From: Pseudomonas yamanorum
GTDB taxonomy: Bacteria; Pseudomonadota; Gammaproteobacteria; Pseudomonadales; Pseudomonadaceae
Length of the DNA stretch: 64,000 nt
Reading direction: 5' to 3'
NCBI RefSeq assembly: GCF_013386765.1
Contig: NZ_JACARE010000017.1
Span: 297,550-361,549 of the forward strand
Below the pieces are notes generated by a model that was not told the origin of the DNA, ran no database searches, and saw only the letters and a program-made list of their open reading frames with translations. Shown here piece after piece: positions 1 to 64,000 of the stretch; position 1 is the first letter of the stretch; every line of letters begins with the position of its first letter. The position numbers and the translations under genes were made by a program.

Positions 1-356
1 CCGTTTTTTTCACGCTCTTTTGAAGACGTGAACCTCAAAAAAGGGCTGCCCCAGCCTGGCACCTGGCCCGAGATCACTGCCGGCAAGCGGCAAAACGGGC
101 AAACAACTCAAGTGGCCGAGCGCATGGCAGCTCTGGCAGATTCGGGTAAAGACGATGGTTTGCAGAGAAAACAGCAAGCTCGCCAGCTTCACTCGATCTG
201 TGTGGGCGGCTCTCTGTGGGCGGTGCGGGGAGCTAATACAAGCGCATTAGCGATGCTGCGAGGCCCGATCAGGAGACGTCCTTATAATCGGGGGGAGATT
301 GTAGCGAAGAAATGCGCGCAAATGGACGTGTTTAATGACTTTTATTAGCAGTCTGG
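1..356. other. Unassigned left-edge region
   Basis: I cannot assign a gene here. Two overlapping open frames exist on opposite strands: a GTG-started 60-codon frame on the minus strand (10-192) with a CxxC-type cysteine pair, and a GTG-started 106-codon frame on the plus strand (28-348). Neither has a convincing ribosome binding site or a recognisable family. The segment may be the edge of a gene lying outside the window, or intergenic DNA. Confidence 0.3.
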
Positions 357-590
357 TCAGGAGGCCAACGCGTGCCGTGGCTGCGCCTGCGAAACCGCTG
401 GGCTGACGCGGGCGCTGGCGGGCAGCGGGCGGTGCATCCAGCTCAGGCGGGGCTCTTCGACTTCGACCCAGCCTTCGCCGACGGGCGGCAGGCTGCACTG
501 CTTGAACGCCTGGCAGCAACCTTGGGCATCGAGCAGGGCAAAATGGCGATGACTGGTGTGGGAAAAGAACAATGATTTGAGAAGGCGCAT
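357..590 (-). CDS. Small conserved hypothetical protein (77 aa)
   Basis: This short frame has strongly biased GC-rich third positions, as in neighbouring Pseudomonas genes, which favours it over the overlapping plus-strand frames. The product is soluble, with no signal peptide or membrane segment. It has a Cys-Cys pair near residue 25, an acidic stretch (VEVEEPRLSW) in the middle and an Ala/Pro-rich tail. No strong Shine-Dalgarno is seen before the ATG. I recognise it only as the type of short orphan protein common in Pseudomonas genomes and assign no function. Confidence 0.55.
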   Translation of the reverse strand: MRLLKSLFFSHTSHRHFALLDAQGCCQAFKQCSLPPVGEGWVEVEEPRLSWMHRPLPASARVSPAVSQAQPRHALAS

Positions 591-732
591 GGTTTTGTAC
601 CCGGTTCGTTACATGCTGCAAAGGTTGTCAGTCTGGCATGACATTGAGGTGACGGTTCTGTGTGAAAATTGTAATTTCGCCGACAGTTCAGCCGTCGTTC
701 AGGAATTCTGGTGAGTGGCGAGCGCTCGCCGT

Positions 733-738
733 TATACT
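733..738 (+). promoter_or_regulatory. Possible -10 element before the YajG-like gene
   Basis: TATACT lies 36 bp before the likely ATG of the lipoprotein gene. No good -35 hexamer is visible 16-18 bp upstream. It may therefore be a sigma70 promoter needing an activator, or a stationary-phase (RpoS-type) promoter. Confidence 0.35.
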
Positions 739-774
739 GGCGCCCTGTTTGCATCTAGTCCTGGAGAAATGAGT

Positions 775-1359
775 ATGTTGCAACGCCTGTTGTTCGGTTT
801 GATCACTGTGACCAGTTTGACCCTGGTTGGCTGCGCCCACAGCCCGCAACAACTCAGCCCGCAACCAAAAATCACCACTCAGTTGGCGCCAGTGGGCCAT
901 GGCCAGCCGGTGTCGGTGCGTGTGGTTGACGGGCGTCCATCGCCGACCCTCGGCACCCGTGGCGGCCTGTACCCGGAAACCAGCGCCATCACGGTGACCG
1001 GTGCCGACGTGCTGCCCAAGCTGCAAGCCCAGGCCGAAGCGGCTGTGCGCCTGCTGGGCTTCACCCCGGCCAACTCGCCGGGTGCTCCGCAACTGACCAT
1101 TACCCTGGCCGAGCTGAAGTATCAGTCGCCCAAGGAAGGCCTGTACGTGACTGAAGCCACCATCGGCGCGACCTTCAAGTCCGACGTGACCGCCGGCACC
1201 CGTCGCTACAGCGGCCGCTACGGCGCATCCCTGGACCAGCGCTTCGGCATGGCGCCGAACCAGGAAACCAACACCAAGCTGGTGAGCGATGTGTTGAGCG
1301 ATGCCCTGACGCGCCTGTTCAAGGACCCGAGCATCGGTTCGCTGCTCAGCTCGCAATAA
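775..1359 (+). CDS. YajG family lipoprotein
   Basis: This is a predicted outer-membrane or periplasm-anchored lipoprotein of the YajG family (about 195 aa). The N-terminus is a lipoprotein signal ending in LTLVGC, with the lipidated cysteine at residue 20. The mature part carries the family pattern: an early VRVVDGRP strand, then LPKLQAQAEAAVRLLGF, then a late strand pattern around YSGRYGAS. I chose the ATG at 775 rather than 769 because the GGAG at 763-766 is correctly spaced only for 775. It is followed at once by a strong terminator, so it is probably monocistronic. The molecular role of the family is unknown. Confidence 0.85.
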   Translation: MLQRLLFGLITVTSLTLVGCAHSPQQLSPQPKITTQLAPVGHGQPVSVRVVDGRPSPTLGTRGGLYPETSAITVTGADVLPKLQAQAEAAVRLLGFTPANSPGAPQLTITLAELKYQSPKEGLYVTEATIGATFKSDVTAGTRRYSGRYGASLDQRFGMAPNQETNTKLVSDVLSDALTRLFKDPSIGSLLSSQ

Positions 1360-1369
1360 CCGCTCATAA

Positions 1370-1403
1370 AAAAACCGGGCTCATCACTGAGCCCGGTTTT
1401 TTT
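1370..1403 (+). terminator. Rho-independent terminator after the YajG-like gene
   Basis: A perfect stem of about 12 bp (AAACCGGGCTCA paired with TGAGCCCGGTTT) has a 4-nt loop and is followed by a run of T. It begins 11 bp after the lipoprotein stop codon. The A-run on the other side means it could also stop minus-strand transcripts from the 1417-1626 gene. Confidence 0.9.
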
Positions 1404-1416
1404 ACGCCTGCAGTTT

Positions 1417-1626
1417 TCATGCAGCCGTTTCGACATAAAAGTCCAGCACACTCACACCGGTGAGCAAGTCCAGCTCCGGCAGGTCGGCATGCTGATGCCC
1501 GCCGAGGGCGCAATACACCAGCCAGTGGCGGTCCTGCACATTGAACGCGAGGCCGCCTACCAGCGCCTCTTGCTCATCGCTTTGGGCGATCAGATACAGC
1601 CGATCCTGGTTTTGCGCGTGCAACAT
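1417..1626 (-). CDS. Conserved hypothetical protein (69 aa)
   Basis: A good ribosome binding site (GGGAG, 6 nt before ATG) and Pseudomonas-like codon use support a real gene. The product is a small soluble protein without signal peptide. Its sequence runs from an N-terminal QNQDRLYLIA strand through a Gly-Gly turn to VQDRHWLVYCALGGHQH, which looks like a compact beta-rich fold. I do not recognise a characterised family. It converges on the YajG-like gene, with a shared terminator between them, and diverges from the small membrane protein at 1808. Confidence 0.6.
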   Translation of the reverse strand: MLHAQNQDRLYLIAQSDEQEALVGGLAFNVQDRHWLVYCALGGHQHADLPELDLLTGVSVLDFYVETAA

Positions 1627-1669
1627 GACAAGCTCCCGGGCTTTCGAAGGGCAACAGAGTGGCTTGTTA

Positions 1670-1690
1670 AGGTGACGTTCAGGTGACGTT
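1670..1690. repeat. Tandem 10-bp direct repeat, operator-like
   Basis: AGGTGACGTT occurs twice with one base between copies, giving an 11-bp period (about one helical turn). It lies between two divergently transcribed small genes, where a regulator could bind both copies on one face of the helix. No regulator is identified. Confidence 0.45.
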
Positions 1691-1762
1691 GTAAATTACT
1701 GGATACATTATCCGTCAATGGGGAAGGAGCAATGAGGCGCAGGCGGCGCATATCATTCAGGT

Positions 1763-1783
1763 TTGTATCTGAACTGATACCAA
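1763..1783. promoter_or_regulatory. Dyad TTGTATC-N6-GATACCAA, operator-like
   Basis: An imperfect inverted repeat with core GTATC-N6-GATAC sits 25-45 bp before the start of the small membrane protein gene. A closely related dyad (TTGTATC-N7-GATACAA) occurs at 7047-7067 before the M48 protease, suggesting a shared regulator. This is inference from similarity of two sites only. Confidence 0.35.
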
Positions 1784-1807
1784 GACACTGATACGTCGAG
1801 GTTTGCG

Positions 1808-2065
1808 ATGTCGCTGACCGCACTACTGCTCAATTCCCTTGCCCTGCTGCTGGCGTGCCCGGCGGCCTGGCTGCTGTTTGTCACGCGCCTGCGTGAACAG
1901 CGCGCGATGGAAAGACTTGCCGCGCAAAGCGAACTGCGCGCCATTGATCAACCGATGCTGTTGCTGGATGTGCTGACGCAGCGTACCCATCGCCTGTTTT
2001 ACCGGCTGGGGTTTGTCTGTCTTGGGCTGGCGTTGCTGGTGTCGTGGATCAGTACCCGATTGTAA
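1808..2065 (+). CDS. Small two-helix membrane protein (85 aa)
   Basis: GAGG lies 7 nt before the ATG. The product has a hydrophobic N-terminal helix (about residues 3-26), a charged central region (LREQRAMERLAAQSELRAIDQ) that is probably helical, and a second hydrophobic helix (about residues 67-82). It is most simply an inner-membrane hairpin protein with the charged loop in the cytoplasm. No family is recognised. The gene ends just before a REPIN that separates it from the convergent acyltransferase gene. Confidence 0.65.
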   Translation: MSLTALLLNSLALLLACPAAWLLFVTRLREQRAMERLAAQSELRAIDQPMLLLDVLTQRTHRLFYRLGFVCLGLALLVSWISTRL

Positions 2066-2083
2066 GAGCACCCTAAAACAGAT

Positions 2084-2171
2084 GTGGGAGCGGGCTGGCC
2101 CGCGATGGCAGTGAGTCAGCCGATAGATTCGGGGGCTGACACTCCGTCATCGCGGGCCAGCCCGCTCCCAC
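2084..2171. repeat. REPIN (GTGGGAGCGGGCTGGCC type)
   Basis: Two REP palindromes lie in inverted orientation, each beginning GTGGGAGCGGGC and containing the self-complementary GGCTGGCC core, separated by a short imperfectly palindromic linker. The element sits between convergent genes and ends 1 bp before the stop codon of the acyltransferase gene, so it could form a large hairpin at both mRNA 3' ends. No RAYT transposase is in the window. Confidence 0.9.
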
Positions 2172-2172
2172 A

Positions 2173-3336
2173 TTACAGGGCGATCCCGGCTTTAACCCGG
2201 TACTGATTCCTCACCGGCGTTGCGTATTGCAGCACCAGATACGGCCGATGCTCGGCCGGGCACGCATTCAAGCGCCGTTCCCATTCCGCTTTCGCCTTGG
2301 CCAGCTCATCCGCCGGGAATACCTCGGCGGCGGTCGGCACCTGCAATTGCGGGTCGGCATCGCTCCATTGGGCGTACGCAAGGTAATGCACCGGGAACAA
2401 CCGATAACCGCCCAGGATCTGCCGGTCCATCTCGATTGCCAGCAGTTTGGTGTCTTCGAACGCCTCGGTGATCGGCGGCGCGAAGTTGACGTGCACCCGG
2501 CCCTTGTAGCCGGTGATGCCCAAGGCAATGCTCACGTCATCTTCCCCCGGCGCCTTGCTGTAGGTGCCGGTGGTAGCGCGGATGTACAGCTCGCGGGCCT
2601 TGGCGGCGTCGCACGGGTCGTATTCGTAGCTGATGGACACCGGCGTCAGGTTCAGTGACTGGATGACCTCGGCGAACGGCTCGTCCTTGCGGCTCATGTG
2701 GAACATCTTGAGGATCGCCGACTCAGTGCGGTCATCCCCATCCTTGGCACGGCCTTCGGCCTGGGCGATCCAGATCGACTGGCAGTCGTTGCGAATCGAA
2801 TGGTTGATGTAGGCCGACAGCAACTGATAAGCGGCCATCTTCTCTCTGCGCCCGGTAATCGAGCGGTGCACGATAAAACTCTTGTTCAGGCGCATCAGGT
2901 CGCTGACAAACGGCTTTTGCAGCAGGTTGTCGCCGATGGCGATGCGTGGCGTCGGCAGGCCGGCGTGGTACACGGCGTAGTTGACGAACGCCGGGTCCAT
3001 TACGATGTCACGGTGGTTGGCCAGGAACAGGTAGGCGCTGCCGGACTTGAATTGCTCCACGCCGGTATAGGTCACGCCGTCGGTCGCGCGCTCGATGGTG
3101 TGGTCGACGTAAAACTCGACTTTGTCCTGCAGCGTGGCCACGGTGGTGACGCCGGCGAACTCACGGCGCAGTTTATGAGCGATCATCGGCTTGAGCAGCC
3201 AGCCAAAGGCGCCGGCAAAGCGCGGGAAGCGAAAGTGGGTCAGGATGTCCAGAAAGGCCTTGTCACTGAACAGTCGGGCCAGCACTGCCGGGACTTCGCT
3301 GTCGTTGTAAGGTCGGATGGTATCGAATTCGCCCAT
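2173..3336 (-). CDS. Glycerol acyltransferase family protein
   Basis: This protein of about 387 aa belongs to the PlsB/PlsC-like acyltransferase superfamily, whose members move acyl chains from acyl-CoA or acyl-ACP to glycerol phosphate or related acceptors at the inner membrane. The key motif is SNHRDIVMD-like (LANHRDIVMDPAF, around residue 105), a His-x5-Asp version of the usual HX4D block, followed by the RLNKSFIVHRS and WIAQAEGRAKDG blocks. Two adjacent ATG codons exist; the second (3336) has the better spacing from AGAGAG. It lacks an obvious signal peptide. The exact acceptor is unknown; it stands alone as a minus-strand gene. Confidence 0.75.
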   Translation of the reverse strand: MGEFDTIRPYNDSEVPAVLARLFSDKAFLDILTHFRFPRFAGAFGWLLKPMIAHKLRREFAGVTTVATLQDKVEFYVDHTIERATDGVTYTGVEQFKSGSAYLFLANHRDIVMDPAFVNYAVYHAGLPTPRIAIGDNLLQKPFVSDLMRLNKSFIVHRSITGRREKMAAYQLLSAYINHSIRNDCQSIWIAQAEGRAKDGDDRTESAILKMFHMSRKDEPFAEVIQSLNLTPVSISYEYDPCDAAKARELYIRATTGTYSKAPGEDDVSIALGITGYKGRVHVNFAPPITEAFEDTKLLAIEMDRQILGGYRLFPVHYLAYAQWSDADPQLQVPTAAEVFPADELAKAKAEWERRLNACPAEHRPYLVLQYATPVRNQYRVKAGIAL

Positions 3337-3480
3337 CATGCTCTCTTGTTAGAAACGGCTAGGGTAAGTAAAGGTTTGGAACAATAAATATCAGGGCGTG
3401 GTCCGGGCAATTGGCCGGGACGAAAAATAGCCCTGTAAATAGACCGGCGATTATACGCACAAGTCACCTGGGAGACCGCG

Positions 3481-3660
3481 ATGGAAGAGGAGTCGTACGA
3501 ATGTCCTTATTGTGGAGAGATAGTCACGGCGTTACTGGATCTGTCCGGAGGCGATCAGCAATACATTGAAGACTGCCCGGTATGCTGCCGGCCCATTACC
3601 TTCATCCTGCAGATTCACGGCGATGAATGGATGCTCGAAGTGCGCAGCGAGAACGAATAA
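3481..3660 (+). CDS. CPXCG motif-containing cysteine-rich protein (59 aa)
   Basis: This short gene encodes MEEESYECPYCGEIVTALLD at its N-terminus, the CPXCG signature, followed by a second cysteine pair (CPVCCRPI) around residue 33. The two CxxC knuckles form a small zinc ribbon. The length of 59 aa matches the family. It is followed after 10 bp by the DUF2007 gene and then the SRAP gene, all on the same strand, so a small operon is likely. Its function is unknown; zinc binding is inferred from the cysteines. Confidence 0.88.
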   Translation: MEEESYECPYCGEIVTALLDLSGGDQQYIEDCPVCCRPITFILQIHGDEWMLEVRSENE

Positions 3661-3670
3661 AGGTACGCCC

Positions 3671-3931
3671 ATGCAGCGAATCTACGAGCCCGAAAACCTG
3701 ATGGAAGGTGAGCTGCTGCAAGGCATGCTCGAAAGCGAGGGCATCACTGCGCACCTGGTGGGGCGCGATTTGCTCGGCGGCACTGGCGAACTGCCGATCT
3801 ACGGCCTGCTGGCGCTAGCCGTGGAGAACGACCAGGCCGCCTACGCCCGTGAGTTGATCACCGCCTACAACGGTGCGCAACCGGTGCCGGGGGATGAACC
3901 CGACAGCTTCCCCGACGTGTTGGTCTGTTAG
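3671..3931 (+). CDS. DUF2007 domain-containing protein
   Basis: The 86-aa product matches the DUF2007 (putative prokaryotic signal-transducing) family: an N-terminal MQRIYEPENLMEGELLQGMLESEGITAHLVG, where the helix and strand resemble a PII-like half-domain, followed by GLLALAVENDQAAYARELI. The family is small and cytosolic with no proven function. It lies 10 bp after the CPXCG gene and 36 bp before the SRAP gene. The start is the only ATG, with an AGGTA-type Shine-Dalgarno just upstream. Confidence 0.85.
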   Translation: MQRIYEPENLMEGELLQGMLESEGITAHLVGRDLLGGTGELPIYGLLALAVENDQAAYARELITAYNGAQPVPGDEPDSFPDVLVC

Positions 3932-3967
3932 GCTGTCGGCCAGTTTCTCCAAGAGTCGTGTTGCCCC

Positions 3968-4588
3968 ATGTGTGGACGTTATGCCCTGTTTCGCTGGAAC
4001 CCCGCGTTTGCTGCCTTGCCGGGCTTTCCGGCCGACCAGCAGGCACAGTGGAATATTTCCCCCAATGATTCGGTGCTGATCCAGCGCCTGAGCGACGGCC
4101 AGCACACCCTCGCGCGGGCGCGCTGGGGCCTGACGCCGCCCTGGTTGACTGATCTTTCCCGCACCCCGGCCCACGCCCGGGCCGAAACCCTGGCGGAGCA
4201 ACCGATGTTTCGCGAGGCCTTTCGCCAGCGTCGCTGCCTGTTGCCGGCCAACGGGTTCTACGAATGGCGCGGCACTCAACGCAAGCGCCCTTACTGGTTG
4301 ACGCCGGGGGAGGGCAGCACGCTGTTCTTTGCGGCGATCTGGGAAGCGTATCCGGTGCAGGAGCAGGTGTGGCTGAGTACTGCGGTTGTGACCCAGGCCG
4401 CGCAGAGTCAGCGTCGGCCGTTGATTCTGGATGCGGCGGGGCAGGCAGCCTGGCTGAATCCAGAGACACCGTTGCACACCTTGCAGGCGTTGCTGGCCAG
4501 TGAGCCCACCGCGTTGCGCGAGCGGGTGCTGGCCAATATGGTCAACGATCCGAAGCTCAATGGGCCGGAGTGTCTGACGCCGGGTTAA
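3968..4588 (+). CDS. SRAP/YedK (HMCES-like) family protein, divergent active site
   Basis: SRAP proteins bind abasic sites in single-stranded DNA and form a covalent link through Cys2. This 206-aa protein keeps the exposed Cys2 (MCGRY), the RWGLTPPW block, the ARAET block (70-73), the CLLPANGFYEW block with Glu99, and the FAAIWE strand. Two usual active-site positions differ. The Asn of the INARAE motif is His69 here. The conserved IHDRMPVIL motif is replaced by QSQRRPLIL, so its His is Ser147. DNA binding through Cys2 remains plausible, but chemistry may be altered. It is the last gene of a short run with the CPXCG and DUF2007 genes. Confidence 0.85.
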   Translation: MCGRYALFRWNPAFAALPGFPADQQAQWNISPNDSVLIQRLSDGQHTLARARWGLTPPWLTDLSRTPAHARAETLAEQPMFREAFRQRRCLLPANGFYEWRGTQRKRPYWLTPGEGSTLFFAAIWEAYPVQEQVWLSTAVVTQAAQSQRRPLILDAAGQAAWLNPETPLHTLQALLASEPTALRERVLANMVNDPKLNGPECLTPG

Positions 4589-4613
4589 GCCTGCAGGTTT
4601 GTGCTGGGGTTTA

Positions 4614-4700
4614 GGGCCCTATCGCAGGCAAGCCAGCTCCCACCTTTGATCTGTGAATACATTCAACGTGTGGGAGCTGGCTTGCCTGCGATGAGGCCCT
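4614..4700. repeat. REPIN (GTGGGAGCTGGCTTGCCTGCGATG type)
   Basis: Two REP sequences in inverted orientation flank a short AT-richer linker, with outer GGGCC/GGCCC ends. It fills the intergenic space between the convergent SRAP and chemoreceptor genes, the usual REPIN position in fluorescens-group genomes. It may act as a bidirectional 3' hairpin. Confidence 0.9.
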
Positions 4701-4718
4701 GAACTTCACTCAATAACC

Positions 4719-6857
4719 TCAGACCTTGAACTGATTGATCAACCGCCGCTGCTGCTCCGCCAGCTTGGTCAAGTCCGCACTGGCCGCGCTCGACTCATCC
4801 GCACCGCCCGCCACTTCGTTGGCCACTTGCCCGATATTGATCACGTTACGGTTGATGTCCTCGGCCACCGCGCTCTGCTCCTCGGCGGCGCTGGCGATCT
4901 GGGTGTTCATGTCGTTGATCACCGACACCGCCTGGGTAATGGTCTCCAGCGCCTGGGCCGCCTTGGCCGCGTGTTGCACGCTTTCATCGGTGCGGTTCTG
5001 GCTGTCCTCCATCACCCGCACCACGTCGCGCGTGCCTTGCTGCAGTTGCTGAATCATGGTCTGGATTTCTTCGGTGGCCTTCTGAGTCTTCTGTGCCAGG
5101 TTGCGCACCTCATCCGCCACTACCGCAAACCCGCGACCTTGCTCACCGGCCCGCGCCGCTTCGATGGCTGCGTTGAGCGCCAGCAGGTTGGTCTGCTCGG
5201 CAATCCCGCGAATCGCCGTGAGGATGGCGTTGATGTTCTCGCTGTCCTTGGCCAGCGCCTGCACCACACCGACCGCCTTGCCGATTTCCTGGGCGAGGGC
5301 GCCGATGGAGGTGGAGGTGTCGCGCACGATCTGCATGCCCTGGCTCGCCGCCTGGTCGGCGTGGCTGGCGGCTTGGGCGGCCTGGGTGGCGTTGCGCGCC
5401 ACATCCTGGGCGGTGGCCGTCATCTCGTGCACGGCGGTGGCCACCTGGTCGATCTCGACCATTTGCTTGTGCACGCCCTGGTTGGTGCGAATCGCGATGT
5501 CGGCGGTGTGTTCCGACGAGTCGCTGACCTTCTGCACCGAACTCACCACCTGGGTGATCATCCCCTGCAATTTGGCCAGGAACGTATTGAAGCCACTGGC
5601 AATCGCCCCCAGTTCGTCGGCGCGATCACTGGTCAGGCGCCGGGTCAGGTCGCCTTCGCCCTGGGCGATGTCATTGAGCATCGCCACCATTTGCTTGAGC
5701 GGCCGGGCGATGCCGTGGCCCACCAGCCAGATCACCAGCAAGCCGATGCCGGCAATCAGCAGCCCGGCCACGGCCATGCCGAAAATATCGGTTTTGCGCT
5801 GGGCGTCGAGGTCGTGTTGCATGGCCTGCAAGTCGGCCATGACTGCGCTCAGGGGCAGTTGCAGCATCAGGGTCCAGCGGGCGTCGGTCTGGCCGATGTT
5901 GAACGGCAGGAACAGCTCGATATGCCCGTGTTCCTTGTCCACGTCGTAGCGCACTTCGCCGACCTTCAGCTGGCTGAGGTTGGCGAGTTCGTTGCTGTCG
6001 AGCAGGTCGCTGGCTTTTTCCCCCAGCTTGCTGGCGTCCTGGGTGTAGGCCACCAGGCGACCGTTGCTGGAAATCAGCGCCAGTTCACCGGCGCCGTTGT
6101 ACAAATTCTGATCAGCCTTGGTGAGCATTTCCTGGATGAAGTTCACCGACAGGTCGGCACCGACGATGCCCTGGAAGGTGCCGTCGATCATGATCGGTTC
6201 GATAAACGAGGCGAGCATTACCATCGCGTTGCCCACTTTATAAGGGGCCGGGTCGATGGCGCAGGGTTTTTTGCTTTCCTTGGAGCACAGGTAGTACTCA
6301 CTGGCGCGCACGCCGGTGGACAGGATGGTCTGGTCGGCCACGTCGGCGAGTTTATCCAGGCCCAGGCTGCCGTCGGCATTGCGGAACCACCAGGGCAGGA
6401 AGCGGCCGTTGGTTTCGACGCCGACTACCGGGCTGTTTACATAGGCGGCGTCGTTGTGGTCGATGGCGTTGGCTTCCCAGCCGATATAGGCACCGAGAAT
6501 CTTAGGGTTGCGCACCACTGTTTCGTGGATCAGGTTGATCAGTTGTTCCCGGGAGACCGCCAGTTGCGGGTTGCCATTGGCGTCTTTCATGCCCATCAGG
6601 GCGTTGGCGGTGGCCAGGCCCTTGGCCGTTACCAGCGGCGCTTCCAGTTCACGCTGGATCAGCGTCGCCTGGGTTTGCGCCAGCGCGGTCAGGCGTTGTT
6701 CGATGATCTGTTCGAATTGCCCCTGGGTGCGTTCCTGCACCATCTCCTGGGTGCGCGCTCCCGCGAACAAGGCGTACAGCACCAACACCGCGACCACGCT
6801 CAGGACAATGGCCCCGGCCAGTGCCGCGACAGAAAATTGAATCGACTTGAACTTCAT
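4719..6857 (-). CDS. Methyl-accepting chemotaxis protein, dCache sensor
   Basis: This 712-aa inner-membrane chemoreceptor has a first membrane helix (about 8-32), a large periplasmic double-Cache region (about 35-345), a second helix (about 357-382), a HAMP domain, and a cytoplasmic coiled coil with the conserved tip [20 protein letters not shown]. In the ligand domain [10 protein letters not shown] and the later GADLSV resemble the Arg/Trp/Asp signature of amine-binding dCache receptors, so an amine or amino acid ligand is possible but unproved. A GGAG Shine-Dalgarno precedes the ATG. It diverges from the M48 protease gene. Confidence 0.93.
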
Positions 6858-6920
6858 GACGGCTCCGGGCGCAGGGGGAGGTTGGCTGCTTTTTTATATC
6901 GGCCGCGAGCGGGTGAGGCA

Positions 6921-6937
6921 TGAGGGTCATACCCTCA
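6921..6937. promoter_or_regulatory. Inverted repeat TGAGGGT-N3-ACCCTCA
   Basis: A perfect 7-bp inverted repeat with a 3-bp spacer lies in the 253-bp divergent region, 64 bp before the chemoreceptor start. It is either an operator or a small mRNA hairpin in the chemoreceptor leader. Its role is not known. Confidence 0.35.
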
Positions 6938-7046
6938 AAATGACTGCGCCGGATCGGCGAATGTCGCAAATGGAAAGGTCTCCGGCGGTTTATGAGATTT
7001 TTGCGGCAGTGTGGGATGTATCTGAAAATAGGCGGCTACACGTCTG

Positions 7047-7067
7047 TTGTATCTGGCGTCGATACAA
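7047..7067. promoter_or_regulatory. 21-bp dyad TTGTATC-N7-GATACAA
   Basis: A perfect 7+7 bp inverted repeat is centred about 54 bp before the M48 protease start. An extra copy of its half-site (TGTATCTG) lies 32 bp upstream at 7016, about three helical turns away. The TACAAT on its right arm could also act as a -10 element, so a bound protein could block transcription. A related dyad occurs at 1763-1783. Confidence 0.45.
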
Positions 7068-7110
7068 TTGGCCGACTACGATACGCGCCATGTTTTCAGG
7101 GAGCAGGTTG

Positions 7111-7929
7111 ATGAAAAAGACAGTAGCGGTATGTGCGTTGGGCGCGGCGGTATTGCTCGCCGGTTGCCAGTCGGTCAACACCACCAGCGGCGGCGCCGTG
7201 GGGGTTGAGCGCAAGCAGTACATGTTCAGCATGTTGTCGAGCCAGGAAGTCGACCAGATGTATGCGCAGTCCTACCAGCAGACCTTGGGTGAAGCCAGCG
7301 GCAAAGGCCTGGTGGACAAGACCAGCGCCAACGCCAAGCGCGTGCAGGCGATTGCCAACCGCTTGATCGCCCAGGCGCCTACTTTCCGGCCGGATGCGGC
7401 GCAATGGAAGTGGGAGGTGAACCTGATCAAAAGTGACGAGATGAACGCCAACTGCGGGCCTGGCGGCAAAATCTTCGTGTACAGCGCGCTGATCGATAAC
7501 CTCAAGCTGACCGACGATGAACTCGCCGCCGTGATGGGCCATGAAATTGCCCACGCCTTGCGTGAGCATGGTCGCGAAGCCATGTCCAAGGCCTACGGTA
7601 TCGAGATGGCGAAGCAGGGGGCCGGCGCCTTGTTCGGCCTGGGTCAGGACAGCATGGCGTTGGCCGATACCGTGGCCAACTACGGCATGACCTTGCCCAA
7701 CAGCCGCAGCAATGAAAACGAAGCGGACCTGATCGGCCTGGAGTTGTCGGCACGCGCGGGTTACAACCCGAACGCGGCGATCACCCTGTGGAACAAAATG
7801 GCCAAGGCCTCGGAAGGCTCGCCACCTGAGTTCATGAGCACTCACCCGGCTTCCGACAGCCGGATCGCCTCATTGCAGGCGGCGATTCCGAAGGTGATGC
7901 CGTTGTATCAGCAGGCCAAAAAGTCCTGA
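7111..7929 (+). CDS. M48 family metalloprotease lipoprotein
   Basis: This 272-aa periplasmic zinc protease has a lipoprotein signal ending LLAGC (Cys19). The catalytic HEIAH motif is at residues 144-148, and the third zinc ligand is in NENEAD (201-206), the M48B/Oma1-like pattern seen in LoiP and YcaL. A late STHPASDSRI block is also typical of the family. GGGAG precedes the ATG by 7 nt. The protein probably degrades misfolded envelope proteins. The gene stands alone behind the dyad at 7047-7067 and ends before a REPIN. Confidence 0.9.
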   Translation: MKKTVAVCALGAAVLLAGCQSVNTTSGGAVGVERKQYMFSMLSSQEVDQMYAQSYQQTLGEASGKGLVDKTSANAKRVQAIANRLIAQAPTFRPDAAQWKWEVNLIKSDEMNANCGPGGKIFVYSALIDNLKLTDDELAAVMGHEIAHALREHGREAMSKAYGIEMAKQGAGALFGLGQDSMALADTVANYGMTLPNSRSNENEADLIGLELSARAGYNPNAAITLWNKMAKASEGSPPEFMSTHPASDSRIASLQAAIPKVMPLYQQAKKS

Positions 7930-7957
7930 TTTATAAGGCTGAAATGCAAATCTGAAT

Positions 7958-8060
7958 GTGGGAGCCCGGCCTGTGTGGGAGCCGGGCTTGCCCGCGATGC
8001 AGGCACCTCGGTGTGTCAGTTGCACCGAGGTGATGCTATCGCAGGCAAGCCAGCTCCCAC
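7958..8060. repeat. REPIN with a duplicated REP head
   Basis: A GTGGGAGCCGGGCTTGCCCGCGA-type REP begins at 7975 and is paired with an inverted GCAGGCAAGCCAGCTCCCAC copy ending at 8060. A partial duplicate of the REP head (GTGGGAGCCCGGCCT) lies directly before it at 7958-7972. The linker itself contains an inverted repeat (CACCTCGGTG/CACCGAGGTG). It lies between convergent genes. Confidence 0.88.
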
Positions 8061-8089
8061 AAAAGCCCAGCCCTCACATGGGGTCGTGT

Positions 8090-8674
8090 CTAGATCCAGC
8101 CACTGCTCTGCATGGCCTTGTACACCGCAACGATTGCCAGGATGAAAAACGCCGTAGCCGCCAAGCGACGAATCAGCGTCAGCGGCAATTTGTCTGCCGC
8201 AAAATTCCCTGCCAGCACCACCGGTACGTTGGCAATCAACATGCCTAAGGTAGTACCGATAATCACCAGCCACAGTTCCGGGTATTGCGCCGCGAGCATC
8301 ACGGTAGCGATCTGGGTCTTGTCGCCGATTTCCGCGAGGAAGAACGCAATCAGCGTGGTCAGGAACGGCCCGAACTTGCGTGAGGTACTGGCTTCGTCAT
8401 CGTCGAGTTTGTCGGGTACCAGGGTCCACAGCGCCGTGGCGCAGAAGCTCGCCGCGAGGATCCAGTGCAGCACCGCATCCGAGAAGAAACTCCCGAACCA
8501 GGCCCCCACGGCACCGGCCGCCGCATGGTTGGCCAGGGTCGCGGCAACGATGCCGGCGATGATCGGCCAGGGTTTGCGAAAGCGTGCCGCGAGAATGAGT
8601 GCGAGCAGTTGCGTCTTGTCGCCAATTTCGGCCAAGGCAACGATTGCGGTAGGGACGAGCAGAGAATCCAGCAT
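8090..8674 (-). CDS. TMEM165/GDT1 (UPF0016) family manganese exporter
   Basis: This 194-aa inner-membrane protein has six predicted helices in two homologous halves. Each half carries the family signature EIGDKTQ: ALAEIGDKTQLLAL near residue 15 and FLAEIGDKTQIATV near residue 113. Bacterial members (MneA, and the exporters under Mn riboswitches) remove excess Mn2+. The long leader contains a yybP-ykoY manganese riboswitch, which independently supports this substrate. The gene is monocistronic and converges on the M48 protease across a REPIN. Confidence 0.9.
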   Translation of the reverse strand: MLDSLLVPTAIVALAEIGDKTQLLALILAARFRKPWPIIAGIVAATLANHAAAGAVGAWFGSFFSDAVLHWILAASFCATALWTLVPDKLDDDEASTSRKFGPFLTTLIAFFLAEIGDKTQIATVMLAAQYPELWLVIIGTTLGMLIANVPVVLAGNFAADKLPLTLIRRLAATAFFILAIVAVYKAMQSSGWI

Positions 8675-8685
8675 CAGGTAAGTTC

Positions 8686-8871
8686 CAGGGGCGGGTCGAC
8701 ACGGCTATGACACGTACAGCCTTCCCGCCCCGGGTAAGGTGTTCGTGTCATAGGTCTTGTCAAACCCCGGTCCGTCTGTGCGGACTCCTGGGTCGCATAC
8801 GCCATGGCCTGTTGACCAAGTATGTTGACGTATGCCGGACGAGCGTGGCGCTCGTGGGAGACTACTCCCCT
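8686..8871 (-). promoter_or_regulatory. yybP-ykoY manganese riboswitch (leader of the Mn exporter gene)
   Basis: Read on the minus strand, the leader has the hallmark GGGGAGTAG (8862-8870), then TACGTCAACATA, CATGGCGTA and CAAGACCTATGACACG, in the order of the yybP-ykoY aptamer known from alx and mntP. The aptamer spans about 8742-8871. The rest is the expression platform. CTATGACACG (8744-8753) is fully complementary to 8705-8714, and CCCGCCCC (plus strand, 8724-8731) is complementary to 8688-8695 just before the weak Shine-Dalgarno. The two helices interleave, so they probably form alternatively and control translation. Confidence 0.88.
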
Positions 8872-8933
8872 AGGACGGAGCGGATTCTGCCTAGGCAAAA
8901 TCCATTCGGCAAGCCTTCTTTCGGAAAAAGATT

Positions 8934-9932
8934 TCAGCCGCGCTTGGCACGGTAAATGCGAAAACCCTGGCCTTCTGCCTTGATTGCGCACACGCCCAGA
9001 TGCTCTTCGATAAGCGGTTGATACTTCAGGAAGCTATTCGCAACCAGGCGCAGTTCGCCGCCTTTTGCCAGATGTTTGGCTGCTTTTCGCAGCAAGTTTT
9101 CCGTGGCGAAATAATCGGTGTGCACCCCGACATGGAACGGCGGGTTGCTCAGAATCGTATTCAGATTCATCGGCGCAGCGTCGATGCCATCACCGGTCAA
9201 CACCTCGGCTTCCAGACCATTGGCGGCCAATGTCAGGCGACTGCTGGCGGCGGCAAAGGCATCCACGTCGAGCATCGTGACCGTGTTGTGCGGATAACGA
9301 CGTTTGACCGCCGCGCCGAGCACGCCTGCCCCACAGCCGAAATCCAGCAAGTGACCGCTCGGCAATTTATCCAGATGTTCCAGCAGCAGTGCGGTGCCGC
9401 GATCCAGGCGCCCGTGGCTGAACACGCCCGGCAGGCTCACGACTTTTAGCGGCCCTTCGGCCAGCGGCACCTCGAACACCTGTGCCAGGCTTTCCAGCTC
9501 TACCGGTTCAGGGGCGTTGGCCACCGTTACCAGCCACAGCTGGCAGTGCCGCGCATTGTCGAGCTTGCGCGGTTTGCCGAACGGGTTCAGTTGCTTGGCC
9601 GCGCTTTCGATGCCGCCTTTCTTTTCCCCGACCAGGTACAGCTCTTTGCCGGGCAAGCGCGCCGCCACGGCATTGAGCAGGTAGTCGGTGAGGTCCTTGG
9701 ACTTGGGCAGGAACACCACCGCCGTCTCGAACGAACGCTCGGGCACGTTCACGCCGAACTGGCTGCGCTCGGCAAAACGTGCGTCCAGTGCGGCCTGGTC
9801 GCCGGCGTGCCAGCTCCAGCCATGGGCATTGGGCAGGCGACCCAGCAGGTCGTCGGCGGGCAAGCCCACCAGCAGCACGTCGCCTTGAAAGAGTTCGGCC
9901 TGACGAAGCAGTACTTCACTGCGCGGATCCAT
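8934..9932 (-). CDS. rsmC: 16S rRNA (guanine1207-N2)-methyltransferase
   Basis: RsmC uses S-adenosylmethionine to methylate G1207 of 16S rRNA in the 30S subunit. The 332-aa protein has the family's two-domain plan: a degenerate N-terminal methyltransferase-like half, then the catalytic half with the SAM-binding [14 protein letters not shown] (about 193-206), the TMLDVDAFA acidic strand end, and the N2-guanine signature [13 protein letters not shown] (about 262-274). Length fits the family. It is transcribed leftwards with its own start, 30 bp downstream of the dehydrogenase gene on the same strand, so co-transcription is possible. Confidence 0.93.
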
Positions 9933-9962
9933 GGTCTGCTCCTTGAAAAGGGGCGCAGTTTA

Positions 9963-10925
9963 TCAACTGACGACCCGCAGCGGGGCGCCGCTGAAAAAGC
10001 CCTGGGCGTTTTCGATCAATTGGCCGACGATCCGCTGCCGCGCCTCGCGGCTGCCCCACGCATTGTGTGGCGTGACGATCAGGCGCGGAATGTCGCCGGC
10101 CAGCAGCGGGTTGCCGTTCACTGGCGGTTCCACGCTCAATACGTCGGTCGCCGCGCCGCCCAGATGACCGCTGCGCAAGGCATCAGCCAGTGCCTGTTCG
10201 TTGATCAAACCACCGCGGGCGGTGTTGACGATAAACGCGCCGGGCTTGAGCAGCGCCAGTTCGCGGGCACCGATAAAATCGCGGGTGTGTTCGTTGAGCG
10301 GGCAGTGCAAGGTCAGCGCGTCGACCTGTGCCAGCAACTCGTCCAGCGGCACGCGATCGGCACGGGCAGGGCGTCCCGGGATGGCGCCGAGGATCACCCG
10401 CATGCCAAACGCTTCAGCCAGGCGCGCAACGGCACCGCCCAATTCCCCATGGCCCAGCAGGCCGAGGGTTTTGCCTTCCAGTTCGACGATCGGATAGTCC
10501 AGCAGGCAGAACTGCTTGGCTTGTTGCCAGAGCCCAGCGTTTACATCCCGCTGATAGTCGTTCAGGCGTGTCGCCAGGTTGAGCAGCAGCATGATCGTGT
10601 GCTGCGCCACCGACGGCGTGCCGTAACCCTGGCAATTGCTCACGGTAACGCCGTGGGCGCGCGCGGCGGCGAGGTCGACGTTGTTGGTGCCGGTGGCGGT
10701 CACCAGGATCAGCTTCAGTTCGGGGCAGGCCGCCAGGGTCTCTGCATTCAGCGCGATCTTGTTGCTGATGGCCACCTGTGCGCCTTGCAGGCGTTCTACA
10801 ACGTTCTGCGGGGTGGTCTGCTGGTGCAGGCTCAGTTCGCTGAAGGTGGCCTGCAACCCGCTGAGGTCCAGGTCCCCGAGGTCCAGGGAAGGGTGATCAA
10901 GGAAGACGGCGCGACGATTGTTCAT
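9963..10925 (-). CDS. D-2-hydroxyacid dehydrogenase (hydroxypyruvate reductase-like)
   Basis: This NAD(P)H-dependent dehydrogenase of 320 aa reduces a 2-keto acid such as hydroxypyruvate or glyoxylate. It shows the Rossmann motif GLLGHGELGGAVA (about 148-160), the catalytic Arg in NTARGGLINE (near 230), a Glu in the following helix region, and the catalytic His in TPHNAWGS (near 283). The ATG at 10925 is preferred over the TTG six bases upstream because AAAGGT lies about 10 nt before it. Substrate is inferred from family resemblance only. Confidence 0.85.
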   Translation of the reverse strand: MNNRRAVFLDHPSLDLGDLDLSGLQATFSELSLHQQTTPQNVVERLQGAQVAISNKIALNAETLAACPELKLILVTATGTNNVDLAAARAHGVTVSNCQGYGTPSVAQHTIMLLLNLATRLNDYQRDVNAGLWQQAKQFCLLDYPIVELEGKTLGLLGHGELGGAVARLAEAFGMRVILGAIPGRPARADRVPLDELLAQVDALTLHCPLNEHTRDFIGARELALLKPGAFIVNTARGGLINEQALADALRSGHLGGAATDVLSVEPPVNGNPLLAGDIPRLIVTPHNAWGSREARQRIVGQLIENAQGFFSGAPLRVVS

Positions 10926-11012
10926 TATCAACTGTACCTTTTGCGACGAGGTTCGAAGGCGTAATCTGCCGAGCCTATCAGATGAAATAATCAGTTACTT
11001 CCTGGAGTGTGC

Positions 11013-11645
11013 ATGTACCTCACCGAGTTCTTGACCGTGGCACTGATTCACCTGTTGGCGGTGGCCAGCCCTGGCCCGGATTTCGCCGTGGTGGTACGTG
11101 AAAGCGTGACCCATGGCCGGCGCGCCGGCACCTGGACGGCACTGGGCGTCGGCTCGGCGATTTTCCTGCACGTGGGGTATTCGCTGCTGGGCATCGGCCT
11201 GATCGTGTCCCAGTCCATCGTGTTGTTCAACGCGCTGAAGTGGGCGGCGGCGGCCTACCTGCTGTACATCGGCTTCAAGGCCTTGCGCGCCCAGCCGGCC
11301 AAGCCTGCCAGTGAAGAAGACCTGCACCTTGAAGTGGGCGAGCGCACCGCGCGCGGCGCTTTTACGTCGGGGTTTGTCACCAACGGCTTGAACCCCAAGG
11401 CCACGTTGTTCTTCCTGTCGCTGTTTACCGTGGTGATCAATCCCCACACGCCGCTGGCGGTCCAGGCCGGTTACGGCGTGTACCTGGCCGTGGCTACCGC
11501 GATCTGGTTCTGCCTGGTGGCCATGCTGTTCAGCCAGCAGCGCGTACGCGCCGGTTTTGCACGCATGGGCCACTGGTTCGACCGCACCATGGGCGCGGTG
11601 CTGATTGCTATCGGGGTGAAGCTGGCGTTTACCAGCATGAAATAA
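11013..11645 (+). CDS. LysE/RhtB family exporter
   Basis: This 210-aa inner-membrane protein exports amino acids or related small molecules. It has the LysE signature near the N-terminus (VASPGPDFAVVVRESVTHGRRAGTW begins about residue 17), six predicted helices, and the conserved FxxGFVTNGLNPKATLFFLSLF segment (about 115-135). The ATG at 11013 is chosen because GGAG (11004-11007) is 5 nt upstream; the in-frame GTG at 11007 overlaps that site. It diverges from the dehydrogenase gene across about 87 bp. Substrate cannot be told from sequence. Confidence 0.88.
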   Translation: MYLTEFLTVALIHLLAVASPGPDFAVVVRESVTHGRRAGTWTALGVGSAIFLHVGYSLLGIGLIVSQSIVLFNALKWAAAAYLLYIGFKALRAQPAKPASEEDLHLEVGERTARGAFTSGFVTNGLNPKATLFFLSLFTVVINPHTPLAVQAGYGVYLAVATAIWFCLVAMLFSQQRVRAGFARMGHWFDRTMGAVLIAIGVKLAFTSMK

Positions 11646-11704
11646 GCCGGATGCTGGCGCAAAGCTAGCATTCATTGGGTTCTGCAAATCATTCCTTTGG
11701 CTGA

Positions 11705-11747
11705 TTTGGCTGAAACATAAGCGCTCTACAGTGCAGATGTTTCAGCC
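11705..11747 (+). promoter_or_regulatory. Palindrome-flanked promoter of the acyl-CoA ligase gene
   Basis: A perfect 11-bp inverted repeat, GGCTGAAACAT (11708-11718) and ATGTTTCAGCC (11737-11747), is separated by 18 bp that contain a possible -10 element TACAGT (11727-11732). A -35-like TTTGGC (11705-11710) overlaps the left arm at 16 bp spacing. A repressor bound to both arms would cover the promoter. It lies 30 bp before the ligase start. The regulator is unknown; the arms do not match the PsrA consensus spacing. Confidence 0.5.
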
Positions 11748-11776
11748 AAGACCGTGCAGTCAGATAAGGGATTCGT

Positions 11777-13459
11777 ATGTTGCAGACTCGTGTTATCCCG
11801 CCCGCCGAAGGCGCCTACCAATACCCGCTGTTGATCAAACGCCTGTTGATGTCCGGGACACGCTACGAGAAGACCCGGGAAATCGTCTACCGCGACCAGT
11901 TGCGTTATACCTATCCGACCCTGATCGAGCGCGTCGCCCGCCTGGCCAATGTGCTGACCGAAGCCGGGGTCAAGGCCGGTGATACCGTGGCCGTGATGGA
12001 CTGGGACAGCCATCGTTACCTGGAATGCATGTTCGCCATCCCGATGATCGGCGCGGTGATCCATACCATCAACGTGCGCCTGTCGCCGGAACAGATTCTC
12101 TACACCATGAACCACGCCCAGGACCGCTTTGTGCTGGTCAACAGTGAGTTTGTGGGCCTCTACCAGGCCATCGCCGGCCACCTGACTACCGTCGAGAAAA
12201 CCCTGCTGCTGACCGACGGCGCGGAAAAAACCGCCGAGCTGCCCAACCTTGTGGGTGAGTACGAAACGTTACTGGCGGCGGCAAGCCCGCGGTATGACTT
12301 CCAGGATTTCGACGAAAACTCCGTCGCCACCACCTTCTACACCACTGGCACTACGGGCAATCCCAAAGGCGTGTATTTCACCCATCGTCAACTGGTGCTG
12401 CACACCATGGGTGTGGCGACCATCATGGGCAGCGTCGACAGCGTGCGCCTGCTGGGCACCAACGACGTCTACATGCCGATCACCCCGATGTTCCATGTGC
12501 ACGCTTGGGGCCTGCCGTATGTGGCTACCATGCTTGGCCTGAAGCAGGTCTATCCCGGTCGCTACGACCCCGAATACCTGGTGGAGCTGTGGCGCAAGGA
12601 GAAGGTCACGTTCTCCCATTGCGTGCCCACCATCCTGCAGATGGTGCTTAACGCCAAGGCCGGCCAGGGCGTGGATTTCAAAGGCTGGAAAATCGTCATC
12701 GGCGGCAGCGCCCTCAATCGTTCGCTGTATGAAGCGTCCAAGGCCCGCGGGATTCAGCTGACGGCCGCGTACGGCATGTCCGAGACCGGGCCGTTGGTAT
12801 CTTGCGCGCACCTCAATGAAGAGTTGATGGCCGGCACCGAAGACGAACGCACCACCTACCGCATCAAGGCCGGCGTGCCCGGGCCGTTGGTGGAGGCGGC
12901 GATCATCGACGGCGACGGCAACTTCCTGCCGGCCGACGGTGAGTCCCAGGGCGAGTTGGTACTGCGCGCCCCGTGGCTCAGCGAAGGCTATTTCAACGAG
13001 CCGGAAAAGGGCGCGGAGTTGTGGGCCGGCGGCTGGATGCACACCGGTGACGTGGCCACCCTCGACGCCTTTGGCGTGATCGATATCCGCGACCGCATCA
13101 AGGACGTGATCAAGACCGGCGGCGAGTGGATATCCTCCCTGGCGCTGGAGGACCTGGTCAGCCGCCACCCGGCGGTACGCGAAGTAGCGGTGGTGGGGAT
13201 TGCCGATCCGCAGTGGGGCGAGCGCCCGTTTGCATTGCTGGTGGTGCGTGATGGCCATGTGATAGGGGCCAAGGAGCTGAAGGAGCATCTCAAGCCGTTC
13301 GTGGAACTGGGCCACTTGAGCAAATGGGCGATTCCAAGCCAGATCGCCGTTGTTACGGAAATTCCCAAGACCAGCGTCGGCAAGCTCGACAAAAAACGTA
13401 TCCGTGTCGACATCATTGAATGGCAGGCCAACAACAGCACCTTCCTTTCGACACTCTGA
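11777..13459 (+). CDS. Medium/long-chain fatty acyl-CoA ligase
   Basis: This 560-aa adenylate-forming enzyme activates a fatty acid with ATP and CoA. It has the AMP-binding P-loop YTTGTTGNPKG (about 188-198), the TAAYGMSETGP adenine-binding block (about 331-341), GWMHTGDVATLD (near 420), the hinge DRIKDVIKTGGEWIS, and the C-terminal catalytic Lys in TSVGKLDKKRIR. Overall it resembles AlkK-type ligases. AAGGGA precedes the ATG. It heads a cluster with the DUF1302, DUF1329 and LuxR genes, an arrangement I also recall from P. putida. This suggests use of an exogenous lipid or ester. Confidence 0.92.
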   Translation: MLQTRVIPPAEGAYQYPLLIKRLLMSGTRYEKTREIVYRDQLRYTYPTLIERVARLANVLTEAGVKAGDTVAVMDWDSHRYLECMFAIPMIGAVIHTINVRLSPEQILYTMNHAQDRFVLVNSEFVGLYQAIAGHLTTVEKTLLLTDGAEKTAELPNLVGEYETLLAAASPRYDFQDFDENSVATTFYTTGTTGNPKGVYFTHRQLVLHTMGVATIMGSVDSVRLLGTNDVYMPITPMFHVHAWGLPYVATMLGLKQVYPGRYDPEYLVELWRKEKVTFSHCVPTILQMVLNAKAGQGVDFKGWKIVIGGSALNRSLYEASKARGIQLTAAYGMSETGPLVSCAHLNEELMAGTEDERTTYRIKAGVPGPLVEAAIIDGDGNFLPADGESQGELVLRAPWLSEGYFNEPEKGAELWAGGWMHTGDVATLDAFGVIDIRDRIKDVIKTGGEWISSLALEDLVSRHPAVREVAVVGIADPQWGERPFALLVVRDGHVIGAKELKEHLKPFVELGHLSKWAIPSQIAVVTEIPKTSVGKLDKKRIRVDIIEWQANNSTFLSTL

Positions 13460-13466
13460 CGCCGCT

Positions 13467-13490
13467 TGCCGTGCCCTCTCGGGCACGGCA
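13467..13490 (+). terminator. Stem-loop after the acyl-CoA ligase gene
   Basis: TGCCGTGCCC pairs with GGGCACGGCA around a 4-nt loop, starting 8 bp after the stop codon. There is no T-run, so it may be a 3'-end stabilising hairpin or a factor-dependent stop rather than a classical terminator. Confidence 0.5.
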
Positions 13491-13590
13491 GCGCTCTAGT
13501 TCAAGCCTTCACTTGTGATTTGCCAATTTTCAGCCATCCTTCTCGCGCTGGCCTTCGCCAGCATGGCGAAAGGACTGTGGCAGACGGGTT

Positions 13591-13606
13591 GGTGATGCAA
13601 ATCACA
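13591..13606. promoter_or_regulatory. Vfr/CRP-like site upstream of the DUF1302 gene
   Basis: GGTGA-N6-TCACA matches nine of ten fixed bases of the CRP-type consensus TGTGA-N6-TCACA, to which Pseudomonas Vfr also binds. A -10-like TATAGT lies at 13640-13645 with no good -35, fitting activator dependence. The site centre is about 54 bp before the inferred start point. The rest of the 330-bp gap (13460-13789) holds only the ligase stem-loop and a small GCTGGC/GCCAGC hairpin. Confidence 0.45.
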
Positions 13607-13789
13607 CTTTAGAGGGATCAAGCGGTACCCCCTGCTGGCTATAGTCCATCCCAGAGTTTTTCAAGGTGCGGTGCTGTGAGCCTGGCGGGTTCATGTGTTC
13701 ACCCGGCATTGGAATCGTTGTATTCCGGCCGTTACAAGCCCTTAGAAACGACTCACTGCCATAACAATAATGCACATGGAGTAGCGTCG

Positions 13790-15673
13790 ATGATCTCAGC
13801 ACACCAGTTCTGGCGCCGGGCGAAACTGCCTTTGGCCGTCAGCCTCGCCTCTACGCTCGCCGGGCCTGCATTCGGCGTCAGTTTCAACATCGGTGAAATC
13901 GAAGGCAGCTTTGACTCGTCCCTGTCGGTCGGGGCCAGTTGGTCGACGGCGGGTCGCAACAAAGACCTGATTGGCGTCAACAACGGCGGCAAGGGGTTGT
14001 CGCAAACCTCTGATGACGGTCACCTGAACTTTGACAAGGGCGACTCCTTCTCGAAGATCTTCAAGGGTATCCATGACCTCGAGTTGAAATACGGCGACAC
14101 CGGCGTGTTTGTCCGGGGCAAGTACTGGTATGACTTCAAGCTCAAAGACGACGACCTCGACTTCAAGAACATCAGCGACAACAACCGCCCGACAGGCGCC
14201 CGCTCTTCCGGCGGGCAGATTCTCGACGCCTTCGTCTACCACAACTACGCGATTGGCGATGAGCCGGGTTCCGTGCGGTTGGGCAAGCAGGTCGTGAGCT
14301 GGGGCGAGAGCACTTTCATTGGTGGCGGTATCAACGCCATCAACCCGATCGACGTGGCCGCGTTCCGTCGCCCGGGGGCCGAGATCAAGGAAGGCCTGAT
14401 TCCGGTCAACATGTTCTACCTGTCTCAGACCTTGACCGACAACCTGTCGGCCGAAGGCTTTTATCAGATTGGTTGGGACAAGACCGTTACGGACAACTGC
14501 GGCACATTTTTCTCGCAGCCAGACATTGTTACCACCGGCTGTAACGACAACTTGCGGGTGCTGAACAAGCGCTCGACGATTCCGGTTCCAGGGCTCACGT
14601 TGCCGCTGCTCGCAAGAAACGGGGTAGATGTAAACAACGAGGGTGTACTGGTACGCCGTGGACCGAACGACAATGCACGGGATAGCGGCCAGTTTGGTGT
14701 GGCCCTGCACTACAACTTTGAGCCGCTTGATACCGAGTTCGGCGCGTATTTCATGAACTATCACAGCCGTGCACCGATATTCAGTGCACATGGTGCTCCG
14801 CAGTCGGTTTATGACGGCATCAGGGCGGGTGGGCTAGGACCTTTTGGTGCGCTTGCGCCGTTGGTTGTGGCGGGGAACTCCAACTACTTTATTGATTACC
14901 CTGAAGACATTCGTCTCTACGGTTTGAGTTTCTCCACCACCTTGCCTACCGGTACGGCGTGGAGCGGTGAATTGAGCTATCGGCCGAATGCGCCGGTGCA
15001 GTTGAACTCTACCGACATCCTGTATGCCGGCGTGGTGCCTTTGGGCGGGCCGCTGCTGGGCAACGCCTCGCTGTTGAAAGGGGTTCCGGGGCAGGACCTG
15101 GATGGCTACCGCCGCAAGGAAATCACCCAACTGCAAACCACGTTCACCCACTTCTTCGACCAGGTCATGGGCGCCAGCCGTCTGACGCTGGTGGGCGAAA
15201 TCGGCATGACCTATGTGGGGGGGCTGGAGAGTAAGTCCAAAGTTCGCTACGGACGGGACCCGGTGTTTGGTCCTGGTACCCTGCCTAACGGCGCGTGCCC
15301 TGCGCTCAATAACTCCACTGCCCAGGGCGCTGGCCTGCCTAACGCCAATGGCCTGAATACCAACTGCAACAATGACGGCTTCACCACGGCGACTTCCTGG
15401 GGCTACCGCGGCCGGGCGATCTGGGAATACCCGGACGTCTTTGCCGGTGTAAACCTCAAGCCCAACGTCGCCTGGTCCCATGACGTCAAAGGTTACTCAC
15501 CTGGCCCTGGCGGCAACTTCGAGGAAGGCCGCAAGGCGGTCAGCCTCGGACTGGATGCTGAATACCAGAACACCTACACCGCGAGTCTGAACTACACCAA
15601 CTTCTTCGGTGGTGACTTCAGCACCGTGGACGACCGCGACTTTGTCGCCTTAAGCGTTGGCGTGAACTTCTAA
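13790..15673 (+). CDS. DUF1302 family outer-membrane protein
   Basis: The 627-aa product has an N-terminal signal (LPLAVSLASTLAGPAFGVSF) and then a long run of amphipathic beta strands ending in a C-terminal aromatic (SVGVNF), as in outer-membrane beta-barrels. Early blocks FNIGEIEGSFDSSLSVGASW and VRLGKQVVSWGESTFIGGGINAINPID are DUF1302 hallmarks. GGAG lies 8 nt before ATG 13790; the frame is open further upstream without a better site. The next gene is DUF1329, its regular partner. The pair is thought to handle hydrophobic substrates at the outer membrane; the substrate is unknown. Confidence 0.9.
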   Translation: MISAHQFWRRAKLPLAVSLASTLAGPAFGVSFNIGEIEGSFDSSLSVGASWSTAGRNKDLIGVNNGGKGLSQTSDDGHLNFDKGDSFSKIFKGIHDLELKYGDTGVFVRGKYWYDFKLKDDDLDFKNISDNNRPTGARSSGGQILDAFVYHNYAIGDEPGSVRLGKQVVSWGESTFIGGGINAINPIDVAAFRRPGAEIKEGLIPVNMFYLSQTLTDNLSAEGFYQIGWDKTVTDNCGTFFSQPDIVTTGCNDNLRVLNKRSTIPVPGLTLPLLARNGVDVNNEGVLVRRGPNDNARDSGQFGVALHYNFEPLDTEFGAYFMNYHSRAPIFSAHGAPQSVYDGIRAGGLGPFGALAPLVVAGNSNYFIDYPEDIRLYGLSFSTTLPTGTAWSGELSYRPNAPVQLNSTDILYAGVVPLGGPLLGNASLLKGVPGQDLDGYRRKEITQLQTTFTHFFDQVMGASRLTLVGEIGMTYVGGLESKSKVRYGRDPVFGPGTLPNGACPALNNSTAQGAGLPNANGLNTNCNNDGFTTATSWGYRGRAIWEYPDVFAGVNLKPNVAWSHDVKGYSPGPGGNFEEGRKAVSLGLDAEYQNTYTASLNYTNFFGGDFSTVDDRDFVALSVGVNF

Positions 15674-15716
15674 GCACACTCTCTTTAAGCAGTATGTTTT
15701 AAGGAAGAACCAGAAC

Positions 15717-17081
15717 ATGAAAATAACTAAAAATCTGTTGCAGGTGGGTGTGCTGGGGCTGTCGATCATGGCGAGCAGCGTCATGGCGGCAGTCTCGGCG
15801 GATGAAGCCGCCAAGCTGGGCACGACCCTGACGCCGATGGGCGCTGAAATGGCCGGCAACGCGGCCGGCACCATCCCTAAATGGTCGCCATTGCCAACCA
15901 ACGCTGGTGCCGTGGATGCCCGTGGCTTCCTGGCCAACCCGTACGCCAGCGAGCAACCGCAGTTCACCATCACCGCGCAGAACGTCGAGCAGTACAAGGA
16001 CAAACTGGCGCCGGGGCAGTACGCGATGTTCAAGCGCTACCCGGACACCTTCAAGATGCCGGTCTACCCGACCCATCGCGGTGCCACCGTGCCGGCTGAT
16101 GTGTTCGCTGCCATCAAGAAAAACGCCACCAGCACCAACCTGGTGTCCGGCGGCAACGGCCTGGAAAACTTCGAAACCGCCGTACCGTTCCCGATTCCGA
16201 AAAGCGGCGTGGAAGTCATCTGGAACCACATCACCCGCTATCGCGGCGGCAGCGTGACCCGCCTGGTGACCCAGGCCACGCCGCAGACCAACGGCTCGTT
16301 CAGCCTGGTGTACTTCCGCGACCAGTTCGTGTTCCGCGACAAGATGAAGGACTACGACCCGAAAAACCCGGGCAACATCCTGTTCTACTTCAAACAGCAA
16401 GTGACCGCGCCGGCACGTCTGGCCGGTGGTGTGTTGCTGGTGCACGAAACCCTCGACCAGGTGAAAGAACCGCGTTCGGCGTGGGTTTACAACGCCGGCC
16501 AGCGCCGTGTGCGCCGGGCGCCGCAAGTGTCGTATGACGGCCCGGGTACTGCCGCCGACGGCCTGCGTACCTCCGACAACCTCGACATGTTCAACGGTGC
16601 ACCGGACCGCTACGACTGGAAACTGGAAGGCAAGAAGGAACTGTACATCGCCGAAAACAGCTACAAGCTCGACGATCCGAAGCTCAAGTATGTCGACATC
16701 ATCAAGGCCGGCCACATCAACCAGGACCTGGCTCGCTACGAGCTGCGTCGTGTGTGGCATGTGGTTGCAACCCTGAAGGAAGGCCAGCGCCACATCTACG
16801 CCAAGCGTGACTTCTTCATCGACGAAGACACCTGGCAGGCCGCGGTCATCGACCACTACGACGGTCGTGGCCAACTGTGGCGCGTGGCTGAAGCCCATGC
16901 CGAGAACTACTACGACAAGCAAGTACCGTGGTACGCCCTCGAAACCCTTTACGACCTGCAGTCCGGCCGCTACCTGGCACTGGGCATGAAGAACGAAGAG
17001 AAACAGGCTTATGACTTTGGCTTCACCGCCACCACCAGCGACTTCACCCCGGCGGCCCTGCGCCAGGATGGTGTTCGCTAA
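15717..17081 (+). CDS. DUF1329 family exported protein
   Basis: This 454-aa protein has a signal peptide (about residues 1-23, ending SVMAA) and the DUF1329 pattern: SADEAAKLGTTLTPMGAEMAGN, TIPKWSP, then YPTHRGATVP, VYNAGQRRVRRAPQVSYD, and a C-terminal region of repeated strands around DFFIDEDTWQAAVIDHYDGRGQLWRV. That last part resembles LolA/LolB-like lipid-binding folds, so a periplasmic carrier for a hydrophobic ligand is a fair inference. AAGGAAG precedes the ATG. It lies 43 bp after the DUF1302 gene and is almost certainly co-transcribed. Confidence 0.92.
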   Translation: MKITKNLLQVGVLGLSIMASSVMAAVSADEAAKLGTTLTPMGAEMAGNAAGTIPKWSPLPTNAGAVDARGFLANPYASEQPQFTITAQNVEQYKDKLAPGQYAMFKRYPDTFKMPVYPTHRGATVPADVFAAIKKNATSTNLVSGGNGLENFETAVPFPIPKSGVEVIWNHITRYRGGSVTRLVTQATPQTNGSFSLVYFRDQFVFRDKMKDYDPKNPGNILFYFKQQVTAPARLAGGVLLVHETLDQVKEPRSAWVYNAGQRRVRRAPQVSYDGPGTAADGLRTSDNLDMFNGAPDRYDWKLEGKKELYIAENSYKLDDPKLKYVDIIKAGHINQDLARYELRRVWHVVATLKEGQRHIYAKRDFFIDEDTWQAAVIDHYDGRGQLWRVAEAHAENYYDKQVPWYALETLYDLQSGRYLALGMKNEEKQAYDFGFTATTSDFTPAALRQDGVR

Positions 17082-17111
17082 CGTGCTGTAAACGAGGCCG
17101 CATCCTCGAAT

Positions 17112-17201
17112 GTGGGAGCCGGGCTTGCCCGCGATGGCGGTGTGTCAGTCAACGGATGTATCGACTGACACACCGCCATCGCGGGCAAGCCCGGCTCCCA
17201 C
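17112..17201. repeat. REPIN (GTGGGAGCCGGGCTTGCCCGCGATGGC type)
   Basis: Two near-perfect inverted REP copies flank a linker that is itself palindromic (GGTGTGTCAGTC/GACTGACACACC). The whole element can fold into one long cruciform. It separates the DUF1329 gene from the downstream LuxR regulator, both on the plus strand, so it probably marks the end of the DUF1302-DUF1329 transcript. Confidence 0.9.
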
Positions 17202-17363
17202 CTTTTATTTGGGGCGTTTGGAATATTTGAGCCAGGTCCGCCGGATATTTTTTGTTGTAGTCTTTTTCAGACATTTGTTGCAAAGATCTACAAAGCTGCC
17301 GCTTTTACCGCTAGTCTGCGGACATCTGCAATGCCGACAACAGCCTTCTACAAGAGCCCGGCG

Positions 17364-20093
17364 ATGACTGATCTGTCCCGAATTCAAGGGCCTGCCAGCG
17401 CGGTAATTCCGACCCTGGAAGGTCGCTTCTATCGACCCCCACTGCCTGACGGCTATGTGTTGCGACCGCGCCTGTGCGAACGGCTGAGTGAAGGGTTGGC
17501 CGGGCGTCTGTTGCTGGTAAGCGCCCCCGCCGGGTTCGGCAAGAGTTCGCTGGCGGTGGAGTTCTGCCAGAGCCTGCCGGCCCACTGGCAAAGCCTGTGG
17601 TTGGGGCTCAGCCCCCGCGATAACGATCCGGGACGTTTCCTTGAGCGCCTGCTCGACGGCTTGCAGCAATACTTTCCGCAGTTGGGCGCCCAGTCCCTGG
17701 GCTTGCTGAAAATGCGCCAGCGGCATCAACCCTTTGCGTTTGAAGAGTGGCTCGACGGCCTGCTGGATGAACTGACGGTGCACTTGTCCACCCAGTCGCC
17801 GCTGTTGCTGGTGCTGGATGACTACCATCTGGCGCAAGGCCCGGTACTCGACCGCTGCCTGCAATTTTTCCTTAATCATCTGCCCGACGGCCTGCTGGTG
17901 CTGGTCACCAGCCGCCAGCGCCCGGACTGGCACCTGGCGCGCCTGCGCCTGTCCCGGCATTTGCTGGAACTGCACGAGCAGGATTTGCGCCTGACCCATG
18001 CCGAATCCCTGGCCCTGCTGGACCGCCACAGCAGTTCATTGCGTGGCGAAGCCCTGGATAACCTGATCCGGCGCAGTGAAGGCTGGGTGGCCGGCCTGCG
18101 TTTCTGGCTGCTGGCGGCTTCCGAGGCCGGCAGCGAAGGCGCGCTGCCCCAGGGTCTGCACGGCGGGGAAGGGCTGATCCGCGATTACCTTTTGGAAGAG
18201 GTCATCGACTGCCTGCCCCCTGAAGTCCAGGCGTTTCTCTACGACACCGCCTCCCAGGAGCGCTTTTGCAGCGAACTGTGCGATGCCGTGCGCGAAGCTC
18301 ACGACAGCACGGAAATCCTGCGCTACCTGCAAGCCCACCAGGTATTCCTGGTGCCGCTGGACGAGCAGGGCCATTGGTACCGTTATCACCATCTGTTTTC
18401 CGACCTGCTGCGCACCCGTCGTGCGAGCAATGCCGTATTGCCGGCGGCCAGCCTGCACCTGCGGGCCTGTCGCTGGTTCAATGCGCAAGGCTTGATCGAC
18501 GAGGCGGTGGAGCAGGCGCTGCGTGCGGGCCACCTGGATGTGGCGGCAAACCTGGTGCAGAACCTTTCCGAAGAACAACTGCTGGCGGAGCAAAACGTCG
18601 GCATGCTGCTGCGCTGGAAAATGGACTTGCCCGACAGCCTGTTGATGAGCACGCCACGCCTGATCGTGCTCTACAGCTGGGCCTTGGGGCTTGCCTGCCA
18701 ACTGGACGCTGCGCAGGAACTGGCCAGCCACCTCAGCCGATTCTTGCCGGCGCCTTCGGCCACCGCGCAAAAGTCGATGCTGGCCCAGTGGCTGGCCCTC
18801 AGCGGGATCATCGCCCGGGGCCGTGGCGATCGGGAGCGGACCCAACTGTATTGCAGCGAAGCCCTGGAAAGCCTGCCCCACAAGCGTTATGGCCAGCGGT
18901 TGATGTGCCTGTCGACCCTGTCCAACCTGGCCATCGTCGATGCCGACCTGTGGCGCGCCCGTGGCCTGAACCGCGAATCCCTGGAACTGGCGCAGCGGGT
19001 CGGCAATCCGTTGTTCGAGGCATTGGCCCATTACGACCGCGCACGGGTGTTGCAGGCCCGCGGCGAGATCCTGCGCTCCCTGGATGAAGTGCGCCAGGGC
19101 CTGCAACGCTTGCAAGGCCTGGCGCCGCAAAGGCTGTACGCCGTGCGTGCCCGCCTGGCGTTGTATGAGGGCTACCTGCTGCTGATGCGCTGCCAGCCCG
19201 AGGCCGGGCTGGCTCGCCTGCGCTCAGGGTTGACCGAGGCGCGGGCCTGCCGGGATATCAGCGTGCTGATCGGCCATTGCGTGATCGCCAGCTTCGAAGG
19301 CCGCCGTGGCGACTTCCCGATGGCCTTTGCCGAGCTGGCCGAGGCTGAGCGCTTGATGCACATCTGGGACGTGCCGCCGATTTTCTACCTGGCGATGATC
19401 ACCCTGGTCAAATGCGAACTGTGGCTGGCCCAGGGTCGCACCGACTTGGCCGACGCCTGGCTGACGCGCCTGGGGCAAACCTATAACGGCGAACACGCTG
19501 CGGCTGCGCCGGAGTTTCACCCGCACCTGCCGCAACATATCGAGCTGCAACAGGCGGCGCTTGAAGCCATCCGTCATCAACCGGCGGCCTCGCTGCACCG
19601 GCTCGACGAGCTGGCTCGCCAGGCCCATAACAGCGGCCGGCAGATGATCAGCCTCATGGCGTTGACCCAGCAGGCATTGCTATTGCTGGACGGAGGCCAG
19701 GAAACGCTGGCCCGTGCGGTGTTCGTTCGGGCGCTTGAAGCCGCGGCGGGTGGCGCGATGCAACCTTTCCAGCGCCTGCTGGAGCGCTATCCGGACTGGG
19801 CGCGGGAGCAGCTTTCGCGCGATCCCCATGGCCTGCTGAACCAGAGCCTGCTGGCACTCTTGCCGCAAGTGGCGGTGATTGAAAACCCCCATACCCTTGA
19901 GACCCTGAGCACCCGCGAACTGGCGGTGCTGCATCTGATTGCCCAAGGCTGCTCTAACCAGGAGATCAGCAATCAGCTGTTCATCTCCCTGCATACCGTG
20001 AAAACCCACGCCAGCCATATCAACAGCAAGCTGGGGGTGGAACGGCGCACCCAGGCAGTGGCACGGGCCCAGGAAATGGGATTGTTGGGTTAG
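17364..20093 (+). CDS. MalT-like (LAL) LuxR family transcriptional regulator
   Basis: This 909-aa regulator has an N-terminal STAND ATPase domain with Walker A SAPAGFGKSSLAVEF (about 53-67) and a Walker B-like LLLVLDDYH (near 150), a long TPR-like helical middle, and a C-terminal LuxR-type helix-turn-helix (LSTRELAVLHLIAQGCSNQEISNQLFISLHTVKTH). Such MalT-type activators oligomerise on binding an inducer and ATP. An in-frame ATG at 17331 exists, but the one at 17364 has AAGAG upstream. Its position after acyl-CoA ligase, DUF1302 and DUF1329 makes it the likely regulator of that cluster. Confidence 0.9.
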   Translation: MTDLSRIQGPASAVIPTLEGRFYRPPLPDGYVLRPRLCERLSEGLAGRLLLVSAPAGFGKSSLAVEFCQSLPAHWQSLWLGLSPRDNDPGRFLERLLDGLQQYFPQLGAQSLGLLKMRQRHQPFAFEEWLDGLLDELTVHLSTQSPLLLVLDDYHLAQGPVLDRCLQFFLNHLPDGLLVLVTSRQRPDWHLARLRLSRHLLELHEQDLRLTHAESLALLDRHSSSLRGEALDNLIRRSEGWVAGLRFWLLAASEAGSEGALPQGLHGGEGLIRDYLLEEVIDCLPPEVQAFLYDTASQERFCSELCDAVREAHDSTEILRYLQAHQVFLVPLDEQGHWYRYHHLFSDLLRTRRASNAVLPAASLHLRACRWFNAQGLIDEAVEQALRAGHLDVAANLVQNLSEEQLLAEQNVGMLLRWKMDLPDSLLMSTPRLIVLYSWALGLACQLDAAQELASHLSRFLPAPSATAQKSMLAQWLALSGIIARGRGDRERTQLYCSEALESLPHKRYGQRLMCLSTLSNLAIVDADLWRARGLNRESLELAQRVGNPLFEALAHYDRARVLQARGEILRSLDEVRQGLQRLQGLAPQRLYAVRARLALYEGYLLLMRCQPEAGLARLRSGLTEARACRDISVLIGHCVIASFEGRRGDFPMAFAELAEAERLMHIWDVPPIFYLAMITLVKCELWLAQGRTDLADAWLTRLGQTYNGEHAAAAPEFHPHLPQHIELQQAALEAIRHQPAASLHRLDELARQAHNSGRQMISLMALTQQALLLLDGGQETLARAVFVRALEAAAGGAMQPFQRLLERYPDWAREQLSRDPHGLLNQSLLALLPQVAVIENPHTLETLSTRELAVLHLIAQGCSNQEISNQLFISLHTVKTHASHINSKLGVERRTQAVARAQEMGLLG

Positions 20094-20102
20094 GCGCCTC
20101 GA

Positions 20103-20447
20103 TCAATGGGATCGAAAACCCCAGACGATTTCCACCACCCGTTCCGCCACCATCACATACACCAGGATAAGCAGCAGTTGCAGGACCAAGTGATAACGAA
20201 GCTTGGCGAGCCTGCGGATTCCGTCGCTGACATTCAGCACCATCAGCGCGCTTGAAACCACGATCAAGCCCCATCCGGCCACACTGGACGCCAGGAAGCC
20301 GAGGAACAGCTCATGTTTCCCGGCCAGTGCGTTGGTACCTGCGGCAAACAGCAACGCACACACCAGCAGGTTCTTCACGTTATCGAAGACCTGGGTGCTG
20401 AAATCATTTTCCAGCAACTGCAAATACCACTTCCAGAATGTGCGCAT
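20103..20447 (-). CDS. Small inner-membrane protein (114 aa)
   Basis: The product has three hydrophobic stretches (about residues 26-43, 47-70 and 84-105) between a charged N-terminal amphipathic segment (FWKWYLQLLENDF) and a short basic tail. No signal peptide or known domain is recognised. An AGGGA site precedes the ATG. It is the last minus-strand gene behind pqiC, 23 bp downstream of it, and may be part of that operon. Function unknown. Confidence 0.65.
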   Translation of the reverse strand: MRTFWKWYLQLLENDFSTQVFDNVKNLLVCALLFAAGTNALAGKHELFLGFLASSVAGWGLIVVSSALMVLNVSDGIRRLAKLRYHLVLQLLLILVYVMVAERVVEIVWGFRSH

Positions 20448-20470
20448 GTCTCAATCCCTTGGATCAATGT

Positions 20471-21025
20471 TTACTGCGCTGCAGGGCATTCACTCGATGA
20501 CGTGTCGGCGACCTGGCTGAGCAGTGCGGCAAACCGTTTGACGTTGTTTTGTTGTGCAATCACCAGGTCATCAATGGTCGGCCCCGAGGGCGACTGCACC
20601 ACCGTACGGCACGTCAGCGGCCTGCGTTCGTCGGTGCCCGTCTGACGAAGTCGCCATTTGACGTCGAGCAGGGCGTACTGCCCGGGGATCGAGTCAAAGC
20701 GCTGCACTTCAATGCGCACCGCGAGGTTTTTCCGGTGACTGGCAAGTTGATCCACCAGCGCGCTGCGCAACTCATCCACCAGGCTGGCGGCCCACCATTG
20801 CGTCTCAAGGATGGCCACGCCGCTGTCGCCCTGGCGGATGACAATCTGCGGTCGGTCGACCTGGGGCGGCACGGTGATGCTTTCAATGCGAATCTCACCC
20901 CCTGCAGCCAGTGACGCCGCGCTGCGCTGCACCGGGGTCAGGGTGTGAAATTGGATCGGCTCGCTGCGGCAGGCCGCAAGCAACAGCAACCCGGTGATCA
21001 GCGTGATCTTCAGCGGGAAAGCCAT
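20471..21025 (-). CDS. pqiC: PqiC-like ABC-type transport auxiliary lipoprotein
   Basis: This 184-aa lipoprotein (signal LLLLAAC, lipidated Cys19) has the ABC_trans_aux fold: FHTLTP, IRIESITVPPQVDRPQIVIR, ILETQWWAASLVDELRSALVDQL. In E. coli, PqiC is anchored in the outer membrane and completes the PqiB needle for intermembrane lipid transport. The ATG at 21025 has AGGAG 8 nt upstream; a further in-frame GTG would overlap pqiB. It follows pqiB by 17 bp. Confidence 0.88.
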   Translation of the reverse strand: MAFPLKITLITGLLLLAACRSEPIQFHTLTPVQRSAASLAAGGEIRIESITVPPQVDRPQIVIRQGDSGVAILETQWWAASLVDELRSALVDQLASHRKNLAVRIEVQRFDSIPGQYALLDVKWRLRQTGTDERRPLTCRTVVQSPSGPTIDDLVIAQQNNVKRFAALLSQVADTSSSECPAAQ

Positions 21026-21042
21026 GGTGGTTGCTCCTGTGG

Positions 21043-22698
21043 TCATTTGCGCGGCGGCCCTTGCAGGTCCGATGGCGCAGCGTTGTCGGGGCGACCGCGA
21101 ATCAGCGATTCGGGATGGCGTGCCAGGTAATCCGAGAGCTCTCGCAGGGAGCGCGACATGCGGCTCAGTTCATCCAGGGTCTGGGTCAACTGTTCCCGTT
21201 GCGGGGAATCCTCGGCCAGGGTCGAACTGGCGGACTGCAAGGTTTTACTCACGTCGGCCAGGGTGTTCTGCACGCCGGGCAGTGTCTTCGCGTTGAACTG
21301 GCCCAGGCCTTTACGCAGTTCCACCAGGCTGCCGTCCAGGTTGCCGGCAATTCGCTCGATGGGCAGTTGGTTGATCTTGTTGACGATGCCTTCGAGTTTT
21401 TCCTGCAGTTGCTCCAGGTTGCCGGGAATGGTCGGAATACTCACGGGGCGCTGGTTCGGGTCGAACACGACTTTGTCTGCCTTCGGGAAGAAGTCCAGGG
21501 CGATGTAAAGCTGGCCGGTGAGCAGGTTGCCGCTGCGGGCCTGGGCGCGCAGGCCGTGCTCGATGAAGCTGCCCATCAGGCGCACGCCGCCGGCTTCGTC
21601 GTTGGGGTCATGCTTCAAGACGGTGAGCATTTTGGTGTTGGCTTCGCCGAGGCGCTGTGGGTAGATCACGATGCCGACGTTGACCGGGAAGCTGCGTTTT
21701 TTCTCGTCGAAATCCAGGTTGATCGATACCACCTTGCCGAACTCGATTCCCAGGAACTCCACCGGCGCGCCCACCGTGAGCCCCCGCAAGGCCTGATCGA
21801 AACGCAGGTTCAGGTATTGCGCCTTGCCATTGGGCGGGGCCAGCGCGGTTTGCTGGTCGGCGAACAGTTCATAGGAGTGTTCTTCGTCGGCCGGCTTGTC
21901 GTTGGGGCTGTAGGGCGGGGCGATGAAGGCGATGCCGCCCACCAGCATCGAGGACAAGGATTCGGTTTTCAGTGCAAACCCGTTGGCGCCTACACTCACG
22001 TCGATCCCGCTGGCATTCCAGAAGCGAGTGTTCTCGGTGACGTAGGCGTCATTCGGCGCGTGTACGAACACGTCGATGTTCACGCCTTTGCCGTCGGCGT
22101 CCAGGGCATAGGCCACTACCTGGCCAACCGGGATCTTGCGGTAATAGACGGGGGAGCCGATATCCAGTGAGCCCAAGTCCTGGGTATGCAGTGTGAAGCG
22201 CTTGCCAGGCTCGCCATAGGTAATGGGCGGCGGGTTTTCCAGGCCGGTGAACTGGGTGGCGCGGGTATCGGACTGGCCGATGTCGGCACCGATGTAATCC
22301 CCGGAGAGCAGCGTGTCGATGCCGGAAACGCCCCCTGCGCCGATACGCGGGCGAACCACCCAGAACTGCGAGTCTTCACGGGTGAAGCTTTCGGCCTGTT
22401 TGGACAGTTTGATGGTGGCGTTGACGCTTTTCTGGTCGCCGCTCAACTCCACGTCAGTCACCTGGCCGATCACCACGTTGCGGTATTTGACGTCGGTCTT
22501 GTTGGCGGTCAGGCCGCTGCCGGTCTTGAAGGTAATGGTAATGCTCGGCCCTTGCTGAAGGATGCTGTGCACCACCAGCGAAATGCCCACCAGCACCGCG
22601 ACAATCGGCACGATCCACACCAGCGACACGCTGAAGCGCCGTGTCTTGATCGCGGGTTGGCCCGCAGGCCCCGGTTTGTCAGTGGTTTGCGACGCCAT
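21043..22698 (-). CDS. pqiB: Intermembrane lipid transport protein PqiB
   Basis: The 551-aa protein is close in length to E. coli PqiB (546 aa). It has one N-terminal membrane helix (about residues 27-48) and three successive MCE (MlaD) domains beginning near residues 50, 165 and 290, followed by a long C-terminal helical region (LEQLQEKLEGIVNKINQLP through LRELSDYLARHPESLI). PqiB hexamers form a stacked-ring channel ending in a helical needle across the periplasm. The start overlaps the second pqiA gene by 20 bp, showing tight translational coupling. Confidence 0.92.
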   Translation of the reverse strand: MASQTTDKPGPAGQPAIKTRRFSVSLVWIVPIVAVLVGISLVVHSILQQGPSITITFKTGSGLTANKTDVKYRNVVIGQVTDVELSGDQKSVNATIKLSKQAESFTREDSQFWVVRPRIGAGGVSGIDTLLSGDYIGADIGQSDTRATQFTGLENPPPITYGEPGKRFTLHTQDLGSLDIGSPVYYRKIPVGQVVAYALDADGKGVNIDVFVHAPNDAYVTENTRFWNASGIDVSVGANGFALKTESLSSMLVGGIAFIAPPYSPNDKPADEEHSYELFADQQTALAPPNGKAQYLNLRFDQALRGLTVGAPVEFLGIEFGKVVSINLDFDEKKRSFPVNVGIVIYPQRLGEANTKMLTVLKHDPNDEAGGVRLMGSFIEHGLRAQARSGNLLTGQLYIALDFFPKADKVVFDPNQRPVSIPTIPGNLEQLQEKLEGIVNKINQLPIERIAGNLDGSLVELRKGLGQFNAKTLPGVQNTLADVSKTLQSASSTLAEDSPQREQLTQTLDELSRMSRSLRELSDYLARHPESLIRGRPDNAAPSDLQGPPRK

Positions 22699-23323
22699 CC
22701 GGCATCTCCTCGTTGTGTGGGTTTTCCCAGATCAGGCGCGGATCGAAACTCATTGCCGACAGCATGGTAAATACGACCACCAGGCCAAAGAATAAAATCC
22801 CCAGGCGCGGCTCGATGGTGCCCAGGGCCTGGAACCGCACCAGGGCGGCTACCAGCGCCACCACGATCACATCCAGCATCGACCAGTAGCCGATGACCTC
22901 GACGAAACGAAACAGCTTCGAGCGCTCCTTGCGTGCCCACTGGTTATTGCGTTGTACGCTGACCAGCAGCAGCGTCAGCGCCACGAACTTGATACCCGGC
23001 ACCGCGATGCTGGCGATGAAAATGATCAGGGCGATGTCCCATGCGCCGTGCTGCCAGAACTCCAGCACGCCACTCATGATGGTGCTGTCGGCGCCCGAGC
23101 CGAGCATCGTGGTATTCATCACGGGCAGCAAATTGGCGGGCACGTAAAACGCCAGCGCCGTGAGCATGTAGGCCCAGGTGCGGGTCAGCGAATGGGTCTT
23201 GCGCCGATGCAGCGGCGCGCCGCAACGCTCGCATTCGTCAGGGCTCTCGCTCACGTCGCAGGCCTGGCCGCAGCTGTGGCACAGGCACAGGTTCAGCTCG
23301 CTGGCGGTCGGTGGACGGCTCAT
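22679..23323 (-). CDS. pqiA: PqiA-like protein, second half (C-terminal-type)
   Basis: This 214-aa inner-membrane protein has an N-terminal zinc-ribbon pattern (CLCHSCGQAC then CERCG, residues 12-34) and four membrane helices. E. coli PqiA is one protein of about 417 aa made of two such units; here the two units are separate genes. This one starts within an ATGA overlap with the first unit's stop codon. PqiA is the membrane partner of PqiB in lipid transport between membranes. Confidence 0.88.
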   Translation of the reverse strand: MSRPPTASELNLCLCHSCGQACDVSESPDECERCGAPLHRRKTHSLTRTWAYMLTALAFYVPANLLPVMNTTMLGSGADSTIMSGVLEFWQHGAWDIALIIFIASIAVPGIKFVALTLLLVSVQRNNQWARKERSKLFRFVEVIGYWSMLDVIVVALVAALVRFQALGTIEPRLGILFFGLVVVFTMLSAMSFDPRLIWENPHNEEMPDGVANH

Positions 23324-23916
23324 AGAATGTCCCACAGGTCGCGAATATCACGCCCGGCAATGCGGATCAGCAACAGGCTGAGGGCGGCCAGGGCAAACAG
23401 TCCGGTGCCGGGCAATACATCCAGCATGCCCGCGAGTTTGAACACCGCCACCATGGCGCCGAGCAGGCAGACTTCCAGCATGCTCCAGGGGCGCAGGGCT
23501 TCCAGCCAGCGCATGCACAGCTTGAACGCTGGCGAGCGTTGGCCTTTCATCGCGAAGCTCAACACCCAGATCAACAGCAGCAGTTGGAATACCGGCGCGA
23601 TGATGATGGAAATCGCGGCCACCAGCGCGATGAAGGTAATCGGGCCCTGGGCCAGCGCCACCACTGAATCCCATAAGGTCGCGCTGCTTTTCAGGCCTTG
23701 CAGGCTGATGCTCATCACCGGGTAAAAGTTGGCAAAAACCCACAGCACGGCGGCGGTCAGGGTCAGGGCCAGGCGTTGTTCCACCGACAGCCCGTTGTAG
23801 CGCTGGAGCACGCCTGCGCAGCGGGTGCAGAGGGTCTTCTGATGTTTGGCGAGCGTGACTTTTTCATACACGCAATCGCAGTGTTCGCAGATGATCAATG
23901 GGCTGAGGGTCGCCAT
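23320..23916 (-). CDS. pqiA: PqiA-like protein, first half
   Basis: This 198-aa protein starts MATLSPLIICEHCDCVYEK with a CxxC zinc ribbon (second pair CTRCAG near 30), then four membrane helices (from about residue 48 on). ATG 23916 is chosen because GGAG is 9 nt upstream; the longer frame to 24087 overlaps the divergent MBL gene start and has no family resemblance. It is the first gene of the pqiA1-pqiA2-pqiB-pqiC operon. Confidence 0.88.
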   Translation of the reverse strand: MATLSPLIICEHCDCVYEKVTLAKHQKTLCTRCAGVLQRYNGLSVEQRLALTLTAAVLWVFANFYPVMSISLQGLKSSATLWDSVVALAQGPITFIALVAAISIIIAPVFQLLLLIWVLSFAMKGQRSPAFKLCMRWLEALRPWSMLEVCLLGAMVAVFKLAGMLDVLPGTGLFALAALSLLLIRIAGRDIRDLWDIL

Positions 23917-24085
23917 GAGTCCCACTCCAAGCGCTCTAGGTTGCGCGTTGTATGACGGGCGCCAGAGTAGCTTAGCAGTTGGCGGGTTTGATACTCGTGC
24001 GCTTTCGGATCGGGCGCATCGTCGAACATACTGTGCGCCAGGATGCAGTACAAAAGAGTGTGCCTTTGAATTTGCAGGAATGCCC

Positions 24086-24730
24086 ATGAATATTCAGTCC
24101 CCCGCGCTGATCCGCGAAACCTTCCCGGTCGGCCCGTTGCAGTGCAATTGCACGATTATCGGTGACCCGGTCACCAAAAAAGCCATCGTCGTCGACCCGG
24201 GTGGCAACCATGAGTTGATCCTGGCGCGGCTCGAGGCGCTGGGCCTGAAAGTGGTCAGCATCATTCACACCCATGCCCATCTCGATCATTTCCTGGCCTC
24301 CGGGCAGTTGAAGGAAAAGACCGGCGCCACGTTGCACTTGCACAAGGAAGACCAGTTTCTGTGGGACAACCTGGAAATGCAGTGCCAGATGTTTCGTGTG
24401 CCGTACACACCCGTGCCGTCGCCGGATCGCTGGTTGGAGGATGAAGAAGAACTGGCCTGTGGCTGTGGCGTGGCGTTGCACACACCTGGACACACTCCCG
24501 GCTCGATGAGTTTCTGGTTCGCCGATGCCAAGCTGCTGATTGCCGGCGACACCCTGTTTCGGCGTGGCGTGGGGCGTACGGATTTGTGGGGCGGTGACCA
24601 GGCGACCATCGTGCGCTCGATCAAGCAACGGCTCTACACCCTGGATGAGGCGGCGGTAGTGGTGGCCGGGCACGGTCCGGACACGCGCCTGGGAGATGAA
24701 ATGCGTGAGAATCCGTTTGTAAGGGCGTGA
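24086..24730 (+). CDS. MBL-fold metallo-hydrolase (YcbL/glyoxalase II-like)
   Basis: This 214-aa cytosolic hydrolase has the zinc-binding HTHAHLDH motif (about 61-68), a later His in HTPGHTPGS (about 136-144), an Asp in IAGDTLFRRGVGRTD (near 158-170) and the last His in VVAGHGPDTR. This pattern matches YcbL-type glyoxalase II-like enzymes, which hydrolyse thioesters. AGGA precedes the ATG at 24086 by 6 nt; an ATG two codons upstream is less well spaced. It diverges from the pqi operon. Confidence 0.88.
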   Translation: MNIQSPALIRETFPVGPLQCNCTIIGDPVTKKAIVVDPGGNHELILARLEALGLKVVSIIHTHAHLDHFLASGQLKEKTGATLHLHKEDQFLWDNLEMQCQMFRVPYTPVPSPDRWLEDEEELACGCGVALHTPGHTPGSMSFWFADAKLLIAGDTLFRRGVGRTDLWGGDQATIVRSIKQRLYTLDEAAVVVAGHGPDTRLGDEMRENPFVRA

Positions 24731-24948
24731 AGCAAAAACCGGGTATTTTTTCGGATACCAAGTGGCGACTATCAGACGAACCTTATAGAGAAAATGACAA
24801 TTACCGTTCAGGAAGTCTCTGCTAGGGTTTCACTGTGCACAGCGTTGGCCGGGCATGGAATTTTTACCGTTTGTCGTGTTCCAAGCTCGGCACAGGTCCA
24901 TTGCCAATGTCCTCTGCATCACAGAATGCAAAAGTAGGAGCTTCCTTC

Positions 24949-25719
24949 ATGTTCACTTCTCGTCGTCTGCTTGTTGTCGCTACTGCCGTAGCCCTGTTGT
25001 CGGGCTGCGCTTCACCTAATCCTTATGACGGCAGCCAGGCACAGGGTGGTGGCTCTTCGGGTGTGAGCAACACCGCCAAGTACGGTGGCCTGGGTGCCCT
25101 GGCCGGTGCTTTGGCGGGGGCTGCCATCGACCACAACAACCGCGGCAAGGGTGCGCTGATCGGCGCTGCCGTTGCGGGCCTGGGCGGCGCAGGTTATGGC
25201 TACTACGCTGACCAGCAGGAAAAGAAACTGCGCGAAAGCATGGCCAATACCGGGGTTGAGGTGCAGCGCCAGGGTGATCAGATCAAGCTGATCATGCCGG
25301 GTAACATCACCTTCGCCACCAACTCGGACGCGATCTCCAGCAGCTTCTACACGCCGCTGAACAACCTGGCGAACTCCCTCAAGCAGTTCAACCAGAACAC
25401 CATCCAGATCGTTGGCTATACCGACAGCACCGGTACCCGTCAGCTCAACATGGACCTGTCCCAGCGTCGTGCGCAAAGCGTGGCCAATTACCTGACGTCC
25501 CAAGGTGTGAGCCCGACCAACCTGAGTGCTCGCGGTGCCGGCCCGGATAACCCGATCGCCAGCAACGCCGACGTCAATGGCCGTGCCCAGAACCGTCGTG
25601 TAGAGGTCAACCTTGGCCCGATCCCTGGTCAGCAATACGGTCAGCCAGGCGCCCAGCAGCAACAGGCGCCGCAGCAGAACAACCAGTTCCAGGGCAACCC
25701 GTACCAGCAGTACCAGTAA
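24949..25719 (+). CDS. OmpA family lipoprotein with glycine-zipper region
   Basis: This 256-aa protein has a lipoprotein signal ending LLSGC (Cys20), a glycine-rich zipper region (GGLGALAGALAGAAID and GALIGAAVAGLGGAGYGY, about 50-90), a short helical linker (DQQEKKLRESM) and a C-terminal OmpA-like domain (about 115-225). The latter includes NTIQIVGYTDSTGTRQLNMDLSQRRAQSVANYL, which binds peptidoglycan. The tail is Gln/Asn/Pro rich. TAGGAG sits 8 nt before the ATG. The 218-bp gap before it holds no gene I can see. Confidence 0.9.
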   Translation: MFTSRRLLVVATAVALLSGCASPNPYDGSQAQGGGSSGVSNTAKYGGLGALAGALAGAAIDHNNRGKGALIGAAVAGLGGAGYGYYADQQEKKLRESMANTGVEVQRQGDQIKLIMPGNITFATNSDAISSSFYTPLNNLANSLKQFNQNTIQIVGYTDSTGTRQLNMDLSQRRAQSVANYLTSQGVSPTNLSARGAGPDNPIASNADVNGRAQNRRVEVNLGPIPGQQYGQPGAQQQQAPQQNNQFQGNPYQQYQ

Positions 25720-25731
25720 TCGCCAGCCAAT

Positions 25732-25772
25732 AAAAAGGGCGCCGTGCAGTCAATGCACGGCGCCCTTTTTTG
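25732..25772 (+). terminator. Rho-independent terminator after the OmpA-like gene
   Basis: A 16-bp perfect stem (AAAAGGGCGCCGTGCA with its complement) has a 5-nt loop, then a T-run. The flanking A-run means it can also serve the convergent dolP transcript. Confidence 0.92.
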
Positions 25773-25788
25773 TGGCTGTTTGCTTACA

Positions 25789-27423
<1,635 letters not shown>

Positions 27424-27424
<1 letters not shown>

Positions 27425-29235
27425 CAGCGCGGGGTGTCAGGCAGGCGCTGGATATCACCGCCCACGAACTTCGCCCATGGCATCTGGCGATCAACGCGCT
27501 GGCTGGCACCGATGCCGAGGCTGCCGGAAAGACCGTCAACGCGAGTGTCCGGCAGCGCCTTGAGTTGCCCCAGGCGTGGCGCCAGGCGGTAGGCATCAAC
27601 GCCCATCGCGTACAGGCGGCCCAGGCTGCCGTTGGCTTGTGGCCATTGGGCAGCGACCTGGTTGCGCAGCGGGTCGGTGGTATTCAGCAGCCAAGGAGTT
27701 TCGCAGAACATGACGTTGGTCATGTCCAGGTACTGGTTCTTGTCGCCGCTGGCGCTGAATACGTGGGACGTCGCATACACCGGCACATCACCGGCGTATT
27801 GGAAGTTCAGGGTCGGCTTGATCTGCTGGGCCAGTTGCGGGGTCACGGCCAGGAAGATGAACTCGATGTCCTGGCGGCGCGACGGCTGTGCGGAAACATC
27901 CGTACCTACCGTGCTTTGCAGGCTCTTGGCGCGGCCTTCGCTTTTGCGCAGCTGGAACAGGTCGGCAATCTGCTGGGCCAGGGCTACCGGCTGGTCGACG
28001 TATTCAACGCCTACCACGGTGCCGCCATTGGCTTCCCAATCCTGACGGAAGGCTTTGTAGACGCGCTCGCCCCATTCGCCTCTCGGCACCATGGCCGCGG
28101 CGCGGTGCAGGCCGTCGGCGCGGGCGCGACGGGATACCTCGCGGGCCTCGTCTTCAGCGGCCAGGCCGAACTGGAACAGTTGCGCCGGGTTCTGGTCGGC
28201 TTCGCTGTAGTTCAGGGCCAGGGTGGTGATAGGCAATTGCGGGCGGGCGCTGAGTTGCTTGACCAGCGGTTTTTCCAGCGGGCCGACCACCAGTTGCACG
28301 CCGGCGGCCTGGGCCTTGGCGTAGAAGTCGTCGATGGAGGTCAGGCGCGAGCTGTCATAGAACTCGATCACCGGCGGCTTCTGCCCGGCTTGTTCAGCCT
28401 GGTAGTGCGCGGCCATGAAGCCTTCACGCAGCGCTTTGGCAACGCCGGCCAGCGGGCCTTCCTGCGGCAGCAGCAGGGCGATCTTGTTCAGCGGCTGGCT
28501 GGCCAGTTGCTTGAGCTTGGTCAGCGGCTGCGGCAGTTGCGAGGCCGCCGGGTGGCCAGGGTTCTGGGCGCGCCAGGTATCGATGGCCGCCTGTTGTTGC
28601 TCCAGGGTGCCAGCACTCTTGACCGCCTGGGCCAGGCTGATCCAGCCGTCCAGCGTCGGGTTGCCGGTGGCTTGCAACTGCTCGGCAGGCAGGGCGGCAA
28701 TCAATGCCCAGATAGCTTCGTGGTTGCTGTTATAGGCATCACCGGAGAGCAGCGGTGCCATGGCGACACGCTCGCGGGCGGCGGCCAGGGTCTGGCCGTC
28801 GGCCTCATAGGCGCGGGCATGCACGGTACCGGTACGGATCTGCTGCTCAGGCGGCAGTTCCTTAAGGCTTTGCAGGCTCGGGTGGTTCAACGCCGTCAAT
28901 GCAGCCTTGGGCTGGTTGCGAGCCATTGCCAGTTCAGCCGACAAGGTGCTGGCAAATACCTGCGCCGCCGGTTTCAGGACGTCCAGCGGCACTTGGGCAA
29001 GAATCTGCGCCGAGCGTGCCGGGTTGTTTTGGTGGTACGCCAGGTCTGCCGCGCTCAAGCGCAACAGCGCGGCTTTTTCCGGGGTCTTGGCCGAAGCCGC
29101 CTGTTCGAGCAGTTGCTCGATGCTGGCATCCGGGGTCCGGGGGAGGTCGCCAAGGCTGGACGAGGGCGAGCTGGCGCAAGCCGCCAACAGGGCAGCGAGG
29201 CAGAGGGCAGAGAACAGCCGCAGGCAAGCGATCAT
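27424..29235 (-). CDS. lpoA: Penicillin-binding protein activator LpoA
   Basis: LpoA is an outer-membrane lipoprotein that reaches through the periplasm to activate PBP1a. The 603-aa protein has a lipobox LLAAC (Cys20), an N-terminal helical TPR-like domain (to about 250) and a C-terminal periplasmic-binding-protein-like domain from about 258 (IALLLPQEGPLAGVAKALREGF). The ATG at 29235 gives a proper lipoprotein signal; an upstream in-frame start adds eight residues without clear need. It is the first gene of lpoA-yraN-gmhA-dolP. Confidence 0.92.
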
Positions 29236-29444
29236 GTAAGTGTTCCTGATACCGATCAAATTAGCGTGGAATTGTACCCAAGCACTGGCCGGGGCGCGAT
29301 GTTACTGGCGTGAAACCGTCTATTTAGGTCGTGTAAATGTTGCAACAGCCTACAGATGGCTGAAATGGAGCCCGCCCGGAGGGCATATTTTCAAGGCGTC
29401 TACGCGCTACAATGTGGCTTTTGCCAATCATCGAGGTGTGCGCT

Positions 29445-30317
29445 TTGACTGCTCCAGGTCCTTTGAATTCCACTGCAGGCTCGCTTTTTGTCGTGGCGAC
29501 GCCCATTGGCAACCTGGACGACATCAGTGCGCGGGCGCTGAAAGTGTTGCGCGACGTAAAATTGATCGCTGCCGAAGACACTCGGCATTCCCAGCGGTTG
29601 ATGCAGCATTTTGGCATTCCAACACCTCTGGCCGCGTGCCATGAGCATAACGAGCGTGAAGAAGGCAGCCGTTTCATCACCCGCCTGTTGGCGGGCGATG
29701 ATGTGGCCTTGATCTCGGATGCGGGTACACCGCTGATTTCCGATCCCGGTTATCACCTGGTTCGCCAGGCGCGGGCTGCTGGTATCAATGTAGTGCCTGT
29801 TCCGGGAGCGTGCGCGCTGATTGCGGCATTGTCGGCGGCTGGCTTGCCATCGGACCGTTTTATCTTTGAAGGCTTCCTGCCGGCCAAGGCAGTCGGGCGC
29901 CGGGCGCGCCTGGAACTGGTAAAGGAAGAGCCGCGCACGCTGATTTTCTACGAAGCCCCGCACCGCATCCTTGAGTGCCTGCAAGACATGGAGCTGGTGT
30001 TCGGTGGCGATCGCCTGGCGCTGCTGGCGCGGGAAATAACCAAGACCTTCGAGACCCTCAAGGGCCTGCCGCTGGAAGAGCTGCGTGCGTTCGTCGAAGG
30101 CGACAGCAATCAGCAACGTGGCGAATGCGTGGTGCTGGTGGCGGGCTGGTCGGCGCCGGAAAGTGAAGACGCCGTGGGCAGTGAGGCGATGCGCATTCTG
30201 GATCTGCTGCTCAAGGAGATGCCATTGAAGCGTGCGGCGGCCCTGGCTGCGGAAATTACCGGTGTGCGCAAGAACGTGTTGTATCAAGTCGCGCTGGATA
30301 AACAAAAGAGCGAATAG
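29445..30317 (+). CDS. rsmI: 16S rRNA (cytidine1402-2'-O)-methyltransferase
   Basis: RsmI methylates the ribose of C1402 in 16S rRNA. The 290-aa protein has the tetrapyrrole-methylase fold with SLFVVATPIGNLDDISARAL (about 14-33), AAEDTRHSQRL, ISDAGTPLISDPGYHLV and PVPGACALIAALSAAGLPSDRF. The probable start is the TTG at 29445: GAGG (29433-29436) is 8 nt upstream and the protein then begins TAPGPLNS. In-frame starts further upstream lack a site. A TACAAT -10-like box lies at 29410. It diverges from lpoA. Confidence 0.92.
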   Translation: MTAPGPLNSTAGSLFVVATPIGNLDDISARALKVLRDVKLIAAEDTRHSQRLMQHFGIPTPLAACHEHNEREEGSRFITRLLAGDDVALISDAGTPLISDPGYHLVRQARAAGINVVPVPGACALIAALSAAGLPSDRFIFEGFLPAKAVGRRARLELVKEEPRTLIFYEAPHRILECLQDMELVFGGDRLALLAREITKTFETLKGLPLEELRAFVEGDSNQQRGECVVLVAGWSAPESEDAVGSEAMRILDLLLKEMPLKRAAALAAEITGVRKNVLYQVALDKQKSE

Positions 30318-30411
30318 TTCCGGCTTTCAGCCTGCACTCCGTCTGAACATGATGGCATTAGTGTCTTTTAATACTTGTTCTAAGGCCGCCGTGCCGTTAA
30401 CCTGCGCGGCG

Positions 30412-30767
30412 GAGAGTCGATTGGACAGTCGCTGCCTTCTATGAAAATTAGAGGGGGGAGGAAAGTCCGGGCTCCATAGGGCGAAGTGCCAGGTAATGCC
30501 TGGGAGGCGTGAGCCTACGGAAAGTGCCACAGAAAATAACCGCCTAAGTACTTCGGTACCGGTAAGGGTGAAAAGGTGCGGTAAGAGCGCACCGCACGAC
30601 TGGCAACAGTTCGTGGCTAGGTAAACCCCACTTGGAGCAAGACCAAATAGGGTCCCAAGGCGTGGCCCGCGCTGGGACCGGGTAGGTTGCTAAAGATGTC
30701 CAGTGATGGCCATCGTAGACGAATGACTGTTCAAGACAGAACCCGGCTTACAGATCGACTCTCCACC
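30412..30767 (+). ncRNA. rnpB: RNase P RNA, bacterial class A
   Basis: This is the catalytic RNA of RNase P, which trims the 5' ends of tRNA precursors. It opens AGAGTCGATTGGACAG and closes with the complementary ATCGACTCT (P1). It has the conserved GAGGAAAGTCCGGGCTC block, CAGGTAATGCCTGGG, the GGTAAGGGTGAAAAGGTGCGGTAAGAGCGCACC region, AGGTAAACCCCAC, and the universal ACAGAACCCGGCTTA near the 3' end. A T-run follows. It lies between rsmI and mraZ, as in other Pseudomonas. Confidence 0.97.
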
Positions 30768-30779
30768 TTTTTTCCTTCT

Positions 30780-31017
30780 GTCCGAATCTCGGGCAGGAAC
30801 CTGGTAGTAACGCGAGAATCCCTCCCTGCTGAATCATTAGCAGATGCGTCTTCGTAATACCGAAAAAATCTTACTCTTAATAAATTACTTTAACTTTAAG
30901 CCCTAGCTCTTTGAGCTATTTGGCGTTGTTGAGTCAAAATCGCCGTCGAACTCTCGTTTCTCCTCCCTTTACTCTCCTAAATCTCCGTTCTGTAAGGCTT
31001 TTCCTTGAATCCGCGCC
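30780..31017. other. Non-coding, locally AT-rich spacer between rnpB and the mraZ promoter
   Basis: No gene is visible. About 30845-30900 is clearly AT-richer than the window, and a small hairpin TAGCTC-TTT-GAGCTA lies near 30903-30919. The rest is pyrimidine-rich plus-strand sequence. It may hold upstream elements of the dcw promoter, but nothing definite. Confidence 0.4.
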
Positions 31018-31047
31018 TTGACGGTGTGGTGGGCGCATTCCTATAGT
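31018..31047 (+). promoter_or_regulatory. Main sigma70 promoter of the dcw cluster (PmraZ)
   Basis: TTGACG (31018-31023) and TATAGT (31042-31047) are separated by 18 bp, a near-consensus sigma70 promoter. Transcription would start near 31054, directly at the MraZ boxes, so MraZ binding would block it. This promoter probably drives mraZ through ftsW or further. Confidence 0.75.
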
Positions 31048-31055
31048 GTGCGCAA

Positions 31056-31080
31056 GTGGCGGAAAGTGGCACAAAGTGGG
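31056..31080 (+). promoter_or_regulatory. MraZ boxes (three direct repeats)
   Basis: Three direct repeats GTGGC, GTGGC, GTGGG occur at 31056, 31066 and 31076, each 10 bp apart and with an A-rich spacer. This matches the known MraZ operator pattern of GTGGG-type repeats with 10-bp period. They lie at and just after the inferred transcription start of mraZ, fitting autorepression. Confidence 0.85.
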
Positions 31081-31121
31081 TTTTTTGAACGTAAAACGCT
31101 AAAATTTGGAGAAACGCATCT

Positions 31122-31577
31122 GTGTTTCGCGGAGCTAACGCTATCAGTCTCGATGCAAAAGGCCGTCTCGCCATGCCGAGCCGGTATCGTGACGAGCTGA
31201 TTTCGCGAAGTTCCGGACAGTTAATCATCACCATCGATGCCGTTGACCCTTGTTTATGTGTTTACCCGCTCGATGAGTGGGAGCTGATTGAAACCAAGTT
31301 GCGTGCGCTGCCTTCCCTGCGTGAAGAGAACCGCCGCCTGCAACGTTTGCTGATTGGTAATGCCGTCGACCTCGAACTCGATGGCAGTGGTCGTTTCCTG
31401 GTTCCACCGCGTCTGCGCGACTACGCCAAGCTGGACAAGCGCGCAATGCTGGTAGGCCAACTGAACAAGTTCCAATTGTGGGACGAAGATGCCTGGGATG
31501 CTGTTTCTGCAGCTGACCTGGCTGCTATTCAACAACCGGGCGCCATGCCTGATGAACTGCGTGATTTGATCCTGTGA
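31122..31577 (+). CDS. mraZ: Transcriptional regulator MraZ
   Basis: MraZ is a DNA-binding regulator of the dcw cluster. The 151-aa product has two tandem AbrB-like swapped-hairpin repeats: [25 protein letters not shown] (2-26) and the later [24 protein letters not shown] (about 81-104), each with the D-x-K/S-GR-x-x-P motif that forms the DNA-binding face. The start is GTG with GGAGAAA upstream. The GTGGC/GTGGG boxes in its own promoter are its expected target. Its stop overlaps the rsmH start. Confidence 0.95.
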
Positions 31578-32517
31578 CTATTGATAGCGGCTTTAACCAC
31601 ATCACCGTACTGCTTGACGAAGCCGTTGAGGCTCTCGCCGTACGCGCGGATGGCTGCTATCTGGATGGCACCTTTGGCAGAGGCGGGCACAGTCGGCTGA
31701 TCCTCAGCCAGCTTGGCTCGGACGGAAAGCTCCTCGGGTTCGACAAAGACCCTCAAGCGATTGCCACCGGGCAAGCGCTAGCGGCCGAAGACGGCCGCTT
31801 TGTCGTTGTGCAGCGCAGCTTTGCCGAGCTCGGCGCAGAAGTCGCCGAGCGGGGCATGGCAGGCAAGGTGGCTGGGGTTCTGCTGGATCTGGGCGTGTCT
31901 TCGCCCCAGCTGGACGACCCTGAGCGCGGCTTCAGTTTCATGAACGATGGCCCGCTGGATATGCGCATGGACCCAAGCCGTGGCATCAGCGCCGCGCAGT
32001 TCATCGCCACCGCACCCCACGAAGAAATCACCCGTGTGTTCAAGGAATACGGCGAAGAGCGCTTCGCCGGCCGCATGGCGCGTGCCGTGGTCGAGCGCCG
32101 GGAAATCCAGCCGTTCGAACGCACCGCCGACCTGGCCGAAGTGCTGAAAGTCGCCAACCCTGCGTGGGAAAAGGGCAAGAACCCGGCGACCCGCGCGTTC
32201 CAGGGCCTGCGTATTCACGTCAACAACGAATTGGGCGACCTGGAAGCCGGCCTCGAAGCCGCTCTGGATGCGCTGGAAGTGGGTGGTCGCCTGGTGGTGA
32301 TCAGCTTCCACTCCCTGGAAGACCGCATCGTCAAATTGTTCATGCGTCGTCTGGTCAAGGGCGAATCCGACAACTTGCCGCGCAACCTGCCGGTACGTTA
32401 CGAAGCCTTTGTGCCGAAAATCAAAATCCATGGCAAAGCGCAGTTCGCTTCCGAAGCCGAACTCAAGGCCAACCCACGTGCCCGTAGCGCTGTCATGCGC
32501 GTTGCGGAGAAGTTGCG

Positions 32518-32521
<4 letters not shown>
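31574..32521 (+). CDS. rsmH: 16S rRNA (cytosine1402-N4)-methyltransferase
   Basis: RsmH (MraW) adds an N4-methyl group to C1402 of 16S rRNA, the same nucleotide whose ribose RsmI methylates; both genes lie in this window. The 315-aa protein has [13 protein letters not shown] (9-21), the SAM-binding [16 protein letters not shown] (about 30-45), [30 protein letters not shown] and the C-terminal [11 protein letters not shown]. The GTG start overlaps the mraZ stop by 4 bp. Confidence 0.95.
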
Positions 32522-34552
<2,031 letters not shown>

Positions 34553-34553
<1 letters not shown>

Positions 34554-36016
34554 TGTCTCTTAGCCTGAACAAGATTTTTGCCCACGCTGGCCGCGACCTG
34601 CTGATTCGCGAGTTGACCCTGGACAGCCGTAACGTGCGTGCCGGTGACCTGTTCCTGGCAGTGCCGGGCGGCAAGTTCGATGGCCGTGACCATATCGCCG
34701 ATGCATTAAAGCGCGGCGCTGCGGCAGTGGCTTATGAAGTGGAAGGCGCCACCGTGTTGCCTATCACCGACGTGCCTTTGATTCCGGTCAAGGGCCTGGC
34801 GGCGCAGTTGTCGGACATCGCCGGGCGCTTTTATGGCGACCCGAGCCGCACCCTGAACCTGGTGGGCGTGACCGGTACCAACGGCAAGACCAGCGTGACC
34901 CAACTGGTCGCCCAGGCGCTTGACCTGCTGGGCCAGCATTGCGGCATCGTCGGCACCCTGGGCACTGGTTTCTATGGCGCGCTGCAAAGCGGCCTGCACA
35001 CCACGCCCAACCCGATTGCCGTGCAAGCGACCCTGGCCGACCTGAAAAAGGCCGGTGCCAAGGCAGTTGCCATGGAAGTCTCGTCCCACGGTCTGGACCA
35101 GGGCCGCGTCACTGCCCTGGCGTTCGACGTGGCGGTGATGACCAACCTGTCCCGCGATCACCTGGATTACCACGGCACCATGGAGGCGTACGCCGCCACC
35201 AAGGCCCGGCTGTTTGCCTGGAATGACCTGAAGTGCCGCGTCGTCAACCTGGACGACGAATTCGGTCGCCAACTGGCCGCCGCCAAAGGTGACGGTCGCC
35301 TGATCAGCTACAGCCTGGAAGACGCCAGCGCCTACCTGTATTGCCGTGAAGCCACCTTTGATGACGAAGGCGTGCGCGCCACCTTGGTCACGCCCCAGGG
35401 CGAGCACCATTTGCGCAGCACCTTGCTCGGACGTTTCAACCTGAGCAACGTCTTGGCCGCCATCGGCGCCTTGCTCGGCCTGGATTACGCCCTGGACGAG
35501 ATCCTGCGGGTGCTGCCGAAGCTGGAAGGCCCGGCCGGTCGCATGCAGCGCCTTGGTGGCGGTACTCAGCCGCTGGTGGTGGTCGATTACGCCCACACGC
35601 CGGACGCCCTTGAAAAAATCCTGCTGGCCCTGCGTCCCCATGCCAAGGGCAAGTTGCTGTGCCTGTTCGGCTGTGGCGGTGACCGCGATCGCGGCAAGCG
35701 CCCGCTGATGGCTGAAATCGTCGAGCGCCTGGCCGATGGTGTGCTCGTCACTGACGACAACCCGCGCAGCGAAGACCCAAGCCAGATTTTCGATGATATT
35801 CGTGTCGGCTTCAAAGAGGCGACCAAGGCCACTTTCGTTGCCGGTCGCGGTGCAGCCATCGCCCAATTGATCGCCAGCGCCAGCGCTGACGACGTGGTGG
35901 TACTGGCCGGCAAAGGTCACGAGGACTACCAGGAAATCAACGGCGAGCGTCACGCTTTCTCCGATCTGGTCGAGGCCGATCACGCCTTGACCGCATGGGA
36001 GGTGGCCCATGCTTAA
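34553..36016 (+). CDS. murE: UDP-MurNAc-tripeptide synthetase MurE (meso-DAP adding)
   Basis: MurE adds the third amino acid of the stem peptide. The DNPRSEDP motif (about 402-409) is the meso-diaminopimelate specificity signature. The 487-aa protein has the P-loop GTNGKTS (108-114), the TTPNP block (about 149) and VVDYAHTPDALE (about 343). The ATG overlaps the ftsI stop by one base, and the 3' end overlaps murF by 8 bp. Confidence 0.96.
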
Positions 36017-37379
36017 GGCTCTGAAATTCAGCGAACTGACCCAGGCATTGTCGGCCCGTGTGTTGTCGGCTGATTGCAGCTTTGACGGCGTGAGTATCGA
36101 CAGCCGGACAATCAAGCCCGGGCAACTGTTTGTCGCCTTGGCCGGCCCTACGTTTGATGGTCATGACTATCTGAATGACGTCGCCGCCAAGGGCGCTGCC
36201 GGTGCCTTGGTGCAGCGCGAAGTCGCTGACTCGACGCTGCCGCAATTGCTGGTGGCCGACACCCGCCTGGCCCTCGGCCAACTGGGTGCCCTGAACCGCG
36301 CCGCTTTCACCAAGCCGGTTGCGGCGATCACCGGTTCCAGCGGCAAAACCACGGTCAAGGAATTGCTGGCTGGGATCCTGCGCACTCGCGGCCCGGTCCT
36401 GGCGACCCGTGGCAACCTGAACAATGATTTCGGCGCTCCGCTGACCCTGCTGGAACTGGCCCCGGAACACACGGCGGCGGTGATCGAGCTGGGTGCTTCG
36501 CGCATCGGCGAAATCGCTTACACCGTGGCCATGACCAAACCTCACGTCGCGGTGATCAGCAACGCCGGTACCGCCCACGTTGGCGAGTTCGGCGGCCCTG
36601 AAAAGATCGTCGAAGCCAAGGGCGAAATCCTTGAAGGCCTCGACGCATCCGGCACTGCGGTGCTGAACCTCGACGATAAAGCCTTCGAAACCTGGCGTGT
36701 ACGTGCCGCCGGTCGCAAGGTGTTGAGCTTCGCGGTGCATAACGCCGCTGCCGATTTCCATGCCTCGAATATCAAAGCCGACGCTCGTGGCTGCCCGGCC
36801 TTCACCCTGCACACCCCGCAAGGTGACGAGCACGTACAGCTGAACCTGCTGGGCAACCATAACGTGGCGAACGCCCTGGCCGCCGCTGCTGCTGCCCATG
36901 TGCTGGGCTTGTCGTTGTTTGGCATCGCCACCGGCCTCGGCGCGGTGCAACCGGTCAAGGGCCGCACCGTCGCGCAACTGGCCAGCAACGGCATGCGCGT
37001 GATTGATGACACCTACAACGCCAACCAGTCCTCGATCTGTGCCGCCATCGACCTGCTGACCGCCTTTGACGGTCGCAAGGTGCTGGTGCTGGGAGACATC
37101 GCCGAACTGGGCGAGTGGGCTGAACAGTCTCATCGCGAAGTCGGCGCGTATGCGCTCGGCAAGGTCGACGCCCTGTACGCCGTTGGACCGAACATGCTCC
37201 ACGCCGTAGACAGCTTCGGGCCGGGCGCCAGGCATTTCGCCAGCCAAGCCGAGCTGATCCAGGCATTGGGTGCGGCTGAACAAGACAAACACACCACTAT
37301 TTTGATCAAGGGATCGCGCAGCGCGGTGATGGAAAACGTCGTCGTGGCCTTGTGTGGCTCAAGTACGGAGAAACATTAA
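36009..37379 (+). CDS. murF: UDP-MurNAc-tripeptide:D-Ala-D-Ala ligase MurF
   Basis: MurF completes the cytoplasmic pentapeptide precursor by adding D-Ala-D-Ala, made by the Ddl enzyme encoded downstream. The 456-aa protein shows the P-loop [14 protein letters not shown] (about 107-120), [14 protein letters not shown] (about 136), and [12 protein letters not shown] (about 331). It begins inside murE and its TAA overlaps the mraY ATG. Confidence 0.95.
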
Positions 37380-38461
37380 TGCTGCTGCTGCTGGCTGAGT
37401 ATCTGCAACAGTTCCACAAAGGCTTCGCGGTCTTTCAGTACCTGACCCTGCGCGGGATTCTGGGTGTGCTGACCGCGCTGTCGTTGTCGCTGTTCCTCGG
37501 GCCATGGATGATCCGTACCCTGCAAAACCTGCAGATCGGCCAGTCCGTGCGCAACGACGGCCCGCAGTCGCACCTGTCCAAATCCGGCACCCCGACCATG
37601 GGCGGCGCGTTGATCCTGTCGTCCATCGGCATCAGTACGCTGTTGTGGGCTGACCTGCATAACCGCTACGTGTGGACCGTGCTGCTGGTGACCCTGCTGT
37701 TCGGTGCCATTGGCTGGGTGGATGACTACCGCAAGGTGATCGAGAAGAACTCCAAGGGGCTGCCGAGCCGCTGGAAGTATTTCTGGCAGTCGGTGTTCGG
37801 CCTGGGCGCGGCGATCTTCCTGTTCATGACTGCGCCAAGCGCGGTGGAAACCACCCTGATCATCCCGATGCTCAAGGATGCCAGCATTCCACTGGGCGTC
37901 GGCTTCGTGGTGCTGACCTACTTCGTGATCGTCGGCTCCAGCAACGCGGTCAACCTGACCGACGGCCTCGACGGGCTGGCGATCATGCCGACGGTGATGG
38001 TGGGCGGCGCGCTCGGCATCTTCTGCTACCTGTCGGGTAACGTGAAATTCGCTGAATACCTGCTGATCCCTTATGTACCGGGCGCGGGCGAACTGATTGT
38101 GTTCTGCGGCGCGCTGATCGGTGCCGGCCTGGGTTTCCTGTGGTTCAACACCTATCCGGCACAAGTCTTCATGGGAGACGTCGGCGCACTGGCGCTGGGC
38201 GCGGCCCTGGGCACCATCGCGGTGATCGTCCGTCAGGAAATCGTCCTGTTCATCATGGGCGGTGTGTTCGTGATGGAAACCCTGTCGGTGGTGATCCAGG
38301 TTGCCTCCTTCAAATTGACCGGGCGCCGCGTGTTTCGCATGGCGCCGATTCACCACCACTTTGAACTCAAGGGCTGGCCTGAGCCGCGGGTGATTGTCCG
38401 TTTCTGGATTATCACCGTGATTCTGGTTCTGTTCGGCCTTGCCACCCTGAAACTGAGGTAG
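37379..38461 (+). CDS. mraY: Phospho-MurNAc-pentapeptide transferase MraY
   Basis: MraY makes lipid I by joining phospho-MurNAc-pentapeptide to undecaprenyl phosphate in the inner membrane. The 360-aa protein has ten predicted helices, the Mg-binding WVDDYRK (Asp pair near 115-116), [13 protein letters not shown] (about 193-205), [11 protein letters not shown] (about 264) and the C-terminal [17 protein letters not shown]. The ATG shares one base with the murF stop. It is the expected gene between murF and murD. Confidence 0.96.
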
Positions 38462-38467
38462 AAACGA

Positions 38468-39814
38468 GTGTCCCTGATCGCTTCAGACCACTTCCGCATC
38501 GTTGTCGGCCTCGGCAAGAGCGGCATGTCCCTGGTTCGCTTCCTGGCGAACCGGGGCACGTCGTTTGCCGTGGCTGATACGCGGGAAAATCCACCGGAGC
38601 TGGTCACGCTGCGCCGTGACTACCCGCACGTGGAAGTGCGTTGTGGCGAGCTGGATGTCGAGTTTCTGTGCCGTGCCGACGAGCTCTACGTGAGCCCCGG
38701 CCTGGCGCTCGCGACCCCGGCCCTGCAAGCGGCGGCGGCCCGTGGCGTGAAGTTGTCCGGCGATATCGAGCTGTTCGCGCGTAACGCGAAGGCGCCGATC
38801 GTGGCTATCAGCGGTTCCAACGCAAAAAGCACCGTCACCACCCTGGTGGGCGAGATGGCGACTGCGGCCGGCAAGCGCGTGGCAGTGGGCGGCAACCTCG
38901 GTACGCCGGCGCTGGACCTGCTCAGCGACGACGTCGAGCTGTACGTGATGGAACTGTCGAGCTTCCAGCTGGAAACCACTGACCAGCTCAACGCTGAAGT
39001 GGCCACCGTGCTGAACGTCAGCGAAGACCACATGGACCGCTACAGCGGCCTGCCGGCGTATCACCTGGCCAAGCACCGGATCTTCCGTGGTGCGCGGCAA
39101 GTGGTGGTCAACCGTCAGGATGCCCTGAGCCGTCCATTGATCGGCGAAGGTTTGCCGTGCTGGACCTTCGGCCTGAACAAACCTGATTTCAAGGCCTTCG
39201 GTCTTCGGGAAGAGAACGGCGAGAAATACCTGGCCTTCGAATTCCAGAACCTGATGCCGGTGCGCGAGCTGAAAATCCGTGGCGCCCATAACCAGGCCAA
39301 CGCCCTGGCTGCATTGGCGCTTGGCCATGCGGTCGGCTTGCCGTTCGACGCCATGCTGTCGGCCCTGCGCACCTTTGCCGGGCTTGAGCATCGCTGTCAG
39401 TGGGTTCGCGACCTGGATGGCGTCGGCTACTACAACGATTCCAAGGCCACCAACGTCGGTGCGGCGCTCGCTGCCATCGAGGGGTTGGGTGCCGATATCA
39501 AAGGCAAGGTCGTGCTGATCGCCGGTGGCGATGGCAAGGGTGCCGACTTCAAGGACCTTAAAGGCCCAGTCGCTGCCAACTGCCGCGCCGTGGTGTTGAT
39601 GGGCCGTGATTCCGGCTTGATCGCCGATGCCCTGGGCGACGCCGTACCGCAGGTGCGTGCGCAGTCCCTGGACGATGCCATCGCTCAATGCCGGGCCCTG
39701 GCCCAACCGGGTGATGTGGTGCTGCTGTCGCCTGCCTGCGCCAGTTTCGACATGTTCAAGAACTACGAAGAGCGCGGCCAGCTGTTCGCCCGCGCCGTGG
39801 AGGCCTTGGCATGA
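38468..39814 (+). CDS. murD: UDP-MurNAc-L-alanine:D-glutamate ligase MurD
   Basis: MurD adds D-Glu to UDP-MurNAc-L-Ala. The 448-aa cytosolic ligase has an N-terminal Rossmann-like domain (IVVGLGKSGMSLVRFL), the ATP-binding ISGSNAKSTVTTLVGE (about 114-129; the usual GTNGKS is GSNAKS), GGNLGTPALDLL, NVSEDHMDRY and YYNDSKATN (about 320). The start is GTG, 6 bp after mraY. It overlaps ftsW by 4 bp. Confidence 0.95.
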   Translation: MSLIASDHFRIVVGLGKSGMSLVRFLANRGTSFAVADTRENPPELVTLRRDYPHVEVRCGELDVEFLCRADELYVSPGLALATPALQAAAARGVKLSGDIELFARNAKAPIVAISGSNAKSTVTTLVGEMATAAGKRVAVGGNLGTPALDLLSDDVELYVMELSSFQLETTDQLNAEVATVLNVSEDHMDRYSGLPAYHLAKHRIFRGARQVVVNRQDALSRPLIGEGLPCWTFGLNKPDFKAFGLREENGEKYLAFEFQNLMPVRELKIRGAHNQANALAALALGHAVGLPFDAMLSALRTFAGLEHRCQWVRDLDGVGYYNDSKATNVGAALAAIEGLGADIKGKVVLIAGGDGKGADFKDLKGPVAANCRAVVLMGRDSGLIADALGDAVPQVRAQSLDDAIAQCRALAQPGDVVLLSPACASFDMFKNYEERGQLFARAVEALA

Positions 39815-41034
39815 GTATCAATTTGCGGAACATCATCAAGCCGTACCCGTCGCCGATCATTACCGGGCGCGGTATCGACCTGGATTTCCCGATGCTCGCC
39901 GGTTGCCTCGCGCTGCTGGGCCTGGGCCTGGTGATGATCACCTCGGCTTCCTCGGAAGTGGCCGCGGTGCAGTCGGGCAACACCCTTTACATGATGATCC
40001 GTCACCTGGTGTACCTGGTGATCGGCCTCGGTGCGTGCATCGTCACCATGATGATCCCGATCGCCACCTGGCAGCGCCTGGGCTGGCTGATGCTGGTGGG
40101 CGCGTTCGGCCTGTTGATCATGGTGATCCTGCCCGGCATCGGGCGTGAGGTGAACGGTTCGATGCGCTGGATCGGCTTCGGTGCGTTCAACGTGCAGCCG
40201 TCGGAAATCGCCAAGGTGTTCGTGGTGATCTACCTCGCCGGTTACCTGGTGCGGCGCCAGAAAGAAGTGCGCGAAAGCTGGATGGGCTTCTTCAAGCCGT
40301 TCATCGTGCTGCTGCCCATGGCCGGTCTGTTGTTGATGGAACCGGACTTCGGCGCCACCGTCGTGATGATGGGGGCTGCGGCGGCGATGCTGTTCCTTGG
40401 TGGCGTGGGCCTGTTTCGCTTCACCTTGATGGTGGTGCTGGCAGTGGCCGCCGTGACGATTCTGGTGCAGGCGCAACCCTATCGGATGGCGCGTCTGATT
40501 ACCTTTACCGACCCGTGGTCCGATCAGTTCGGTTCCGGCTACCAGCTGACCCAGGCGTTGATCGCCTTCGGTCGCGGCGAGTGGCTGGGTGTGGGCCTGG
40601 GCAACAGTGTGCAGAAGCAGTTCTACCTGCCGGAAGCCCACACCGACTTCGTGTTCTCGGTACTCGCCGAAGAACTGGGCGTGGTCGGTTCTCTGTGCAC
40701 CGTCGCGCTGTTCGTGTTCGTGTGTGTACGCGGCATGTACATCGGCTTGTGGGCCGAAAAGGCCAAGCAATATTTCGCCGCGTACGTGGCGTACGGCTTG
40801 TCGTTCCTGTGGATCGGCCAGTTCCTGATCAACATCGGGGTGAACGTCGGCCTGCTGCCGACCAAGGGCCTGACTTTGCCGTTCCTCAGTTACGGCGGCA
40901 GTTCGTTGGTGATTTGCTGCGCCTGTCTCGGGTTGTTGCTGCGCATCGAGTGGGAGAGTCGAACCCACCTGGGCAGCGAAGAGATGGAGTTCAGCGAAAG
41001 CGACTTCGCCGAGGAGCCGACCCATGGGCGCTAA
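39811..41034 (+). CDS. ftsW: Septal peptidoglycan glycosyltransferase FtsW
   Basis: FtsW is the SEDS-family glycosyltransferase that polymerises septal glycan with FtsI. The 407-aa protein has ten predicted membrane helices, the large periplasmic loop with TFTDPWSDQFGSGYQLTQALIAFGRG and NSVQKQFYLPEAHTDFVFSVLAEELG (about 269-290, holding the catalytic Asp), and LPTKGLTLPFLSYGGSS. The family motif is complete. It overlaps murD by 4 bp and murG by 11 bp. Confidence 0.95.
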   Translation: MSINLRNIIKPYPSPIITGRGIDLDFPMLAGCLALLGLGLVMITSASSEVAAVQSGNTLYMMIRHLVYLVIGLGACIVTMMIPIATWQRLGWLMLVGAFGLLIMVILPGIGREVNGSMRWIGFGAFNVQPSEIAKVFVVIYLAGYLVRRQKEVRESWMGFFKPFIVLLPMAGLLLMEPDFGATVVMMGAAAAMLFLGGVGLFRFTLMVVLAVAAVTILVQAQPYRMARLITFTDPWSDQFGSGYQLTQALIAFGRGEWLGVGLGNSVQKQFYLPEAHTDFVFSVLAEELGVVGSLCTVALFVFVCVRGMYIGLWAEKAKQYFAAYVAYGLSFLWIGQFLINIGVNVGLLPTKGLTLPFLSYGGSSLVICCACLGLLLRIEWESRTHLGSEEMEFSESDFAEEPTHGR

Positions 41035-42086
41035 CGTGCTGATCATGGCGGGCGGCACCGGTGGCCATGTGTTCCCGGCGCTGGCCTGTGCCCGCGAATT
41101 CCAGAATCGTGGCTACACCGTGCATTGGCTCGGCACGCCCCGTGGCATCGAAAACGATCTGGTACCGAATGCCGGCTTGCCCCTGCATTTGATCAACGTC
41201 ACCGGCCTGCGTGGCAAGGGCAAGTTGTCCCTGCTCAAGGCGCCGTTCGTGTTGCTCAAGGCGGTGTGGCAAGCGCGCAAGGTCATCCGCGAAGTGAAGC
41301 CGGTGTGCGTGCTGGGCTTTGGTGGCTACGTCACCGGTCCTGGTGGCGTTGCGGCCAGGCTCGCTGGCGTGCCGGTGATCGTCCACGAGCAGAATGCCGT
41401 GGCCGGCACCGCCAACCGCCTGCTGGTGCCGCTGGCTGCCCGGGTGTGCGAGGCGTTCCCGAAAACCTTTGGTGCCGCAGACAAGCTGCGCACCACCGGC
41501 AACCCGGTGCGTACAGAACTGTTCATGGACATCGCCCGCCAGCCATTGGCTGGTCGCAAGGCGCACCTGTTGATCCTGGGCGGAAGCCTGGGGGCCGAAC
41601 CCTTGAACAAATTGCTGCCTGAAGCGGTGTCGCAACTCCCTGTGGAGCTGCGCCCCGAGATCTTCCATCAGGCCGGCAAGAACCACGATGAAGTGACCGC
41701 CACGCGCTACCGCGATGCGGGCGTGGAGGCGAATGTGCAGCCCTTCATCAAAGACATGGCCCAAGCCTATGGCTGGGCCGACCTGGTGGTCTGTCGCGCA
41801 GGCGCGTTGACCGTCAGTGAACTGGCTGCCGCCGGTCTGCCGTCCTTGCTGGTGCCTTTGCCCCATGCGATCGACGATCACCAGACCCGCAACGCCGAAT
41901 ATTTGGCCGGGGAGGGCGCTGCCTTCCTGCTGCCGCAAAGAACGACTGGCGCCGCCGATTTGGCCGCACGCCTGACCGAGGTTTTGATGCAACCGGAACG
42001 ACTGAACAGCATGGCGAGCACCGCAAGCCGCCTTGCCAAACCTGATGCAACCCGCACCGTGGTCGATATCTGCCTGGAGGTGGCCC

Positions 42087-42094
<8 letters not shown>
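41024..42094 (+). CDS. murG: UDP-GlcNAc transferase MurG (lipid II synthesis)
   Basis: MurG transfers GlcNAc to lipid I to make lipid II on the cytoplasmic membrane face. The 356-aa GT-B enzyme begins with the glycine-rich [16 protein letters not shown] (8-23), continues with [16 protein letters not shown] and [14 protein letters not shown], then the second domain [14 protein letters not shown] and the donor-binding [37 protein letters not shown]. It overlaps ftsW and murC. Confidence 0.96.
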
Positions 42095-44485
<2,391 letters not shown>

Positions 44486-44488
44486 ACC

Positions 44489-45355
44489 ATGAACGGCGCA
44501 TCGCTTCGTCATCAGCAACCCGCTCCCGGCCGCAAGCCGGTGCCGCGTGGTGCCAGCCGAATGGTGGCTAAAGAGCCGATGTCGGCGCGCATGCCGAAAG
44601 CCAACTTTGGTTTTCTCAAGGCGCTGTTCTGGCCGGTGATTCTGGTGGCGTTGGGTTTTGGTACGTACGAAGGCGCCCAGCGTCTGTTGCCGTATGCCGA
44701 CCGGCCGATCACCAAGATCAGCGTGCAGGGCGACTTGAGCTACATCAGCCAGCAGGCCGTGCAGCAGCGAATCGCCCCGTTTGTGGCGTCGAGCTTCTTC
44801 ACCATCGACCTGGCCGGCATGCGTTCCGAACTGGAACAGATGCCATGGATTGCCCACGCCGAAGTACGTCGCGTGTGGCCGGATCAAGTGACGATCCGCC
44901 TGGAAGAACAACTGCCCGTGGCCCGTTGGGGAGATGGGCAGTTATTGAACAACCAGGGCCAGGCGTTTGCGCCGCGCGAAGTGGCGAATTACGAGCACCT
45001 GCCGCAGCTGTTCGGGCCGCAGCGGGCGCAGCAGCAAGTGATGCAGCAGTACCAGGCGTTGAGCCAGATGCTGCGGCCGTTGGGTTTCTCGATTGCGCGA
45101 CTGGAATTGCGTGAGCGGGGCAGCTGGTTTTTGACCACGGGTGCAGGCAGTTCCGGCCCGGGTATCGAGTTGTTGCTGGGACGCGGCAACCTGGTAGAGA
45201 AGATGCGCCGTTTTATCGCCATCTATGAAAAGACCTTGAAAGAACAGATTACGAACATTGCGAGCATCGACCTGCGTTACGCCAACGGCCTTGCCGTCGG
45301 CTGGCGGGCCCCTGCGGCGCCCACGGCAGCGCAACCTGCTGTCGCGAAGAATTAA
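44489..45355 (+). CDS. ftsQ: Cell division protein FtsQ
   Basis: FtsQ is a bitopic inner-membrane scaffold of the divisome that binds FtsB and FtsL. The 288-aa protein has a basic cytoplasmic N-terminus ([15 protein letters not shown]), a membrane helix (about 48-68), a POTRA domain ([22 protein letters not shown], from about 73) and the beta domain with the [21 protein letters not shown] block. It ends in an Ala-rich tail. The start follows ddlB by 3 bp. Confidence 0.94.
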
Positions 45356-45370
45356 GAAGAGGCAGGACCC

Positions 45371-46633
45371 ATGGCAAACGTGCAAAGCGGCAAAATGATC
45401 GTCGGTCTGGATATCGGCACCTCCAAGGTGGTGGCGCTGGTAGGCGAGGTCGCGGACGACGGCACGCTGGAAATCGTCGGAATCGGCACGCATCCGTCCC
45501 GGGGCCTGAAGAAGGGCGTGGTGGTGAATATTGAATCCACCGTGCAATCGATCCAGCGCGCCATCGAAGAAGCGCAGCTGATGGCCGGTTGCCGGATTCA
45601 CTCGGCATTCGTCGGCGTTGCCGGCAACCACATCCGCAGCCTGAATTCCCACGGCATCGTGGCGATTCGCGACCGTGAAGTCAGCTCGGCTGACCTGGAG
45701 CGGGTACTCGACGCAGCGCAAGCCGTGGCGATCCCGGCTGACCAGCGCGTGCTGCACACCTTGCCGCAGGACTACGTGATCGATAACCAGGAAGGCGTTC
45801 GCGAGCCTTTGGGCATGTCGGGCGTACGTCTGGAAGCCAAGGTTCACGTGGTGACCTGCGCCGTCAATGCTGCACAGAACATTGAAAAATGCGTGCGCCG
45901 CTGCGGCCTGGAAATCGACGACATCATTCTCGAGCAGTTGGCTTCGGCCTACTCGGTACTGACCGACGACGAAAAAGAACTGGGCGTGTGCCTGGTGGAC
46001 ATCGGCGGCGGCACCACCGACATCGCGATCTTTACCGAGGGTGCGATCCGTCACACCGCCGTGATCCCGATTGCCGGTGACCAGGTGACCAACGACATCG
46101 CGATGGCGTTGCGCACACCGACCCAGTACGCCGAAGAAATCAAGATCCGTTACGCCTGCGCCCTGGCCAAGCTGGCCGGTGCCGGTGAAACCATCAAGGT
46201 GCCGAGCGTGGGCGACCGTCCACCGCGCGAACTGTCGCGCCAGGCATTGGCCGAGGTGGTCGAGCCGCGCTACGACGAACTGTTCACCCTGATCCAGGCT
46301 GAACTGCGCCGCAGCGGCTACGAAGATTTGATCCCGGCCGGCATCGTGCTGACCGGTGGCACCTCGAAGATGGAAGGCGCGGTCGAACTGGCCGAGGAAA
46401 TCTTCCACATGCCGGTCCGCCTGGGCGTGCCCCATGGTGTGAAAGGCCTTGGCGACGTGGTGCGCAACCCGATTTATTCCACCGGTGTGGGCTTGCTGTT
46501 GTACGGGCTGCAAAAGCAGACCGACGGCATTTCCCTGTCGGGCCCGAGCAACCGTGACAGCTACAGAAGCGACGACGAAGCGAAAGCGCCGTTGTTCGAG
46601 CGGTTGCAGGCTTGGGTGAAAGGCAATTTCTAA
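45371..46633 (+). CDS. ftsA: Cell division protein FtsA
   Basis: FtsA is the actin-like ATPase that ties FtsZ filaments to the membrane and recruits later division proteins. The 420-aa protein has the phosphate-1 motif VGLDIGTSKVVALVGE (about 14-29), a 1C subdomain, the phosphate-2 motif LVDIGGGTTDIAIF (about 207-220), VLTGGTSKMEGAVELAEEIF and the C-terminal amphipathic membrane anchor (PLFERLQAWVKGNF). It lies 15 bp after ftsQ. Confidence 0.96.
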   Translation: MANVQSGKMIVGLDIGTSKVVALVGEVADDGTLEIVGIGTHPSRGLKKGVVVNIESTVQSIQRAIEEAQLMAGCRIHSAFVGVAGNHIRSLNSHGIVAIRDREVSSADLERVLDAAQAVAIPADQRVLHTLPQDYVIDNQEGVREPLGMSGVRLEAKVHVVTCAVNAAQNIEKCVRRCGLEIDDIILEQLASAYSVLTDDEKELGVCLVDIGGGTTDIAIFTEGAIRHTAVIPIAGDQVTNDIAMALRTPTQYAEEIKIRYACALAKLAGAGETIKVPSVGDRPPRELSRQALAEVVEPRYDELFTLIQAELRRSGYEDLIPAGIVLTGGTSKMEGAVELAEEIFHMPVRLGVPHGVKGLGDVVRNPIYSTGVGLLLYGLQKQTDGISLSGPSNRDSYRSDDEAKAPLFERLQAWVKGNF

Positions 46634-46698
46634 AGATTTACCGCAACACCGTTTCAAGCAGTAGGCGAAAAAACTAGAGAAATGAAAGGAGAGGGAAA

Positions 46699-47895
46699 AT
46701 GTTCGAACTCGTAGACAACATCCCCGCAAGCCCGGTCATCAAAGTGATCGGCGTCGGCGGTGGCGGCGGCAACGCTGTCAACCACATGGTCAAAAGCAAC
46801 ATTGAAGGCGTTGAATTCATCTGCGCCAACACTGACGCCCAGGCCCTCAAAAGCATCGGTGCACGCACCATCCTGCAATTGGGCACAGCCGTGACCAAGG
46901 GCCTGGGTGCCGGCGCGAATCCGGAAGTCGGCCGTCAAGCCGCCCTGGAAGACCGCGAGCGCATTGCTGAAGTGCTGCAAGGCACCAACATGGTGTTCAT
47001 CACCACAGGCATGGGCGGTGGTACCGGTACCGGTGCTGCGCCGATCATTGCCGAAGTGGCCAAGGAAATGGGGATCCTGACGGTTGCCGTCGTGACCCGT
47101 CCGTTCCCGTTCGAAGGTCGCAAACGCATGCAGATCGCCGATGAAGGCATCCGTCTGCTGTCCGAAAGCGTCGACTCGTTGATCACCATTCCCAACGAGA
47201 AGCTGCTGACCATCCTCGGCAAGGACGCAAGCCTCTTGTCGGCTTTCGCCAAGGCTGACGATGTACTGGCCGGTGCCGTTCGCGGTATCTCCGACATCAT
47301 CAAGCGTCCGGGCATGATCAACGTCGACTTTGCCGACGTACGTACCGTGATGAGCGAAATGGGCATGGCGATGATGGGCACTGGCTGCGCCAGCGGTCCG
47401 AACCGTGCACGTGAAGCCACTGAAGCGGCCATCCGCAACCCGTTGCTCGAAGACGTGAACCTGCAAGGCGCACGCGGCATCCTGGTGAACATCACCGCCG
47501 GTCCTGACCTGTCCCTGGGTGAGTACTCCGACGTGGGTAGCATCATCGAAGCCTTCGCTTCCGAGCACGCCATGGTCAAGGTCGGTACTGTTATCGATCC
47601 GGACATGCGCGACGAACTGCACGTGACCGTTGTTGCGACCGGCCTGGGTGCAAAAATCGAGAAGCCTGTGAAGGTCATCGACAATACCGTCCATACCAGC
47701 CACGCCAGCCAGCAAGCTGCCGCTCCAGCGCCTGCGCGCCAGGAACTGCCGTCTGTGAACTATCGTGACCTGGATCGTCCGACCGTGATGCGCAACCAGG
47801 CTCAGGCCGGTGCTGCTGCGTCCCGTAGCCCGAATCCGCAAGATGACCTGGACTACCTGGACATCCCGGCTTTCCTGCGTCGTCAGGCCGATTAA
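46699..47895 (+). CDS. ftsZ: Cell division protein FtsZ
   Basis: FtsZ is the tubulin-like GTPase forming the Z ring. The 398-aa protein has IKVIGVGGGGGNAVNHM (14-30), the tubulin signature GGGTGTGAAP (106-115), the T7 loop NVDFADVRTVM (about 207-217), a disordered linker from about 320, and the conserved C-terminal peptide DDLDYLDIPAFLRRQ that binds FtsA and ZipA. AAAGGAGAGG precedes the ATG. A 65-bp gap separates it from ftsA. Confidence 0.98.
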   Translation: MFELVDNIPASPVIKVIGVGGGGGNAVNHMVKSNIEGVEFICANTDAQALKSIGARTILQLGTAVTKGLGAGANPEVGRQAALEDRERIAEVLQGTNMVFITTGMGGGTGTGAAPIIAEVAKEMGILTVAVVTRPFPFEGRKRMQIADEGIRLLSESVDSLITIPNEKLLTILGKDASLLSAFAKADDVLAGAVRGISDIIKRPGMINVDFADVRTVMSEMGMAMMGTGCASGPNRAREATEAAIRNPLLEDVNLQGARGILVNITAGPDLSLGEYSDVGSIIEAFASEHAMVKVGTVIDPDMRDELHVTVVATGLGAKIEKPVKVIDNTVHTSHASQQAAAPAPARQELPSVNYRDLDRPTVMRNQAQAGAAASRSPNPQDDLDYLDIPAFLRRQAD

Positions 47896-47946
47896 TGGAA
47901 TGTATCAGGGCTATGAAGGTGATTGGTGTTCAGCAAAGGTCTGGTC

Positions 47947-47955
47947 TGCTATTAT
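47947..47955 (+). promoter_or_regulatory. Extended -10 promoter element before lpxC
   Basis: TGCTATTAT fits an extended -10 box (TGn followed by TATTAT at 47950-47955), 52 bp before the lpxC ATG. The upstream TTGGTG is too far (21 bp) to be a canonical -35, which extended -10 promoters can tolerate. lpxC may thus have its own promoter besides read-through from ftsZ. Confidence 0.4.
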
Positions 47956-47971
47956 CGCCAGCCTTTGTTGA

Positions 47972-48919
<948 letters not shown>

Positions 48920-48946
48920 GTAACAACTCTCTTTCCTTTTGTTTTT

Positions 48947-48974
48947 AAAGGCTGCCTTCGGGTGGCCTTTTTTT
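48947..48974. terminator. Terminator between convergent lpxC and diguanylate cyclase genes
   Basis: AAAGGC(TG)CC pairs with GG(TG)GCCTTT around TTCG and is followed by a T-run on the plus strand. The T-run overlaps the stop codon of the convergent cyclase gene. The internal TG/TG mismatch makes it imperfect but the TTCG loop and T-run support function. Confidence 0.8.
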
Positions 48975-50475
48975 ATGCCAGGGTTTTTGCATCAATGATG
49001 CGGTTGCGCCCGGTGTGCTTGGCTTCGTACAACGCCTGATCGGCGCTGAGCAGCAATTCTTCCAGGGTGGTACGGCTGCGCCTGGTCCAGGTACTGAGGC
49101 CAATGCTGACGGTAATCGGCACCGTATCCCCTCCCACCCGTGGCAGGTGCTCGACGCTGCTGCGGATATGTTCGGCAATCAACAACGCACCCTGGCTGTC
49201 GGTGTGCGGCAGCACCACTGCAAACTCTTCACCGCCATAACGGGCCGCAAGGTCGGCCGGGCGGCGGATATTGCCCTCGACCACCTGCGCCACCGTGCGC
49301 AATGCCTCGTCACCACCTTGATGGCCATGCCGGTCATTGAAGGCCTTGAAGTGGTCCACATCAATCATCAGCACGGTCAATGGTTCGCCTGAACGCTGGG
49401 CGCGGTCCCATTCCAGGCGCAGGCGATGGTCCAGGGTGCGACGGTTGGCCAGGCCTGTCAGGGCATCGGTGGCTGCCAGTTCTGACAGCACCTGCTCGGC
49501 ACGGTGGCGCCGGCGCAGCTCCATGCAGAGCATCCAGGTCAGCCACAGCAGGCCGATGCACAAAATCCCGGTGGCACCGCTGATCACCAGTGCCGCACGC
49601 TTCCAGGGGGCGAATATGTCGTTGGTGGACAGGGCAACCACGACAATCAGTGGCAAATCCCCCACGGTCGAGAACGTGTAGAGGCGGTTCTCCTTATCCA
49701 CGCTGGAGTCGCCACGAAAGCTGCCGTCACGCTCGTGGAGTATGCGCGCCACGTTCGGGCGCTGGCTGAGGTCCTTGTCGATCATGTCCCGTTCCAGCAA
49801 CGGCTGTTGAGCCAGCAGGATGCCTTGCTGGTTGATCAGGTTGATGGTGCTGTCGTTGCCGATATTCAGGCTTCGAAACAGTTGCTGGAAATACGACAGG
49901 CGCATGGAGGCCACGGCAACTCCCAGGAATCGCCCGTCGGGCCCGGAAACCCGGCGGCTGAACGCGATGCGCCATTGGTCGTCACACACGCAGCGCGCGA
50001 CGAAGGGCCGGCTGATGAACAGGCCCAGGTCGGGGTTCTTCCTGTGGGCCTGAAAGTAGTCACGGTCGGCAAAATTGGCGGCGATGGGCGTCAGCAGCGA
50101 AGAGTCGGCAATCACCTCGCCGTTCTTGTCCAGCAGCAGGATATCGCCCTTGTACGGCGCGGCTTCCGAGCGGTCGAACAGCACCAGGTGACGAATGCTG
50201 GCCGATACACCGGCCAGATCCGTGCGTTCGGTGGCTGCGATCAGGCCTTTGATCGATAAGTCGTACAGCTCGACGTTACGCAGCACGTCGGCATCGATCA
50301 GTTGCGTGATGTTATTGGCCGTACGCTGGGCAGTCTGCAACGTGTTGGTGTGTTCGCGAATCAGCAACCCCGCGACCACCAGCAGGATCAGCAGCACCGT
50401 GACGCAACTGCCGATAATCAGCAGACGCTCCGGGCGGTGGGTAGGGCGGGGCGGGCGGGTGGTGCTTGGGCTCAT
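48973..50475 (-). CDS. Membrane diguanylate cyclase (copy 1)
   Basis: This 500-aa enzyme makes c-di-GMP. It has a membrane helix (about 17-40), a periplasmic Cache-like sensor domain (about 45-280) with a CVC motif (near 161-163), a second helix (about 288-312) and a GGDEF domain. The active motif is RYGGEEF (about 413-419). An RPAD inhibitory I-site sits five residues before GGEEF, so product feedback is expected. It is a tandem duplicate of the next minus-strand gene upstream; the two are similar along their whole length. Confidence 0.93.
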   Translation of the reverse strand: MSPSTTRPPRPTHRPERLLIIGSCVTVLLILLVVAGLLIREHTNTLQTAQRTANNITQLIDADVLRNVELYDLSIKGLIAATERTDLAGVSASIRHLVLFDRSEAAPYKGDILLLDKNGEVIADSSLLTPIAANFADRDYFQAHRKNPDLGLFISRPFVARCVCDDQWRIAFSRRVSGPDGRFLGVAVASMRLSYFQQLFRSLNIGNDSTINLINQQGILLAQQPLLERDMIDKDLSQRPNVARILHERDGSFRGDSSVDKENRLYTFSTVGDLPLIVVVALSTNDIFAPWKRAALVISGATGILCIGLLWLTWMLCMELRRRHRAEQVLSELAATDALTGLANRRTLDHRLRLEWDRAQRSGEPLTVLMIDVDHFKAFNDRHGHQGGDEALRTVAQVVEGNIRRPADLAARYGGEEFAVVLPHTDSQGALLIAEHIRSSVEHLPRVGGDTVPITVSIGLSTWTRRSRTTLEELLLSADQALYEAKHTGRNRIIDAKTLA

Positions 50476-50526
50476 CGGGCGTACTTCTGCTTCGAGGATG
50501 CCCTTAGCGTAGTTGCTGATAACGGC

Positions 50527-52020
50527 TCATGTGGCCTGACTGTGAACGATGCGGTTGCGCCCGGAGTGCTTGGCTTCATACAGCGCCCGGTCGGCACTCA
50601 GCAACAGCGCTTCCAGCGAGCCACGGCTGCGTTTGTCCCAGGTACTGAGGCCGATGCTGACGGTGACCGACAGTGCGTCTCCGTCCGCAGGCGGCAAGTG
50701 CTCCACCGCGCTGCGGATGTGTTCGGCGATGGTATTGGCGCCGTCGCCGTCGGTGTCCGGCAGGACCACCGCGAACTCTTCGCCGCCGTAACGCGCGGCC
50801 AGGTCGGCAGGGCGGCGAATGTTGCTGCCGATGACCTGGGCCACGTGGCGCAAGGCTTCGTCACCGCCCTGGTGGCCATGGCGGTCGTTGAAGGCCTTGA
50901 AGTGGTCGACGTCGATCATCAGCAAGGCCAGCGGCTCGCCGGAGCGTTGCGCACGCTCCCATTCCAGGCGCAGGCGCTGGTCGAGGGTGCGACGGTTGGC
51001 CAGGCCGGTGAGGGCGTCGGTGGCTGCCAGTTCCGACAAGACCTTTTCGGCGCGATAACGACGGCGCAGTTCCAGGCGCAGCATCCAGGTCAGCCACAGC
51101 AGGCCTGCACACAGCACGCCGGTGGCGCCGCTGATCAGCAGGGCGGCGCGCTTCCAGGCGGCGAACACGTCATCGCTGGACAGCGCCACCACCACAATCA
51201 GCGGCAGCGCGCCGACATTGGTGAACGTGTAAAGGCGTTGCGTGCCGGTGGTGGAGGAGACGCCGCTGAAACTGCCACTGCCTTCACGCAGCATTCTTTT
51301 GAAGTTCGGTCGCGTGCTCAGGTCCTTGTTGATCATGTCTTTTTCGAGCAGGGGCTGCTGGGCCAACAGAATGCCGTCGTTGTTCAGCAGGTTGATGGTG
51401 CTGCCGCTGCCGATGGTGAGGCGGTTGAACAACTGGTCGAAGTACGCCAGGCGCATGGTCGCCACCGCCACTCCGGCAAACTCGCCGTTGGGCCCGGGTA
51501 TCCGGCGGCTGAACGCAATACGCCAGACCTGATCGCAGTCGCATCGAATCTTGAAGGGGCGGCTGATGAACAATCCCGCGTCGGGGTTCTGCTGGTGCAC
51601 CTGGAAATAGTCGCGATTGGCGAAATTGCGCGGCGTGGGCGCCAGGGTGGAGGAGTCGGCGGTGACGGCGCCGTTCTTGTCCAGCAGCAGGACTTCGCCT
51701 TTGAAAGGGGCGGCCGTGGACTGGTCGAACTGCACCATATGCAGGATTTCGGCCGACACTTGGGGCAGATCATGGCGGGTGGTTGCGGTGATCAGGCCGT
51801 TCAGGGCCAGGTCGTAGAGTTCGACGTTGCGCAACACATCGGCGTTGATCAACTGGGTGATGTTGGTGGTGGAGCGCTGGGCCGTCAGCAGTGCGCTGGC
51901 GTGTTCGCGAATCAGCAGTATGGCAACGATGATTACGATCAGGATGACGGTGAGCCCACTGCCCAGAATCAGCAAAAGCTCCGGGCGTGCAGGCTGGGTG
52001 AAGGTGCGGCGTTGACTCAT
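50527..52020 (-). CDS. Membrane diguanylate cyclase (copy 2)
   Basis: This 497-aa paralogue of copy 1 has the same plan: helix (about 15-38), periplasmic Cache-like domain with a CDC motif aligned to the CVC of copy 1, second helix, GGDEF domain with RYGGEEF and an RPAD I-site. ATG 52020 is preferred to an in-frame TTG at 52041 since copy 1 starts at the same aligned place (MSxxx). The two genes are 51 bp apart and probably co-transcribed. Divergence is greatest in the sensor domain, suggesting different ligands. Confidence 0.92.
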   Translation of the reverse strand: MSQRRTFTQPARPELLLILGSGLTVILIVIIVAILLIREHASALLTAQRSTTNITQLINADVLRNVELYDLALNGLITATTRHDLPQVSAEILHMVQFDQSTAAPFKGEVLLLDKNGAVTADSSTLAPTPRNFANRDYFQVHQQNPDAGLFISRPFKIRCDCDQVWRIAFSRRIPGPNGEFAGVAVATMRLAYFDQLFNRLTIGSGSTINLLNNDGILLAQQPLLEKDMINKDLSTRPNFKRMLREGSGSFSGVSSTTGTQRLYTFTNVGALPLIVVVALSSDDVFAAWKRAALLISGATGVLCAGLLWLTWMLRLELRRRYRAEKVLSELAATDALTGLANRRTLDQRLRLEWERAQRSGEPLALLMIDVDHFKAFNDRHGHQGGDEALRHVAQVIGSNIRRPADLAARYGGEEFAVVLPDTDGDGANTIAEHIRSAVEHLPPADGDALSVTVSIGLSTWDKRSRGSLEALLLSADRALYEAKHSGRNRIVHSQAT

Positions 52021-52106
52021 GGGACTGGCTTCGGCACTCAAGATGCTGGCAGTTTAGTTCCATGTTGTGAAAAAAAAGTCGCCGCCGCTAAAAGAAAGCC
52101 CGAAGG

Positions 52107-53429
52107 TTAAAAAACGTCAATCGGGTAGTCGACGATCACCCGGTATTCATCCACGTCCCGATCCACGGCCGCGTAGCCATTACCGCCGCGATTGGTCGCC
52201 CATTGCAGGCGCACGGCCAAATCCTTGGCCTTGCCACCTTGCACCACGTACTTGAGGTCGATGTCGCGCTCCCAGTGCTTGGCGTTCTTGCCGTCGGCGC
52301 TGTACCAGGAGGAATAGCCGCGGCTGTCCGGGTCGACCGTGGTCAGGTCGGTCTTGCCGCTGATGTACGACACGGCCGAGGTCAGGCCCGGCAGGCCCAG
52401 CCCGACAAAGTCGTAGGCGTACTTGAGCTTCCACGAGCGTTCGTTGGGGCCGTTGAAGTCGGAGTATTGCTGGGAGTTATCCAGGTAGATGCTATCGCCC
52501 TGGCTGATGTAGTCGAACGGGGTGTTGCCGTTGACCCGCTGGTAAGCGGCGGTGACGCTGTGATGGCCCACGCCCACGGTGAAATGCAGGCTGTAGGTGT
52601 TGTTGTCGATGTTGCCCAGCAGGGCCTTGCCGGTTTCCTGGGTGTGATAGTAGTGCAGGCCCGGGTTGAGGCTGACCAGTTCGTTCAACTGCCAGGTGTA
52701 GTCCAGGTCGTAGTAGTACTGGTTCCAGATGTCCTTGAGTTCGGACGCGTACAGGTTGCTGGTCAGCCCCGGCACGCCGCTGAAGGACACGCCGGCCCAG
52801 TCCAGGTGCCGGCTGTCTTCGCCATTGGGCAATGCGCCGTAGCTGGTGCCGATGCGCCGGTGGCCGCTCTGGTTGTAGAGCTTGGTGAAGCTGGCCTGGC
52901 CGCCTTCGAACATCCAGCCATCCAGGCTGTGGTTGGTCAGGCTCACGCCGCGGAAGGTCTGGGGCAGCATGCGGGTCATGCCGCCGGCGATCACCGGGTT
53001 ATTGAGGAACAGGTCGCCGGCTTTCAGCTCGGTGTCGAAGGCGCGCATTTTCAAGGTGGCGCCGGCGGTGGAGAACGAGGCGGGGGCTTTGCCGTTGCCG
53101 GAGCCCACCGGCAGGATGCTGGAACCGTCGGTGCCGCCGCCGCCGTCGAGCTTGAGGCCGAGCATGGCGTTGGCGTCCAGGCCGAATCCGACGGTACCCG
53201 GGGTGTAGCCGGATTCGAAGATCCCGATGATGCCCTGGCCCCATTCCTTGCTGTCATCGGTGTGAATGTCGCGACGGTCGCGGTTCATGTAGTAGTTGCG
53301 GGTGTTGATCTTGAAGCTTGCACCTTCGACGAAACCGTCGGTGGCCGGGGTGTCTGCCGCGTGGGCAAGGGGAACGATCGTTGCAGCAATCGCGAGGAAT
53401 AACGGGGTGAACGTCAGCGAGGTTTTCAC
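52107..53429 (-). CDS. OprD family outer-membrane porin
   Basis: This 440-aa porin has a signal peptide (residues 1-24, ending PLAHA) and the OprD/Occ pattern: [53 protein letters not shown], and a C-terminal [10 protein letters not shown] strand. OprD-type channels take up basic amino acids or aromatic and other carboxylates; the exact substrate is not readable. The start is GTG with AAAGGAG 8 nt upstream. It runs leftwards behind a leader region holding a terminator-like hairpin. Confidence 0.92.
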
Positions 53430-53494
53430 CGGTGGAGCTCCTTTGGGTCAATCGAAACCGGCCAGTGTTGTTGGGGTTCCTGGCCTTTTTTCAG

Positions 53495-53642
53495 CGCAAA
53501 AAAAAGCCGCTGAACTCAGCGGCTTTAAGACGGATTCCCAGTGTAGAGCCCTGGAAATAAGTCGAGGGAAATCGGGGGAGAGCGGGTCGGTCTTAACCGC
53601 TGCGCTCATCGATGCGACAAATTAGCGCAGGTGAGCGGTGCG
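53495..53642 (-). ncRNA. Candidate small RNA upstream of oprD (about 148 nt)
   Basis: On the minus strand, TTGGGC (53672-53677) and TACACT (53649-53654), 17 bp apart, form a plausible promoter. The transcript would pass a GCGCT/AGCGC stem and end at the strong terminator at 53498-53527. No open frame or ribosome binding site is seen in it. The oprD gene begins 66 nt beyond with its own site. I cannot name an RNA family; a leader attenuator for oprD is the alternative. Confidence 0.5.
53498..53527 (-). terminator. Minus-strand terminator with no minus-strand gene upstream
   Basis: On the minus strand, AAAGCCGCTGA pairs perfectly with TCAGCGGCTTT around GT and is followed by eight T in a row. 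The plus strand lacks a T-run on its side. The next gene to the right is on the plus strand, so this terminator must end a non-coding transcript or attenuate oprD. Confidence 0.85.
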
Positions 53643-53778
53643 ATACAGAGTGTAACAAGATAATGACTGTTGCCCAAATCGCAACAGTCTGGGCTCGCGG
53701 GTGTGGCGCGTCCTGACAAGCCCACGCAAGAATGTTAGCGTGCTTGCCATTCCCACGTAGTCGATGAGCCCGCCTTCC

Positions 53779-54753
53779 ATGAAAAAGACTGTCCTCGCCT
53801 TCAGCCGCGTCACCCCGGAAATGATCGAACGCCTGCAACAGGATTTCGATGTGATCGCCCCCAACCCGAAGCTTGGGGACATCAACGCCCAGTTCAACGA
53901 AGCTTTGCCCCATGCCCACGGCCTGATCGGCGTTGGCCGCAAACTGGGCCGTGCGCAACTGGAAGGCGCGAGCAAGCTGGAAGTGGTCTCCAGTGTGTCG
54001 GTGGGCTACGACAACTACGACCTGGCGTACTTCAATGAACGCGGGATCATGCTCACCAACACCCCCGACGTGCTCACCGAAAGCACCGCCGACCTGGCCT
54101 TCGCCCTGCTGATGAGCAGCGCCCGCCGCGTTGCCGAGCTGGACGCCTGGACCAAGGCCGGCCAGTGGAAAGCCAGTGTCGGCGCGCCGTTGTTTGGCTG
54201 CGACGTACACGGCAAGACCCTGGGCATTGTCGGCATGGGCAACATCGGCGCGGCCGTCGCCCGCCGTGGTCGCCTGGGTTTCAATATGCCGATTCTCTAC
54301 AGCGGCAACAGCCGCAAGACCGAGCTGGAACAGGAGCTGGGCGCGCAGTTCCGCAGCCTCGACCAGTTGCTGGCCGAAGCCGACTTCGTCTGCCTGGTGG
54401 TGCCGTTGAGCGAGAAAACCCGGCACCTGATCAGTCATCGTGAACTGGGCCTGATGAAATCCAGTGCGATCCTGGTGAACATTTCCCGTGGCCCGGTGGT
54501 GGATGAGCCGGCGCTGATCGAAGCCTTGCAGAACCAGACCATCCGTGGCGCCGGCCTGGATGTGTACGAGCAGGAGCCGTTGTCCGAGTCGCCCCTTTTC
54601 CAGTTGAGCAACGCCGTGACCCTGCCGCACATCGGCTCGGCCACGAATGAAACCCGCGAAGCCATGGCCAATCGCGCCCTGGAAAACCTGCGCAGTGCCT
54701 TGTTGGGCCAGCGTCCGCAGGATCTGGTGAACCCGCAGGTGTGGAAGGGCTGA
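53779..54753 (+). CDS. 2-ketogluconate/glyoxylate/hydroxypyruvate reductase (GhrB/TkrA-like)
   Basis: This 324-aa NAD(P)H-dependent D-2-hydroxyacid dehydrogenase has VSVGYDNYDLAYFNERGIMLTNTPDVLTESTAD (about 74-106), the Rossmann motif LGIVGMGNIGAAVARRG (about 149-165), the catalytic Arg in NISRGPVVDE (near 236), Glu in DVYEQEP and His in LPHIGSATNETR (near 284). It resembles GhrB/TkrA enzymes reducing 2-ketogluconate or glyoxylate. ATG 53779 gives the usual N-terminus MKKTVLAFSR; an ATG five codons upstream is possible. Confidence 0.88.
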   Translation: MKKTVLAFSRVTPEMIERLQQDFDVIAPNPKLGDINAQFNEALPHAHGLIGVGRKLGRAQLEGASKLEVVSSVSVGYDNYDLAYFNERGIMLTNTPDVLTESTADLAFALLMSSARRVAELDAWTKAGQWKASVGAPLFGCDVHGKTLGIVGMGNIGAAVARRGRLGFNMPILYSGNSRKTELEQELGAQFRSLDQLLAEADFVCLVVPLSEKTRHLISHRELGLMKSSAILVNISRGPVVDEPALIEALQNQTIRGAGLDVYEQEPLSESPLFQLSNAVTLPHIGSATNETREAMANRALENLRSALLGQRPQDLVNPQVWKG

Positions 54754-54765
54754 TCACTGCTTTTT

Positions 54766-54863
54766 GTAGGAGCGAGCTTGCTCGCGAAGAGCGTCAACGA
54801 TAACGCGGGCGGCCTGGATCAACGCAGTGCCCTCAGGTTTTTCGCGAGCAAGCTCGCTCCTAC
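54766..54863. repeat. REPIN (GTAGGAGCGAGCTTGCTCGCGAA type)
   Basis: Inverted REP copies of a different family from those in the left half begin GTAGGAGCGAGC and are separated by a 52-bp non-palindromic linker. The element lies between two plus-strand genes, the GhrB-like reductase and cheV, probably at the 3' end of the first. Confidence 0.9.
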
Positions 54864-54927
54864 AGTTTTCAGCGTGCAAGTCGATAACGGTCTATAGATC
54901 GTTATCCCTGATCCACAGAAGGTTTTT

Positions 54928-55830
54928 ATGTCCACCACCAAAGCCCGCGCAGACTCACTCTCGCTTCTGCTCTTTACCTTGCGCAGCGGCAAGCTGATGG
55001 CGATCAACCTGCTGAAAGTCAGTGAAATCATTCCCTGCCCGCCGCTGACCAAGCTGCCGGAGTCGCACCCCCACGTCAAAGGCATCGCCACCTTGCGCGG
55101 CACTGCCTTGTCGGTGATCGACCTGAGCCGCGCGCTGGGGGAAATGCCCCTGCAAGACCCGGACGGCGGCTGCCTGATTGTCACCGATGTAAGCCGCTCC
55201 AAGCAGGGCCTGCATGTGCAAGCGGTGAGCAAGATCGTGCACTGCCTGACCACCGACATTCGTCCGCCACCGTTTGGCTCTGGCGGCACCCGTTCGTTTA
55301 TCACCGGCGTGACCCAGGTGGAAGGCGCCCTGGTGCAGGTACTGGACATCGAAAAAGTCATCCACGGCATCGCCCCGGCGCAAATCGAAGCGGCGCCCAC
55401 CGACCTGACCATGGAAGAAGCCGAAGTGCTGGGCAACGCCCGAATCCTGGTGGTGGACGACAGCCAGGTCGCCCTGCAGCAATCGGTGCACACCCTGCGC
55501 AACCTCGGCCTCACCTGCCACACCGCCCGCAGCGCCAAGGAAGCGATCGACCGGTTGCTGGAGCTGCAAGGCACTGTCGAGCAGATCAACGTGGTGGTCT
55601 CAGACATCGAGATGTCCGAAATGGACGGTTACGCCTTTACCCGTACCCTGCGGGAAACCCCGGACTTCCAGGACCTCTACGTGCTGCTGCACACCTCCCT
55701 GGACAGTGCGATGAACAGCGAAAAAGCCCGCCTGGCCGGGGCCAATGCGGTGTTGACCAAATTTTCCTCCCCGGAGTTGACCAAGTGCCTGGTGATCGCC
55801 GCCCAGACTGTGGCGCAACAGGGCATCTGA
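54928..55830 (+). CDS. cheV: Chemotaxis coupling protein CheV
   Basis: CheV links chemoreceptors to CheA and has its own receiver domain for adaptation. The 300-aa protein has an N-terminal CheW domain (about 10-155; IPCPPLTKLPESHPHVKGIATLRG, VDLSRALG-like IDLSRAL) and a C-terminal REC domain (about 170-298) with ILVVDDSQVALQQ, the phosphorylation site Asp226 in VVVSDIEMSEMDGY and a late TKFSSPEL Lys. AAGG precedes the ATG. A GNAT gene follows 3 bp later. Confidence 0.94.
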   Translation: MSTTKARADSLSLLLFTLRSGKLMAINLLKVSEIIPCPPLTKLPESHPHVKGIATLRGTALSVIDLSRALGEMPLQDPDGGCLIVTDVSRSKQGLHVQAVSKIVHCLTTDIRPPPFGSGGTRSFITGVTQVEGALVQVLDIEKVIHGIAPAQIEAAPTDLTMEEAEVLGNARILVVDDSQVALQQSVHTLRNLGLTCHTARSAKEAIDRLLELQGTVEQINVVVSDIEMSEMDGYAFTRTLRETPDFQDLYVLLHTSLDSAMNSEKARLAGANAVLTKFSSPELTKCLVIAAQTVAQQGI

Positions 55831-55833
55831 CCG

Positions 55834-56316
55834 GTGGGTGAATACTTCCAGTTGCTACGCCGGGACCTCACCGGCAGTTTGCCCGCCCCGCAATGGCCGG
55901 CGGATATTCAGCTGGATCATTACCACGAGGCCCTGGCCCCGGCGATCCACGCGGTATTGAGCCTGGCCCAGGAACAGGGCGGCGGACGTGTCGGCTCCCT
56001 TGAGCACTGGCGCCAGCAGTTTGTCACCGACGCCGAGTTCGACCCCAAGTTGTGCCTGGTGGCCAGCAATGCCAGCGGCATCCTCGGGGTGTCGCAATGC
56101 TGGACCAGCGCCTACATCAAGAACCTGGCCATTCACCCGTGCGCCCAAGGCATGGGGCTGGGCCGGGCCTTGCTGCTGCACACCTTCCAGGTGTTCAAAC
56201 AGCGCGGCGAGGCGTTCGTCGACCTCAAGGTGCTGGAGTCCAACCTGCGGGCCCGGCACCTGTATGAACGTGCGGGCATGGTGTTTGTGCTGCGCGATCT
56301 TGTCCCCGAGGACTGA
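55834..56316 (+). CDS. GNAT family N-acetyltransferase
   Basis: This 160-aa cytosolic protein has the GNAT core: SYIKNLAIHPCAQGMGLGRALLLHTFQVF, where the Q/RxxGxG/A acetyl-CoA loop (QGMGLG, about 109-114) is clear, and VLESNLRARHLYERAGM near the C-terminus. The substrate is unknown. It starts with GTG only 3 bp after the cheV stop, so it is probably translated from the cheV message. Confidence 0.85.
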   Translation: MGEYFQLLRRDLTGSLPAPQWPADIQLDHYHEALAPAIHAVLSLAQEQGGGRVGSLEHWRQQFVTDAEFDPKLCLVASNASGILGVSQCWTSAYIKNLAIHPCAQGMGLGRALLLHTFQVFKQRGEAFVDLKVLESNLRARHLYERAGMVFVLRDLVPED

Positions 56317-56423
56317 GGGCGCTGGCGCATAACTTGCTTCGTACGAAGGCGAACGGTGAGCAGAGGCAAAAACCCGCCACCGTTCATGAGTGCCTTCTGA
56401 CCTTGCCTGGTGACAGATCCTCC

Positions 56424-57167
56424 ATGAATACCCACTTTTCCTGCGTTGGTTGCGGCAAGTGCTGCACCGACCACCACGTCCCCCTGACCCTTGAAGAAGC
56501 CCGCAGCTGGGCGGCTGACGGCGGTAATGTCATCGTGCTGGTGGAAGGTTTCCTGGGCAGTGGCCTGGGGCTGCCCGAGTTGCAGCGCGAGCACGCACAG
56601 CGCCGTTCCGCCATCGTGCCCAGCGGCAATACCGAGGCGTATGTGGCAATCACCTTTGCTGCCTATAACGCCGGGCGCTGCCGGAATCTTGACGAAGACA
56701 ACCGCTGCCGCATCTATGAGAGGCGGCCGCTGGTGTGCCGTATCTACCCGATGGAGATCAACCCGCATATCCCGTTGAACCCGGGCGCCAAGGACTGCCC
56801 GCCGGAATCCTGGGAGCAGGGGCCGGCACTGATCGTCGGCGGCGAGTTGATGGACAAGGAACTGGCCGAGTTGATCAGCCGTTCACGCCAGGCCGACCGC
56901 GACGATATTCAGGCCAAGGAAGCGGTGTGTGGGTTACTGGGCATTCATACCACGGCGCTCAAGGGCGACGGTTTTACCGCGTACCTGCCGGACATGGGGC
57001 TGTTTGCCCAGGCGATCGAGTTGGCCATGCAAGAGACCGTGCAGGCCAATGAGTGGGTGTTCCATGTGTCCGGGATGGATATCGCCGAGCAGCTGCTGGA
57101 TGCCGGTGCCCGGATTGCTACCGAGGTGCCGGCCAACTATGCGTTTATCTCGTTGCGCGCGGCTTGA
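56424..57167 (+). CDS. YkgJ family cysteine cluster protein
   Basis: The 247-aa protein starts MNTHFSCVGCGKCCTDHHVPLT with a CxxCxxCC cluster (7-14), followed by GRCRNLDEDNRCRIYERRPLVCRIYPMEI (about 93-120), the YkgJ-type pattern of eight cysteines that likely bind zinc or an iron-sulfur cluster. No signal peptide is present. The family's function is not established. ATG 56424 gives the usual family N-terminus. About 107 bp separate it from the GNAT gene. Confidence 0.88.
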   Translation: MNTHFSCVGCGKCCTDHHVPLTLEEARSWAADGGNVIVLVEGFLGSGLGLPELQREHAQRRSAIVPSGNTEAYVAITFAAYNAGRCRNLDEDNRCRIYERRPLVCRIYPMEINPHIPLNPGAKDCPPESWEQGPALIVGGELMDKELAELISRSRQADRDDIQAKEAVCGLLGIHTTALKGDGFTAYLPDMGLFAQAIELAMQETVQANEWVFHVSGMDIAEQLLDAGARIATEVPANYAFISLRAA

Positions 57168-57184
57168 GTTGGAACGATGTGCGT

Positions 57185-57386
57185 TGTGGTGAAGGAGCTT
57201 GCTGTGGCCAGGGAGCTTGCTGTGGCGAGGGAGCTTGCTCCCGCTGGGCTGCGCAGCGGCCCCAAAATCTTGGGAGCGCTACGCACTCCAGCGGGAGCAA
57301 GCTCCCTCGCCACAGCAAGCCCCCTGGCCACAGCAAGCTCCTTGGCCACAGCAAGCTCCTTCACCACAGCAAGCTCCCTCACCACA
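57185..57386. repeat. Expanded REP structure built of 18-bp units
   Basis: Three direct 18-bp units of the form TGTGGYSARGGAGCTTGC (57185-57238) lead into a REP core (TCCCGCTGGGCTGCGCAGC, then a short spacer), followed by five inverted units GCAAGCTCCCTCGCCACA-like (57297-57386). The left and right arrays are complementary, so the whole element can form one long hairpin. It lies between the convergent YkgJ and Aer-like genes. Confidence 0.9.
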
Positions 57387-57405
57387 AAAACAGCTCATGC
57401 CGCGC

Positions 57406-58980
57406 CTAGCGCCGCTTGCCCCAGAACTCCTCCGCCAACCGCCGCAAGTCATCCGCCAGCCCCGCTACATCCCCTGAACTGAGCTGGCTCTGCTGACCTG
57501 CACTCACCGTCACTTCCCCGGCATTGCGAATGCCAATGATGTTGCGGTTGATGTCTTCGCTCACCGCGCTCTGCTCTTCCACCGCCGCCGCAATCTGCTG
57601 GCTCATGGCGGTAATCCGGGTCACCCGCTGGCTGATCCCGTCCAGCGCGGCAGCGGCGCGCTGGGCCTGGTCGACACTGGCCTCTACATGCTGGCTGCTT
57701 TGCGCCATCGCTTGCACCGCATCCCGGGCGCCGCCTTGCAGGGTGCTGATCATGCGCTGGATCTCATTGGTCGATTGCTGGGTACGCTGGGCCAGCCCGC
57801 GCACTTCGTCGGCCACCACGGCAAACCCGCGTCCCTGTTCCCCGGCCCGTGCGGCTTCGATGGCGGCATTGAGCGCCAGCAGGTTGGTCTGTTCGGCAAT
57901 CGCGCGGATCACCTCCAGCACCCCGGAGATGTCGCCACTGTGGCTCTCCAGTTGATGGATCACTTCGGTGGCCCGCGCCAGTTCCTGGGACAAGCGCAGC
58001 ACCGCGTCGCGGCTTTCATCCACCCGTTGGTGGCCTTCCCGGGTCTCGTTGCCGGCCTGGTCGGCGGCTTTCGAGGCCTGCAACGCGTGTTCGGCGACTT
58101 GCGCCACGCTGGCGGCCATTTGATTGATCGCGGCCGCGACCTGATCCGTCTGGGTCTGTTGGCCGAGGCTGCTGGTGTGGCTGCTGTCCAGTTGCTGCAC
58201 CAAGGCGGCGGCATGCCCGGACAAGCGTTGCGAGGCGTCGCCAATACGGCCCACCACTGCGCCCACCTGGGCTTCCAGCATCTGCATGGCAAACTCGATG
58301 CGCCCGAACTCATCCTCGCGTCCGGTGTAGATCGCCTGGCTCAGCGGGTTGTCGGCAATCAACCGGGATCGTTGGCTCAACTGTGCCAAGGGCCGCAATA
58401 AACCGTGTACACCCGCCACTCCTGCGGCGCATCCCGCCGTGACCGCCAGCAGTTGCCAGATCACCGGATAAGTTGCCAGGCCAAAGCCCAATGCCCAGGT
58501 GGCGGCGCAGGCTCCCAGCACCCAGGCCGACAATTTGAACGTCACACCCACCACGGGCAGCACCCGGCGGGTGCCGTCGCGCAGGCGGGTATAGGCGCGT
58601 TCAGCCCGTTGCACCCGCCGCGCATCGGGCTTGGTGCGTACCGACTGATACTCCACCGTCACGCCGTCCCGGGTGACCGGCGTGGCATAGGCACTCACCC
58701 AGTAATGATCACCGTTCCTGCAGCGATTCTTCACCATGCCCATCCACGAGCGGCCGCTCCTCAACACCTGCCACATGTGGGTAAACGCAGCCGGTGGCAT
58801 GTCCGGGTGGCGCAGCAGGTTATGGGGCGCGCCCAGCAACTCCTCACGGGTGTAGCCGCTGATGTCGATGAAGTCCTGGTTGGCGTAGGTAATTGCGCTG
58901 GTCAGGTCGGTGGTCGAGAGGATGTTGGCGTCGGGGGCAAAGTCCACATTTCGACCGGTGACCGGCAGATTGATCTTCAT
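57406..58980 (-). CDS. Aer-like PAS chemoreceptor (aerotaxis type)
   Basis: This 524-aa receptor has no periplasmic domain. An N-terminal PAS domain (about 20-115; [58 protein letters not shown]) probably binds FAD, as in Pseudomonas Aer proteins of about 521 aa. A membrane hairpin (about 148-195), a HAMP-like region and the MCP signalling tip [20 protein letters not shown] follow. It likely senses redox or oxygen. ATG 58980 gives the family N-terminus MKINLPVTG. Confidence 0.92.
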
Positions 58981-59087
58981 GGAAACGCGCGCTCGTGATT
59001 GTTGGTGGAGTCGGCAGGGCGTCGACTCTAAGCGCACCGGTTGGGCAAATACTGATCCAGCTCACGTTCTGAGCAATTAATTGGCCA

Positions 59088-59879
59088 TTACGGCCTGGCG
59101 GGCAGTGCGTCAAGACGGTAGGGGCGGACGATGCGCTGGTATTCGCCATTCTGCATCAGCTGTTCAAGGGCATCGTTGAGTTCATTGCGCAAGCTGATGT
59201 CGGGCTTGCGCAGCGCAATCGCCACGCCGCTGCCCAGCAGTTCGGCGGAGACGGCGGGGCCGAGGAAGTCGAAGTCCTGGCCCTCGGCGGTGTCGAGCAG
59301 CGCCTCGCGGATTTCCACCATGCCTTGCAATGTGGCATCGATGTCACGTGCCAGCAGGCTGTGGACCAGTTCGTCATTGCGCCAGAACCCCTTGATGATT
59401 ACGCCCTTCGGCGCCCACTTCGACAGGGCAAAGGCTTCGCGGTTGCTGCCCACCAATACTCCCACGCGCTTGCCCTTCAGCGACCGTGCAGTGGGCTTCA
59501 AACCGGATGTTCTGTGGGCCACCAGGCGCGTGTTGATCGGATACAGGTCAGCGGTGAAGTTCACCTGCTGGCGCCGTCTGGACGTAGGGGCCATGCCCAT
59601 GATCGCGTCGAATTGCCGGGCTTCAAGGGCGGGAAAGTCTTCCACCAGCACTTGGTCGACCCAGATACACCGCACATTGAGCTGTATGCACAGGGCGTTG
59701 CCCAATTCGATGTTGAGTCCGACAAGCTGGCCGTGCTGATTGCGGCTTTGGAAGGGGGGGAATTGCGCAGCGACGGCGAAGCGAATTTCACGCCGTGGTT
59801 GATCGCCGGCCGCGTCGATGGAGAACACACCGCCTATCAGCGACAAGCACAGCGCAATACAGGTACGTATAGGAACCAC
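59088..59879 (-). CDS. Periplasmic solute-binding protein, family 3 (amino-acid type)
   Basis: The 263-aa protein has a signal peptide (about 1-24) and the SBP_bac_3 fold: EIRFAVAAQFPPFQSRNQHGQLVGLNIELGNALC (about 31-64), CIWVDQVLVEDFPALEARQFDAIMGMAPTSRRRQQVNFT, LKGKRVGVLVGSNREAF. No permease or ATPase gene is adjacent, so it is an orphan binding protein that may serve a transporter or signalling system elsewhere. GTG start with AAAGGA 8 nt upstream. It lies 107 bp upstream of the Aer-like gene on the same strand. Confidence 0.87.
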   Translation of the reverse strand: MVPIRTCIALCLSLIGGVFSIDAAGDQPRREIRFAVAAQFPPFQSRNQHGQLVGLNIELGNALCIQLNVRCIWVDQVLVEDFPALEARQFDAIMGMAPTSRRRQQVNFTADLYPINTRLVAHRTSGLKPTARSLKGKRVGVLVGSNREAFALSKWAPKGVIIKGFWRNDELVHSLLARDIDATLQGMVEIREALLDTAEGQDFDFLGPAVSAELLGSGVAIALRKPDISLRNELNDALEQLMQNGEYQRIVRPYRLDALPARP

Positions 59880-60047
59880 GGGAACGTCCTTTTCCGGAAA
59901 ACCAGCGTCACCACGCCCAGCCCCGTGAGAAAGAACCGGGGCAAGGTAGGGTCGTGCAAGCTTTCAAGAATTGGACGCAGGCCTACAAGGCGAAACTTCA
60001 GTAAATGTTGTAGGCACGGCTCGCCATTGCGAGGGAATTATTACCGC

Positions 60048-60290
60048 TCAGCGCTTGCCCATCGAACGACGGGTGCCGGGAGGCGCCATGCCCGGGCTCT
60101 TGGTGTGGCCGTTCTTGGCGCCGTTTTTGTACCACGGCTGGCCGGCGTTTTTCGCTCCGGCCAGTTCGCCCGGCTTGAACGGAAACTTGAATGCCGGGAT
60201 CTCGGCCTTGGTTTCGCCTTCGACGCTGTCAGGGTTGGCCTGTGGGTCGATGTCGACCGCTTCAACAGCGGGTTGTGTCGGGGAATTCAT
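60048..60290 (-). CDS. Small basic conserved protein (80 aa)
   Basis: GGAG lies 5 nt before ATG, supporting a real gene. The N-terminal half is acidic and Pro/Ala-rich (QPAVEAVDIDPQANPDSVEGETKAE), probably disordered; the C-terminal half is basic (PWYKNGAKNGHTKSPGMAPPGTRRSMGKR). No cysteines, signal or membrane segments are present. The charge-split, flexible character suggests a nucleic-acid- or protein-binding tail, but no family with known role is recognised. Confidence 0.65.
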   Translation of the reverse strand: MNSPTQPAVEAVDIDPQANPDSVEGETKAEIPAFKFPFKPGELAGAKNAGQPWYKNGAKNGHTKSPGMAPPGTRRSMGKR

Positions 60291-60504
60291 GGTGGCTCCG
60301 GGGAGTACTGAAAATGACGCGGGCCCGACTTGCAGGCCACACCGCTGCGCAGTATACCTGCGCGCCTCGGATCTTTAACCACTGCTCGTACGAATGGTCG
60401 GACTTTACTGACGGCGCTGTCAGTTAGCAGTCACTTTGCTGACCCGGTTGGCGGGCTATAAAGAACCTTCATTCTTCCGATCCTTTGCCCTGGCGCCTCA
60501 CCCC

Positions 60505-61671
60505 ATGCACATTCAACGAAAACCTGCCTTGATCGTGGGCGTCCTCGTGGTACTGGCCGTTGTCGCCTGGGTGGTGACCCGCCCGGCCAAGACCAAACTG
60601 ACCGCGCCCACGGCGATCCCGGTGCGGGTGATCAGCGTCAAGGAGCAGGACATCCCGCGTTTTGTCAGCGGCATCGGCTCGGTGCTGTCGTTGCACAGTG
60701 TGGTGATTCGCCCGCAGATCGACGGCATTCTCACCAAATTGCTGGTCAAGGAAGGTCAACTGGTGAAGGCCGGCGACCTGCTCGCGACCATTGACGACCG
60801 CTCGATCCGCGCCAGCCTGGACCAGGCCAAGGCGCAACTGGGGGAAAGCCAGGCGCAACTGCAGGTCGCGCTGGTCAACCTCAAGCGCTACAAGGAACTG
60901 AGCATCGACGACGGCGTGTCCAAGCAGACTTATGACCAGCAGCAAGCCCTGGTCAACCAGCTCAAGGCCACGGCCCAAGGCAACCAGGCCGCCATCGACT
61001 CGGCCCAGGTGCAGCTTTCGTACACCCAGATTCGTTCGCCGGTGACCGGCCGTGTCGGGATTCGCACCGTGGATGAAGGCAACTTCCTGCGCATGAGCGA
61101 CACCCAGGGCTTGTTCTCCGTGACCCAGATCGACCCGATTGCCGTGGAATTCTCCCTGCCGCAACAAATGCTGCCGACCCTGCAAGGCCTGATCGCCGCG
61201 CAACTGCCCGCCGACGTCAACGCCTACATGGGCGCCGACACCGACGGCCAGACCGGCGACCTGCTCGGTGAAGGCCGCCTCAGCCTGATCGACAACCAGA
61301 TCCGCAGCACCACCGGCACCATCCGCGCCAAGGCCGAGTTCAGCAACGGCGCGCAAAAACTCTGGCCGGGGCAACTGGTGACGATCCGCATCCAGACCGC
61401 CCTGCACAAGAACGCGCTGGTGGTGCCGGTCACCGTGGTGCAGCGCGGCCTGGACTCGCACTTTGTGTACCGGGTCAACGGTGACAAGGTCGACATCGTG
61501 CCGGTGCAGGTGGTGTATCAGGACAGCGACGTGAACATCCTCGAAGGCGTGCAGGCCGGTGATGTACTGGTTAGCGACGGCCAGTCGCGGCTCAAGGCCG
61601 GCGCTCAGGTGGATGTGCTCAAGGAACCGCCGCAGGTGATCCAGACCGTTGATGCCAAGGTGCAGCCATGA
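60505..61671 (+). CDS. RND efflux periplasmic adaptor (MdtA/MexM-like)
   Basis: This 388-aa membrane fusion protein has an N-terminal signal-anchor helix (about 8-24) without a lipobox, a barrel-sandwich hybrid (VVIRPQIDGILTKLLVKEGQLVKAGDLLATID, about 66-97), an alpha hairpin (about 98-170), QIRSPVTGRVGIRTVDEGNFL, and the beta-barrel and membrane-proximal domains. It couples the RND pump to an outer-membrane channel. ATG 60505 has only a weak site. Its stop overlaps the pump start (ATGA). Confidence 0.9.
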   Translation: MHIQRKPALIVGVLVVLAVVAWVVTRPAKTKLTAPTAIPVRVISVKEQDIPRFVSGIGSVLSLHSVVIRPQIDGILTKLLVKEGQLVKAGDLLATIDDRSIRASLDQAKAQLGESQAQLQVALVNLKRYKELSIDDGVSKQTYDQQQALVNQLKATAQGNQAAIDSAQVQLSYTQIRSPVTGRVGIRTVDEGNFLRMSDTQGLFSVTQIDPIAVEFSLPQQMLPTLQGLIAAQLPADVNAYMGADTDGQTGDLLGEGRLSLIDNQIRSTTGTIRAKAEFSNGAQKLWPGQLVTIRIQTALHKNALVVPVTVVQRGLDSHFVYRVNGDKVDIVPVQVVYQDSDVNILEGVQAGDVLVSDGQSRLKAGAQVDVLKEPPQVIQTVDAKVQP

Positions 61672-64000
61672 GTGGCAGTCGTTCGCCGTCGGCCTGGTGC
61701 GTCGACCACCCGGTCGCCACCTTGCTGTTGACCTTCGCCCTGGTGTTGCTCGGGATGATTGCCTTCCCGCGTCTGGCCATCGCCCCACTGCCGGAAGCGG
61801 AATTTCCGACGATCCAGGTCAGCGCCACGTTGCCCGGCGCCAGCCCGGACACCATGGCTTCATCCGTGGCCACCCCGCTGGAGGTGCAATTCAGCGCCAT
61901 CCCCGGCATGACCCAGATGACCTCCAGCAGTGCCTTGGGCTCCAGCCTCCTGACCCTGCAGTTCACCCTCAACAAGAGCATCGACACCGCCGCGCAAGAG
62001 GTGCAGGCGGCGATCAACACCGCGTCCGGCAAGCTGCCCAGTGACATGCCCAGCCTGCCGACCTGGAAGAAGGTCAACCCGGCGGACAGCCCGGTACTGA
62101 TCCTCAGCGTCAGCTCCGACAGCATGCCCAGCACCGAGCTGAGCGACTACGTGGAAACCCTGCTGGCCCGTCAGATCAGCCAGATCGACGGCGTCGGCCA
62201 GATCAACATCACCGGCCAGCAACGCCCGGCCATCCGGGTGCAGGCATCGCCCGACAAGCTCGCGGCCATCGGCCTGACCCTGGCGGACGTGCGCCTGGCG
62301 ATCCAGCAATCGAGCCTCAACCTGGCCAAGGGTGCGATCTACGGCGAGAACAGCGTGTCGACCCTGTCGACCAACGACCAGCTGTTTCATCCTGATGACT
62401 ACGCCCAGTTGATCGTGTCCTACAAGAACGGGGCACCGGTGCAACTGCGCGACATCGCCAAAGTTATCAACGGTTCGGAAAACGCCTACGTGCAGGCCTG
62501 GTCCGGCGACACGCCCGGGGTCAACCTGGTGATCTCCCGCCAGCCCGGTGCGAACATCGTCGAGACCGTGGACCGCATTCAATCCGAGCTGCCACGCCTG
62601 CAAGCCATGCTGCCGGCCTCGGTGCAGGTCAGCGTGTTGACCGACCGCACCAAGACCATCCGCGCGTCCCTGCATGAAGTGGAAGTGACCCTGCTGATCG
62701 CGATCCTGCTGGTGGTGGCGGTGATGGCGTTGTTCCTGCGCCAGTTGTCCGCCACGTTGATTGTGTCCAGCGTGCTCGGCGTGTCGTTGGTAGCCAGTTT
62801 TGCCTTGATGTACCTGATGGGTTTCAGCTTGAACAACCTGACCCTGGTGGCGATCGTGATCGCCGTGGGGTTTGTGGTGGACGATGCCATCGTGGTGGTG
62901 GAGAACATTCACCGCCACCTGGAGGCGGGCCTCGACAAACGCGAGGCCGCGATCAAGGGCGCAGGAGAAATCGGCTTTACCGTGGTGTCCATCAGCTTCT
63001 CGCTGGTGGCGGCATTTATCCCGCTGCTGTTCATGGGCGGTGTGGTGGGGCGGTTGTTCAAGGAGTTTGCGCTGACGGCCACCTCGACCATCCTGATTTC
63101 GGTGGTGGTCTCGCTGACCCTGGCGCCGACCCTGGCCGCGTTGTTCATGCGCGCCCCGACCCATCACGCCCACGACAAGCCCGGCTTCAGTGAACGCCTG
63201 CTGGCCGGTTATGCGCGCAATCTGCGCCGCGCCCTGGCCCACCAACGCACCATGGCTGCGATCTTCATGGTGACCCTGGCCCTGGCCGTGGTCGGCTACG
63301 TGTTTATCCCCAAGGGCTTTTTCCCCGTACAAGACACCGGCTTCGTCCTTGGCACCAGTGAAGCGGCGGCCGACGTGTCGTTCCCGGACATGGTCGCCAA
63401 GCACAAGGCCCTCGCCGAGATCGTCAAGGACGACCCGGCGGTGGAAGCGTTTTCCCATTCGGTGGGCGTGACCGGCAGCAACCAGACCATCGCCAACGGC
63501 CGGTTCTGGATCGCCTTGAAAGATCGCGGGGATCGCGACGTGTCGGCCAGCCAGTTTATCGACCGCATCCGGCCGAAACTGGCGAAAGTGCCGGGCATCG
63601 TCCTGTACCTGCGTGCCGGCCAGGACATCAACTTAAGCTCCGGCCCCAGCCGCGCCCAGTACCAGTACGTGCTCAAGAGCAATGACGGCCCCACGCTGAA
63701 TACCTGGACCCAGCGCCTCACCGAAAAACTGCGGGCCAACCCGGCGTTCCGCGACCTGTCCAACGACTTGCAGCTGGGTGGCAGCATCACCCACATCAGC
63801 ATCGACCGTCAGGCCGCCGCGCGGTTTGGCCTCACCGCCACCGATGTGGACCAGGCGCTGTACGACGCCTTCGGCCAGCGCCAGATCAACGAATTCCAGA
63901 CCGAGATCAACCAGTACCAGGTGGTGCTGGAACTGGACACCCAGCAACGCGGCAAGGCCGAAAGCCTGAACTACTTCTACCTGCGCTCGCCGCTGACCAA
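61668..64000 (+). CDS. RND multidrug efflux pump, MdtB/MdtC/MuxB-like (partial, cut by window edge)
   Basis: The first 777 residues of an inner-membrane proton-driven RND pump are present of an expected 1,030 or so. It shows HPVATLLLTFALVLLGMIAF (first helix), ISQIDGVGQINITGQQRPAIRV, and helix 4 with VGFVVDDAIVVVENIHRHLEAG, whose Asp pair forms the proton relay, and IKGAGEIGFTVVSISFSLVAAFIPLLFMGGVVGRLFKEFA. It is most like MdtB/MdtC/MuxB. With a single adaptor it resembles two-gene MexMN-type systems. An outer-membrane channel gene could lie outside the window. Confidence 0.93.
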   Translation, partial: MSGSRSPSAWCVDHPVATLLLTFALVLLGMIAFPRLAIAPLPEAEFPTIQVSATLPGASPDTMASSVATPLEVQFSAIPGMTQMTSSSALGSSLLTLQFTLNKSIDTAAQEVQAAINTASGKLPSDMPSLPTWKKVNPADSPVLILSVSSDSMPSTELSDYVETLLARQISQIDGVGQINITGQQRPAIRVQASPDKLAAIGLTLADVRLAIQQSSLNLAKGAIYGENSVSTLSTNDQLFHPDDYAQLIVSYKNGAPVQLRDIAKVINGSENAYVQAWSGDTPGVNLVISRQPGANIVETVDRIQSELPRLQAMLPASVQVSVLTDRTKTIRASLHEVEVTLLIAILLVVAVMALFLRQLSATLIVSSVLGVSLVASFALMYLMGFSLNNLTLVAIVIAVGFVVDDAIVVVENIHRHLEAGLDKREAAIKGAGEIGFTVVSISFSLVAAFIPLLFMGGVVGRLFKEFALTATSTILISVVVSLTLAPTLAALFMRAPTHHAHDKPGFSERLLAGYARNLRRALAHQRTMAAIFMVTLALAVVGYVFIPKGFFPVQDTGFVLGTSEAAADVSFPDMVAKHKALAEIVKDDPAVEAFSHSVGVTGSNQTIANGRFWIALKDRGDRDVSASQFIDRIRPKLAKVPGIVLYLRAGQDINLSSGPSRAQYQYVLKSNDGPTLNTWTQRLTEKLRANPAFRDLSNDLQLGGSITHISIDRQAAARFGLTATDVDQALYDAFGQRQINEFQTEINQYQVVLELDTQQRGKAESLNYFYLRSPLT

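Follow-up and report, generated by a model that had tools for sequence, protein, structure and literature searches.

Described sRNAs against which the locus reported here can be set include Sr0161 of Pseudomonas aeruginosa, reportedly the work of Zhang et al. in 2017, and CpxQ, which has a C-rich 5′ end. Published passages place Sr0161 between PA0160 and opdC (PMC8395346), give its length as 247 nt (PMC9308961), and state that oprD is repressed by Sr0161 with Hfq (PMC7264166); the pairing partners reported in these passages are the oprD and exsA leaders, again with Hfq (PMC8395346, PMC9308961, PMC7264166). ErsA, also of P. aeruginosa, is likewise described in a passage as an sRNA acting with Hfq to repress oprD (PMC7264166), but unlike the RNA analyzed here it lies from position 6183580 of PAO1 onwards and not beside opdC. 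CpxQ is described, again in a passage, as an sRNA derived from the 3′UTR of cpxP (PMC9438474).

The window, by which we mean the whole 64,000-nucleotide stretch of Pseudomonas yamanorum DNA that was analyzed, contains on its minus strand at 53689-53498 a unit made up of a palindrome, a TTGGGC-N17-TACACT promoter, a predicted RNA, and an intrinsic terminator, followed by 68 bp up to the GTG start of a porin gene. The promoter is present as given in the preliminary description, with its -35 element at 53677-53672, its -10 element at 53654-53649, and a 17-bp spacer. Across 60 loci that have this type of promoter, TTGGGC is identical in 53 and TACACT in all 60, although the selection of these loci required a loosened -10 and a preceding TTATCTTG, which biases those columns. 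Since a generic consensus scan of 52500-54500 returned no promoter-like site, this one included, the case for the promoter is a comparative one. The palindrome, GACTGTTGC-N7-GCAACAGTC (53665-53689, minus strand), is perfect over 25 bp, operator-like, overlaps the -35 element, and occurs with both promoter types found among relatives.

The predicted sRNA is about 144 nt long (53641-53498, minus strand), close to the 148 nt first proposed; its start was placed from the -10 element and a GCACC common to the other promoter type, and it contains the GCGCT/AGCGC stem noted earlier. A conserved C-rich segment, TTTCCCTCGAC (53561-53571, minus strand), emerged from the comparison of loci, and within it TTTCCCTC is unpaired in the predicted folds and is presumed to be the seed. 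A hairpin GAC...GTC follows (53529-53563, minus strand), whose pairing is kept while its sequence varies in relatives, as seen in folds and a count of covariation. The terminator (53498-53526, minus strand), recognized in the sequence and by a terminator scan, reads AAAGCCGCTG-AGTT-CAGCGGCTTT and then T; its stem spans 53526-53503 and its eight T lie at 53505-53498, so that the terminator and T tract stand as first described while the stem has 10 pairs and a 4-nt loop instead of 11 bp. We refer to 53571-53498, comprising the unpaired UUUCCCUC, the covarying hairpin, and the terminator, as the 3′ module. The fold of 53495-53677 gave z = -3.1, with 1 of 200 shuffles equally stable, and a pattern for the 3′ module, derived from the window and related loci, had a single match in the window and none in 100 shuffles.

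The downstream gene on the same strand (52107-53429) has OpdC as its closest solved structure (3sy9, E 3.9e-192). This bears out the OprD family of the preliminary description, but the porin is closest to OpdC and not to OprD itself, and the distance from the terminator to its start at 53429 is 68 bp where 66 bp had been counted. The right-hand neighbor, which runs from 53764 or 53779 to 54753, is on the plus strand, in keeping with the earlier remark that no minus-strand gene lies near on that side. Past the dehydrogenase gene, 54766-54863 holds a long inverted repeat GTAGGAGCGAGCTTGCTCGCGAA...TTCGCGAGCAAGCTCGCTCCTAC that looks REP-like by eye. At the Rfam gathering cut-off nothing was found at the 53495-53677 locus, at six relatives' loci, or at five further loci that include a second unit in the same genome, and a relaxed scan of 53400-53780 returned only matches below gathering. 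Elsewhere in the window, a manganese riboswitch (yybP-ykoY, 8762-8883, minus strand) and RNase P RNA (30413-30766, plus strand) were above gathering.

Like Sr0161, the window RNA lies beside opdC, ending 68 bp upstream on the same strand. A genome that we called P. aeruginosa-type from 98% OpdC (3sy9) and 92% OprD identity to PDB chains (G511) is matched upstream of opdC by the covariance model R1 at 254425-254494 (E 1.2e-4), with a T tract ending about 130 bp before opdC. The transcript predicted there from a TATAAT promoter is 251-254 nt, against the 247 nt printed for Sr0161. Upstream of this unit is a gene for a small exported AEES protein with its own terminator. Sr0161 and the window RNA are thus alike in their place beside opdC, in the succession of C-rich segment, hairpin, and terminator, and in that the same covariance model matches G511; they are unlike in length (about 252 nt for the G511 unit versus about 144 nt) and in hairpin sequence. 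Pairwise scores of the G511 unit were weak against the window RNA (z 1.7), z 2.0 against the copy in G036, and z 4.0 against the second P. yamanorum unit, and the hairpin region of G511's genus scored z 4.0 to 5.0 against that second unit versus 1.4 to 2.3 against the window RNA. The Sr0161-like G511 unit therefore resembles the second unit more than it does the window RNA. Ten other loci of G511's genus carry this unit, the palindrome being clear in most of them, and have no opdC within 1.5 kb. As far as sequence comparison reaches, the window RNA is likely related to Sr0161 at the level of a family.

Within the genus, DNA corresponding to 53763-53380 (minus strand) was matched in 76 of 199 genomes, many of the matches being short and the shorter ones centering on 53571-53497. 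Matches of more than 200 nt at 85-100% identity were found in 29 places, the window's own included, and in 26 of these the similarity starts at or near the palindrome and not in the neighboring gene. Reading 51 loci, two of which are the window's own place, showed the module (TTTCCCTCGAC or a close form, hairpin, terminator) to be common to 47; it was unmatched in L003, L031, L048, and L050. With model R1 and a cut-off of E <= 0.01, the module was detected in 252 of 398 genus genomes, of which 227 are below 1e-4 by row count; a number of the weak matches are doubtful, and 146 genomes gave none. At E <= 0.001, it was present in 34 of 198 genomes of the family, in 3 of 19 genera. A search of 28 of the genomes again gave six weak loci without any neighbor genes of the opdC locus (L223-L225, L227-L229), which we set aside for that reason as false or other copies, while the weak L226 has these genes. 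A pattern scan of named genomes returned at least 118 stretches, and the 80 matches listed were from Pseudomonas (78), Paucimonas (1), and a gamma proteobacterium (1). The metagenome-assembled genome labelled Paucimonas (L084) carries the module together with an opdC that groups inside Pseudomonas, and its label is probably wrong.

Among the matches listed from the open-licence literature, none was recognizably on this RNA outside P. aeruginosa, although a P. putida catalogue (Bojanovic 2017) may include it. The sRNA of one P. putida paper has its locus elsewhere (PP_5401/PP_5402), and a P. plecoglossicida sRNA paper contained none of the names sought.

Each of the 56 distinct sequences of alignment A1 folds into a hairpin at this position, with z below -1 throughout and a mean of -3.7. 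In A1, which is structure-blind, 61 cells were changed on both sides of a pair, compared with an average of 23 for shuffles (none of 500 reached 61) and with 11 to 39 when the hairpin was slid along as a control; the structure was taken from individual folds and then counted, which favors the hairpin somewhat. The number of pairs with any both-sided change (8) was reached by 61 of 500 shuffles and is not significant. RNAalifold on the MAFFT alignment recovered the terminator and no hairpin, because the hairpin arms are shifted by one column between groups. The terminator stem also varies in pairs between groups, from AAGCCGCTG/CAGCGGCTT to AGGCCGCTG/CAGCGGCCT. Since A1 was gathered partly by a pattern that fixes TTCCCTCGAC, the invariance of that stretch in A1 is biased; elsewhere the C-rich stretch takes the form UUUUCCCUUGG in one group and CUUCCCGACG in another genus, and these variant groups keep an unpaired pyrimidine stretch with UCCC ahead of the hairpin. 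Conservation among relatives, the check that the preliminary description had proposed for hairpin and promoter, holds for the palindrome and the terminator as well, and supports its proposal of an sRNA with its own promoter and terminator.

The module occurs in two genomic contexts. The gene order in most of the relatives read is RND pump, response regulator and kinase (both of heavy-metal families), a small exported-protein gene, the module, and then opdC or a diguanylate cyclase. The small protein has about 74 aa with the form M-S-N-x-M-G-I-A-S...A-E-E-S...K-D-S and belongs to no Pfam family at E <= 0.001. The module begins 16-24 nt past the stop of this gene in 90 of 91 loci and 28 nt past it in the remaining one, and its terminator also closes the small-gene unit. 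Dropping duplicates and short ones from 219 pattern matches left 157 different loci whose upstream sequence was long enough. A first sorting gave 60 of the window's type, 91 with the small gene, and 6 unassigned, and reading the six brought the numbers to 62, 94, and one locus (L051) that is neither.

Most of the relatives read therefore resemble CpxQ in layout: a short RNA sits downstream of the stop codon of a gene for a small exported protein, the setting is a two-component system of a stress type, and the intrinsic terminator is common to RNA and mRNA. They differ from it in that the two-component genes are of the heavy-metal type and the small protein is another one, and the CpxQ comparison made here is one of layout, not of sequence. 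In the window the small gene has been lost, and there is no mRNA stop ahead of the RNA. In a tree of 124 porins, a branch with support 98 separates the window's type, together with two species that lack the sRNA body, from the rest, the labels of 44 of the 137 rows before thinning having been set by hand. In addition, AAAGACAGC, a sequence shared with the final codons of the small gene, lies within 40 nt before the module in 24 of 60 window-type loci (e.g., L008). This comparison supports a deletion of the coding part in the window's clade, after which the promoter would make the sRNA directly, and the window-type RNA seems to have begun as an mRNA tail whose protein-coding part was lost later. 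L051 has the other promoter type, a palindrome of which the right half alone is clear, and no small gene, and is possibly a second, independent loss.

A deletion of the pump and sensor genes in the window's clade was considered and rejected: the histidine kinase lies at C18:362918-364372, on the other strand and 1.4 kb past the right end of the window. Its position and strand suggest that about 13 kb are inverted relative to the relatives. The apparent inversion runs from 53690 to beyond 64000 (C18 to about 364400), takes in a hydroxyacid dehydrogenase, a chemotaxis gene, the RND pump, and the kinase, and has a breakpoint just upstream of the palindrome.

The palindrome is present in both contexts, being found upstream of the small gene as well, where by eye it stands about 40 bp from the -10-like element versus about 11 bp in the window's type. 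At up to 3 mismatches it was no commoner than a control in six genomes, and a limit of 1 mismatch was hence used. With this limit the P. yamanorum genome (G000) has only two matches, the window locus and C41:230652-230675; among the matches listed, which cover these genomes except G467, G005 also had 2, G036 and G017 had 1 each, and G199 had none. C41:230652-230675 sits between a divergent DUF1302-DUF1329-LuxR (MalT-like) operon and a second, weak R1 match of this genome (C41:230813-230884, E 0.008). The whole (C41:230652-230884, L292) is the second sRNA-like unit mentioned above, with palindrome, hairpin GACGTTGATTTATTGCTCCTTGATCAAACGTC, and terminator, divergent from that operon. In G005 and G036, the palindrome precedes a gene whose start resembles that of the P. 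yamanorum DUF1302 gene. The palindrome is presumably the operator of the sRNA promoter, and from this arrangement we infer that the LuxR (MalT-like) protein may bind it.

Possible targets were sought through the C-rich segment. TCGAGGGAAA occurs at 14 places in the P. yamanorum genome, and reading the 13 non-self places and four more gave no convincing target. GAGGGAA-N0-25-ATG occurs at 40 + 46 places versus 14 + 18 for the reversed control, an excess expected of any Shine-Dalgarno-like word. In a duplex ranking of 60 mechanically chosen leaders, ftsZ came second (-15.1, GGAGAGGGAAAATG), and GAGGGAA is kept in 21 of the 24 ftsZ leaders read (of 25). It is, however, also kept in G039, a genome without an sRNA match, whereas G286 has a match and a broken GAGGGAA; ftsZ is therefore only a candidate. 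The ftsZ leader GGAGAGGGAAAATG at 46688-46701 of the window is itself strongly conserved and complementary to the C-rich segment of the RNA. Pairing of this segment with the opdC leader was not favored (rank 51 of 60). In G511, its pairing with the oprD leader was unsupported (rank 28 of 29 porin leaders), while three oprD-like leaders of the P. yamanorum genome ranked 6, 10, and 16 of 29 for the window's segment; full-length duplex energies were uninformative in this test.

Taken together, the comparative signs point to a real, conserved sRNA gene of the Sr0161 kind that would be stand-alone in the window's clade and a 3′UTR module in most of the relatives read. The best explanation, which we hold with good though not full confidence, is a gene for a trans-acting and probably Hfq-type sRNA of this kind, with a palindrome-overlapped promoter, an origin in a 3′UTR whose coding part was lost, and leaky read-through into opdC. 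The RNA at 53641-53498 (minus strand) would be transcribed from the promoter overlapped by the 25-bp palindrome, its presumed operator, and would end at the intrinsic terminator. Its unpaired UUUCCCU would presumably anneal to Shine-Dalgarno regions resembling AGGGAAA and thereby block translation. The module of most relatives would be the 3′ end of the small exported-protein mRNA, freed by cleavage, presumably by RNase E, as with CpxQ, whereas the comparison suggests that in the window's clade the promoter directly yields the sRNA, the coding part having been deleted.

The locus might instead be just the 5′ leader of opdC with a transcription attenuator, the promoter being that of the porin and the terminator setting the amount of porin mRNA, as the preliminary description had also considered. 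The sister species G031 (L031, L346) and G135 (L345) speak for a connection with the porin, in that the sRNA body has been lost from both, and what remains is a stack of promoter, terminator, and opdC start, with about 25 nt from the T tract to the GTG. This stacking means that opdC hardly has another promoter there, and a consensus scan found none in the 68 bp past the window's terminator, although the same scan missed TTGGGC-N17-TACACT. An attenuator would always stand ahead of a porin gene, but nine loci have the module without opdC (L030, L035, L036, L039, L040, L042, L045, L049, L051), among which L030 (by eye) and L035 retain apparent C-terminal remnants or last codons of opdC. The RNA is thus not just a porin attenuator and is independent of the porin. 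Nor would an attenuator require the covarying hairpin and the conserved C-rich segment that are seen here, and no alternative antiterminator pairing stood out in an unsystematic look at the folds. We therefore regard a purely attenuating role as unlikely. What survives of the attenuator idea is read-through into opdC in the window's clade: with the body deleted and the elements stacked, it is the likely source of porin mRNA in G031 and G135, and from the architecture of these two species a leaky terminator probably supplies opdC mRNA in the clade. Both outputs, sRNA and opdC mRNA, likely come from one promoter there.

Less likely again is that the locus, in the window's clade, regulates nothing and is a mere terminator to which a 3′UTR remnant of the former small-gene unit is still attached. 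The terminator does close the small-gene unit in relatives, and the body was lost in G031 and G135, from which it follows that the body is dispensable in those two species. Against this, in a clade without the small gene, 28 places other than the window's own retain the leader, counted from the palindrome, with 85-96% identity, and the hairpin is kept across groups with changes in both arms. A sponge or a very short encoded peptide is highly improbable, no shared reading frame having been seen, with the small gene gone in the clade and the frames that enter the leader differing between loci.

An sRNA gene of the Sr0161 kind would matter beyond P. yamanorum, since published passages attribute to Sr0161, in P. 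aeruginosa, the regulation of OprD, the porin for carbapenems, and of the activator of type III secretion. Those passages give neither the origin, the controller, nor the distribution of Sr0161, and placing the RNA in a family whose members, in most of the relatives read, form the 3′ end of an mRNA for a small exported protein downstream of pump and sensor genes suggests what it may respond to. The comparison yields a candidate operator and regulator as well as a traceable case of an mRNA turning into an sRNA gene. The body loss in G031 and G135 is a natural deletion experiment. More tentatively, and as a possibility we would not yet favor, an sRNA family of the Pseudomonas group may have outlived its own mRNA, having started out at the 3′ end of the transcript for a small envelope protein and become stand-alone at least once and perhaps twice (the window's clade and L051). 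As it shares the 25-bp operator with the second unit and the DUF1302-DUF1329-LuxR (MalT-like) operon, this RNA could belong to an envelope regulon not yet described, in which it would act as the RNA arm and silence mRNAs whose ribosome sites read AGGGAAA, ftsZ being one candidate.
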